Source of the DNA: Maribacter sp.
Lineage (GTDB): Bacteria; Bacteroidota; Bacteroidia; Flavobacteriales; Flavobacteriaceae
Reading direction: 5' to 3'
Assembly (NCBI GenBank): GCA_024228355.1
Contig: JAAETN010000059.1
Span: 1 to 45,400, forward strand
DNA: 45,400 nt
Positions 1 through 45,400 of the stretch are shown here, in pieces. The notes under the pieces are model-generated. The model made no database searches. It worked only from the letters and a program-made list of their open reading frames with translations, and had not been told where the DNA came from. How positions within the stretch are numbered: the stretch's first letter is position 1; each line of letters opens with the position of its first letter. The position numbers and the translations under genes were made by a program.

Positions 1-1326
1 CGTTATCGTGGTGGTCGTGCCACCCGCATCCGTAAAGTCATACGTGCCATCGCCATTGTCCACCAAGGCAACAGTGCCAGCGGCCACATTGATCTCATCG
101 ATCGCTGCCTGTACATCCGTGGCCACAAGCCCGGATGTTGTATTGTCATATGGATTCGAACCTGCGTTCGTGTCTATGTTCTGGGTAGCTCCAGTCTCAT
201 CGGTATACGTATAGGTACCATCGCCATTGTCCGCCAAGGTAGAGATCGACGTATCCGTTATCGTGGTGGTCGTGCCACCCGCATCCGTAAAGTCATACGT
301 ACCATCGCCATTGTCCACCAAGGCAACTGTGCCAGCGGCCGCATTGATCTCATCGATCGCTGCCTGTACATCCGTGGCCGTTAAACCCGATGTTGTATTG
401 TCATAAATTACTTCATTGGCATTCTGATCATCAGAGCCTACAAAAGTAATTGGAACACCATCCCCGTTGTCAAAGGTATAGGTCCCATCTCCATTATCTG
501 TAAGATTGGATTTGTTGATTGTTTGTGGAGTACCATCCTCATTGGTATAGGTTACCGTACCATCAAGATTGTCAACCAAATTTGTCACTGTCTCAGTAAT
601 CCCGGCCAAATCGGCTATTGCTTCCTGTACCGTGGTCTCATCATTACCATCCCCATCAACATCGATAGGGCCATTCAAGTTCACTTCAGTGGCATCCTGG
701 TCATCAGTACCATCAAAAGTAATTGGTGCCCCATCCCCGTTGTCAAAGGTATAGGTGCCATCAAGATTGTCCGTAAGGTCAGATTTATTAATCGTCTGCA
801 GTGTACCATCCTCATTCGTATAGGTAATGGTACCGTCATTGTTGTCCACTAAATTGGTTACCGTCTCGGTAATTGCTGCCAAATCGGCTATTGCATCCTG
901 TACCGTGGTCTCATTATTACCGTCTCCATCTACATCTATTGGTCCGTTCAGGTTCACTTCCGTGGCATCTTGGTCGTCAGTTCCAGTATTGCTTAAAGAA
1001 GATAAATCAACTGTAACAGAATTACCATCTTCAATATCCAAAGAAAGCATATTGGTTCCTGAATCAAAACTAAAGTTCTGTAGTTGTTGATCATCGGTAG
1101 CTGTTAATTCCCAAGAATCCCCATCCCAAAAATAAATGGTTCCAGTATTGGTATTAACATAGACATCTCCTGTATCAGCTCCTGCGGGGGTAATCATCCC
1201 AGGGGAGGTAACTGCGGTTCCGCTAAGGACCTCACAATTACATTGATCTTCCAAGTTTACCGTAGTTTGCGCAAAGGCAAATCCGGAGAACAGGAGAAAA
1301 ATTAGTATTAATATCTTTTTATTCAT
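1..1326 (-). CDS. Large secreted repeat protein, C-terminal part cut off by the window edge
   Basis: The frame opens at an ATG at 1326 and stays open for 442 codons to the window edge, so only the N-terminal part is seen. It begins with a clear signal peptide (MNKKILILIFLLFSGFAFAQ). About 110 residues follow, including a DVYVNTNTGTIYFWDGDSWE stretch common in flavobacterial surface proteins. Then come tandem modules: two 91-residue units containing DDQDATEVNLNGPIDVDGDG and NEDGT.QTINKS, followed by 85-residue units containing SGL.ATDVQAAIDEIN and LVDNGDGTYDFTDAGG. Repeats are spaced 273 bp (for example 425, 698, 971) and 255 bp (1 and 256). The many DNGDGTY motifs suggest extracellular beta-strand modules that may bind Ca2+. 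The sorting domain, if any, lies outside the window. Surface adhesin is an inference; I do not recognise a named family. Confidence 0.85.
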   Translation of the reverse strand, partial: MNKKILILIFLLFSGFAFAQTTVNLEDQCNCEVLSGTAVTSPGMITPAGADTGDVYVNTNTGTIYFWDGDSWELTATDDQQLQNFSFDSGTNMLSLDIEDGNSVTVDLSSLSNTGTDDQDATEVNLNGPIDVDGDGNNETTVQDAIADLAAITETVTNLVDNNDGTITYTNEDGTLQTINKSDLTDNLDGTYTFDNGDGAPITFDGTDDQDATEVNLNGPIDVDGDGNDETTVQEAIADLAGITETVTNLVDNLDGTVTYTNEDGTPQTINKSNLTDNGDGTYTFDNGDGVPITFVGSDDQNANEVIYDNTTSGLTATDVQAAIDEINAAAGTVALVDNGDGTYDFTDAGGTTTTITDTSISTLADNGDGTYTYTDETGATQNIDTNAGSNPYDNTTSGLVATDVQAAIDEINVAAGTVALVDNGDGTYDFTDAGGTTTTIT

Positions 1327-1840
1327 GACAACTTCTTTACTAATTTGGGTTGGTGTTTCAAATTCTAATGGTTATTTGGTTTCATAAAATCCCATAATCC
1401 AAAGTTCACTTGAGAACAGGATTTTAGAATAACTTTAAATATGACTTTGGGTTAGATCCTTATTTAGAAAAAAATAAAGAGTGGAAACAGAAGCTTTCTT
1501 TGCTATTTGGCCATCTTGGTTCTTATTTGCTAAAAACACTGAAAAGTCGGTTAAGTTATTCATAGTTTGGGTTTGTTTAATTTGATTCGATTTTCTCTTT
1601 TTCTCGAAACAGAATAATTACACTTTACAAAATTAACGGTATAGCTACCATAGGAAAATAATTGTTGTGTAAGTCTGAATTTCTACTGTATAGGTCCTGA
1701 TTGTTGAGGTAATCATCGATGAAATGCATGGTTTTTTTGTGTATTTCGTTGGTCGATCAGCTTCATTATACCAAGACTTTCCAAAGATTTATAAGTAGGA
1801 TTTTTCTTTATTTGTACTGTTTTTTCAATCAAAATATTCC
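1327..1840. other. Intergenic spacer, 514 bp
   Basis: A/T-rich spacer upstream of the truncated repeat gene and downstream of the FG-GAP gene. I see no RNA gene, no convincing hairpin and no coding frame. One minus-strand match to the -7 motif (TAATTTTG, 1628-1635) has no TTG/TTTG at the right distance and lies about 300 bp from the start codon, so it is not called a promoter. Confidence 0.6.
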
Positions 1841-4800
1841 TTAGTTTTTGTTCACCCTATAAGTGATTCTTTTGTTCGTAATTACCGTATTTACCTGTAG
1901 GGTTAAAATGGCCGTATTTGATGTTTCCGTACTACAGATAAACATGGTATTTGAAACGATAACCCTATATTGATTTCCGTCGTCAGAGGCGGTTGCATTT
2001 GTAATGGTTAAAATGCTGGTTGTTGTACCACTATGAATGCCCGTATCTGTCAAATCTACCCAGGTTGAACCATTGTATATTTGCCATTGATAGGTATCTG
2101 CATTTGAGGCTATTACCTCTATTGTTGTATTACAACCTGGACATACATTGGTATCTGGGGGTTGAGTGGTAATACTAGGGGGTAGATCGACTTCCTGATG
2201 GTCATAGGTGCTGTTTGAGTCAATATCCGCAGGAACAGGATAAGTTGCGGCTGTTACACGGCCAAAACCATCCGTTGCTGGTGGATTACCAGTAGCATAA
2301 TACTCGTTGTCCCCTCCATCGGCATTAGCATCGTTATAGGCCTCGTTAGCGTCACTACAGCCATCGTCATCACTGTCGGTATCTAAAAAATCTGGTGGAT
2401 CATTACCGTCGGTATCTGTTATTGCGTAATTTATTGTGTCGCTTTCTGCGACTGTTTCTACGACATCCGCCAATCCGTTCGCACCATAAGTGCCATTTAC
2501 AACACCATTGGAATGTGTTTGATCATGACCGGCTTCGACCGCATCGTAAACACCATCATTATCACTATCTAGATCTAGGTGATTGGCAAGTCCATCTGAA
2601 TCTATATCAATTCCATATGTCTCAGGACTAACATAGTTCGTTAAACAACTGAATTCAATATTGTGCTGCCTTCCACCAGCAGACGCTCCTGCAACTCTTG
2701 CGACCGCACCTACCCGTACCGACAATTCAGATTTAGAATTATAATTTACCCCATAATTCACCTCAGGAAAGGTGTTTCCAGCTCCGGGAAACTCATTCAC
2801 TCCTGCCGTTCCCAAAACCCATGACCCATCAGTTGAAATGGTTAATTCAGTAGGATTTGAAATGATATAACTTGTTGGATTATCGGCCCAAATTTGTTCA
2901 CCATAGTTGGCATTGCCATCAATATCATTGAAATTGGTAAAGAACTTTGTAATCACAACAGGAGTACTTCCTCCAGAATTCACAAATTGGATAGTATATT
3001 CAATATACCCCTGGTCTCCAATATTTGTCAAATTGAAAGCTGTTTGAGGCCTAAATGAAGCTGGTTCAGAACTATTGTTATCAATATTGGCAACCGTTGC
3101 GTTAAAAGTTTGGGCAATGGTCACTAAGGCATCTGTACCTGTCGTAACATTTGAAATTCTATATACCGCTCCTAATTGTAAGGCCGTACCAGAAACCAAG
3201 GTAGCAGCAGAACTAAAATCTAAAATAGTTTCCCCGGTACAATCCTGTTGTGAATTACTGATAATGGTATTAAGTTCATCAACATCTACCAAACCATCAT
3301 TGTCATCATCCAAATCAGTCCTGTCCGGAACAGTATCGTTATCTGAATCGGCATAAACCGTAATATAAATTGTTGCCGTTGCCTCTTCCGACGTAAAAGT
3401 ACAATTAGCATTATCCCTTATTGTATAGGTAAAACTATCATTGCCAAAAAAGCCTGCTGTTGGGGTATACGTTACTGTGCCATCCCCATTTAAAACCGAT
3501 ACTCCATTCGACGGTTGCGTAATAGAAATTACCTCCATAGGCTCTCCTTCTGGATCGGAATCCGCACCATTTCCATTATCCACTAATGGATCTAACGTAA
3601 CAAAGCTATTCTCAACTACAGTTGTGTAATCGTCGGTAGCTGTAGGTGGTTCGTTGGCAGAATCGGGGAAAATATCCAACAAATTAATACTCCCATTAAA
3701 ATAATCAATAGGTCTTAATTGTTGCCGTACCACTATCCTACCAGAAGAAGTTCTTGGAAAGGCCACTTCCACCACTATAGGGGTATTTGGGCCACTTGGT
3801 AATCCAAAATGGATTCGACCGGGACCTTGCGTACCATGGCCATATCCGCCATTCACTTCACGGGTACCTGAAATTACATTCCCATCACAATCCAATATTT
3901 TGGAGGTTGCTCCCACACCAAATCGTTCTTCAGTATTGATAAGGCCAAAAGCATCCCTATCCTCAGTGATATCTATATAGAGGTGATTAGGTCTGCTAGC
4001 AGCAGGCAAATTATTTATATATAGTCTATTATTCCCTGATCTATTGGCATATAGGTCCAAGTCTCCATCCTGATCAATATCAACAAACGTACAACCTTCA
4101 CCTGCAGCTGTATTAAATGTGAGCCCTGAATCCACAAATGTCATAGCGCCTTGATTATAGTAGAGTTTACTGGTACTACTTCCTGTAAGAAATATGTCGA
4201 TATCACCATCGTTATCTACATCTCCGCAGGCCAAACCTTCTATTTGTCCTGAAAAATTTAATGGGATTCCAGTTGCTGCACCAAGAGGTGTCCATGTACC
4301 GTCCCCGTTGTTCCGATGAATTTGGTTGATTCCATTTTCGGTCCAGAATAAGTCAAAATCTCCATCATTGTCAAAATCATAAAAGGCTACAGCTCCTTTG
4401 TTCCCATTGGCAGCCTGATCTATATCGACACCATTTTGGAAAGAACCACCGATATTTGTAAACAGATCCACTTGATCTCTCTTACGGACCACGATATCTA
4501 CCCAACCGTCATCATTGAAATCCGTGGCAGATCCATAATCACCGTCAGTGGCGTCCTGTACCAGGCCTAAGGGCCATGTGGTAGGATTACCTGCATTATA
4601 TGGCGGATTGGGACTATCGACTTTTCTGGTGACATGGGTAAAAAACCCATTTCCATCATTTTGAAGTATATCGATACCATAATTATGGTTGTCCACAAAC
4701 AGGTCCAGATCACCGTCCCCATCATAGTCCAATGCCCCAGCACCTTCGGTATTCATACCATCCGTTAATGTGGTAAAGCGTTGATTGGGAGTTGTACCTC

Positions 4801-5224
4801 CAAGGCCATCTCCAAATCTATTGGTAACCGGGTCTTGAAGATATATTCTTAAGTCGTTGTGTTTATTCCTAAAAACATCAGGATAACCATCATTGTTGAA
4901 ATCGACAAAAAGTGCGGTACGTTCTAAATTACCCCCACTGAAGTCTGGAGCCAGTGCAGCTGTTTGATCGGAAAAACTTCCGCCGTCATTCCTCAAAAGA
5001 TAACCACTTCCCTGCCTGTTGACCACAAGATCAAAATCACCATCCAGGTCATAATCTGCCCAGGCATGCCCGCCATCCTTGTTCCCACCAATATTTAGTC
5101 CATAAGCAGCGGCACTTTCGGTAAAAGTGGTTTGGGCCAATGCTTCACCATGCCAAAATATGAGTAGACTCAATACTATGCCGAAAGCAAGATTGGTTAA
5201 AAATGATTGAGAATTTCTTCCCAT
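1841..5224 (-). CDS. Exported FG-GAP/VCBS repeat protein with ASPIC-UnbV domain and basic C-terminal tail
   Basis: An ATG start gives 1127 residues with a signal peptide (about 1-31, cleaved near ALAQ). Residues about 35-410 hold at least seven FG-GAP/VCBS-type Asp-rich loops (DYDLDGDFDLVV, DFNNDGYPDVF, DYDGDGDLDLFV, DVDNDGDIDIFL), which form Ca2+-binding beta-propeller blades in known members. An ASPIC/UnbV-like segment follows (about 415-525, EERFGVGATSKI to GRIHFGLPSG). Next are a tandem cadherin-like module (about 528-635, TATDDYTTVVENS to NDSFTYTI), thrombospondin-3-like Asp repeats (about 640-660 and 875-1010) and an Ig-like module (about 1020-1110). It ends with TVITNKRITYRVNKN, nearly identical to the end of the next gene upstream. 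Neither a type A nor a type B T9SS domain is recognisable. Probably surface-exposed or secreted; ligand unknown. Confidence 0.85.
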   Translation of the reverse strand: MGRNSQSFLTNLAFGIVLSLLIFWHGEALAQTTFTESAAAYGLNIGGNKDGGHAWADYDLDGDFDLVVNRQGSGYLLRNDGGSFSDQTAALAPDFSGGNLERTALFVDFNNDGYPDVFRNKHNDLRIYLQDPVTNRFGDGLGGTTPNQRFTTLTDGMNTEGAGALDYDGDGDLDLFVDNHNYGIDILQNDGNGFFTHVTRKVDSPNPPYNAGNPTTWPLGLVQDATDGDYGSATDFNDDGWVDIVVRKRDQVDLFTNIGGSFQNGVDIDQAANGNKGAVAFYDFDNDGDFDLFWTENGINQIHRNNGDGTWTPLGAATGIPLNFSGQIEGLACGDVDNDGDIDIFLTGSSTSKLYYNQGAMTFVDSGLTFNTAAGEGCTFVDIDQDGDLDLYANRSGNNRLYINNLPAASRPNHLYIDITEDRDAFGLINTEERFGVGATSKILDCDGNVISGTREVNGGYGHGTQGPGRIHFGLPSGPNTPIVVEVAFPRTSSGRIVVRQQLRPIDYFNGSINLLDIFPDSANEPPTATDDYTTVVENSFVTLDPLVDNGNGADSDPEGEPMEVISITQPSNGVSVLNGDGTVTYTPTAGFFGNDSFTYTIRDNANCTFTSEEATATIYITVYADSDNDTVPDRTDLDDDNDGLVDVDELNTIISNSQQDCTGETILDFSSAATLVSGTALQLGAVYRISNVTTGTDALVTIAQTFNATVANIDNNSSEPASFRPQTAFNLTNIGDQGYIEYTIQFVNSGGSTPVVITKFFTNFNDIDGNANYGEQIWADNPTSYIISNPTELTISTDGSWVLGTAGVNEFPGAGNTFPEVNYGVNYNSKSELSVRVGAVARVAGASAGGRQHNIEFSCLTNYVSPETYGIDIDSDGLANHLDLDSDNDGVYDAVEAGHDQTHSNGVVNGTYGANGLADVVETVAESDTINYAITDTDGNDPPDFLDTDSDDDGCSDANEAYNDANADGGDNEYYATGNPPATDGFGRVTAATYPVPADIDSNSTYDHQEVDLPPSITTQPPDTNVCPGCNTTIEVIASNADTYQWQIYNGSTWVDLTDTGIHSGTTTSILTITNATASDDGNQYRVIVSNTMFICSTETSNTAILTLQVNTVITNKRITYRVNKN

Positions 5225-5422
5225 GGTTTTGATTTACAACTATAACAACTTATAATCAGATGGTTACAGCTTAATATCCTATAAAAATCGAGCCATTTGG
5301 TAGGTAAAAAAAAATAATGTTGTGAATTACCAAGAATGTGGCATTTGGTCCTTAAAACTTGTTGTTTCATCGATCAAATCCTACAGATAAGGACTTGCGT
5401 AAGAAATGGAAAGTAGATACTA

Positions 5423-8400
5423 TTAATTCCTATTCACCCTGTGGGTAATTCTCCTGTTAGTTATTATAGTCCTCACCTTAATTTGTGATAGAGGTGAAAA
5501 CTCCGAGGTACTATTGGAAATGGTTGTTGTGGCGGTTAGCCAGTTTCCAACACTTGCCCCTCCAGGAAGCGGAATAGAAAACCTAAATTTGTTGGTATTA
5601 TCTGCATTACCATCTGCATCCGTATAGGAAGAACTAGTACCGTCAAGATCACTGGCACTTCCCTCAATTAGGGTAATCAAATACGTTTGTCCTTCTCCAT
5701 AATCGGTACTCATTCCCAGTTCATTATCTCCGCTGGAAGCTGTACCCTCTGAAATATCTGTAATAAACAATTCAATAATGGCACCAGGTCTGGCCCAACC
5801 TTGTAAAATCAGATTGGTACCATCAGTAGTTATGGATTCGAATATTGGAAAATTGAGTAAATCATTAGGGCCATTATCTCCATCTCCATTATCATTCAAG
5901 GTTACATCATCCCCTATATTATCAGACGCATCCAAATCTATACCTAGTGCATCGGAAGCTGTTCCATTGGCATAAATTGAATTTTGTGAAATGAGATTCC
6001 CAGAAGTATTTCCGCCAGCCAACACAATTCCTGCACCACCATTGGATGCAATTATGTTATTGGCAATGCTAGAATTGTTGCCATCTAAAAGTATTCCGGC
6101 ATTTTCAACATTACCCGAGCAGTTCCCACCATCCTGTCCAGAACCGGTTATAGTATTTTCGGTAATAGTTATATTTCCGCTAACCCCATCGCCATCAATA
6201 CCCAAACTTGCTGCATTTTCGATAAGGTTTTGTTGGATGACGACTCCAGAACCACTTTGAATAGTAATATTATCACTACAGGCAGAATCCCCGTTTGAGG
6301 TAATATGGTTGTTCTGTATGGTTGTTGAAGTACCACCGTTGATCATTAACCCGGCATCGGTATTTGTTGCAATGTAATTTCCATCAACTACCGCCATACC
6401 ACTAGTAATCTCTACCCCGTAATCAATATTACCTGCGTTTACTCCAAGAGCATTTACGCCCAGTAGATTATTTGATATGGTTGCAGAGCCAGAATCAATC
6501 CGAATTCCGGCATTATTACCGGCATAAACCGAGATATTCCTAATAATTGTACCGCCTCCTTGTATCATAAATACATCACCTCCATCTCTATGAACCTGTA
6601 TCTCAGGCCTATCAAAATTTGACAGCAAAGTGCCTGAAGTACCTACCGCCGATCCTCCAGAGCCGACGCTACCAGCATTGGTATTGCCGGAATAAGCTGT
6701 TTGTGTTCTTCCATCAATCCTAGTATCATTATCTGTAATTGTGGTTAAAGGATTTCCGTTCGAAATATTTATATCAAAGTATCCGCTTGAATAATTCGCA
6801 TCGGCGGTTCTTCCTAATGGATCAGCAGTGGTTGGTATCATAAACACCGAGGTATCATCCCCTGCTGCCGGATCAAAAATGGTGTTGGCCTCGATATCCA
6901 GGCCGGTTTCACCAATCTCATTGGAATTTACAATAAACTGCTCTAGGGAGCCTTGCCCATCTTCATTGGTATTTACAATGGTGTTAAAATTGAATCCGAA
7001 ATCAAGACCTGCAACACCTTCATTGGTAATAGTTGCCACCCCTATTGTTTGAGCACCTGTTAATACACCTGTTCCAGTATCCACTGTAGAAGGATCGGCA
7101 CCCCCTACCTCATTTGGCCGTTCCACTAAAGTACTGGCAATGTATTCAGTTTTAAAAGTTTGAACCGGCAGGCAACTTACACACGCACTTCCACCTGGCC
7201 TAGAGGAAGTGACACTGCCATTTACAACGCGAATACTATAGGTGCCATTGATCATTCCGGCGAATACATATGTGCCCGTAGCATCTGTTATTTGGGTATC
7301 TATCAAGGTTCCTACACTATCATAGAGTTCTACGGTAGTACCCGAAAGCCCTACTCCCGAGGCACTGGCATAATTTCTACCTGAACCTCCACCATAATTA
7401 ACATCTTCAAATACACGCCCAGTGATTAAATTTGAAGGTACCTTTAACACCACTGCATTCATGATTACAAAATCTTGCCCTACATTAATTTGGGTGGTAG
7501 CACTGGTTTCTCCAGGCAATATAAATGAGGACACATCATAAGTATCCAGATCAACTCCGTATACCACCGTATTGTTGACTACTGGTAATACGGTATTATC
7601 ATAATTGGTTGAATTAAACGGATTGTTCACCGTAATACCATCATTATCACCATCACCAACTAATTTATTGGCACCTGCCAATGGCGTTGTAAACCACAAT
7701 GATTCGTTATTAGCCAGGGTCTGGTCGCCTTCCCAGGACAGAGCGGTTGTCTTGGATCCAGTTGAGCCTATTGCGTAAAACCCGCTCAAGGAAAAAGTGG
7801 AAGAAGAATTACTATTGCCGTCAAATCCCTGGTAGAGGTTAATCGTAGAAGCGGGAAGACTGGTATCAGTATAAAAAATCATTAAAGCCCATCCTCCTAA
7901 AACAGTGGCTGAAGGACAAAAAATACTGGAATTATCAACAGTTAGTCCCGAAAAATCGTATACATTGGTTGAAGGATTGGGTATGCTGTTGATTAAAGTA
8001 GTCACATCGGCATAACTTCCATGAAAAGTTCTGGTGGTTATGGAGGTCTGATATACCACCTCTGCACTCACGGTTGCTCCTTCAAAAGTAACCTGAGCAT
8101 CCAAGGTAGCTCCAGAATGAGACCAATACAAAAATGCTCTTTCAATAGTGGCTCCCACCGGAATGGGTGAAGACAGCGTATTAGAAGAACTGGTCGTAAT
8201 AGCACAAGGATCCGCTGTATTGGGTTGGGTTCTAAGCGTTCCGCCTGTGGAAGTATAATCCATATATCCGTCAAATTCCTGAAACAATGCCAGTGGTGTA
8301 TTTCCCAACACCACTTCATCATCTACTATTGTACCCGTAGCTGTATCGGAAATGTTGACTGAAATATCGGAGGTTCCGGTTAATTGAATTGTATACGTTT

Positions 8401-9163
8401 CTGAGGGCTCAAAAATCGTATCATCGGTAATGTTCACTGTAATCTGCTCGGTATCACCTACAATGCCATTAAAATTAAGTGTGCCTGCACCAATGGCGGT
8501 ATAATCACTGCCGGCTGTGGCCGTGACATCCACAGTTTGATAATTAACGGTAAATGGACCAGAAGTATCTAATCCGATGTGTGTTGCAGTAAATGTCGCC
8601 GTTCCTGCGTTTTCATTTACTGAAACATCATCAATTGAAATAGTTGGATTATAAGTAGCCGTGAACACTACATTATCTATAAAAATAGTCTCACTTGAAC
8701 CCCAATTACCACTTCCCGTCCTGAAACGGATGCCTGAAGAACTGGAAATTTCGCTTGGGGCTAAGGTATAACTTAACGAACCCGTACCTGTTAAAGTAGA
8801 AACTGTATTATATGAACTTCCATTATACAATTGTACCAAAATACTTTCATTGCCATTGGTTCTATCATAATCAAGAGTAAGGGTAACACTTGTCGCACCA
8901 TTTAAATCGAGGGTTCTAGTGATATACCTTGAATCCAGATTTCTAAAACGTAATTGATTGGAATTTATCAATATTCTTCCCCCACTTGGACTAGTAGTCT
9001 CATTAGTTTCTACCCAGTTTGTTGCAAAATTCAGTGAGCCATTGTTATTTGCATAGGACACTGAACTAAAGGTATCCGAAAAGGTATCCTGGGCCATAAC
9101 CATCACGCCCATGAGCATAAGAAAAAGTAATAAAAAGTTCTTTCTGAGAAGTTGCATTTGCAT
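5423..9163 (-). CDS. Exported Calx-beta / beta-helix protein with basic C-terminal tail
   Basis: The frame is open to a TTG at 9202, but I chose the ATG at 9163 because it places a signal peptide at the N-terminus (MQMQLLRKNFLLLFLMLMGV, then MVMAQ). The resulting protein is 1246 residues; 9157 is also possible. Order of segments: a jelly-roll-like region (about 26-175), a Calx-beta module (about 180-285, ISIDDVSVNENAGTATFTAT), a beta-rich region (about 290-590), an SdrD B-type or carboxypeptidase-regulatory-like module (about 590-700, GRVFEDVNYGGGSGRNYASA), and a right-handed parallel beta-helix (about 830-1080) with repeated I.NN.I.SNG turns. The C-terminus, TIITNRRITHRVNRN, matches the tail of the 1841-5224 product. 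It is 198 bp from that gene and may be co-transcribed. Likely surface-associated; function unknown, and no catalytic residues could be assigned. Confidence 0.85.
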   Translation of the reverse strand: MQMQLLRKNFLLLFLMLMGVMVMAQDTFSDTFSSVSYANNNGSLNFATNWVETNETTSPSGGRILINSNQLRFRNLDSRYITRTLDLNGATSVTLTLDYDRTNGNESILVQLYNGSSYNTVSTLTGTGSLSYTLAPSEISSSSGIRFRTGSGNWGSSETIFIDNVVFTATYNPTISIDDVSVNENAGTATFTATHIGLDTSGPFTVNYQTVDVTATAGSDYTAIGAGTLNFNGIVGDTEQITVNITDDTIFEPSETYTIQLTGTSDISVNISDTATGTIVDDEVVLGNTPLALFQEFDGYMDYTSTGGTLRTQPNTADPCAITTSSSNTLSSPIPVGATIERAFLYWSHSGATLDAQVTFEGATVSAEVVYQTSITTRTFHGSYADVTTLINSIPNPSTNVYDFSGLTVDNSSIFCPSATVLGGWALMIFYTDTSLPASTINLYQGFDGNSNSSSTFSLSGFYAIGSTGSKTTALSWEGDQTLANNESLWFTTPLAGANKLVGDGDNDGITVNNPFNSTNYDNTVLPVVNNTVVYGVDLDTYDVSSFILPGETSATTQINVGQDFVIMNAVVLKVPSNLITGRVFEDVNYGGGSGRNYASASGVGLSGTTVELYDSVGTLIDTQITDATGTYVFAGMINGTYSIRVVNGSVTSSRPGGSACVSCLPVQTFKTEYIASTLVERPNEVGGADPSTVDTGTGVLTGAQTIGVATITNEGVAGLDFGFNFNTIVNTNEDGQGSLEQFIVNSNEIGETGLDIEANTIFDPAAGDDTSVFMIPTTADPLGRTADANYSSGYFDINISNGNPLTTITDNDTRIDGRTQTAYSGNTNAGSVGSGGSAVGTSGTLLSNFDRPEIQVHRDGGDVFMIQGGGTIIRNISVYAGNNAGIRIDSGSATISNNLLGVNALGVNAGNIDYGVEITSGMAVVDGNYIATNTDAGLMINGGTSTTIQNNHITSNGDSACSDNITIQSGSGVVIQQNLIENAASLGIDGDGVSGNITITENTITGSGQDGGNCSGNVENAGILLDGNNSSIANNIIASNGGAGIVLAGGNTSGNLISQNSIYANGTASDALGIDLDASDNIGDDVTLNDNGDGDNGPNDLLNFPIFESITTDGTNLILQGWARPGAIIELFITDISEGTASSGDNELGMSTDYGEGQTYLITLIEGSASDLDGTSSSYTDADGNADNTNKFRFSIPLPGGASVGNWLTATTTISNSTSEFSPLSQIKVRTIITNRRITHRVNRN

Positions 9164-9342
9164 TCCTTGGGTTAAATTTTGATAAAAATACCCTGAATGC
9201 AATACTTAAAGTAACAAATGTTGTATAACAAGTGAATTGAGAAGTGAACTGAATGATTTTTGGTGTTTCTTACGAAATGAAGCGTGTATTTCATGGATAA
9301 ACCCAGTAAAACTCAATTCTAGCAGAGCACCAAAAGCGAAGA

Positions 9343-9366
9343 GAGCACCCAATTAAAAGGGTGCTC
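9343..9366 (-). terminator. Hairpin downstream of the PorE-like gene
   Basis: A perfect 8-bp inverted repeat (GAGCACCC / GGGTGCTC) with an 8-nt loop lies 24 bp past the stop of the OmpA-family gene. On the minus strand the following bases are pyrimidine-rich but are not a clean T-run, so the terminator call is moderate. It plausibly ends the T9SS triad operon. Confidence 0.5.
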
Positions 9367-9390
9367 ACTACTACATATATTTATAAAATC

Positions 9391-11328
9391 CTATTCTAGT
9401 ATTATAAACTCTGATCTGCGGTTAAATTCATGTTCTTTTGCAGAACATCTTACCCCATTCGTACATTTGTTTATTAATCTAATCTCCCCAAAACCTTCTC
9501 CTTTAAGTCTATCTTGGGTTATACCCTTAGAAATCATATAATTTACGGTAGATTCCGCTCTCTTTTGAGACAACCAAAGGTTATAGGCATCCGGACCTCG
9601 ACTATCGGTATGGGAATTTACCTTTATCTTAAGACTTGGATATTTTTCCATAGCCGCAATTACCTTTTGCACCTCTATCTCAGAATCTTTGCGAATGTTG
9701 TACCTATCAAAATCAAAGTAAATGGTACTCAGCTGTAATAATTTGGCCAAATCATCACCAAACCCGCCAGTAACTAAATCCCGCTCTAAATAAAAGTCAA
9801 TAATATTCGCTTTCCCGGCCGATTTACCCAAATATTCTTCTGAAGGTACATAACCCTGCATAAGGGCCCTTACGAAGTTACCTTTGTTACAATCCAGGGA
9901 AAGGCTATATCTACCTTCAGAATCTGTTATTGTAGTAAGGATCTCCTTATTATCTTCATCGATAACCTTAACTGTAGCACCTACTAAAACTTCATTTGAT
10001 ATTTTATCCCTTACCGTACCGGAAACATCTTGTATACATTCCAGTTGTAATGGGGTATGCTCAATAAAACCATAAATATCATCCGATCCCATTCCTTCGG
10101 TTCGATTAGAAGCAAAATATCCTTTACGCGATTCCTCATTAAATATGAATGTGAAGTCATCCATTTTACTATTTACGGGTTCCCCGACATTTACAACGGC
10201 ACCATTATATTTTCCAAATTTGATCCTGGTAGCGAAAACATCCAATCCGCCTAGTCCGGGATGCCCATCAGAAGACATATATAATACTTCTTCAGTCGTA
10301 ATAAAAGGAAAGGTCTCTCTTGCCTCTGTATTTATATTATTTCCAAGATTTACCGGCGTTCCAAAAGTTCTATCTGAATTGATGGTTACTTTGAAAATAT
10401 CAGATTCACCCAATGTTCCCGGCATATCAGATGCAAAGTACAATGTCTTTTCGTCTGGACTAAGTGCTGGATTGGCAACTGAATAATTATTGCTATTAAA
10501 CGGTAATTCCTCAATATTAGACCAAACATTATCAATCAGAACTGCGCGAAAAATCTTGAGCCTAATTACTCCCTTATCATCTTTTATGTATTTGCCTTCT
10601 TTTATATTATTCCTTGTAAAATAAAGTGTGTTCCCATCTTTAGTTATAGCAGACGTTGATTCGTGCAGTCGAGTATTTACATTTTCACCAATTTTAGCAA
10701 CCCTATCTGTAGAAATACTATCAGCATTCACCTTATATAAGTCTAAGAAATCCTTGGAATTCCAAGTATGCCTGTACCTTGCCAAATTTCCAGTATCACG
10801 ATCTGATGAAAAAATAAGCCCTTCTTTATAATAGGAAGGCGCAAAATCAGAATAGGTTGAGTTAAAATCAAAGTTCTCCAATTCGTATCTTCCAGAATTC
10901 TTACGTATTTCTTCCAAATAATCCGATTCACTTTTATAAGCTATTGCTCTAATATCATCAGAGGTTATCCGGGTAAATTTCTCCATAATCCCCTTAGACC
11001 CATCATAATCACCTAAAGACTTCAAAGTCTGTGCATATCTAAAATAATATTCCGGACCTATATCAGTAGCATATTCATCTACCAACCTTTTATAGGTGCT
11101 GGACGCCTCTTGGTAGTCTGCATTAAAGTAGTAGGAATCTCCTAATCTTTTTAATAGATCAGCGGAGACATATCCTTTATCCAACACTTTTTTATAAATA
11201 TCTATTGCAGGTTTAAAGGAATACTCATTATATTTCTTATCTCCTTTTTCCACTAATCTTTCCTGGGCATAACTGTATTGTCCTAAAAAGAAAATAAAGA
11301 GTGTAAGTGATACTATTTTTTTTATCAT
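9391..11328 (-). CDS. PorE-like OmpA-family protein (TPR, PD40 propeller, CRD, OmpA)
   Basis: 645 residues with an ATG start and signal peptide (MIKKIVSLTLFIFFLGQYSY, then AQ). Domains in order: TPR-like helices (about 25-120); a WD40/PD40 propeller (about 150-410) with blades such as SPDEKTLYFASDMPGTLGES and LYMSSDGHPGLGGLDVF; a carboxypeptidase-regulatory-like domain (about 425-495, VSGTVRDKISNEVLVGATV); and an OmpA C-terminal domain (about 525-645). The Asp and Arg of the OmpA domain that bind diaminopimelate in this family are present (NSHTDSRG and SQKRAES). This is the architecture of PorE, the peptidoglycan-bound T9SS protein of Porphyromonas gingivalis. The gene follows porP/sprF by 10 bp and is the last gene of the triad. 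Inferred role: anchoring a PorP-linked surface complex to peptidoglycan. A second, non-T9SS-core paralogue is likely. Confidence 0.9.
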   Translation of the reverse strand: MIKKIVSLTLFIFFLGQYSYAQERLVEKGDKKYNEYSFKPAIDIYKKVLDKGYVSADLLKRLGDSYYFNADYQEASSTYKRLVDEYATDIGPEYYFRYAQTLKSLGDYDGSKGIMEKFTRITSDDIRAIAYKSESDYLEEIRKNSGRYELENFDFNSTYSDFAPSYYKEGLIFSSDRDTGNLARYRHTWNSKDFLDLYKVNADSISTDRVAKIGENVNTRLHESTSAITKDGNTLYFTRNNIKEGKYIKDDKGVIRLKIFRAVLIDNVWSNIEELPFNSNNYSVANPALSPDEKTLYFASDMPGTLGESDIFKVTINSDRTFGTPVNLGNNINTEARETFPFITTEEVLYMSSDGHPGLGGLDVFATRIKFGKYNGAVVNVGEPVNSKMDDFTFIFNEESRKGYFASNRTEGMGSDDIYGFIEHTPLQLECIQDVSGTVRDKISNEVLVGATVKVIDEDNKEILTTITDSEGRYSLSLDCNKGNFVRALMQGYVPSEEYLGKSAGKANIIDFYLERDLVTGGFGDDLAKLLQLSTIYFDFDRYNIRKDSEIEVQKVIAAMEKYPSLKIKVNSHTDSRGPDAYNLWLSQKRAESTVNYMISKGITQDRLKGEGFGEIRLINKCTNGVRCSAKEHEFNRRSEFIILE

Positions 11329-11338
11329 CTATTCCGAT

Positions 11339-12292
11339 TTAAAAGAATCGAGGTGATACCAATTGTTTGAATGATTTGACCAGCTCAAATCGTAAAAAAA
11401 CTTCAAAAGAACCATCGTTGAATTGGGTGCCTCCCAAATCAGTGGTCTCTCGGTCATAAGCCAAGCCCAACATTAATTGTTCCGATATTTGAAAACCGAA
11501 CAGTGCACTTACTGCAGCATCCCATCTGTAGGCGGCACCAAAAGAAAATTTATCGTTAAACAAAAAACTGCCAGAAAAATCTATCTGTAATGGTGCTCCG
11601 CCAACAACCTTTGTTAAAAGGGCAGGCTTAAACTTAGTATTACCACCTATATCAAATACATACCCGGTAATCAAATAGAAATTAATTCTTTCCTTTGAGA
11701 GAAACTGCACAGAATTTGCATCTCTTTGTTCATTATCAAAATGATCGGTTTGCAACAAATTTGGTGCAGACAATCCCGCATAAAATGAATTTGTATGGTA
11801 GTAAATACCTACTCCAACATTGGGCGAAAATTTATTCTCGATATTATCCACATTAATTGGCTCAACATCAAAATTACGCAGGCCTTGAAAATCCAAGTTC
11901 AATAAATTCCCTCCGGCCTTTAAGCCAAATGACAGTTTCCCTTCTAAAGAAACATCAATCGTATATGATAATACTGCGTCAAAATAGGTTTCTTGAACCA
12001 CACCATCCCCTATTTCGTCATTGACGACGGATATGCCATAGCCCAATTGACTATTTCGAATTGGAGAATGGAGGTTTAATGTTTGACTCTTGGGAGCACC
12101 GTCCAAGCCTACCCATTGGGATCTATACAACGCAGCGATACTCAATTGGCCCCTTGACCCTGCATACGCCGGGTTAACACTCATTGTATTGAACATATAC
12201 TGGGTATATTGAGCATCTTGTTGTGCGCTTACCGATTCCAAGAAAATGAATACAAGTAATAAAGGTGCTAGAAAGCTCTTTTTTATTATCAT
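11339..12292 (-). CDS. PorP/SprF family T9SS-associated outer-membrane protein
   Basis: 317 residues with an ATG start and signal peptide (MIIKKSFLAPLLLVFIFLES, then VSA). The segment right after it is the family hallmark: QQDAQYTQYMFNTMSVNPAY, AGSRG, then ALYRSQWVGLDGAPKSQTLN. The remainder is alternating beta strands with GxG turns, consistent with an outer-membrane barrel, and it ends in an aromatic (SPRFF), as outer-membrane proteins often do. It lies 15 bp after a type B CTD cargo gene and 10 bp before the PorE-like gene, so the three are almost certainly one transcript. SprF in Flavobacterium johnsoniae is needed for surface localisation of its neighbouring type B cargo SprB. By analogy this protein should serve the 12308-15694 product. 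Confidence 0.93.
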   Translation of the reverse strand: MIIKKSFLAPLLLVFIFLESVSAQQDAQYTQYMFNTMSVNPAYAGSRGQLSIAALYRSQWVGLDGAPKSQTLNLHSPIRNSQLGYGISVVNDEIGDGVVQETYFDAVLSYTIDVSLEGKLSFGLKAGGNLLNLDFQGLRNFDVEPINVDNIENKFSPNVGVGIYYHTNSFYAGLSAPNLLQTDHFDNEQRDANSVQFLSKERINFYLITGYVFDIGGNTKFKPALLTKVVGGAPLQIDFSGSFLFNDKFSFGAAYRWDAAVSALFGFQISEQLMLGLAYDRETTDLGGTQFNDGSFEVFLRFELVKSFKQLVSPRFF

Positions 12293-12307
12293 ATGTAGTT
12301 CAATAAA

Positions 12308-15300
12308 TTATTTGCTGACGTAAATATAACCACTATCGGTAACATTATTCTGATCGTCTTTTTGATATTCAAATATATAAAAATAAACCCCTGCTGGCAG
12401 ATACTCTTCGGCACTTACCGTAGACCTTCCTTTTGATCTACCATCAAAAACATTATTTTGATTATTATATCCCTGACCTTCATAAACAGCTACCCCCCAT
12501 CTGTTAAAAATCTTGAGAGAGTTGTTTCTTGCATTTTCAACACCCCTTATAAACAAAAAGTCATTTCTACCATCGTTATTGGGCGTTACCATTTGGTTAA
12601 CTTCAATACCTATTGGCAATACTTCGCTAACCACGACCAATACAATTGCTGTATCGCAATTTTCCGAATTTGCTATTTCGCAAATCGTATATTCTATGGA
12701 ATATGATCCTGTTGGTGTTTCCGGGGCCACAATTATAGTACCATCGGTATCTACTGTTAATGGGCCGGTTTGTTCTGAAGTGATAATTACATTTGCTGGA
12801 TCGACCGGTTCGCTATTTAGAGTATCATTTTCCAACACATTGCTGTCTGGTAATACACCCCCTACCATGCCATCAATAAAAACATTTGTAAAATCATCAT
12901 CCACGGCATCAATAGTCGTAGGTGGAATACCCACTGTAATTGTAACTGTTGCCGTATCGCAGTTCTCCATATCATCACAAATCGTGTACTCAAAAGTGTC
13001 TGTACCATTGAAACCATTTTCAGGAGTATAGGTCACCGTATCGTCATTAGGATCATCTGGGGTACCTCCATCATTAATTACAACAATACCATTATCAGGA
13101 TCTGTTACGGTTAATGACTCAATATTCGGTACACCAGTATCATTAGCCAATATATCGATGTCCACAGGTGTATCTTCATCGGTCGAAACCGTGTCGTCGA
13201 CGGCATCAAGCATTGGTGGCGTACCAACCGTAATAGTAACGGTAGCCGTATCACAGTTATCCATTGCATCGCAAACGGTATATTCAAATGTATCCGTGCT
13301 GTTATTGAACCCACTGTCCGGAGTATAGGTTATTGTATCGTCACTTATGTCATCGGGCGTACCCCCATCGTTAATTACAACCGTACCGTTTTCAGGATCA
13401 GTTGTTGTTAGAATCCCGTTATCAGGGATACCTGTATCATTGTCCAATACATCGATCTCCACTGGAGTGTCCTCGTCTGTAGATGCCATGTCGTCAACAG
13501 CGTTTATTGATGTATCAGTTGGAAATGAAGTCACTGTAGGATCATCAGGATTGCCATCTCCATCAATATCCCTATCTGTAGGATTATCTGGATCATCTGA
13601 AAGACTACTTATTGGGCCATTATCCGGAATGAATGCGGTTACGGTTGCAGAATTACTAAAACTACCACTATCAATATCCGCTTGGGTAATGACATATGAA
13701 GCCGTAAAAGTTGTATCATCCGCTACACCTGGTTCCAAAATTTCCAATGGACCACCTATCACGGTGACCAATGGATCAGTAATGGTAATATTTCCTAAGG
13801 GTACAATTCCAGTATTAGTTACTGTGAATACATACCCAATTGTCTCTCCTTCCTGGAATAAACCATCGCCATTCTCATCATTAAAATTATCTACTTTTAA
13901 TACGGTAATATTAGCACCATGATCATCGATGGGATCCAAATAATCGGGTGTGTCGTCACCATCGGTATCATCATTGGTAGGGTCACCATCGCCGTCCTCA
14001 TCCTCATCAGGGGTGTCGATACCGTCACCGTCATCGTCCAGATCCCTATAGTTCACATCCTCCGTGCCATCCGTGTCCGGTAGGTCGTTCGCCGGGTCAT
14101 CGATCTCATCGTTCACATCGAAGCCATCGTTCACATCGCTGCCCTCATAACCATCGTCAAGGCCATCACCATCACTGTCGGTGCCTGTAAATGTCTGGTC
14201 AGGAACTCCGTCGAAATCAAAGTCGTTGCCCTCATTGTTATCGGGTACAAGGTCGTTGTCGGTATCGGTATCCAGATAATCAAGCTCATCGGTGCCGTCC
14301 GTATTCACCGGGGAAAGGCCTTGGTCACCTGCTCCCTCGTAGGCATTGTCCAAACCGTCGTTGTCGTCATCTGCACCAGTTGGTGGAACATAACCAGCAG
14401 TGGTCTGCCCCTCCACATTGTCAGGGATGCCATCATTGTCCGAATCTATGTCCCTGAAATTGGGATAGTTGTCAGTATCAGAATTTATTGGAGTGATTCC
14501 CTCACCAGAACCGGGATTGTCTTCGTAGTGGTCATCTAGGCCATTGCCATCACTGTCCAAACCGCAAGGGGCTTGAAAATCTTCATCAGTCTGGGCCTCA
14601 ACATTGTCCAAAATCCCATCATTGTCAGAATCGATATCCCTATAATCAGGATGGTGATCATAATCTGTATCTATTGGAGTGATGCCTTCACCAGAACCAG
14701 GGTGGTCTTCGTAATGGTCATCCAGCCCATTGCCATCACTGTCGATTCCGCTAGGGGCTTGAAAAGCTTCATCAGTCTGGGCCTCTACATTATCCAAAAT
14801 CCCATCATTATCCGAATCAATGTCCAAATGGTCTGGATATCCGTCACCATCGGTATCCAAAGAATCTGTTAATGGGTCGTTGTCACCATCAAGGTTTGGG
14901 TCCTCGGTTGTATCAAGGATACCGTCATTATCGTCGTCTATGTCCACCAAATCAGGTATCCCGTCGCCATCCGTATCAGTACATATATAGGGTTTTATAT
15001 ACAAAGTAATTATACTTGAACCGTTTGAGGTAGTATAAAATTCTATATCTGTAACTGGGGATTGAGATTCCCAATCCACAATAATATCAGGATGATTACT
15101 CGCAGAAGTTGTATTCTTAACATAATAGTTATTATCGTCCACAATAGATATTATGCCCGGACTTAGGGATCCAATAAACTCATATTCAACATTATCCAAT
15201 GCCACAATACCATCTTGAGCGCCTACCTGTATCCCAGAAGAGTGATGGGCTTTTACAATTACAGGTACCAATCCAGTGATTTTGAAAATTATTGGAGAAT

Positions 15301-15694
15301 TAACTATTGTCCTAAATTTTCCATTCGAATCCGTACTAGCTCCGTCAATACTAATAACAACACTACCTAATGGCAGTCCCCATTTATGACTAACATCAAC
15401 ATTAGAGGCCGTCAAACTGCCATCCGAGATCCCAGAGGGTAGTCCTAAATCCGATGCCAACAATTGCTTCAAATCCAGCATTGAACAGTCATCATGGTCT
15501 GATTCTATATCATCAATATCAGCATGATCAGGAATAACATCGCCATCTGTTTCAGTATCGGGAAGAACAACATCAATACTATTTGAGTGAGCATGAATAA
15601 CATTGAGGCCAATAACCATTAAATTTAAAACAAAAACGAATCTCAGACCTAATTTCAGAAAATGCCTAAATGAGTGATATGTAAAATTTTCCAT
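12308..15694 (-). CDS. T9SS type B cargo: TSP3-repeat and cadherin-like surface protein
   Basis: I chose the ATG at 15694 (MENFTYHSF) over an in-frame TTG at 15706, giving 1128 residues. A basic then hydrophobic export signal covers about 1-38. Residues about 240-620 are a very acidic run of thrombospondin-3-like Ca2+-binding repeats ([19 protein letters not shown]), including a 62-residue tandem repeat. Then come a DUF11-like module (about 625-740, [20 protein letters not shown]) and three cadherin-like/tandem modules (about 760-1010, [16 protein letters not shown]). The last ~95 residues are a T9SS type B sorting domain: [32 protein letters not shown], and [12 protein letters not shown] before the terminal GYIYVSK. 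It heads the operon with PorP/SprF and the PorE-like protein. Expected to be exported by T9SS and held at the cell surface; adhesion is a guess. Confidence 0.92.
14425..14830 (-). repeat. 186-bp tandem repeat inside the TSP3 region
   Basis: Three copies of a 62-codon unit are spaced exactly 186 bp apart: the CATCATTGTC core starts at 14431 and 14617, and the matching position of the third copy is near 14803. Each unit encodes two Asp-rich loops plus an SGEGITPI linker. The two copies on the 3' side of the plus strand are the most alike, which suggests recent unit duplication. Confidence 0.75.
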
Positions 15695-16096
15695 AAGTAT
15701 CAGCAATTAATTACCAATTACCATGGTCAAAAAGTAGAAAAAACCTGCAAGAAGTGGGGCTCCTACAAACTTAATGCAAGATATGTTTAAAAAATTGATA
15801 GTCAAATAGTTTAGAAAACATAAATTTCAATTATCTGTTAACAACTTAAATTATCGATAAAGTGCATATTCGTAATCTTTCCCACCCTGTTTATCGAAGT
15901 TTTCAACATTTCATAATATTTCAAATTATCAACACTTTGTTTTCCCCTACTTGTAATCCCAATATTTCCCATGAATGATGAATTATAAAATCAGCTATTT
16001 TTATCCAAAACAACATGGCTTAAATCTCCTAATAAATGTCCCATATCATAATTCAATTATCCTATAATTTACCCTATTTTTGCCCAAAATCAAAAA
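15695..16096. other. Divergent intergenic region, 402 bp
   Basis: Very A/T-rich spacer between the type B cargo gene (minus) and prfC (plus), so it must hold both promoters. Candidate -7 boxes matching TAnnTTTG are TAAGTTTG on the minus strand (15766-15773) and TATTTTTG on the plus strand (16075-16082). Neither has a good TTTG at the expected distance. There is also a 10-bp palindrome TTATCGATAA (15851-15860) of unknown meaning. No coding frame or RNA gene seen. Confidence 0.45.
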
Positions 16097-17686
16097 ATGA
16101 GTTTTCAGGATCAAATAGAACGACGTCGTACCTTCGGAATCATCTCCCACCCTGATGCAGGAAAAACAACCCTAACCGAAAAATTACTCCTTTTTGGAGG
16201 AGCTATTCAGGAAGCAGGGGCAGTAAAAAACAATAAAATCAAAAAAACGGCCACAAGTGACTTTATGGAAATTGAGCGCCAAAGAGGAATATCTGTCGCT
16301 ACTTCAGTTTTGGCCTTTATTTACAGGGACAAAAAAATAAACATACTCGATACTCCAGGACACAAGGATTTCGCCGAAGACACTTTTAGAACACTCACAG
16401 CGGTTGATAGTGTCATTGTTGTAGTCGATGTGGCCAAAGGTGTAGAGGAACAAACCGTGAAGTTGGTCGAGGTTTGTAGAATGCGCAATATTCCTATGAT
16501 CGTTTTTATCAACAAGCTTGATAGAGAAGGAAAGGATGCTTTTGATTTACTGGATGACCTAGAACAGAAATTGGGACTTTCAGTGACGCCATTAAGCTTC
16601 CCAATTGGGATGGGTTATGACTTCAAAGGTATTTACAATATTTACGAAAAGAACATCAACCTATTTAGTGGTGATAGTAAGAAGAATATAGAAGATACTA
16701 TCGCTTTCGATGACATTGAAAGTCAGGAATTAGAAACTATTATCGGCGAGAATGCTGCAGAACATTTAAGGGAAAATCTTGAATTGGTTCACGGCGTATA
16801 TTCAGCCTTTGATAAAGAAAGCTATTTGAATGGCCAACAGCAACCTGTTTTTTTTGGATCTGCTTTGAACAATTTTGGTGTTCGTGAACTCTTGGATTGC
16901 TTTATTGAAATAGCTCCTTCACCCCGCGCAAAAATGGCCGAAGAAAGGCTTGTAGAACCTAACGAAAAGGAACTAACGGGATTTGTATTTAAAATACACG
17001 CCAATATGGATCCCAAACATCGAGACCGGCTCGCTTTTGTAAAAATCGTTTCTGGTACTTTTGAAAGGAACAAGCCGTATTTGCATGTACGTCATGGAAA
17101 AAAATTGAAATTTTCAAGTCCGAATGCCTTTTTCGCAGAGAAGAAAGAAATCGTAGATATTTCATATCCTGGGGATATTGTTGGTTTGCATGACACAGGG
17201 AACTTTAAAATCGGGGACACGTTGACTGAAGGCGAAAAGTTGAATTATAAAGGGGTCCCAAGCTTTTCGCCAGAGCATTTCAGATATATAAATAATGCCG
17301 ATCCCATGAAATCGAAGCAGTTGAGTAAGGGTATTGACCAACTCATGGATGAAGGAGTCGCGCAATTATTCACCTTGGAGTTAAATGGCCGTAAAGTAAT
17401 AGGAACAGTAGGCGCGTTACAATTTGAAGTTATCCAATATCGGTTGGAACATGAATATGGGGCAAAATGTAGTTATGAAAATTTCCCGGTTCACAAGGCT
17501 TGCTGGGTAGATCCGCAAGATGAGAAAAATGAGGAATACAAGGAGTTCAAAAGGATCAAACAAAAATTCTTGGCGAAAGATAAACAAGGGCAATTGGTCT
17601 TTTTGGCCGATTCACAGTTTTCACTGCAAATGACACAACAAAAATATCCATCTGTCATATTACATTTTACTTCCGAATTCAAATAA
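16097..17686 (+). CDS. prfC: Peptide chain release factor 3
   Basis: 529 residues, the usual length for RF3, a translational GTPase that recycles RF1/RF2 from the ribosome after peptide release. G1 is HPDAGKTT (near residue 18), G2 lies in the [12 protein letters not shown] region, G3 is DTPGHKDF, G4 is NKLD and G5 lies in the SALNNFGV segment. The [13 protein letters not shown] motif separates RF3 from EF-G and EF-Tu. It is transcribed alone on the plus strand and ends at a bidirectional terminator facing the rpoC-DUF3467 transcript. The ATG at 16097 follows an A-rich stretch with no Shine-Dalgarno, as is normal in Bacteroidota. Confidence 0.97.
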
Positions 17687-17707
17687 GTGATAGGACATAA
17701 GCATTAA

Positions 17708-17735
17708 AAAACCCATGAACAAATTCATGGGTTTT
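17708..17735. terminator. Bidirectional intrinsic terminator between prfC and DUF3467
   Basis: A perfect 12-bp stem (AAAACCCATGAA / TTCATGGGTTTT) with a 4-nt CAAA loop, flanked by A and T tracts on both sides. It lies between the stops of two convergent genes and can end both transcripts. Confidence 0.9.
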
Positions 17736-17740
17736 ATTAT

Positions 17741-18052
17741 TTAGGCTTCTCCTGTGGGTCCAAAATTAATTGGTATGGGAGGTTGTTCGTAATCCTTGAT
17801 CGTGCCATGTGCCTTTTCAAATCTACTTACATTATCACCCAATGCCTTTAAAAACTTTTTGGCATGTTGGGGCGTAAGTACAATTCTACTTTTAACCTTC
17901 GCCTTTGGTGCACCAGGCATCATACTAATAAAGTCAACTACAAATTCAGAAACAGAGTGATTAATGATAGCCAAATTGGAATAGGTCCCTTCGGCCGTCT
18001 TTTCATCCAATTCTATGTTAATCTGTTTTTGTTTTTGATCTTTATCGCTCAT
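17741..18052 (-). CDS. DUF3467 family protein
   Basis: A 103-residue soluble protein matching the DUF3467 family: KQKQINIELDEKTAEGTYSN near the N-terminus, NHSVSEFVVDFISMMPGAP in the centre, then VLTPQHAKKFLKALGDNV. No signal peptide or membrane segment. No function is established for the family. It starts 9 bp after the rpoC stop with no terminator between, so it is almost certainly the last gene of the rpoBC transcript, which hints at a role near transcription or growth control (inference only). Its stop faces the shared terminator with prfC. Confidence 0.9.
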   Translation of the reverse strand: MSDKDQKQKQINIELDEKTAEGTYSNLAIINHSVSEFVVDFISMMPGAPKAKVKSRIVLTPQHAKKFLKALGDNVSRFEKAHGTIKDYEQPPIPINFGPTGEA

Positions 18053-18061
18053 GATTATCGA

Positions 18062-21000
18062 TTAAAATTTCAAAGCTTCTTTACGAGCCATAATTTCATC
18101 ATATTCTTCTTTAGAACCAACAATGATGCTTTCATAGTCACGCATACCAGTACCTGCAGGTATTTTATGCCCAACAATTACATTTTCCTTTAATCCTTCA
18201 AGAGTGTCAACTTTACCGCTAACAGCAGCTTCGTTCAATACTTTTGTAGTTTCCTGGAATGAAGCAGCGGAAATAAACGATTTAGTCTGTAATGACGCCC
18301 TCGTAATTCCTTGTAGAATTGGCGTAGCTGTTGCCGCAACGGCATCTCTAGCCTCTACCAGAGTTTTATCTGTTCTTCTTAGTACAGAATTTTCATCTCT
18401 CAGTTCACGGGCTGAAATAATTTGCCCGGCTCGTAAATTCTCTGATTCACCTGATTCAACAACAACCTTTTTACCAAATATCTCATCGTTTTCAGTAATG
18501 AAGTCAGATTTATGAACCAATTGATTTTCAAGGAAGATAGTGTCTCCCGGATCTTCAATTCGAACTTTTCTCATCATTTGTCTTACAACAACCTCAAAGT
18601 GTTTGTCATTGATCTTCACTCCCTGTAAACGATATACTTCCTGTACTTCATTTACCAAATATTGTTGAACAGCCGAAGGTCCTTTTATAGAAAGGATATC
18701 CTCAGGAGTTATTGAACCATCTGAAAGAGGCATACCCGCACGAACATAATCATTTTCCTGAACCAGAATCTGATTGGATAATTTAACCAAGTATTTTTTG
18801 ATTTCACCCAATTTGGATTCGATAATTATCTCTCGGTTACCTCTTTTGATCTTTCCGAACGAAACAACACCATCAATCTCGGATACTACTGCCGGATTTG
18901 ATGGATTACGAGCTTCGAACAATTCGGTAACTCTTGGAAGTCCACCTGTAATATCACCAGCCTTGGCAGACTTACGAGGTATTTTCACCAAAATCTTACC
19001 TTCCTTGATCTTATCCCCATCATCTACCATAAGGTGTGAACCAACAGGAAGGTTATACGAACGTAAAACTTCATCCTTGCCGCCCATTATCAACAAAGTA
19101 GGAATAAGCTTTTTGTTTCTGGATTCAGAGATAACTTTCTCTTGGAAACCTGTTTGTTCATCTATCTCAACCTGGTATGTTACACCCTGCTCAATATTCT
19201 CATAGGCAATTTTACCTGGGAATTCAGATACGATTACACCATTATATGGATCCCATTGACAAATAACATCTCCACTTTTGATTTTCGCGCCATTTTTAAC
19301 AAACAACTGCGAACCATAAGGAATATTATTGGTACTAAGTGTTATACCTGTCTTAGCATCAACTATTTTGATTTCGGATGTTCTCGAAATTACGATATTC
19401 GCCGCTTTGCCCTCTCCATCTAAACCTTTTACAGTCCTAAGGTCTTCGATTTCAGCAATACCATCAAATTTGGCACCCAACTTGTTATCTTCTGAAATGT
19501 TGCCTGCAATACCACCAACGTGGAACGTACGCAGTGTTAACTGCGTTCCTGGTTCACCAATTGACTGTGCTGCAACAACACCTACAGCTTCACCTCTTTG
19601 AACCATTTTATTGGTTGATAGGTTTCTACCATAACATTTGGCACAAATGCCTTTTTCTGCTTCACAAGTCAAAGCTGAACGCACTTCAATCTTCTCAACT
19701 GGGGATGCCTCAATCTTTTTGACATCCTCTTCCATTATTTGCTGTCCTGCGGTCAACAGAAGTTCATCTGTTAAAGGATTATGTACATCATGCAATGAAA
19801 CCCTACCTAGAATTCTTTCGCCCAAAGTCTCAACAACCTCTTCGTTTTTCTTTAGTGATTCTACTGCGATACCACGAAGCGTTTCACAATCGTCAATATT
19901 TATAATCACATCTTGGGAAACATCAACCAAACGACGTGTCAAATAACCAGCATCGGCAGTTTTCAAGGCTGTATCAGCAAGTCCTTTACGTGCACCGTGA
20001 GTAGAAATAAAATATTCCAAAATCGATAGACCTTCCTTAAAGTTGGAAAGAATAGGGTTTTCAATAATTTCACCACCACCAGCAGTAGACTTTTTAGGTT
20101 TGGCCATTAATCCACGCATACCTGTAAGCTGACGAATCTGTTCTTTAGAACCCCTTGCACCAGAATCCAACATCATATACACGGAGTTGAATCCTTGTTG
20201 GTCTTCACGAATACGTTTCATTGCCAATTCGGTCAACATAGCGTTTGTCGAAGTCCAAACATCAATTACTTGATTGTAACGTTCGTTATTGGTGATAAGA
20301 CCCATGTTATAGTTGGCCATAATGCCATCTACCTGTACATTGGCTTCATCAATCATAGTATGTTTTTCAGGCGGTATGATAATATCGCCCAAACTGAAAG
20401 AAAGACCACCTTTGAAAGCAAACTCATAGCCCATTGTTTTTATCTTGTCCAAGAAGTCAGCCGTCGTAGGCACATCGGTTACCGCAAGGATCTTACCGAT
20501 AATATCCCTCAACGACTTCTTGTTCAATATATCATTGATATAACCAGCCTCTTCAGGAACTTCCATATTGAAGAGCACCCTACCAACAGTTGTAGGAATA
20601 ATTTGGTTTACCAATTCCCCTTCTTCATTAAAATCCTTTGCCCTTACCTTAATACCAGCATTTAGATTTACCATGCCCTCATTGAAAGCAATCTCGACCT
20701 CTTCAGCAGAATAGAATGTCAACCCTTCACCAATAATAGGCACTTCTTTGGTAGACTTTCTTTCTTTGGTCATATAATATAGACCCAATACCATATCCTG
20801 GGATGGTACGGTAATAGGTGAACCATTAGCAGGATTCAATATGTTATGTGAGGCAAGCATTAGTAATTGGGCTTCTAATATTGCTTCAGGGCCCAATGGC
20901 AAATGCACCGCCATTTGGTCACCATCAAAATCCGCATTAAAGGCCGTACAAACTAATGGGTGAAGACGTATTGCCTTCCCTTCGATTAATTTTGGCTGGA

Positions 21001-22360
21001 ATGCCTGGATACCTAAACGGTGCAAGGTAGGTGCACGGTTCAATAATACCGGATGCCCTTTTAATACATTTTCAAGGATATCCCAAACTACAGGTTCTTT
21101 CTTATCTATTATTTTCTTAGCGGATTTAACCGTTTTTACAATACCTCTTTCAATTAACTTACGGATTACAAAAGGTTTGTAAAGTTCCGCTGCCATATCT
21201 TTAGGAAGACCACATTCGAATAGTTTCATTTCAGGTCCAACAACAATGACCGAACGGGCAGAATAATCTACACGTTTACCCAAAAGGTTTTGACGGAAAC
21301 GTCCTTGTTTACCCTTTAATGAATCAGAAAGTGATTTTAATGGTCTGTTGGACTCAGTTTTAACTGCTGATGCCTTTCTAGTATTATCAAACAAAGAATC
21401 AACAGCTTCCTGAAGCATTCGTTTCTCATTTCTAAGGATAACCTCAGGGGCCTTTATCTCAACTAATCGCTTTAAACGATTGTTTCGGATAATTACCCTT
21501 CTATATAAGTCATTCAGATCTGAGGTAGCGAATCGACCACCATCCAACGGAACCAATGGACGTAATTCTGGTGGAATCACCGGAATAACCTTCATAATCA
21601 TCCACTCCGGTCTGTTTTCCCTATTTTCTTGGGATTCCCTTAGGGCTTCAACAACTTGAAGACGTTTTAATGCTTCAGTCTTACGTTGCTTGGAAGTTTC
21701 GGTATTTGCCTTGTGTCTTAATTCGTATGATAATTCCTTAAGATCAATACGTGCCAATAAATCTATTAAACATTCTGCGCCCATTTTCGCTATGAACTTA
21801 TTTGGGTCAGAATCTTCCAAGTATTGGTTTTCCTGTGGAATTGATTCCAAGATGTTCAAATATTCCTCTTCTGTCAAGAAATCCATCTTATTGACCTCTT
21901 CCCCTTCAGGGCCTTTTGCCACACCAGGTTGAATTACCACGTATCGTTCGTAGTAAATGATCATATCCAATTTCTTGGAAGGTAATCCCAAAAGGTATCC
22001 TATTTTGTTTGGCAATGAACGGAAGTACCAAATATGGGCTACAGGAACTACCAAATTGATATGTCCTACCCTGTCTCTACGCACTTTCTTCTCAGTAACC
22101 TCTACCCCACAACGATCACAAACTATACCACGGTAACGAATTCTTTTATATTTACCACAAGCACATTCGTAATCCTTTACAGGACCAAAAATCCGTTCAC
22201 AGAAAAGACCATCACGCTCAGGTTTGTGCGTTCTATAGTTAATGGTTTCAGGTTTTAAAACCTCACCCCTTGATTCGGCCAAAATTGCTTCTGGAGATGC
22301 CAAACCGATTGAAATTTTATCGAACCTTTTTATTGGATTATTGTCTTTTATTCTAGCCAT
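18062..22360 (-). CDS. rpoC: DNA-directed RNA polymerase subunit beta'
   Basis: 1432 residues, full length for Bacteroidota. The zinc-binding cysteines near the N-terminus are C66, C68, C81 and C84 (YECACGK and CDRCG). The catalytic Mg2+ motif NADFDGDQM is at 475-483. The second zinc site is around [17 protein letters not shown]. The bridge-helix and trigger-loop region is recognisable from [20 protein letters not shown] to [12 protein letters not shown]. The start is the ATG in [20 protein letters not shown]. It lies 59 bp after rpoB on the same transcript and 9 bp before the DUF3467 gene. Confidence 0.98.
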
Positions 22361-22419
22361 AATATAATGGTGATACTAATTTAAATGTGTTCTAAAATCT
22401 TTTTCAAAAATAGATTTAT

Positions 22420-25400
22420 CTATTCCTCCAATCTAATGTCCAAACCTAATCCCTTAAGTTCGTGCATAAGTACATTGAAAGATTCTGGCAAACCAGGTTC
22501 TGGCATTGTCTCTCCCTTAACGATTGACTCATAGGTTTTTGCTCTACCAATTACATCATCGGACTTCACGGTCAAAATCTCTCGTAACGTTGCTGATGCA
22601 CCATATGCTTCAAGTGCCCATACTTCCATCTCTCCAAAACGTTGACCACCAAATTGCGCTTTACCACCAAGAGGTTGTTGTGTAATCAAAGAGTAAGGTC
22701 CTATTGAACGCGCGTGCATTTTATCATCTACCATATGTCCTAATTTCAACATATAGATAACTCCAACAGTTGCTGCTTGGTCAAAACGTTGACCAGTACC
22801 GCCATCATAAAGATAGGTGTGTCCAAATCTTGGGATCCCTGCCTCATCTGTATAGGCATTGATTTCTTCCAATGTTGCACCATCAAAAATTGGTGTTGCG
22901 TACTTTTTGCCCAATTTAAGACCTGCCCAACCAAGAACAGTTTCATAAATCTGACCTATATTCATACGCGATGGTACACCTAATGGATTTAATACAATAT
23001 CAACCGGAGTACCATCTTCCAAGAAAGGCATGTCTTCCTGACGCACGATTCTCGAAACAATACCCTTGTTACCATGACGACCTGCCATTTTATCGCCAAC
23101 CTTTAGCTTACGCTTCTTGGCAATATAAACTTTGGCCAACTTCATAATACCAGCTGGTAATTCATCACCCACAGAAATCGTAAACTTATCTCTTCTCAAG
23201 TTACCTTGAAGGTCATTAAGTTTAATTTTATAGTTATGCAATAAATCTGCAACTGAATGATTTGTGTTTTTATCTATTGTCCATGTTCCTGCGACCAAGT
23301 GTGCAAAATCATCTACAGAATTCAACATCTTCATTGTATACTTCTTCCCTTTTGGAAGTACTTCTTCGCCTAGATCGTTTAATACACCTTGCGACGTTTT
23401 TCCACTAATCAACGCGAATAATTTCTCTACCAGAACATCCTTAAGATGTTGGAATTTAACTTCGTATTCCATTTCCAGATCAGAAATTGCTTCCTTATCC
23501 TCAGAGCGCTTACGCTTATCCTTAATAGATCTTGAGAATAATTTCTTATCGATTACCACACCTCTTAAAGATGGCGATGCTTTTAAGGAAGCATCTTTCA
23601 CATCACCTGCTTTGTCACCAAAAATGGCACGAAGGAGTTTTTCTTCTGGAGTTGGATCCGACTCACCTTTAGGTGTAATCTTTCCAATCAAAATATCTCC
23701 AGGCTTAACCTCAGCCCCTATGCGTATCATTCCATTTTCATCAAGGTCTTTTGTTGCCTCTTCAGAAACGTTAGGAATATCGTGTGTTAATTCCTCAGCC
23801 CCTAGTTTCGTATCCCTAACTTCCAATGCATATTCATCAACATGTATGGAAGTAAAAATATCCTCTCGTACAACTTTTTCTGAAATTACAATCGCATCCT
23901 CAAAGTTATATCCTTTCCAAGGCATAAAAGCCACAGTAAGGTTTCTACCCAAAGCCAATTCACCTTTTTCAGTAGCATAACCTTCACATAGAACTTGTCC
24001 CTTTTTAACTTTGTCACCTTTCTTAACAATGGGTTTTAAGTTGATACTCGTACCTTGGTTGGTTTTTCTAAACTTAACCAAGTTATAGGTCTTCTCATCC
24101 TCATCAAAACTAATTAATCTTTCTTCATCAGTCCTTTTGTACTTGATGGTGATTTTTTGCGAATCAACATACTCTATTATACCATCACCTTCCGCATTAA
24201 TCAATACCCTTGAATCAGAAGCTACTTGTCTTTCGAGACCTGTACCTACAATCGGCGATTGTGGCCTTAATAAGGGAACGGCTTGGCGCATCATGTTAGA
24301 CCCCATCAACGCACGGTTCGCATCATCATGTTCCAAGAAAGGAATCAACGAAGCTGAAATCGAAGCAATCTGGTTAGGGGCGACATCAGTATAGTTTACC
24401 TCTTTTGGGTCTACAACTGGGAAATCACCTTCTTCCCTGGCAATTACCTTATCTGGCTCGATCGCTCCATTATCTTTAAGCGGAATGTTTGCCTGGGCAA
24501 TTTTCATTCCTTCCTCTTCCTCTGCACTTAGATACATATACTCTTTAGTATCTACTTTAGTACCAGTAACCTTACGATACGGAGTTTCCAAAAAGCCCAT
24601 TGGATTCACTTTTGCAAAAACTGCAAGAGATGAAATCAAACCAATATTTGGTCCTTCAGGTGTTTCAATTGGGCATAATCTACCATAATGCGTATAGTGA
24701 ACATCACGAACCTCGAAACCTGCTCTTTCCCTTGATAAACCACCAGGTCCCAATGCAGATAGTCTACGTTTATGTGTGATCTCAGCCAATGGGTTCGTTT
24801 GATCCATGAATTGGGAAAGCTGGTTTGTCCCAAAAAACGAGTTGATTACTGAAGACAATGTCTTCGCATTAATCAAATCAATTGGAGTAAACACCTCATT
24901 ATCACGAACGTTCATACGCTCACGAATGGTTCTTGCCATACGTGCCAAACCAACACCAAATTGAGAAGACAATTGCTCACCTACCGTTCGTACTCGACGA
25001 TTAGAAAGGTGATCAATATCATCAATCTCTGCTTTAGAGTTGATCAGCTCAATTAAATATTTGATAATGGTGATGATATCTTCCTTGGTCAAGACTTGTT
25101 TGTCCATTCCAATATCCAATCCTAATTTTTTATTCATTCTATAACGTCCCACTTCACCTAAGTTGTAACGTTGGTCAGAGAAGAACAATTTGTCAATGAT
25201 ACCACGAGCTGTTTCCTCATCGGGTGGCTCAGCATTACGTAACTGACGATATATATGTTCTACAGCCTCTTTTTCAGAATTTGTAGGGTCTTTTTGCAAT
25301 GTATTATGGATAATGGCATAATCAGACTGTGCATTGTTCTCTTTATGTAAAAGAATGGTCTTAACGTCAGTCCCCAATATCTCTTCAATATGGTCTTTTT

Positions 25401-26229
25401 CCAAAACCGTATCACGGTCTAATATTATCTCGTTTCTTTCGATTGAGACAACTTCTCCTGTATCTTCATCAACAAAATCCTCATGCCATGTATTTAATAC
25501 CCTGGCTGCCAGTTTGCGACCCAATACTTTCTTTAGTCCTGCTTTTGAAACCTTAACCTCTTCAGAAAGGTCGAATATTTCAAGAATATCCTTATCACTT
25601 TCAAAACCAATTGCCCTGAACAGCGTTGTTACCGGCAATTTTTTCTTTCTATCGATATAAGCGTACATAACGCCATTAATATCAGTAGCAAATTCTATCC
25701 AAGATCCTTTGAAAGGAATAACCCTTGCAGAGTACAATTTTGTGCCATTTGCATGGAATGATTGACCAAAGAATACACCAGGTGATCGGTGTAACTGTGA
25801 TACAACAACACGTTCCGCACCGTTGATAACAAAGGTACCACTAGGCGTCATATAAGGTATTGTCCCTAAGTACACATCTTGTACTATAGTCTCAAAATCC
25901 TCATGCTCAGGGTCGGTACAATATAATTTTAACCTTGCCTTTAGCGGAACGCTATAGGTAAGACCACGCTCTATACATTCTTGGATGGAATATCGTGGTG
26001 GATCTATAAAATAATCTAGAAATTCCAACACAAACTGATTTCGTGTATCTGTAATTGGAAAGTTCTCCATGAAGGTATTATATAACCCTTCATTGCCCCT
26101 TTGATCAGATTTAGTTTCAAGTTGAAAGAAATCTTGAAATGATTTAATCTGAATGTCCAAGAAATCCGGATATTCCGGCGTGTTCTTAGCGGATGCAAAA
26201 TTTATTCTCTCAGTCTGATTTGTGAACAT
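22420..26229 (-). CDS. rpoB: DNA-directed RNA polymerase subunit beta
   Basis: 1269 residues and complete. The rifampicin-binding region (465-498) reads [20 protein letters not shown], then [14 protein letters not shown]. Positions equivalent to E. coli D516, H526 and S531 are D476, H486 and S491, the sensitive-type residues, so no resistance change is visible there. Other landmarks are [29 protein letters not shown], and the C-terminal [20 protein letters not shown], which contacts beta'. It sits 130 bp downstream of rplL behind a hairpin and 59 bp upstream of rpoC. Confidence 0.98.
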
Positions 26230-26291
26230 CTATGGACAAAATTTTGATCGTGAATACTAATGGGTCGTATATAACTTTATATACTATAAGC

Positions 26292-26334
26292 ATAAAAAGG
26301 CTTAGGTCTAACCACGATAAATGGTAAGACCTAA
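26292..26334 (-). terminator. Hairpin and T-run between rplL and rpoB (terminator or attenuator)
   Basis: Arms at 26302-26314 and 26322-26334 form 13 pairs with one mismatch and a 7-nt loop. On the minus strand they are followed by CC and five Ts. Position 26 bp past the rplL stop and about 60 bp before rpoB matches the place of the partial attenuator that lowers rpoBC relative to rplJL in other bacteria. Partial read-through is assumed because no strong promoter is evident after it. Confidence 0.7.
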
Positions 26335-26359
26335 ACCCTAAGTGTTATGGTAGTTGCGA

Positions 26360-26740
26360 CTATTTAAGCTCAACTTCTGCTCCTGCTTCTTCTAATGATT
26401 TTTTAATACCTTCAGCTTCGTCTTTAGAAACACCTTCCTTAACGGCTTTAGGTGCGCTATCAACAATATCCTTAGCATCTTTTAATCCTAAACCAGTTAA
26501 TTCCTTAACCAATTTAACAACTGCCAATTTAGATCCTCCTGCGGCGGTCAAAACTACATCGAATTCTGATTTTTCCTCAACGGCCTCACCACCTTCAGCG
26601 GCACCACCACCCGCGGCAACAGCTACTGCAGCAGCTGCAGGCTCGATACCATATTCATCTTTTAATATATCAGCTAACTCATTTACCTCTTTTACGGTCA
26701 AGTTAACCAACTGTTCTGCGAAATCTTTTAAATCTGCCAT
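26360..26740 (-). CDS. rplL: 50S ribosomal protein bL12 (L7/L12)
   Basis: 126 residues. The N-terminal dimerisation helix ([20 protein letters not shown]) is followed by an Ala/Gly-rich hinge (about 34-50) and the conserved C-terminal factor-binding domain ([20 protein letters not shown], then [15 protein letters not shown]). It forms the ribosomal stalk that recruits EF-Tu, EF-G, IF2 and RF3. It lies 51 bp after rplJ and before a hairpin that separates it from rpoB. Confidence 0.98.
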
Positions 26741-26791
26741 TTTTCTATCGTTTAATAAAATTTTAAAATATAATTGTTTAAGTGCGTCTTA

Positions 26792-27307
26792 TTACTTTTC
26801 TGATAATGTCTTTAAGATACCAGCAAGTTTACCTCCACCGGATTTAAGACCTGAAATAACATTCTTGGCAGGTGATTGTAACAAGCCAATAATTTCCCCG
26901 ATCATTTCCTCTTTGGATTTTATACTTACCAAAGTATCTAATTTGTCATCACCAACAAAGATGGCTTCCTCAACGAAAGCACCTTTCAACAAAGGCTTAT
27001 CAGACTTTCTTCTGAATGTCTTGATTACTTTTGCTGGACCATTTCCTGCTTCGGCAAACATTAAGGATGTATTCCCTTTTAAAATTTCAGGAAGTTCCCC
27101 AAAATCTTTCTCTGAGGCTTCCATTGCCTTTGCAAGAAGTGTATTCTTAACTACTGATAGTTTAACATTGGCCTTGAAACACGCTCTTCTTAAATTTGAA
27201 GTCGTCATCGCATCCAATCCTGAAATATCAGCTAAATAAATAGTTGAATTTTCAGCTAACTGAGCAGTTAAATCTTCTATAACGTTTAATTTTTCTTCTC
27301 TTGTCAT
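26792..27307 (-). CDS. rplJ: 50S ribosomal protein uL10
   Basis: 171 residues, the base of the ribosomal stalk to which bL12 dimers attach. Family signatures are an N-terminal KLNVIEDLTAQLAENSTIYL, then LRRACFKANVKLSVVKNTL, with an Ala/Lys-rich C-terminal helix for L12 binding. It lies 26 bp after rplA. In other bacteria L10-L12 represses its own leader; this short leader shows no obvious kink-turn fold by eye. Confidence 0.97.
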   Translation of the reverse strand: MTREEKLNVIEDLTAQLAENSTIYLADISGLDAMTTSNLRRACFKANVKLSVVKNTLLAKAMEASEKDFGELPEILKGNTSLMFAEAGNGPAKVIKTFRRKSDKPLLKGAFVEEAIFVGDDKLDTLVSIKSKEEMIGEIIGLLQSPAKNVISGLKSGGGKLAGILKTLSEK

Positions 27308-27333
27308 AATTAAAATTTTGAACTACCAGTTAA

Positions 27334-28023
27334 TTAAACTGTTTTTGGATCTAATTGAACACTAGGGCTCATGGTACTTGACATGAAAATAGATTTCATG
27401 TATACTCCTTTAGCCGAGGAAGGTTTCATCTTATTCAAAGTTTCCAATAACTCTTGCGCATTACCTGCAATTTTATCTGCTGAAAAAGAAGCTTTTCCAA
27501 TTGCTGCATGAACAATACCTGTTTTGTCTACTTTGAAATCAATCTTACCAGCCTTAACTTCAGTCACAGCCTTAGCGACATCCATGGTAACCGTTCCTGT
27601 TTTTGGATTGGGCATTAATCCCCTTGGTCCTAAAACACGTCCTAAAGGCCCTAATTTCCCCATAACGCTGGGCATGGTGATAATAACATCAACATCTGTC
27701 CAACCTCCCTTGATTTTATCCAAATATTCATCTAACCCAACATAATCCGCACCGGCATCCTTTGCCTCTGCTTCTTTATCGGGGGTCACCAAAGCCAAAA
27801 CCTTAACATCTTTACCTGTACCGTGTGGTAATGTAACCACTCCACGAACCATTTGATTCGCTTTTCTGGGATCAACACCCAAACGCACGGCTAAATCAAT
27901 AGATGCATCGAATTTTGTATTGGTTATCTCTTTTACTAAAGCTGAGCCTTCTTCAACTGAATAAAGTTTATCTCTATCAATCTTAGCGTGGGCTTCTTTT
28001 TGCTTCTTTGTTAACTTTGCCAT
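27334..28023 (-). CDS. rplA: 50S ribosomal protein uL1
   Basis: 229 residues, standard length. Family signatures include [33 protein letters not shown] and [20 protein letters not shown] followed by PNPKTGTV. It binds 23S rRNA at the E-site stalk and assists release of deacylated tRNA. It starts 18 bp after rplK, so the two are co-transcribed. The C-terminus carries a short extension ([11 protein letters not shown]). Confidence 0.98.
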
Positions 28024-28041
28024 TTAATTGCTTTTTAAGAT

Positions 28042-28479
28042 TTAAAAAGGTCTTTTTCCTTTTACCTTAAGACCCATAGATCTTGCTGTTCCTGCAACCA
28101 TGCTCATTGCTGATTCAACAGTAAAAGCGTTTAGATCCACCATTTTGTCCTCGGCTATCGCTTGGACTTGATCCCAGGAAACATTTCCTGATTTGACTCT
28201 GTTAGGTTCGCCAGATCCTTTTTTAATCTTAGCTGCTTCCAAAAGTTGAACTGCCGCTGGCGGTGTCTTTACGATGAAGTCAAAAGACTTATCTTTATAT
28301 ACCGTGATAACAACTGGTAATATTTTACCTGGTTTATCCTGCGTACGAGCATTGAACTGCTTACAGAATTCCATAATGTTAACACCGGCAGCACCTAAGG
28401 CGGGTCCAACCGGTGGCGATGGATTCGCTGCACCTCCCCTAACTTGTAGCTTAACTACTTTACCTACTTCTTTTGCCAT
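28042..28479 (-). CDS. rplK: 50S ribosomal protein uL11
   Basis: 145 residues. Begins [20 protein letters not shown] and [20 protein letters not shown], the universally conserved N-terminal domain with the proline pair that positions the L11/23S GTPase centre. The C-terminal rRNA-binding domain is in place ([20 protein letters not shown]). It helps form the factor-binding site and in many bacteria activates RelA. It is followed by rplA, 67 bp after nusG. Confidence 0.98.
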
Positions 28480-28546
28480 TTTTTAAAATTAAATTGAAAG
28501 TGTGTTTTTAGGAAGCAACACAACTTTTAAATATGTAACAAAATTT

Positions 28547-29098
28547 TTATACCTTTTCTACTTGCATATAACTCAATTCCAATGGTGTCTTTCTTCCGAA
28601 AATCTTAACCATTACCTCAAGTTTACGCTTTTCCTCATTTATTTTCTCAACGGTACCATTGAATCCATTGAATGGGCCATCTATGACCTTAACGGTTTCG
28701 CCATGAACGAACGGTATAGCAATACTATCAGTATTCACAGCTAGTTCGTCTACTTTACCTAACATTCTATTGACCTCGGATTTTCTCAATGGAACTGGAT
28801 CACCGCCCTTTGTTTCGCCCAAAAATCCAATTACATTGGTTATAGAACGAATAATATGTATCATCTCTCCGCCCAAATTGGCCTTAATCATAATATACCC
28901 AGGAAAGTAAACTCTTTCCTTATTTATTTTCTTCCCATTTCTGATTTGGATGACCTTTTCAGTAGGCACCAAAACATCTTCTAAATAGTCAGAAAAACCA
29001 AGTCTAGTTACTTCACTCTCAATATAGCCCTTGATTTTATTCTCTTGACCACTGACAGCTCTTACCACATACCATTTCTTTTCCAATACTTCTGACAT
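28547..29098 (-). CDS. nusG: Transcription termination/antitermination protein NusG
   Basis: 183 residues. The N-terminal NGN domain (KKWYVVRAVSGQENKIKGYI, then ..VPTEKVIQ) and the C-terminal KOW domain (PFVHGETVKVIDGPFNGFNG) are both present, along with the connecting PGYIMIKANL strand. NusG clamps RNA polymerase and links it to the ribosome or Rho. It lies between secE (10 bp upstream) and rplK, the usual secE-nusG-rplKAJL order. Confidence 0.97.
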   Translation of the reverse strand: MSEVLEKKWYVVRAVSGQENKIKGYIESEVTRLGFSDYLEDVLVPTEKVIQIRNGKKINKERVYFPGYIMIKANLGGEMIHIIRSITNVIGFLGETKGGDPVPLRKSEVNRMLGKVDELAVNTDSIAIPFVHGETVKVIDGPFNGFNGTVEKINEEKRKLEVMVKIFGRKTPLELSYMQVEKV

Positions 29099-29108
29099 AA
29101 GGCTTGAC

Positions 29109-29297
29109 TTAATTTAAAACGTTGCTAAAATAAAGTTTGATCAGTTTGCTAAAGACCGTATCTACGCCCCAAGTAGCAAGTGCGAATAAAATAGAGAATA
29201 CTGCAACTACGACCATTAGGTTTGACGATTCCGCCTTTGGTGGTAATGTTACATTATTCCTTAACTCTTCAACTGATTCCTTTATATAAGTCAACAT
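29109..29297 (-). CDS. secE: Preprotein translocase subunit SecE
   Basis: 62 residues, the short single-membrane-segment form of SecE. An amphipathic N-terminal part (YIKESVEELRNNVTLPPKAE) is followed by one transmembrane helix (about 27-50, LMVVVAVFSILFALATWGVD). SecE stabilises SecY in the protein-conducting channel. Identification rests on length, topology and its position directly before nusG. Confidence 0.93.
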   Translation of the reverse strand: MLTYIKESVEELRNNVTLPPKAESSNLMVVVAVFSILFALATWGVDTVFSKLIKLYFSNVLN

Positions 29298-29368
29298 TTG
29301 TTTTAATCTTTAAATTAAACAGAAAGAACATTTTTAATGAACTTCATAGGATAAACCTTCTTCCTTTA

Positions 29369-29520
29369 GCACGAGAGAAGAGACTACCCTCGACTCCACT
29401 CGGGATAAACTTCTCGTCTCACAGGCTTTTTTCCTCAACTTGCACGGGAGGAGAGGCTTCCCTCGACTCCGCTCGGGATAGACTTCTCGCCTCACTGGCT
29501 TAACTCTATTCCAATTTGCA
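29369..29520 (-). repeat. Tandem tRNA-tail repeats carrying a REP-like palindrome
   Basis: Directly downstream of tRNA-Trp, the last part of the tRNA (GCCTCTCCTCCCGTGC on the minus strand) is repeated twice at 76 and 73 bp spacing (plus-strand GCAC starts at 29518, 29442 and 29369). Each extra copy is preceded by a GC-rich imperfect palindrome (TCCCGAGCGGAGTCGAGGGA, centred near 29468 and 29396). The copy nearest the tRNA keeps the tail sequence exactly, while the far one has several changes. I recognise this GC-rich palindrome as a sort found repeatedly in flavobacterial genomes. The region between tRNA-Trp and secE holds no gene. Confidence 0.75.
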
Positions 29521-29591
29521 CGGGAGGAGAGGCTCGAACTCCCGACACCTGGTTTTGGAGACCAGTGCTCTACCAACTGAGCTACACCCGT
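29519..29591 (-). tRNA. tRNA-Trp (CCA)
   Basis: 73 nt with a complete cloverleaf. The anticodon arm is CTGGT-CTCCAAA-ACCAG with anticodon CCA, and the T arm contains TTCGAGC. The acceptor stem pairs except for one T-T opposition at the sixth pair. The 3' CCA is not encoded (CAA follows). It lies between tuf and secE and is followed by tail-derived repeats. Confidence 0.93.
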
Positions 29592-29606
29592 TTATATTTA
29601 CATTGA

Positions 29607-29634
29607 AAGGTATCCTGCCGTAGCAGGACACCTT
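29607..29634 (-). terminator. Stable hairpin with a UNCG loop downstream of tuf
   Basis: A 12-bp stem (AAGGTGTCCTGC / GCAGGATACCTT on the minus strand, one G-U pair) closed by a UACG tetraloop on a C-G pair, an extra-stable loop type. It lies between the tuf stop and tRNA-Trp. The run after it (TTTC) is short, so it may be a terminator or a 3'-end and processing element. Confidence 0.6.
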
Positions 29635-29660
29635 AAATGCAAAAATATTATTCCTTGATC

Positions 29661-30848
29661 TTAGTCTATGATCTTGGTCACCTGACCAGCACCAACTGTT
29701 CTACCACCTTCACGGATAGCAAAACGAAGACCTTCACTTAGTGCGATTGGTTGAATCAAATCAACAGTAATAGTAAGGTTATCACCTGGCATTACCATTT
29801 CAACTCCACTTGGAAGAGCAATATTCCCAGTAACATCAGTAGTTCTTACATAAAACTGCGGACGATAGTTGTTATGAAAAGGAGTATGACGACCACCTTC
29901 TTCTTTCTTAAGGATGTAAACCTCAGCTTCAAATTTAGCATGTGGCTTAACAGAACCAGGCTTACAAATTACCATACCTCTACTTATTTGGGCTTTTTCG
30001 ATACCCCTCAATAAGATACCAACATTATCACCAGCTTCACCTCTGTCCAATATTTTACGGAACATTTCAACACCAGTAATAGTAGAAGAAAGTTTCTGAG
30101 CACCCATACCAATTATATCAACAGGATCACCAGTATTCGCAATTCCAGTTTCTATACGACCCGTAGCAACAGTACCACGACCAGTAATGGTGAATACATC
30201 TTCAACCGGCATTAAGAAATCTTTCTCAACATCCCTTTTAGGCAATTCAATCCATTCATCAACCGCTTTCATCAATTCCATCACGGTATCAACCCATTTT
30301 TGCTCACCGTTTAGTGCACCAAGAGCAGAGCCAGCAATTACAGGCCCATTATCACCGTCATACTCGTAGAAAGAAAGTAATTCCCTAACTTCCATTTCAA
30401 CAAGTTCGATAAGTTCTTCATCATCGACCATATCAACTTTGTTCATGAAAACAACGATTCTAGGAATACCAACCTGACGTCCTAGAAGGATGTGTTCACG
30501 AGTTTGCGGCATTGGACCATCTGTTGCAGCAACAACCAAAATAGCACCATCCATTTGAGCAGCACCAGTTACCATGTTCTTAACGTAATCTGCGTGACCT
30601 GGACAGTCAACATGGGCATAATGTCTATTAGCTGTAGAATATTCTACGTGAGCTGTGTTGATGGTTATACCTCTTTCCTTTTCTTCAGGAGCATTATCAA
30701 TAGAATCGAAGCTTCTTATTTCAGAAAGTCCTGCATTGGCTAATACCGTAGTAATAGCAGCAGTTAAAGTTGTTTTACCGTGATCTACGTGTCCAATAGT
30801 GCCAATATTTAAGTGCGGTTTGGAACGATCAAAAGTTTCCTTTGCCAT
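29661..30848 (-). CDS. tuf: Elongation factor Tu
   Basis: 395 residues, complete. GTPase motifs: G1 GHVDHGKTT (near residue 18), G2 in the [13 protein letters not shown] segment, G3 DCPGHADY, G4 NKVD and G5 SALGAL. Domains II and III follow with [14 protein letters not shown] and [16 protein letters not shown]-Tu delivers aminoacyl-tRNA to the ribosome. It sits inside the Thr-Tyr-Gly-Thr-tuf-Trp-secE-nusG string, the same order as the thrU-tyrU-glyT-thrT-tufB locus of Escherichia coli. Confidence 0.98.
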
Positions 30849-30903
30849 TTTTAATGAATTTTAATCTTAGTTTATATTAGTGTACAATTATATGCCAAAA
30901 TTG

Positions 30904-30975
30904 AGCCAACGACGAGATTTGAACTCGTGACCTCTTCCTTACCAAGGAAACGCTCTACCCCTGAGCTACGTCGGC
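30904..30975 (-). tRNA. tRNA-Thr (GGT)
   Basis: 72 nt. The acceptor GCCGACG pairs with CGTTGGC through one G-T. The anticodon loop is TTGGTAA with anticodon GGT. The T arm contains TTCAAAT. No encoded CCA (CAA follows). It is the tRNA immediately before tuf, about 55 bp upstream of its start codon. Confidence 0.94.
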
Positions 30976-31075
30976 TTGTTGGGTTTCAGGTTGATGTTAT
31001 ACGCTTTTGGACAAACCAAAACAACATCGAAATTACAACAAACGTTAACCCAAGGTCTTTGAGCGCCAGATCAAG

Positions 31076-31100
31076 TTATCCTTGACTTTGCTCCGGATAA
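31076..31100. repeat. Degenerate copy of the REP-like palindrome between tRNA-Gly and tRNA-Thr
   Basis: TTATCC and GGATAA flank a core (TTGACTTTGCTCC) that aligns with the CTCGACTCCGCTCGG core of the 29369-29520 repeats at most positions. It therefore looks like a decayed copy in the tRNA spacer, about 75 bp past the 3' end of tRNA-Gly. Confidence 0.45.
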
Positions 31101-31147
31101 ATATCGCTATCTATCCTAGTTTTTCTGTTCAATACCTAAAGAACATT

Positions 31148-31168
31148 TTAAGAGAAATAATCTCTTAA
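31148..31168. other. 8-bp hairpin just downstream of tRNA-Gly
   Basis: Perfect inverted repeat TTAAGAGA / TCTCTTAA with a 5-nt loop, 8 bp past the tRNA-Gly 3' end and without a T-run. It may guide 3' processing of the tRNA precursor; this is inference. Confidence 0.4.
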
Positions 31169-31175
31169 GAATCAG

Positions 31176-31248
31176 AGCGGGAGACCGGGTTCGAACCGGC
31201 GACATTCAGCTTGGAAGGCTGACGCTCTACCAACTGAGCTACTCCCGC
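31176..31248 (-). tRNA. tRNA-Gly (TCC)
   Basis: 73 nt. The acceptor GCGGGAG pairs fully with CTCCCGC. The anticodon arm TCAGC-CTTCCAA-GCTGA gives anticodon TCC. The T loop is TTCGAAC. No encoded CCA. Confidence 0.95.
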
Positions 31249-31379
31249 AATTTTAATTTCAAAATTTCAATTTTAAAAACCCTTAAAATCGGTTTTTATT
31301 CTTGTTCAGACTTTTTGAACCTCCAATTGATCAGAATTTTAACAATTTAAAATCCTGATTTTTACTCTTTAAACCTTTG

Positions 31380-31461
<82 letters not shown>

Positions 31462-31487
31462 GATACCTTATTTTAAAGAACTTTCGA

Positions 31488-31560
31488 GCCGATGGAGGGA
31501 CTCGAACCCACGACCTGCTGATTACAAATCAGCTGCTCTAGCCAGCTGAGCTACATCGGC
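31488..31560 (-). tRNA. tRNA-Thr (TGT)
   Basis: 73 nt. The acceptor GCCGATG pairs fully with CATCGGC. The anticodon loop TTTGTAA gives anticodon TGT. The T loop is TTCGAGT. It is the first gene of the tRNA-tuf string, about 50 nt after a good promoter match. Confidence 0.95.
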
Positions 31561-31582
31561 CTATCAACACTTTTTTACGCAT

Positions 31583-31609
31583 AAAAAAGTCCGCTATTTC
31601 TAACGGACT
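31583..31609 (-). terminator. Intrinsic terminator of the hibernation-factor gene
   Basis: A 6-bp perfect stem AGTCCG / CGGACT (31588-31593 and 31604-31609) with a 10-nt loop, followed on the minus strand by six Ts. It lies about 50 bp past the stop of the hibernation-factor gene. Confidence 0.75.
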
Positions 31610-31610
31610 G

Positions 31611-31640
31611 CAAATGTATATATTTATTTGTTTAAACAAA
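31611..31640 (-). promoter_or_regulatory. Promoter of the tRNA-tuf cluster
   Basis: On the minus strand TTTG (31637-31640), 18 nt, then TACATTTG (31611-31618): an excellent match to the Bacteroidota consensus TTTG-N19-TAnnTTTG. The start point should fall near 31604-31607, about 45 nt before tRNA-Thr and inside the first arm of the preceding terminator. Confidence 0.65.
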
Positions 31641-31661
31641 ATAAATTTGACAAAATTTTCG

Positions 31662-31964
31662 TCACACCTTGACCCGCTGTAATTCCTTCATTTTTTTCAA
31701 TTTCCTTTGCAATGAACTGCAAGCAGAATCAACTGCTTCTTCAAAGGTTTTACATTGTTTTTTGACCACGAATTTATCTCTTGGAACATTTAGTTTTATC
31801 TCTACAATCTTATTCTCTTTTACACTCGTATTCTCCACTTTTAAATAAACATCCGAACTTATAACCTTGTCGTAAAAGGTTTCTAATTTATCCATTCGAT
31901 TTTGGACAAAATCCAATAACTTTCTATCTGCATTGAAATTAACTGATTGAGCGTTTACTTTCAT
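31662..31964 (-). CDS. Ribosome hibernation-promoting factor, HPF/RaiA family
   Basis: 100 residues, the short form without the long C-terminal dimerisation domain. Family features are the start MKVNAQSVNFNADRKLLDFV, a beta-alpha-beta-beta-beta-alpha pattern, and the basic helix FEEAVDSACSSLQRKLKKMK near the end. Members bind the 30S decoding site and silence ribosomes in stationary phase. It lies 42 bp downstream of the Xer recombinase gene and ends at an intrinsic terminator. Confidence 0.93.
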   Translation of the reverse strand: MKVNAQSVNFNADRKLLDFVQNRMDKLETFYDKVISSDVYLKVENTSVKENKIVEIKLNVPRDKFVVKKQCKTFEEAVDSACSSLQRKLKKMKELQRVKV

Positions 31965-32006
31965 AGATTAAAAATTTAAAATGTTAAACGATGTAAATGG
32001 ATCCTA

Positions 32007-32897
32007 CTATTTTTTACTCCTAGGATGGGCAGAAGAGTGAATTTTTTTTAGCTCGGCAATACTATTATGTGTATATACTTGTGTCGAAGCCAAACTTGAG
32101 TGGCCTAACAACTCTTTCACTGAATTTAAATCTGCACCTTTGTTGAGTAAATGAGTAGCAAAGGTATGTCTCAATATATGTGGGCTCCTTTTTACCTTGG
32201 AGGACACCTCACTAAAATACCCATTTATAATTCTATAAACAAGGGTTTCATATAATTTATTGCCCGATCCAGCCAGAAAAACATAGTCCCTATCCATTAT
32301 TTTTTCTAATCCGTTTCTGTATGAAAAATAAGATACAAACAAATCTATTGTAGATGGCAGCAATGGTAGGATCCTTTCCTTATTTCTTTTGCCCAATACC
32401 TTCAACGATTTACCCGCAAGGTCTACATCATTTATTTTTAGGTTTAAAAGTTCGGATCGTCTTATACCTGTTGTATAAAGTAACTCTATGATCAATTTAT
32501 CGCGCTTGCCTTCAAAATTGTCTTCAAAGGGCAGTTGAGACAAGATTCGCTGCATTTCCTCTTCGGAAAATGGTACCTCAATTTTTTTCGAGGTTTTAAG
32601 TGCTTTGTGTTTCGCTAATGGATTTGTATCAAGGTCCCCTATTCTCTGCAGAAATCTATAATAGGCTTTTAATGAGGCAACCTTTCTATTTACCGACCTA
32701 TTTGATATATTGGTGTTCACCAGAGAGATTATCCAACTTCTGATTATAGTATATTCAACTTCATTTATATTCCCGAAACCAAATTCTTCCTTGCAAAAAT
32801 CAGTAAAGGATTGAATATCGTTTTCGTAGGCACTTGCTGTATGCTTTGAATAGTTTTTCTCAAGAAGTAAATAAGAAATAAAGGATTGTAGTGACAT
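32007..32897 (-). CDS. xerC: Tyrosine recombinase of the XerC/XerD type
   Basis: 296 residues, full length. An N-terminal SAM-like core-binding domain (about 1-85) precedes the catalytic domain. All catalytic positions are visible: R146 (TGIRRSEL), K170 (LGKRNKER), H240 and R243 (SPHILRHTFATHL), H266 (LLGHSSLAS) and nucleophile Y275 (QVYTH). Its companion genes here (hibernation factor, rpsU) are housekeeping, and no att-like repeat is seen. This argues for a chromosome-dimer resolvase acting at dif rather than an island integrase. XerC versus XerD cannot be settled from this copy alone. Confidence 0.93.
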   Translation of the reverse strand: MSLQSFISYLLLEKNYSKHTASAYENDIQSFTDFCKEEFGFGNINEVEYTIIRSWIISLVNTNISNRSVNRKVASLKAYYRFLQRIGDLDTNPLAKHKALKTSKKIEVPFSEEEMQRILSQLPFEDNFEGKRDKLIIELLYTTGIRRSELLNLKINDVDLAGKSLKVLGKRNKERILPLLPSTIDLFVSYFSYRNGLEKIMDRDYVFLAGSGNKLYETLVYRIINGYFSEVSSKVKRSPHILRHTFATHLLNKGADLNSVKELLGHSSLASTQVYTHNSIAELKKIHSSAHPRSKK

Positions 32898-32901
32898 ATA
32901 G

Positions 32902-32909
32902 CAAAGTTA
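32902..32909 (-). promoter_or_regulatory. Possible -7 box immediately before xerC
   Basis: TAACTTTG on the minus strand matches TAnnTTTG and ends 4 nt before the xerC ATG. A TTG lies only 15 nt upstream, shorter than usual. If used, the mRNA would have almost no leader. Weak call. Confidence 0.3.
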
Positions 32910-32941
32910 CTAAAGTTGTCCCAGCAATAATTGAAAATAAA

Positions 32942-32967
32942 AAAATCCCAACTTATGTTGGGATTTT
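32942..32967 (-). terminator. Intrinsic terminator of rpsU
   Basis: A perfect 11-bp stem (AAAATCCCAAC / GTTGGGATTTT) with a 4-nt loop; on the minus strand the stem runs into seven Ts. It lies between the rpsU stop and the xerC start. Confidence 0.92.
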
Positions 32968-32997
32968 CTCAATAATTGTACACTTTAATAAAAGATC

Positions 32998-33192
32998 TTA
33001 AATTTCTTCTTGATCTCTTAAGCCTTGTATATATTGTGCTTTTTGTATTTGAGCTCTTCTAGTTACTGAAGGTTTAGTGAATTGCTGGCGCTTACGCAAT
33101 TGACGCATAGTACCAGTCTTATCGAACTTTCGCTTGAAGCGTTTTAAAGCTCTATCTATGTTTTCTCCTTCTTTAATTGGTATTATTAACAT
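32998..33192 (-). CDS. rpsU: 30S ribosomal protein bS21
   Basis: 64 residues: MLIIPIKEGENIDRALKRFK with the basic region RKFDKTGTMRQLRKRQQFTK, typical bS21. In Flavobacterium ribosomes bS21 helps hide the anti-Shine-Dalgarno end of 16S rRNA, which explains why these organisms rarely use Shine-Dalgarno sequences. This gene nevertheless has a strong one (33201-33210) at 8-nt spacing, fitting the reported feedback in which ribosomes lacking bS21 preferentially translate rpsU. It is monocistronic: promoter box at 33228-33235 and terminator at 32942-32967. Confidence 0.97.
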   Translation of the reverse strand: MLIIPIKEGENIDRALKRFKRKFDKTGTMRQLRKRQQFTKPSVTRRAQIQKAQYIQGLRDQEEI

Positions 33193-33200
33193 GGGCTACA

Positions 33201-33210
33201 ACCTCCTTTC
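33201..33210 (-). promoter_or_regulatory. Strong Shine-Dalgarno sequence of rpsU
   Basis: GAAAGGAGGT on the minus strand, 8 nt before the ATG. This is a near-complete complement of the 16S 3' end, striking in a genome where the other starts I inspected have A-rich leaders. Established work in Flavobacteriia links this to autoregulation by bS21. Confidence 0.9.
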
Positions 33211-33227
33211 TTTAATGATTAGGGGTG

Positions 33228-33235
33228 CAAATATA
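33228..33235 (-). promoter_or_regulatory. Probable -7 box of rpsU
   Basis: TATATTTG on the minus strand fits TAnnTTTG, 36 nt before the ATG, giving a leader of roughly 30 nt that contains the Shine-Dalgarno. A TTG at 33259-33261 is 23 nt upstream, at the long end of the accepted spacing. Confidence 0.5.
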
Positions 33236-33261
33236 AAATGAATTAATGGATTAGGGCGCAA

Positions 33262-34416
33262 CTATTTTAAAATATTTTTGGAGATGACCACTTTTTGTAT
33301 TTCGGTAGTTCCCTCACCTATTGTACAAAGTTTGGCATCACGATAGAATTTCTCTACTGGAAAATCCTTAGTGTAACCATAACCACCATGTATCTGCACA
33401 GCTTCATTCGCTATTTTAACACAGGCCTCCGAAGCATACATTTTGGACATAGCCCCTAATTGGGTCATATTACGACCTTCATTCTTTAAAAACGCAGCTT
33501 TATGCAATAACAGCTCTGATGCCTCAATCTCCGTGGCCATATCTGCCAGTTTGAATGATATGCCTTGGAATTCACTTATGGGCTTTCCAAACTGCACTCT
33601 TTCCTTTGAATATTTCAAAGCCGCTTCGTAGGCTCCTTTTGAAACACCTAATGATAAAGCTCCAATAGATATTCTTCCTCCATCCAAAACCTTCATAGAC
33701 TGAATAAAACCGTCTCCGATTTCGCCCAATCTATTTTCATCGGAAACCTTACAATTATTTAGGATCAGCTCAGCGGTTTCACTGGCTCGCATCCCAAGTT
33801 TATCCTCTTTTTTTCCACTGGAAAAACCTGGAGTTCCTTTTTCTATTGCAAAAGCAGTCATTCCACGACTATCTCCCTTTTCTCCCGTTCTAGCAACGAC
33901 AACGGCAATATCCCCACTTATGCCATGGGTAATAAAATTCTTTGCCCCGTTAAGCACCCAATCATTACCATCCTTTACTGCGGTGGTACTCATACCTCCG
34001 GCATCGGAACCCGTATTATGTTCGGTAAGGCCCCAGGCACCAAGCCATTCACCTGTAGCCAATTTGGTAATCCAACGTTGTTTTTGCTCTTCATTGCCAA
34101 AAGACAAAATATGGTTGGTACAAAGCGAATTGTGGGCGGCAACAGACAATCCAATAGCTGGATCTACTTTTGAAATTTCTTCTATAATTGCTACATATTC
34201 GTGATAACCCAAACCTGAACCACCATATTCCTCTGGAACCAAGACACCCATAAAACCCATCTCTCCAGCTTTCTTAAAGAGTTCTACCGGAAATGTCTGG
34301 GCTTCATCCCACTCCATTACATGGGGTCTTATATGTTGCTCTGAAAACTTTTTAGCAGCCGAAGCGACATGCTCTTGGGTTTCAGAGTAATCAAAGCACA
34401 TGGTATCTTTAAACAT
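33262..34416 (-). CDS. Acyl-CoA dehydrogenase
   Basis: 384 residues, the standard length of the FAD-dependent acyl-CoA dehydrogenase family, which introduces the alpha-beta double bond in fatty-acid or branched-chain acyl-CoA oxidation. Signatures: VPEEYGGSGLGYHEYVAIIE, WGLTEHNTGSDAGGMSTTAV, LGMRASETAELILNNCKV, VQFGKPISEFQGISFKLADM and QIHGGYGYTKDFPVEKFYRD. The catalytic Glu position is filled (IGEGTTEIQ near the C-terminus). The sequence resembles short-chain/branched-chain members, but substrate range cannot be read off. It starts 11 bp after the HhH protein gene. An internal ATG six codons in (MCFDYSE) is an alternative start. Confidence 0.95.
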   Translation of the reverse strand: MFKDTMCFDYSETQEHVASAAKKFSEQHIRPHVMEWDEAQTFPVELFKKAGEMGFMGVLVPEEYGGSGLGYHEYVAIIEEISKVDPAIGLSVAAHNSLCTNHILSFGNEEQKQRWITKLATGEWLGAWGLTEHNTGSDAGGMSTTAVKDGNDWVLNGAKNFITHGISGDIAVVVARTGEKGDSRGMTAFAIEKGTPGFSSGKKEDKLGMRASETAELILNNCKVSDENRLGEIGDGFIQSMKVLDGGRISIGALSLGVSKGAYEAALKYSKERVQFGKPISEFQGISFKLADMATEIEASELLLHKAAFLKNEGRNMTQLGAMSKMYASEACVKIANEAVQIHGGYGYTKDFPVEKFYRDAKLCTIGEGTTEIQKVVISKNILK

Positions 34417-34427
34417 TTGTAATTTTT

Positions 34428-35315
34428 TTAGAGGGACAAATATAATTCAATTCTATGTATCTTATCTACAGGAAAATCGACAATTTTTGTTAATTCGTTT
34501 AAGGAAGAAATTGATCCGTTGATTTCTCTATATTCCACGATTCTTGCTGCAACATTATATCTTATGTAAATCAATTGGGCAATTTCATCAACCGTGGCAA
34601 TATTGATATTGATTTTTTTAATTGTAGGTTTGCTTAATATTTGGAATTTCTCTAAAGTACGACCAACAACTTCAGGTTCCATCCCATAAACATCATTCAA
34701 TTGGTCATCCAACAAAAACCCACCTAGCCTATCCCTGAATTTTACGATTCTAGTGGATAATTTATCACCAATACCAAATACTGATTTTAGATCTTCGGCC
34801 GTTGCACTATTTAGGTCATATATTTGAAAATTGTCATTGTCAGTAATTAAATCCTTTTGAGTTGTTTGAATAGAAATGTTATTCTGACTCTTAGATTTAT
34901 TTTTAGTCCATTCCGGAAACTTGAAGTATGGTGAGATAACTTTTAACAATGAATCCGATACTTGCGTGACTTTTTGAAATTCATCTGCATTGTTAACGAA
35001 CTTATTCTGCACCCTGAAAGTATGTAGTCTATCAATTTCTTCCAAGGACATTCCCAAGGTGTATCCTTTGTAGTCAGAAATAAAATTGGGATTAAAAGAA
35101 AAAATCCTACTAGAATCCTTTTCGAGGGATCTTTGTTTTAAAGAATCGATCTTCGCTTGAGTCCCTTCATCAATTAATAAATTTCCATCGACCTTACTTG
35201 AATTGTATTTCATCACATAGAAAACAACTTGAAGAACCACAATAATGAGGAGCAAAAAGAAAATCCCACTTCGCTCCTGTTTACTAAAGGAAAAGTGGGA
35301 TTTAAATTTATTCAT
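34428..35315 (-). CDS. Membrane-anchored helix-hairpin-helix protein (ComEA-like)
   Basis: 295 residues. A cytoplasmic basic N-terminus (SHFSFSKQERSG) is followed by one hydrophobic segment (about 19-35, IFFLLLIIVVLQVVFYV). Two or more helix-hairpin-helix segments come later: about 168-215 (LNSATAEDLKSVFGIGDKLS) and 240-290 (INIATVDEIAQLIYIRYNVA). Related ComEA proteins bind DNA during uptake, but many Bacteroidota members of this kind have no known role. It lies 11 bp after the AGCS symporter and 11 bp before the acyl-CoA dehydrogenase. The first codons contain an 11-bp perfect inverted repeat followed by a T-rich run (35261-35303). Confidence 0.85.
   Translation of the reverse strand: MNKFKSHFSFSKQERSGIFFLLLIIVVLQVVFYVMKYNSSKVDGNLLIDEGTQAKIDSLKQRSLEKDSSRIFSFNPNFISDYKGYTLGMSLEEIDRLHTFRVQNKFVNNADEFQKVTQVSDSLLKVISPYFKFPEWTKNKSKSQNNISIQTTQKDLITDNDNFQIYDLNSATAEDLKSVFGIGDKLSTRIVKFRDRLGGFLLDDQLNDVYGMEPEVVGRTLEKFQILSKPTIKKININIATVDEIAQLIYIRYNVAARIVEYREINGSISSLNELTKIVDFPVDKIHRIELYLSL
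35261..35303 (-). repeat. 11-bp inverted repeat with a following T-run inside the HhH gene
   Basis: AAATCCCACTT (35261-35271) and AAGTGGGATTT (35293-35303) are perfectly complementary across 21 nt, starting 12 nt inside the reading frame. On the minus strand the stem is followed by TTTTCTTTTTG counted from the stem end, so the element looks like an intrinsic terminator within codons 5-19. The loop can form a smaller CCT/AGG pair. Confidence 0.6.
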
Positions 35316-35326
35316 GAGAAGCTCAA

Positions 35327-36937
35327 CTAGCCTTTAACGAAATTTTTAATATCGTTCACATATTTATCCAATTCTTCACGAACTCTAGGGAATAGGAATA
35401 ATAGACCGATCATATTAGGGAAAACCAATGCCAATATCATGGCATCAGAAAATTTAATGACCGCATCTAAAGTAGCTGCAGCACCAACAACCACAAACAT
35501 CAAAAACAGCACTTTGTAAACAACATCAGCTCTTTTACCCCTACCGAAAAGGTATTTCCAAGATTGTAAGCCATAATAGGACCATGAAATCATTGTAGAA
35601 AAAGCAAATAGAATTATTGCTATGGTAAGTATGTATCTAAATCCTGGAATAACGGAATCGTAGGCCATAGATGTCAAATCAACTCCGCCAACGTATGTAC
35701 CAGATTCATTCAATAATACCGTACTGCCAACAGCATTTCCGTAATCAAAAGCTCCTGCATCCATATTAAAGAAAATAATGACCAATGCTGTCATTGTACA
35801 TATTACAACCGTATCAATAAATGGCTCTAATAGGGCAACAACTCCTTCGCTTGCGGGGTATTTGGTTTTTACCGCTGAATGCGCTATCGCCGCTGAACCG
35901 GCGCCAGCTTCATTAGAGAAAGCCGCTCTTTGAAAACCAACTATGATTACACCGAGAATTCCTCCGAGTCCTGCTTCAGGTGTAAATGCCCCCGCGAAAA
36001 TCATAGAAAAAGCGTCACCGATATATTCAATATTTGCAAAAATGATGACCAACGAGGCTAGGACGTAAACACCTGCCATAAAAGGTACGATCTTCTCAGT
36101 AACACTTGCTATCTTCTTGATGCCTCCTATTATTACAATCCCAACAAGGATAGCTAGAATAATTCCAATAATAACACCAGTAGCTCCACCCTCTAAATTC
36201 AACATGGTCGAAAGTTGTACCGCTGCTTGATTTGATTGAAATGCATTACCACCACCGAACGATGCTCCTACACATAATACAGCGAAAATTACGGCCAAGA
36301 CTTTTCCTAATCCAGTAAAACCTCTCTCCTTTAATCCTCTTGAAAGATAGTACATGGGTCCTCCATAAACTGTTCCGTCATCACCTACATCGCGGTATTT
36401 CACCCCTAAAGTACATTCCACAAATTTGGTCGACATTCCAATAAGACCACAAAGAATCATCCAAAGTGTAGCTCCTGGACCACCTACTGCGATGGCAACC
36501 GCAACACCTGCTATATTACCTAATCCCACGGTACCTGAAACTGCCGTTGCCAATGCCTGAAAATGACTTACTTCACCTTCTTTGCTTTCATCTCCAATTG
36601 TATCAACCAAATCACCATCCACAATATTCAAATCAGCTTTTTCAACACCGTGATGGTCTAGTTCATCATACTTGCCTCTTACGGTATTGATTGCCAAAGG
36701 AAATCTGGCAATATTTGGAAACTTGAAGTATATAGTAAAAAATGTGGCTCCAAAAATCAATAAAATAAGAACAATGGGCAAATTGTAACCAGCAATGGGT
36801 ATTGAGGTCAAAACAAAACCTTCCCACCAAACTGCAAATGGCATAAATGCATCATTGACCTTCTCATCCAGTCCTTTCTCTTGTGCGCTAGTAATTAGTG
36901 GTAATAGGGTAATTAGTAAAAGAAGTCTATACTTCAT
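35327..36937 (-). CDS. Alanine/glycine:cation symporter (AGCS family)
   Basis: 536 residues. Unusually for a polytopic carrier it begins with a cleavable-looking signal peptide (MKYRLLLLITLLPLITSAQ) and has a ~30-residue acidic insert (about 95-125, DELDHHGVEKADLNIVDGDL) before the first family motif. AGCS signatures: SHFQALATAVSGTVGLGNIA, GPGATLWMILCGLIGMSTKF, and QRAAFSNEAGAGSAAIAHSA with the conserved Asn-Glu. About ten to eleven hydrophobic segments follow. Transport of alanine or glycine with Na+ is expected; substrate not proven. It is first in a probable three-gene transcript with the HhH protein and acyl-CoA dehydrogenase (11-bp gaps). Confidence 0.93.
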   Translation of the reverse strand: MKYRLLLLITLLPLITSAQEKGLDEKVNDAFMPFAVWWEGFVLTSIPIAGYNLPIVLILLIFGATFFTIYFKFPNIARFPLAINTVRGKYDELDHHGVEKADLNIVDGDLVDTIGDESKEGEVSHFQALATAVSGTVGLGNIAGVAVAIAVGGPGATLWMILCGLIGMSTKFVECTLGVKYRDVGDDGTVYGGPMYYLSRGLKERGFTGLGKVLAVIFAVLCVGASFGGGNAFQSNQAAVQLSTMLNLEGGATGVIIGIILAILVGIVIIGGIKKIASVTEKIVPFMAGVYVLASLVIIFANIEYIGDAFSMIFAGAFTPEAGLGGILGVIIVGFQRAAFSNEAGAGSAAIAHSAVKTKYPASEGVVALLEPFIDTVVICTMTALVIIFFNMDAGAFDYGNAVGSTVLLNESGTYVGGVDLTSMAYDSVIPGFRYILTIAIILFAFSTMISWSYYGLQSWKYLFGRGKRADVVYKVLFLMFVVVGAAATLDAVIKFSDAMILALVFPNMIGLLFLFPRVREELDKYVNDIKNFVKG

Positions 36938-37029
36938 AATGGTTGTTTTTGGTTTTAGTTTATTTTGCTAGGGCAGCAATATCATAAAAATATTCTACCC
37001 AATCAAATAATGATGTAAAAGATAAGGGA

Positions 37030-38034
37030 TTAAATATGGAACATTTCGTTCAACTTATGAATCTGTTCAGGCCGTCCCAAAACGATTACCTTGCTCTTTG
37101 GTTGAAGCGGCATATCTGCTTCTGGGTTAATGGTATATTTGCCGTCAGGAGCAATATAACCAATAATTGTGCATCCTGTTTTTCTTCTCAAATCCAAATC
37201 GCGAAGCGAATTACACTCCCCTTGCTCGGAAAAATCCTCAATTGCTACTTCTTCAAGGTTTGTGGTATCACCACCTTCAACGGATAACTCATCCATAAAA
37301 GAAATCAAATCAGGCATTACAACAAGTGAGGCCATATGGTCACCACCTATTTTATCAGGCATTATTACCTGGTCCGCTCCTGCAAGCTTTAATTTTTTCT
37401 GTGATGTAATTTTAGATGCCCTACTTATAATATTCAGTTTCTTGTTCAACTGTCTCGCAGACAGCACAACAAAAAGATTGGCGGCATCATCGGGAAGTGT
37501 GGTAATAATATATTGCGCACGATCAATACCAGCCGTGTTCAAAACTTGGTCTTCATTGGCATCACCTTCAACAAAAAGCACAGTATCACCATATTTTTCA
37601 ATTACTTCTCTATCCTTTTCAACGACAACATATGGCATATTATAAGCCTTTAATCTTTGGGCAGCTTGATTGCCATTACGACCAAAACCACAAATAATCA
37701 CGTGATTCGAGAGTGTACTAATTTTGTTTTTCACTTTTTTCTTTTTTAATAAGTCTAAGGAATTCCTACTCAAAATATATTCTGTAATTACCGAAATAGC
37801 AAATGCAAAGATGAATACACTGGCTATAATTAAAAAAATGGTAAAAACTTTTGTTTCAGGACTCATTGGCCCCACCTCTGTAAAACCAACAGTGGTAATC
37901 GTAATAACAGTCATGTAAACAGCATCAATCCAAGAAAGATCAGAAAGGAAGTGATACCCCAACACACCCGTTGTCAAAGCAGTCACCATTAATGCTATGG
38001 CTATATAAATTTTAGAACGAAATAGTCTTATCAT
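37030..38034 (-). CDS. Two-TM potassium channel with cytosolic RCK domain
   Basis: 334 residues. TM1 about 9-30, pore helix about 35-46, filter T48-V49-G50-F51-T52-E53, TM2 about 64-90. Then a Rossmann-type RCK N domain (about 110-230) with GFGRNG and LFVEGDANEDQVLNTAGID, and an RCK C/TrkA-C domain (about 255-334) ending KVIVLGRPEQIHKLNEMF. This is the MthK/Kch-like layout in which the RCK ring gates K+ flow in response to ions or nucleotides. The filter departs from TVGYGD, with Phe for Tyr and Thr for the second Gly. Last of three genes separated by 3-bp gaps (DUF2851, PspC-like, channel). Confidence 0.92.
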   Translation of the reverse strand: MIRLFRSKIYIAIALMVTALTTGVLGYHFLSDLSWIDAVYMTVITITTVGFTEVGPMSPETKVFTIFLIIASVFIFAFAISVITEYILSRNSLDLLKKKKVKNKISTLSNHVIICGFGRNGNQAAQRLKAYNMPYVVVEKDREVIEKYGDTVLFVEGDANEDQVLNTAGIDRAQYIITTLPDDAANLFVVLSARQLNKKLNIISRASKITSQKKLKLAGADQVIMPDKIGGDHMASLVVMPDLISFMDELSVEGGDTTNLEEVAIEDFSEQGECNSLRDLDLRRKTGCTIIGYIAPDGKYTINPEADMPLQPKSKVIVLGRPEQIHKLNEMFHI

Positions 38035-38037
38035 ACA

Positions 38038-38265
38038 CTACAAGTCAAAAACCGATGTTCTTTTGGTATGCACCAAATCTTTTATTTTCAGCCAAAATGC
38101 TAAAAAAAGATACAATGCAAACCCAAAACCCAATGTTACGAAAGTAAGGTATATAAATGATGTTCTAACAACCCTAGCACGAATACCCATACGCTCCGCA
38201 ATTCGTCTACAAACTTCGAAGCCCCTTTTTTGTAAATAATACAAAAGTTGATAGAAAACATTCAT
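38038..38265 (-). CDS. Small PspC-domain-like membrane protein
   Basis: 75 residues. An N-terminal stretch (YLQKRGFEVCRRIAERMGIR, then ARVVRTSFIYLTFVT) has the PspC pattern of a short helix-turn segment leading into a single hydrophobic helix (about 37-60, FIYLTFVTLGFGFALYLFLA). PspC proteins in enterobacteria sense envelope stress, while stand-alone short forms in Bacteroidota are uncharacterised. It sits 3 bp from both neighbours in an operon with DUF2851 and a K+ channel, so an envelope-related role is plausible. Confidence 0.75.
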   Translation of the reverse strand: MNVFYQLLYYLQKRGFEVCRRIAERMGIRARVVRTSFIYLTFVTLGFGFALYLFLAFWLKIKDLVHTKRTSVFDL

Positions 38266-38268
38266 GGT

Positions 38269-39558
38269 TTAAAAATAAAAATTTCCATTTAATAAACTAG
38301 CACCGATCGCACAATGAAGGCATTTATTTTTCGAACAATACGCATTATAAAGCTGCAAAACGGCTTGACTATCACCAGCTGATTTTAAGCTTATACCCAA
38401 ACCATTGAATTTTTTCAGAATATTGTTGTCTTCTTTCTTAATACTTTCAATTATTGGGAAAATTTCTTCCGTGGACTCTTTACCCAAATGTTTATCATAG
38501 CAAAATTTAACTGGAAGTATAGTATTTATAATCAGCAAATCGATGAATTGTTTCGTCAACTTTTTGGTGGTTTTTTTAGACTCTTTTCCAAATGTAAAAT
38601 GATTATCCCAATAATCGCCCGCAGAAACTTCAAAGATTTTATACAGCTCTTTTGTGGTTTTTGCATGTACTACCATGTTGAACAAGTTATGGTTTTCACT
38701 ATATAACTTGGCAAATTGCGATAAACGTATGGTTGGAAAGTTCGGTGGACGAAGTTTAAAGAAGTCTGGAATAAAAACACCAGTTTCGTTTAGGTTGAAT
38801 TTATGCTTTATGAAATTGTACTCCGTTTTCAATTTGGTATAGTACAAATCTGAAATCGATTCATCTTTCAGCAATCCAGCCATCCCAAATAGGGCACTTT
38901 CTAATTGAAGCAGGTTCTTCTGAAGCTTGCGAACAATAGCAAAATCCAAGGATTGGGCTAAGCTAAAAAATGAATCCCTATTTATTTTAAGTCCGAAATT
39001 TTTCAGTAGTAAGGTATAAAACACACTTTCCCAATCATTTTTTGAAGCTTCCAAAAGCTGGTTGACCAAAATCGCCTTTTGCTCCAATCTTTCAATATAA
39101 AGCCGCTCTAACCAATTATTTAATAAGAATTCATCAATCCCTGAAATTTCATTTTCACAATTGATGAAATTGATTCTCCTTTTATCAAATAAGGCCTGAT
39201 AGCTCTCAAGCAGTTCTCGAGTGATATATTTACCCAACTCCAGAGTAGGTATTGCGGTATTATTCTTTCGATAAATGGTCATGTCGTCTTTCCATACTAC
39301 ATGAAGGATAACATTATCGTAATTGATGTCCTTTTCATGATGGTGGGCAAACCAATCTGAAGAATTAACATGAAGTTCCACGTTACCTGCCCAGAGCTGC
39401 CCATCAATACTGATTTTGGAATTGAAAAAATCAGGGCCAGCTAGTTTATTATGCAAACCAACATCAATGATGTCCAAAGTCTCATCGGTGGTAGTGACCA
39501 ATTCCTCCAATTGCAGTTTTTTATATTTCCAGATAAATTGGAGTAGATCTTCTCGCAT
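38269..39558 (-). CDS. DUF2851 family protein
   Basis: 429 residues, matching the DUF2851 family by its N-terminus (MREDLLQFIWKYKKLQLEEL) and the motif string GPDFFNSKISIDGQLWAGNV then ELHVNSSDW, NVILHVVWKDD, and a C-terminal Cys cluster (CSKNKCLHCAIG). No signal peptide or membrane segment. The family has no assigned function. The C-x4-C-x2-C arrangement near the end could bind a metal, but this is a guess. First of the tight three-gene transcript with the PspC-like protein and K+ channel. Confidence 0.88.
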   Translation of the reverse strand: MREDLLQFIWKYKKLQLEELVTTTDETLDIIDVGLHNKLAGPDFFNSKISIDGQLWAGNVELHVNSSDWFAHHHEKDINYDNVILHVVWKDDMTIYRKNNTAIPTLELGKYITRELLESYQALFDKRRINFINCENEISGIDEFLLNNWLERLYIERLEQKAILVNQLLEASKNDWESVFYTLLLKNFGLKINRDSFFSLAQSLDFAIVRKLQKNLLQLESALFGMAGLLKDESISDLYYTKLKTEYNFIKHKFNLNETGVFIPDFFKLRPPNFPTIRLSQFAKLYSENHNLFNMVVHAKTTKELYKIFEVSAGDYWDNHFTFGKESKKTTKKLTKQFIDLLIINTILPVKFCYDKHLGKESTEEIFPIIESIKKEDNNILKKFNGLGISLKSAGDSQAVLQLYNAYCSKNKCLHCAIGASLLNGNFYF

Positions 39559-39570
39559 TTCCCTAAATTA

Positions 39571-39598
39571 AAAAATCCCACATTAAAGAGGGATTTTT
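39571..39598 (-). terminator. Intrinsic terminator of the rhodanese gene
   Basis: A perfect 9-bp stem AAAAATCCC / GGGATTTTT with a 10-nt loop; the minus strand continues in Ts (TTTTTTAATTT). It lies between the rhodanese stop and the DUF2851 start. Confidence 0.88.
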
Positions 39599-39619
39599 CT
39601 CAAGATATTTTAATGGACT

Positions 39620-39931
39620 TTATCGGATAACTTCGCCCTTCCATTCAATAATACCACCTTCAAGATTATATGCATTTTGAAAACCGATTTGGGTCATGAG
39701 AGCACATGCCTGTCTGCTGCGATTCCCAGACCTACAGTAAACATAATAGTTTTTGGACTTATCAAGTTTCTTCAATTCCGCCACAAACTGCTGCCCAAGA
39801 TAAATATTGATATTGGAAGCTTTTGGGATATAACCCTCTTCAACTTCTTTAGGTGTTCTTACGTCTAAAATAAAAGCATTGTCATCAGCATTTAACTTTT
39901 CTACCCAAACTTCTTGAGATAAATCTGCCAT
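39620..39931 (-). CDS. Single-domain rhodanese-like protein
   Basis: I chose the ATG at 39931 (MADLSQEVWVEKLNADDNAF), giving 103 residues, because the upstream extension to 39964 (MSYFCHLKFNK) is not rhodanese-like and would place the start over a possible promoter box. The fold matches a single rhodanese domain: AFILDVRTPKEVEEGYIPKA, then the active-site loop YCRSGNRSRQA with the sulfur-carrying Cys, and NAYNLEGGIIEWKGEV at the end. Likely a thiosulfate or persulfide sulfurtransferase; partner unknown. Transcribed alone, with a terminator after it. Confidence 0.92.
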   Translation of the reverse strand: MADLSQEVWVEKLNADDNAFILDVRTPKEVEEGYIPKASNINIYLGQQFVAELKKLDKSKNYYVYCRSGNRSRQACALMTQIGFQNAYNLEGGIIEWKGEVIR

Positions 39932-39950
39932 TTTATTGAATTTTAAGTGG

Positions 39951-39958
39951 CAAAAATA
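39951..39958 (-). promoter_or_regulatory. Possible -7 box of the rhodanese gene
   Basis: TATTTTTG on the minus strand fits TAnnTTTG, 19 nt before the chosen ATG. No clear upstream TTTG is at the right spacing. Confidence 0.35.
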
Positions 39959-40073
39959 AGACAATTATTGAAAATCCAGTGATAATGGAATTATTACCGC
40001 TTCAATTATTCTTATATATTCATTTTTAACAAAAAATTACCTTTTTAATTGACGGTTCAAAGCAAATTGTAAA

Positions 40074-40081
40074 TATATTTG
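40074..40081 (+). promoter_or_regulatory. -7 box of marR
   Basis: TATATTTG fits TAnnTTTG, with a TTG at 40049-40051, 22 nt upstream. It lies 22 nt before the marR ATG. Confidence 0.5.
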
Positions 40082-40090
40082 TATATACAA
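40079..40090 (+). promoter_or_regulatory. Palindromic candidate MarR operator
   Basis: A perfect 12-bp palindrome, TTGTATATACAA, overlaps the end of the -7 box and the expected start point. ATTGTA (40066-40071) and TACAAT (40086-40091) give a second, wider inverted repeat. TTG...CAA palindromes over promoters are typical MarR sites, so autorepression is likely. Confidence 0.55.
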
Positions 40091-40103
40091 TTATTGTAGA
40101 TAC

Positions 40104-40550
40104 ATGAATATTGAAGAACATATTAAGACCAATGAACAAATTCCTCAAGAGCGGAGGACGATCATTCATATGATGTTGGTCACCAATACTATAAATGAAC
40201 ATATTGCCCTTGCGTTGAAACCTTTTGATGTTTCAATACAACAATTCAATGTATTGCGAATTCTAAGGGGCCAGAAAGGAAAACCGGCTAATCTTTCAAC
40301 CTTAAATGAAAGGATGGTGACAAAAATGAGTAACACCACCCGTTTGGTCGACAAATTATTAACCAAGGGTTATGTAAATAGAATAACCTGCCCGTCGAAT
40401 AGAAGAAAAGTGGAAATCAATATAACCGATAAGGGTAAGAAAAGTCTAATTGAAATGGACAAGGCAATGTGCCAAACCGAAGGTGAATTAGTCAAAAACT
40501 TTTCAACTGAAGAATTAAATCATTTAAATGGATTATTGGATAAATTTTAA
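40104..40550 (+). CDS. MarR family transcriptional regulator
   Basis: 148 residues with the MarR winged helix-turn-helix layout. A dimerisation helix is followed by LKPFDVSIQQFNVLRILRGQ, the recognition region LNERMVTKMSNTTRLVDKLL, and the wing KGYVNRITCPSNRRKVEINI TDKG (conserved Asp-x-Arg position read as PSNRR). A C-terminal helix completes the dimer interface. MarR proteins usually repress their own gene and a neighbour and release DNA on binding a phenolic or oxidant signal. The neighbour here is a YceI protein 32 bp downstream with no terminator between. A palindrome over the promoter supports autoregulation. Its ligand is unknown. Confidence 0.93.
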   Translation: MNIEEHIKTNEQIPQERRTIIHMMLVTNTINEHIALALKPFDVSIQQFNVLRILRGQKGKPANLSTLNERMVTKMSNTTRLVDKLLTKGYVNRITCPSNRRKVEINITDKGKKSLIEMDKAMCQTEGELVKNFSTEELNHLNGLLDKF

Positions 40551-40582
40551 TTTTTAATAGTAACAAATAGCAATTTAGAATC

Positions 40583-41161
40583 ATGAAAAAGAATTTTTTA
40601 ACATTGGCGTTAGCCGTAATACTAGGATTAACCGCATCGGCATCTGAGCCTTTGGGTGGCGAAAAAAAAGAAGTGAAAACCGAGGAAAGCAAAGTAACTT
40701 GGAAAGCCTATAAAGTTACTGGCTCGCATGCCGGCACAGTTAATCTAAAAGAAGGTACATTAATTTTTGATGAAGGCAAACTTACCGGTGGGGAATTTGT
40801 AGTTGATATGACCTCTTTGATAACCACAGACGACTTAGGTGACATGAAAGCCAAATTGGAGGGTCATTTAAAATCCGATGACTTTTTTGGAGTTGCTACA
40901 CACCCTACTTCTTCCTTGGTTTTCACTAATGTGGTAGCTTCAGGCAAAAATTCCTATGAAGTAATCGGTGACCTTACGATTAAAGGTATCACCAAAGCCT
41001 TAACTTTTGATGTTTCCGTTTACGGAAGCAAAGCTACTGCTACAATGAAAATTGACAGAGCACAGTATGATGTGCGATACGGGTCCGGTAGTTTTTTTGA
41101 TAACTTAGGCGACAAAACAATCTATGATGAATTTGATCTGATAGTTGATTTGGTGTTTTAA
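40583..41161 (+). CDS. YceI family periplasmic protein
   Basis: 192 residues with a signal peptide (MKKNFLTLALAVILGLTASA). The YceI lipocalin-like barrel follows: ESKVTWKAYKVTGSHAGTVN, GGEFVVDMTSL, LKSDDFFGVATHPTSSLVFT and DLTIKGITKALTFDVSVYGS. Family members bind polyisoprenoid or other amphiphilic molecules in the periplasm. It lies 32 bp after marR and is probably its target, and it ends at its own terminator before the trp leader. Confidence 0.92.
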   Translation: MKKNFLTLALAVILGLTASASEPLGGEKKEVKTEESKVTWKAYKVTGSHAGTVNLKEGTLIFDEGKLTGGEFVVDMTSLITTDDLGDMKAKLEGHLKSDDFFGVATHPTSSLVFTNVVASGKNSYEVIGDLTIKGITKALTFDVSVYGSKATATMKIDRAQYDVRYGSGSFFDNLGDKTIYDEFDLIVDLVF

Positions 41162-41182
41162 TAAACTTGACCTCACAAGACT

Positions 41183-41216
41183 AGCCCCATAAACCAAAAA
41201 GTATATGGGGCTTTTT
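41183..41216 (+). terminator. Intrinsic terminator of yceI
   Basis: A perfect 9-bp stem AGCCCCATA / TATGGGGCT (41183-41191, 41204-41212) with a 12-nt loop, followed by a five-base T-run. It separates marR-yceI from the trp promoter. Confidence 0.9.
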
Positions 41217-41232
41217 ATTTTATAAAAAACGT

Positions 41233-41264
41233 ATTGATTGTTTAAAAAATCATTTCTATATTTG
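41233..41264 (+). promoter_or_regulatory. trp operon promoter
   Basis: ATTG (41233-41236), 20 nt, then TATATTTG (41257-41264), a good fit to the Bacteroidota promoter. The -7 box ends only 5 nt before the leader ATG, so the transcript may begin at or very near that codon. The alternative TTG at 41238-41240 has 16-nt spacing. Confidence 0.6.
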
Positions 41265-41269
41265 AGGCA

Positions 41270-41326
41270 ATGAAAAACAAAGGAACAAATACATGGTGGT
41301 GGAATAACTTACGCAAAAACTCGTGA
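41270..41326 (+). CDS. trpL: trp operon leader peptide
   Basis: An 18-codon frame, MKNKGTNTWWWNNLRKNS, with three consecutive TGG codons at 41294-41302. It sits just after the trp promoter and just before an intrinsic terminator and trpE. Such a run is the hallmark of ribosome-mediated attenuation: when charged tRNA-Trp is scarce the ribosome stalls on the Trp codons and the downstream terminator does not form. The stop codon lies 3 nt before the AAGCACCA segment that can pair with either the Trp codons or the terminator's first arm. The peptide itself is not expected to have a function. Confidence 0.88.
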   Translation: MKNKGTNTWWWNNLRKNS

Positions 41327-41386
41327 GCTAAGCACCATTGTAGTAATACTATATAAAAGGCTTGTCTATCACGACAGGCCTTTTTT
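41294..41386 (+). promoter_or_regulatory. trp attenuator region
   Basis: The segments visible by eye are: 1, the TGG run (41294-41302), which can pair with CACCA (41333-41337, segment 2); segment 2 also contains AAGC (41330-41333), which can pair with GCTT (41360-41363) in segment 3; and segments 3 and 4 form the terminator at 41355-41384. The competing 2:3 pairing is short, so details need folding. No rho-like or riboswitch alternative is evident. Confidence 0.7.
41355..41386 (+). terminator. Attenuator terminator before trpE
   Basis: A 12-bp stem AAAAGGCTTGTC / GACAGGCCTTTT (one U-G pair) with a 6-nt loop, followed by a T-run to 41386. It lies 17 nt before trpE, inside the operon leader. 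Confidence 0.9.
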
Positions 41387-41403
41387 AATTATAAATTTTG
41401 ATC

Positions 41404-42801
41404 ATGGATTATCAATTTAAATCACATTATAAAAAAATACTCGCAGACACTATTACCCCTGTGAGTGTATACTTAAAAATACGTGATAGATTCCCGAATA
41501 GCATTCTTTTGGAAAGTAGCGACTATCATGCCAATGACAATAGCTTTTCCTATATATGTTGTAACCCGATAGCATCGATTAAGATTGAAGATGAACTTAT
41601 TATTGAGCACTACCCTGATGGCACAATCGTGAACAAGGAAATCACCCCTGATACTGATGTGGTAAAAACTGTGCATGACTTCAGTCAGAATTTTAAGGCC
41701 GATGAAAATTCATTTAAATTCATTAATAATGGATTGTTTGGTTATATGGCCTATGATGCCGTAAGGTATTTTGAAGATGTTCAAATTGGCAAAAAGGAAG
41801 GTACCCTTAATATTCCTGATATTTATTATGCTGTATATCAAAACATTATCGCCATCAACCATTTTAAAAACGAGGCTTACATTTTCGCACATTGCTATGA
41901 ATCTGAAAGCAATATTGCCGAGATTGAACATATTCTAAATGTAAAGAACTTTGCTTCGTACAACTTCAATAAAGAGGGAAAACCTAAATCTAACCTCAAA
42001 GATGAAGAATATAAAGAACATGTAACCCTGGCAAAAAAACATTGTCAACGTGGAGATGTTTTTCAATTGGTATTGTCCAGAAGATTTTCACAAGGGTTCA
42101 AAGGTGACGAATTCAATGTTTATAGAGCCCTACGTTCTGTAAATCCCTCTCCTTATTTATTCTATTTTGATTATGGGGATTTTAAGATTTTCGGCAGTTC
42201 ACCAGAAGCCCAATTGATTGTCAGCGAAGGAAGAGCGGAAATACATCCTATAGCCGGTACTTTTAAAAGGACCGGGGATGATGAGAAAGATGCTAAACTG
42301 GCTAAAAAATTGACCGAGGATGATAAAGAAAATAGTGAGCATGTTATGCTAGTCGATCTCGCAAGAAACGACTTAAGCCGAAACGGCAATATGGTAAGCG
42401 TTGAAAATTATAGAGAAGTACAATTCTTTTCGCATGTAATACATTTAGTCTCGAAAGTAACTGGGCAAAAGAAAAAGGATATAACCACAATGAAAGTTGT
42501 AGCTGATACTTTTCCAGCAGGGACTTTGAGTGGGGCTCCCAAGCATATGGCCATGCAGCTCATAGAAAAATATGAGAAGACAAACAGGGGATATTATGGC
42601 GGAGCCATTGGTTTTATGGATTTTAATGGAAACTTTAATCATGCCATTATGATTCGAACTTTTTTGAGCAAAAATCACCAATTGCATTATCAGGCTGGCG
42701 CAGGCTTAGTAGCAGCTTCAAATCCAGAGAACGAATTACAGGAAACATATAACAAGTTAGGTGCCTTGACCAAGGCCTTGGAAATTGCGGAAAACATCTA
42801 A
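41404..42801 (+). CDS. trpE: Anthranilate synthase component I
   Basis: 465 residues from the ATG at 41404; the frame also reads back to a TTG at 41398, which is less likely. TrpE converts chorismate and ammonia to anthranilate, with TrpG supplying ammonia from glutamine. The feedback site motif LLES is present near residue 35 (SILLESSDYHAND), so inhibition by tryptophan is expected. Chorismate-binding core motifs are PSPYLFYFDYGDFKIFGSSP, IHPIAGTFKRTGDDEKD, VMLVDLARNDLSRNG, and AGTLSGAPKHMAMQLIE. The trpG start lies just downstream of its stop (17 nt). First structural gene after the attenuator. Confidence 0.97.
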   Translation: MDYQFKSHYKKILADTITPVSVYLKIRDRFPNSILLESSDYHANDNSFSYICCNPIASIKIEDELIIEHYPDGTIVNKEITPDTDVVKTVHDFSQNFKADENSFKFINNGLFGYMAYDAVRYFEDVQIGKKEGTLNIPDIYYAVYQNIIAINHFKNEAYIFAHCYESESNIAEIEHILNVKNFASYNFNKEGKPKSNLKDEEYKEHVTLAKKHCQRGDVFQLVLSRRFSQGFKGDEFNVYRALRSVNPSPYLFYFDYGDFKIFGSSPEAQLIVSEGRAEIHPIAGTFKRTGDDEKDAKLAKKLTEDDKENSEHVMLVDLARNDLSRNGNMVSVENYREVQFFSHVIHLVSKVTGQKKKDITTMKVVADTFPAGTLSGAPKHMAMQLIEKYEKTNRGYYGGAIGFMDFNGNFNHAIMIRTFLSKNHQLHYQAGAGLVAASNPENELQETYNKLGALTKALEIAENI

Positions 42802-42817
42802 AATTTCCAAAATCAAG

Positions 42818-43393
42818 ATGATTATGAAAAAAATATTGGTAATTGACAACTATGATAGCTTTACGTATAACCTAGTCCATTATTTAGAGGATTTAAAGTG
42901 TAAGGTGGTGGTAAAAAGAAATGACCAGCTAACCTTAGAGGAGGTTGACGCTTTCAAAAGGATTGTGCTTTCCCCGGGTCCTGGTATTCCTGATGAAGCT
43001 GGTCTTCTCAAAGAAATCATCGCAACATATGCCCCAACCAAAAGTATTTTTGGTGTTTGTCTGGGACAGCAAGCGATTGCAGAGGTATTTGGAGGTTCCT
43101 TAATCAATTTGGATGAAGTATATCACGGAATAGCCACGAAGATCAAAGTAATCAAAGATGATGTTTTGTTCGATGGATTACCTCGGAAAATTAAAGTCGG
43201 ACGCTATCATTCCTGGGTAGTTGATCCAGCTGTACCAGAGGTTTTGGAAGTAACTTCCATTGATAAAAACGGGCAGATTATGTCTTTGCGGCACAAGAAA
43301 TACAATGTTAGTGCGGTACAGTTCCATCCTGAATCTGTATTGACCCCTCAGGGTAAGATAATTTTAAAAAACTGGCTAAGAGACCGCGAATAA
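42818..43393 (+). CDS. trpG: Anthranilate synthase component II (glutamine amidotransferase)
   Basis: I chose the ATG at 42818 (MIMKKILVIDNYDSFTYNLV), giving 191 residues; an ATG at 42824 is equally good, and an in-frame TTG at 42785 inside trpE is unlikely. Class I amidotransferase motifs are present: LSPGPGIPDEAG (oxyanion strand), the nucleophile in FGVCLGQQAIAEVFGG (Cys near residue 84), and the His-Glu pair in VQFHPESVLTP. It provides ammonia to TrpE and may also serve p-aminobenzoate synthesis, as in bacteria lacking a separate PabA. Confidence 0.96.
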   Translation: MIMKKILVIDNYDSFTYNLVHYLEDLKCKVVVKRNDQLTLEEVDAFKRIVLSPGPGIPDEAGLLKEIIATYAPTKSIFGVCLGQQAIAEVFGGSLINLDEVYHGIATKIKVIKDDVLFDGLPRKIKVGRYHSWVVDPAVPEVLEVTSIDKNGQIMSLRHKKYNVSAVQFHPESVLTPQGKIILKNWLRDRE

Positions 43394-43421
43394 AATAGAT
43401 ATTGAAAAAAACTCAGCATAA

Positions 43422-44414
43422 ATGAAAGATATTTTAAATAGATTGATCAATCATGATATTTTGACCAAAACCGATGCAAAACAGGTTTTGGTCAATATCG
43501 CCAATGGGGAATATAATACCAGTCAGATTGCCGCTTTTCTCACGGTATATATGATGCGAAGTATAACCATTGAAGAGCTTGAGGGTTTCCGAAATGCACT
43601 ACTGGAACTATGTCTGGCTATTGATTTATCAGAATACAACCCTATTGATTTATGTGGTACCGGTGGAGATGGTAAGGACACATTCAATATCTCCACGCTA
43701 GCATCATTTGTAACCGCAGGAGCTGGAGTAAAAGTAACCAAACATGGCAATTATGGGGTTTCCTCTAAATGTGGTAGTAGCAATGTAATGGAATTTTTAG
43801 GAATAAAATTCAGTAACGAAGCTGATTTTCTTAAAAAGTCAATTGATGAGGCTGGTATATGCGTTTTGCATGCGCCATTATTTCACCCCGCTATGAAAAA
43901 TGTGGCACCAATTCGAAAAGAGCTTGCTGTAAAAACCTTTTTCAATATGTTGGGTCCTATGGTCAACCCTGCATTTCCGACAAACCAAATGGTAGGGGTA
44001 TTTAACTTGGAATTGGCACGTATGTATGGTTATCTGTATCAAAATACCGATAAGAATTTTACTATTTTACATGCCTTGGATGGCTATGACGAAATTTCCT
44101 TGACCGGCGCTACCAAAACAATTTCCAACAGTTCTGAAGGTATATTGAATCCAGAGGATTTTGGTGTGTCTAGTGTAAAACAGGCCCAAATCGTCGGTGG
44201 GGAAACCATAGAGGAATCAGCGAGGATTTTCATGAATATCCTGGAAGGTAAAGGTGCTGAAGCCCAAAACAACGTGGTCTGTGCGAATGCAGGAATCGCG
44301 ATTGCAACCGTGAATGGCGTAAATCCCAAAGAAGGATTCGATATTGCGATGGAGTCCTTGTTATCAGGAAAAGGGTTAAAGGCCCTAAATAAGTTACAGG
44401 CCCTAAGTGCATAA
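43422..44414 (+). CDS. trpD: Anthranilate phosphoribosyltransferase
   Basis: 330 residues. Transfers the phosphoribosyl group of PRPP to anthranilate. Motifs: the PRPP/Mg2+ loop DLCGTGGDGKDTFNISTLAS near residue 70, the KHGNYGVSSKCGSSNVME segment near 105, and HPAMKNVAPIRKELAVKTFF then NMLGPMVNPA. The HxxHxxxK-type dimer signature is replaced by the common form of the family. It lies 28 bp after trpG and 12 bp before trpC. Confidence 0.97.
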   Translation: MKDILNRLINHDILTKTDAKQVLVNIANGEYNTSQIAAFLTVYMMRSITIEELEGFRNALLELCLAIDLSEYNPIDLCGTGGDGKDTFNISTLASFVTAGAGVKVTKHGNYGVSSKCGSSNVMEFLGIKFSNEADFLKKSIDEAGICVLHAPLFHPAMKNVAPIRKELAVKTFFNMLGPMVNPAFPTNQMVGVFNLELARMYGYLYQNTDKNFTILHALDGYDEISLTGATKTISNSSEGILNPEDFGVSSVKQAQIVGGETIEESARIFMNILEGKGAEAQNNVVCANAGIAIATVNGVNPKEGFDIAMESLLSGKGLKALNKLQALSA

Positions 44415-44426
44415 TTTAAATTGCGA

Positions 44427-45209
44427 ATGAATATTCTAGACAGAATCGTTGCGGACAAAAGAAAAGAGGTTGATCTTAAGAAAGAATTGATTCCAATTTC
44501 ACAATTGGAAAATACATCACTGTTCAATAGGGAAACTCTTTCCTTGGCCAAGGCCTTACGAAATAGTACTACAGGAATTATCGCTGAACACAAACGTCGT
44601 TCACCATCCAAAGCTGTGATTAATCAAGATTTAAACGTTTATGATGTCGCTAAAGGGTATGAAGACGCGGGAGTTTGTGGTATGTCCGTCTTAACTGATG
44701 GCAAATATTTCGGAGGTTCGCTCGACGATTTACTTCTCGCAAGGGCAGCAGTTAAAATGCCATTGTTGAGAAAGGAATTCATCATTGATGAGTATCAGAT
44801 TTATGAGGCAAAGGCAAACGGAGCGGACGTCATTTTATTAATTGCCTCCGTATTGACTAAATCTGAAATCAAAATTTTTTCAGAGTTGGCCAAAAGCTTA
44901 CAACTAGATGTTTTATTAGAGGTTCATAATACGGCGGAACTTCAAAAATCAATTATGCCAAGTTTGGATATGTTAGGCGTAAACAATCGTAACTTAAAGA
45001 CCTTTGAAGTTAGTCTGGAAACGAGTAAAGTATTATCAAAAGCGATTCCGGATGACTTTGTAAAAGTATCAGAGAGCGGAATCAGTAATATTGGGGCCAT
45101 TAGGGAGTTAAAATCCTATGGCTATAAAGGATTCCTTATTGGTGAGAACTTTATGAAAACGGACGACCCTGGTAAAAGTGCAACTGAATTCATAAAATCC
45201 CTTACATAA
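44427..45209 (+). CDS. trpC: Indole-3-glycerol phosphate synthase
   Basis: 260 residues from the ATG at 44427 (MNILDRIVADKRKEVDLKKE); an in-frame TTG at 44421 was not used. Catalyses ring closure and decarboxylation of CdRP to indole-3-glycerol phosphate. TIM-barrel signatures: IAEHKRRSPSKAVINQD with the catalytic Lys, VCGMSVLTDGKYFGGSLDDL, LLRKEFIIDEYQIYEAKANG, LGVNNRNLKTFEV, and KVSESGISN near the end. It is 16 bp from the trpF start, so it is monofunctional and separate from TrpF here. Confidence 0.97.
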   Translation: MNILDRIVADKRKEVDLKKELIPISQLENTSLFNRETLSLAKALRNSTTGIIAEHKRRSPSKAVINQDLNVYDVAKGYEDAGVCGMSVLTDGKYFGGSLDDLLLARAAVKMPLLRKEFIIDEYQIYEAKANGADVILLIASVLTKSEIKIFSELAKSLQLDVLLEVHNTAELQKSIMPSLDMLGVNNRNLKTFEVSLETSKVLSKAIPDDFVKVSESGISNIGAIRELKSYGYKGFLIGENFMKTDDPGKSATEFIKSLT

Positions 45210-45225
45210 ATATTATAAAATCAAC

Positions 45226-45400
45226 ATGAGCCACTATCATAAAAATACTGATGATTCCGAAAGAGAGCCTCTTAAGATAAAGGTATGTGGTATGAACCGA
45301 AATACAGTGGAAGTCGGGGCCTTAAAACCAGACTATTTAGGTTTTATTTTCTGGGAACAATCTAAAAGGAATTTTGATGAGAAGCCATTGGTTCTTCCCC
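45226..45400 (+). CDS. trpF: Phosphoribosylanthranilate isomerase, N-terminal part (cut by the window edge)
   Basis: Begins at the ATG at 45226 and remains open to the end, giving 58 residues: MSHYHKNTDDSEREPLKIKV, then CGMNRNTVEVGALKPDYLGF and IFWEQSKRNF. The KVCGM motif (catalytic Cys), the DYLGFIF strand and the S-K-R turn that binds the product phosphate are diagnostic of TrpF. It has an N-terminal extension of about 17 residues before KIKVCGM. Next step of the pathway after TrpD; trpB and trpA presumably follow. Confidence 0.92.
   Translation, partial: MSHYHKNTDDSEREPLKIKVCGMNRNTVEVGALKPDYLGFIFWEQSKRNFDEKPLVLP

Follow-up and report, generated by a model that had tools for sequence, protein, structure and literature searches.

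A short C-terminal tail on otherwise different secreted proteins of Flavobacteriaceae and its genomic association with a candidate partner domain

The stretch of DNA analysed here (the window) comprises positions 1 to 45,400 of contig JAAETN010000059.1 from the Maribacter sp. assembly GCA_024228355.1. The features used below are listed with their positions in the window.

1..1326, minus strand: 5-prime part of REP, a giant secreted repeat protein cut by the window edge (in complete relatives, REP or the small gene that follows it has RCD, described below, at its C-terminus)
1841..5224, minus strand: P0001, tail-bearing secreted protein of 1127 aa with a signal-peptide-like start and FG-GAP repeats, Big_9 and Ig_3 before the tail
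1844..1888, minus strand: C-terminal tail of P0001, TVITNKRITYRVNKN (ORF end, codon pattern, tail profile)
5423..9163, minus strand: P0002, tail-bearing secreted protein of 1246 aa from ATG, with a signal-peptide-like start, Calx-beta, SdrD_B and a right-handed beta helix
5426..5470, minus strand: C-terminal tail of P0002, TIITNRRITHRVNRN (ORF end, codon pattern, tail profile)
9391..11328, minus strand: neighbouring PorE-like OmpA-family protein (best NCBIfam models CHU_0125_OmpA and T9SS_PorE, each below cut-off)
11339..12292, minus strand: neighbouring PorP/SprF protein (PF11751, E 5.9e-90)
12308..15694, minus strand: P0004, type B (CHU_C/TIGR04131) T9SS substrate, first in the conserved gene group (Pfam/NCBIfam match)

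Both tail genes lie on the minus strand, a point absent from the initial annotation; P0002 has an ATG at 9163, and a TTG is found further upstream at 9202. P0001 ends in TVITNKRITYRVNKN and P0002 in TIITNRRITHRVNRN, each directly followed by the stop. The near-identity of the two ends noted in the initial annotation was borne out, with 11 of 15 tail residues identical, and so was the difference between the domains that precede them. Whole-protein BLASTP of P0001 against P0002 returned a single significant match, covering the last 19 residues (12/19 identical, E 1e-4), and the second-best match had an E of 1.5. The beta-rich end of P0002 runs to '...NSTSEFSPL' just before the tail. Each tail holds four K/R residues, or five in P0002 if His is included, so the 'five to six positive charges' given previously are an overcount. 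The window contained two occurrences of a degenerate codon pattern for ITN[KR..][KR..]IT, where 100 shuffles averaged 0.00; the whole 4.7 Mb genome likewise contained two, and one of the reversed control pattern. A tail-profile search of the same genome recovered the two tails at E 1.5e-15 and 7.4e-11, followed by three weak matches (E 0.0265, 1.59 and 3.27) that we take for chance. Together, the shuffles, the reversed pattern, the genome profile and BLASTP rule out a chance origin of the paired tails.

Neither protein matched a type A (TIGR04183) or type B T9SS model in NCBIfam at E<=1, in agreement with the initial annotation; P0004, the positive control from the same gene group, matched TIGR04131 and CHU_C. 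The same scan gave no ChiA-type (type C) match, in a library that may lack such a model. An early stop that separates a type A or B C-terminal domain (CTD) from either protein was rejected: the 198 bases downstream of P0002 are too short for a CTD, the minus strand between P0001 and REP holds no ORF of at least 80 aa, and no model matched. Prediction of T9SS substrates relies on the CTD; large surface proteins that lack one go unexplained.

Tail-profile matches were found in 77 of 395 sampled Flavobacteriaceae genomes, at one to five tail proteins per genome. Among the genomes listed for genus g133, which may be Flavobacterium, none had a tail. Across the 101 loci scanned, the match ended 0-5 residues before the stop in 131/131 ORFs, and so the motif is terminal, not mostly internal. 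The 110 residues preceding the tail (128 tails) fell into 7 BLAST clusters, which rules out a single paralogue family, and included Ig-like, DUF11 and cadherin-like domains. N, T and R were constant at three positions in 131/131 tails (rows picked by the profile). Synonymous codons vary freely at the conserved N, T, I, V and R positions; the tail is therefore conserved as a peptide, and a DNA-level repeat or mobile element is ruled out. A signal-peptide-like N-terminus, judged by a crude in-house rule, was present in 111/128 tail proteins and in 108/255 unlabelled ORFs of the same loci. No T9SS CTD model was among the top 25 of 42 NCBIfam families for the 128 tail proteins (ordered by count, down to one member, so that each remaining family matches at most one tail protein), and TIGR04131 and CHU_C were absent among the 25 families listed for each library (NCBIfam, Pfam), while the type B positive controls P0004, L222, L320 and L312 were all matched. 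The exceptions in position are three Aquimarina proteins in which the tail is internal and followed by about 115 more residues; a fourth protein, from G186, ends in this Aquimarina-type extension. Decayed tails and orphan tail-only ORFs also occur. The part of the original proposal that is well supported is a C-terminal signal, conserved as a peptide, on secreted proteins; sorting, anchoring and outer-membrane recognition are its predicted roles. The tail is a tag found widely on surface proteins that otherwise differ, and it probably serves to sort them or dock them on the cell surface. Shared ancestry of the 3-prime ends, previously set against a signal, is not a true alternative, because a functional tag can itself spread by 3-prime-end shuffling. 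For genome annotation, the tail offers a simple recognition rule for one to five otherwise unexplained proteins per genome in about one fifth of the sampled Flavobacteriaceae.

The strongest lead, and one beyond what the window sequence could show, is a partner domain. RCD is a C-terminal domain of about 107 residues whose end lay within 3 residues of the stop in 42/42 RCD genes. It ends either the giant secreted REP (1600-4618 aa in eight complete cases) or a small secreted protein (from about 185 aa). Searches of RCD against Pfam and NCBIfam gave no convincing relative, PorP/SprF models did not match it, no enzyme match was found, and the PDB returned a single match at E 0.4. No description of the tail or of RCD appeared in the portions of the literature returned by word and sequence searches. 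RCD was present in 96/395 Flavobacteriaceae genomes, and 95 of these 96 held exactly one. One RCD for one to five tails per genome suggests a hub in RCD, with the tail proteins as clients; the 'one hub' description is not general, since genomes beyond Flavobacteriaceae hold up to four RCD matches.

Among the 395 genomes, 77 carried the tail, 96 carried RCD and 76 carried both, a co-occurrence that is inflated by shared descent. The only tail genome without RCD was the window's own 807-contig draft, which has a REP N-terminus at the window edge. The REP N-terminus was found in 74/395 genomes, 72 of them with the tail. The RCD loci of all 20 (of 96) RCD genomes that lack a canonical tail were read: in 14 a divergent tail lies next to RCD (on the upstream side of REP in G226), three (G124, G225 and G358) end at a contig edge on the tail-gene side, and three of genus g14 (G024, G245 and G369) have no tail at the RCD locus. 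Two genomes of the window's genus, G003 and G011, gave no tail match at E<=0.1 and both retain RCD; co-loss of tail and RCD within that genus was not seen in these two.

Adjacency was assessed in 42 RCD genes from two sets of fetched loci, 39 of which had a complete same-strand next gene. The gene after RCD had a tail-like end in 29/39 cases, comprising 23 matches to a loose pattern composed after many tails had been seen and six ends in the variant P[VL]NR[NH].R[ST][YF], read by eye. Among 208 other ORFs the loose pattern matched two, each a tail-like end upstream of a same-strand RCD gene. The remaining ten next genes comprised six of the main type (type B after RCD), one with the Aquimarina-type extension and three, from one genus, with neither. 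Beyond the canonical clade, where two further families of the order are also represented, a divergent tail ([IV][TS]N[RKP]... or PVNR) usually closes the gene that follows RCD, and G343 and G835 each hold two consecutive RCD-tail pairs. These data bear on the view that the tail is a strand that structurally caps the end of Ig-like domains, has spread through shuffling of 3-prime ends and plays no part in recognition. The Ig-like, DUF11 and cadherin-like domains before the tail fit such a cap, as do the decayed and orphan tails, but constancy of N, T and R in 131/131 tails across 7 clusters of preceding domain is unexpected for a mere cap, as are restriction to RCD genomes and adjacency to RCD, and we regard it as very improbable.

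The full set of type B, PorP, PorE and REP genes was found in 44/92 tail loci, in the order type B - PorP - PorE - tail protein(s) - REP; a PorP-like gene was present in 45/92, and the other 47 had none in the stretch read, some of these being ended by contig ends. This order, together with a PorE-PorP-type B complex that is known in P. gingivalis according to PMC9143113, would suit a tail that binds the PorE-like OmpA protein, PorP/SprF or the type B adhesin, with the tail proteins as accessory subunits of that complex. Such a role is improbable given the 22/92 tail loci that are solitary and the RCD-tail pairs found where those genes are missing from the stretch read: in 21/39 RCD loci (6-19 kb read each), all 15 loci of the order's other families among them, the type B CTD, PorP and PorE profiles gave no match.

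The same neighbourhood also accords with the tail being a minimal T9SS sorting signal that adds a further class to CTD types A, B and C, with RCD a mere operon co-member; together with its preceding domain, the tail would then mimic the last CTD strand and be recognised by a carrier and the SprA translocon. Most tail proteins have a signal-peptide-like start, surface-type domains and no recognised CTD, and the tail sits in the CTD slot: two neighbouring G207 genes, 72% identical over 625 aa, end one in a type B CTD (CHU_C, E 1e-20) and the other in a tail, and a homologue in G232 (L222) combines the same IgGFc_binding domain with a type B CTD. PMC11285876 and PMC10202324 further describe CTDs as relying on their last strand, which has a conserved lysine, with the last 22 residues of HBP35 sufficing and an added C-terminal His tag being tolerated. 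A generic signal, however, would not be expected to be confined to RCD genomes (76/77), the tail adjoins RCD in lineages where no type B, PorP or PorE gene lies nearby, and CTDs are described as whole beta-sandwich domains whereas the domain before the tail varies by cluster. We consider this explanation rather unlikely, although less so than the accessory-subunit role.

The reading that we favour, at a probability of a little under one half (about 0.48), is that the tail is a short portable C-terminal tag for surface display and RCD its dedicated partner. The link between the two is genomic, and binding, secretion and localisation are predicted roles. Tail and RCD would bind directly, perhaps through a beta strand that the tail contributes to RCD; binding would fix the client to the cell surface or to the REP protein; and the tail, RCD or both may stand in for the T9SS C-terminal domain that the tail proteins lack. 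No RCD was found within the stretches read around the 22 solitary tail loci, so that any contact there must be in trans. More tentatively, the tail and RCD may be the two components of a hitherto undescribed display system in this order, in which an RCD-ended fibre-like or small secreted carrier captures the tails of several proteins in trans, probably by beta-strand addition, and which replaces the T9SS CTD for surface delivery; it would have begun as a two-gene operon which, in the Maribacter-Zobellia-Muricauda lineage, became part of the type B/PorP/PorE operon. RCD is a candidate receptor, and if its pairing with the tail is physical, the two would be a new tag-receptor pair, in a group to which many marine flavobacteria belong, and might be put to use for surface display.

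In LPXTG-sortase and PEP-CTERM-exosortase systems, a dedicated partner acts on short sorting tags at the C-terminus, which carry a hydrophobic helix and a cleavage motif. RCD and the tail resemble them in having a short portable tag, one partner and many clients, but no hydrophobic helix or cleavage motif was seen in the tail, and RCD has no enzyme match. In dockerin-cohesin pairs and in the donor-strand exchange of Bacteroidetes fimbriae, a C-terminal element docks a client on a scaffold; these are a possible model for the mechanism, compared here through Pfam and NCBIfam scans only. The type A CTD (TIGR04183, PF18962) is likewise a C-terminal signal of secreted Bacteroidota proteins, and its last strand, which bears a conserved basic residue, is important, but its model is a whole domain of 72 positions, whereas the tail spans 15 residues and follows domains of varied kinds; similarity between the tail and type A CTD ends, judged by eye on a few such domains from the window's own genome, was too weak to be retained. 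The type B CTD (TIGR04131, CHU_C) with its PorP/SprF shuttle is, like RCD and the tail, a specific signal-partner pair encoded side by side, and it occupies the position of the tail in paralogous neighbours, but the tail has no sequence match to it and RCD-tail pairs also turn up where the stretch read contains no PorP. The type C (ChiA-type) domain, the third published flavobacterial CTD class, is described as a 100-residue region. As a minor observation, residues 1013-1125 of P0001 match a phage family named 'tail protein' (E 1.5e-7).

The initial annotation had described almost identical C-terminal tails on two neighbouring secreted proteins, P0001 and P0002, whose genes lie in the following order in the window:

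1-1326, minus strand: N-terminal part of REP, a giant secreted repeat protein whose conserved start domain reads QTTVxLEDQCNCEVLSGT...GDIYVNTNTGTIYFWDGDSWELT
1841-5224, minus strand: P0001 gene, product end TVITNKRITYRVNKN
5423-9163 (ATG start), minus strand: P0002 gene, product end TIITNRRITHRVNRN
9391-15694, minus strand: PorE-like, PorP/SprF and type B genes, a conserved group; the type B gene product is P0004

The likeness of the tails was confirmed at 11 of 15 residues, and in BLASTP of both proteins the last 19 residues gave the sole significant match (E 1e-4). The preceding domains differed as described, with model matches to FG-GAP, Big_9 and Ig_3 in P0001 vs Calx-beta, SdrD_B and beta helix in P0002. 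Neither protein was matched by a model of the type A or type B C-terminal sorting domains (CTDs) of the T9SS, in agreement with the annotation, and P0004 of the same gene group, as positive control, matched type B. The five to six positive charges claimed were too many, each tail holding 4 K/R (5 counting His in P0002). The window's own genome contains these two tails only, the next profile match having an E of 0.0265.

A profile of 26 positions (A1) built from tails of relatives detected the canonical, profile-matching tail in 77 of 395 sampled Flavobacteriaceae genomes and 44 of 203 genera at E<=1e-4, with 1-5 matches per genome. In a phylum-wide sample of 392 genomes, 9 had the tail at E<=1e-3, all Flavobacteriaceae, the share of the sample outside the family not being given. 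Named genomes were searched with 528 residues of P0002, tail excluded, and the best 80 of 119 loci came from Maribacter, Zobellia, Arenibacter, Muricauda/Allomuricauda, Cellulophaga, Aquimarina, Muriicola, Robiginitalea, Euzebyella and others; the tail terminates 76 of these 80 proteins, one is truncated, and the other 3, all from Aquimarina (L295, L299, L307), carry it internally, followed by about 115 residues more that end CGC[VI][TS]FYKL. A protein of genome G186 (L351) has a C-terminal extension of the same kind. A domain of about 115 residues, ending CGC[VI][TS]FY[KE]L, is C-terminal at all four loci and stands behind the tail in the Aquimarina three.

Tail anatomy was scanned in 101 loci (the window, 20 and 80 more) chosen for profile or pattern matches from among those listed, 92 of which contained the tail. 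Its proposed C-terminal placement held throughout, the match ending 0-5 residues before the stop in 131 of 131 matching ORFs. All 131 have N, T and R at three positions, which the column regex presupposes (it dropped 0 rows); the remaining core columns are occupied chiefly by I, T, R/K, R/K, I, Y/H/F and V, with free use of synonymous codons. The 110 residues preceding 128 tails fell into 7 BLAST clusters (67, 35, 14, 6, 3, 2, 1), and the 250-residue C-termini matched Ig_3, Ig_7, DUF11, Big_9, cadherin-like and beta-helix models, among others. Two further proposed tests concerned signal-peptide enrichment and absence of type A/B domains: a crude home-made rule found a signal-peptide-like start in 111 of 128 tail proteins vs 108 of 255 unlabelled ORFs, and no T9SS CTD was among the matches listed for the 128 C-termini (25 of 42 NCBIfam families, the other 17 having at most 1 member each). 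The NCBIfam model BamM matched 25 of the 128 at E<=1 (best 1.5e-4), perhaps via DxDxDG calcium-type repeats.

In 8 of 8 regions extended to a complete REP, a domain of about 107 residues closing ...INVVFVVK (RCD) terminates either REP or, where REP is shorter, a separate small secreted protein that follows it. REP reaches 4618 aa in relatives; three genomes (G225, G358, G186) have collagen-like stretches ahead of RCD. RCD had no convincing match in Pfam (best E 0.059) or NCBIfam (best E 0.11) and a single match in the PDB, at E 0.4; the REP start domain had no Pfam match. The REP N-terminus occurs in 74 of the 395 Flavobacteriaceae genomes, 72 of them with the tail, and RCD in 96, 76 with the tail. 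The one tail genome of 77 without RCD is the window's own, an 807-contig draft, and REP there continues past the window edge. Fisher's test of the association gave 3e-61, meaningless as a probability because of shared descent. Two genomes of the window's genus (G003, G011) have RCD and no tail at E<=0.1, so the canonical tail is either not needed by RCD or hidden by draft assemblies.

Among the RCD genomes that lack a canonical tail, 20 in all, 14 have a divergent one (outside the canonical clade usually of [IV][TS]N[RKP]... or PVNR type) on the gene adjoining RCD, or in the case of G226 on the gene ahead of REP; 3 are cut by a contig end, and the last 3, from a single genus, show no tail. Examples of divergent ends are:

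G116: ...NCTVITNPMLPSRAKQ
G224: ...LLITNPHIYQRVKNN
G257: ...CLIITNPMLPSKARN
G084: ...KPALVNPHLPTKVKD
G343: ...NCIPVNRHIRSFLKGS
G226: ...GGTVITNRNKTFRVNRD

An order-wide sample of 98 genomes had RCD in 11, 9 of these in two other families, with at most 4 matches per genome. Outside Flavobacteriaceae RCD takes the form of a small secreted protein; the gene that follows, at a distance of 7-87 bases (14 complete cases), ends ...KCIITNRMITAKPNSN, ...KCSVISNPMLPSNSQ, ...KACVISNKNVTQKITR and similar. When both fetched locus sets were pooled, 39 of 42 RCD genes had a complete same-strand next gene, of which 23 match a loose tail pattern and 6 more a PVNR/PLNR variant (by eye); the 10 without a tail-like end comprise 6 of the main type (second type B gene after RCD), 1 Aquimarina-type extension and 3 from one genus that lack a tail and have an aberrant RCD end. 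At L388, L389 and L348 (genus g14), the last RCD strand is altered (MTVIVAKK type), no tail gene adjoins and a type B gene is directly next. The loose pattern occurred in 2 of 208 other ORFs, both of them located ahead of an RCD gene and co-oriented with it; the resulting p of 7e-20 is descriptive because the pattern was written after many of these ends had been seen. The 30 divergent-type proteins have 5 body clusters, and tandem RCD-tail pairs occur in G343 and G835.

A single RCD in 95 of the 96 Flavobacteriaceae genomes that have it, several clients that share a tag, the restriction of this tag to genomes with RCD, and its place next to RCD even where all other surroundings differ together form a tag-and-reader pattern. 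On this sequence pattern the tail is taken, with a probability of just under one half (about 0.48), as a recognition tag read by the RCD protein, which would dock or carry its clients at the cell surface. The alternating RITYRV pattern suggests that the contact may be of beta-strand type, and for solitary tail genes, around which the stretch read contains no RCD, it would have to be in trans. The tail would act like known C-terminal tags, but none of the tested families has its defining sequence feature in it.

The gene neighbourhood bears on the main rival, that the tail is itself a minimal T9SS signal. Type B substrate, PorP/SprF, PorE-like and REP genes are all present in 44 of the 92 tail loci, arranged as type B, PorP, PorE, 1-4 tail genes and REP, and some of these loci have small ORFs in between; 11 loci have a partial set, and G160 (L126, L196) has its type B, PorP and PorE genes behind REP. 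Relatives (L194-L201) have an additional type B/PorP pair behind or close to REP. Among the 37 loci without these labels, the tail gene follows a giant type B protein in 12 (pattern on the giant's end) and adjoins an ORF of 2400-2980 aa in 3 (by eye); 22 are solitary. At the giant loci, the tail protein is paralogous to the giant's N-terminus; one such pair (G207) shares 72% identity over 625 aa, one member closing with a CHU_C type B domain (E 1e-20) and the other with the tail. A G232 homologue (L222) has the same IgGFc_binding domain and a type B end. Four longer relatives, whose genomes have no tail match, also end in type B (L312-L315; L312 by model, the rest by eye), so the tail occupies the position of the T9SS CTD in relatives. 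This position and the T9SS neighbours favour a minimal T9SS signal, as does published work: according to PMC11285876, T9SS translocation depends on the last strand and its lysine, and His tags may follow behind the strand, which makes the Aquimarina extensions compatible with such a signal. At 21 of the 39 loci in the two fetched sets, among them each of the 15 from other families, the stretch read gave no match to profiles of type B CTD, PorP or PorE. A minimal T9SS signal is rated the less probable reading, and rather unlikely; it is compatible with the RCD-read tag if RCD acts as carrier for a T9SS-like signal. Sequence and topic searches in one open-access library listed no paper that describes the tail or such a signal.

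Several ORFs of 33-67 aa hold little beyond the tail (L078 in G009, L066/L043 in G002, L084 in G005, L152 and L180 (49 aa)); they seem to be what is left of tail genes, or ends of such genes displaced by a frameshift. Decayed tails were seen at L129 (7478-9139) and L182 (9064-9885).
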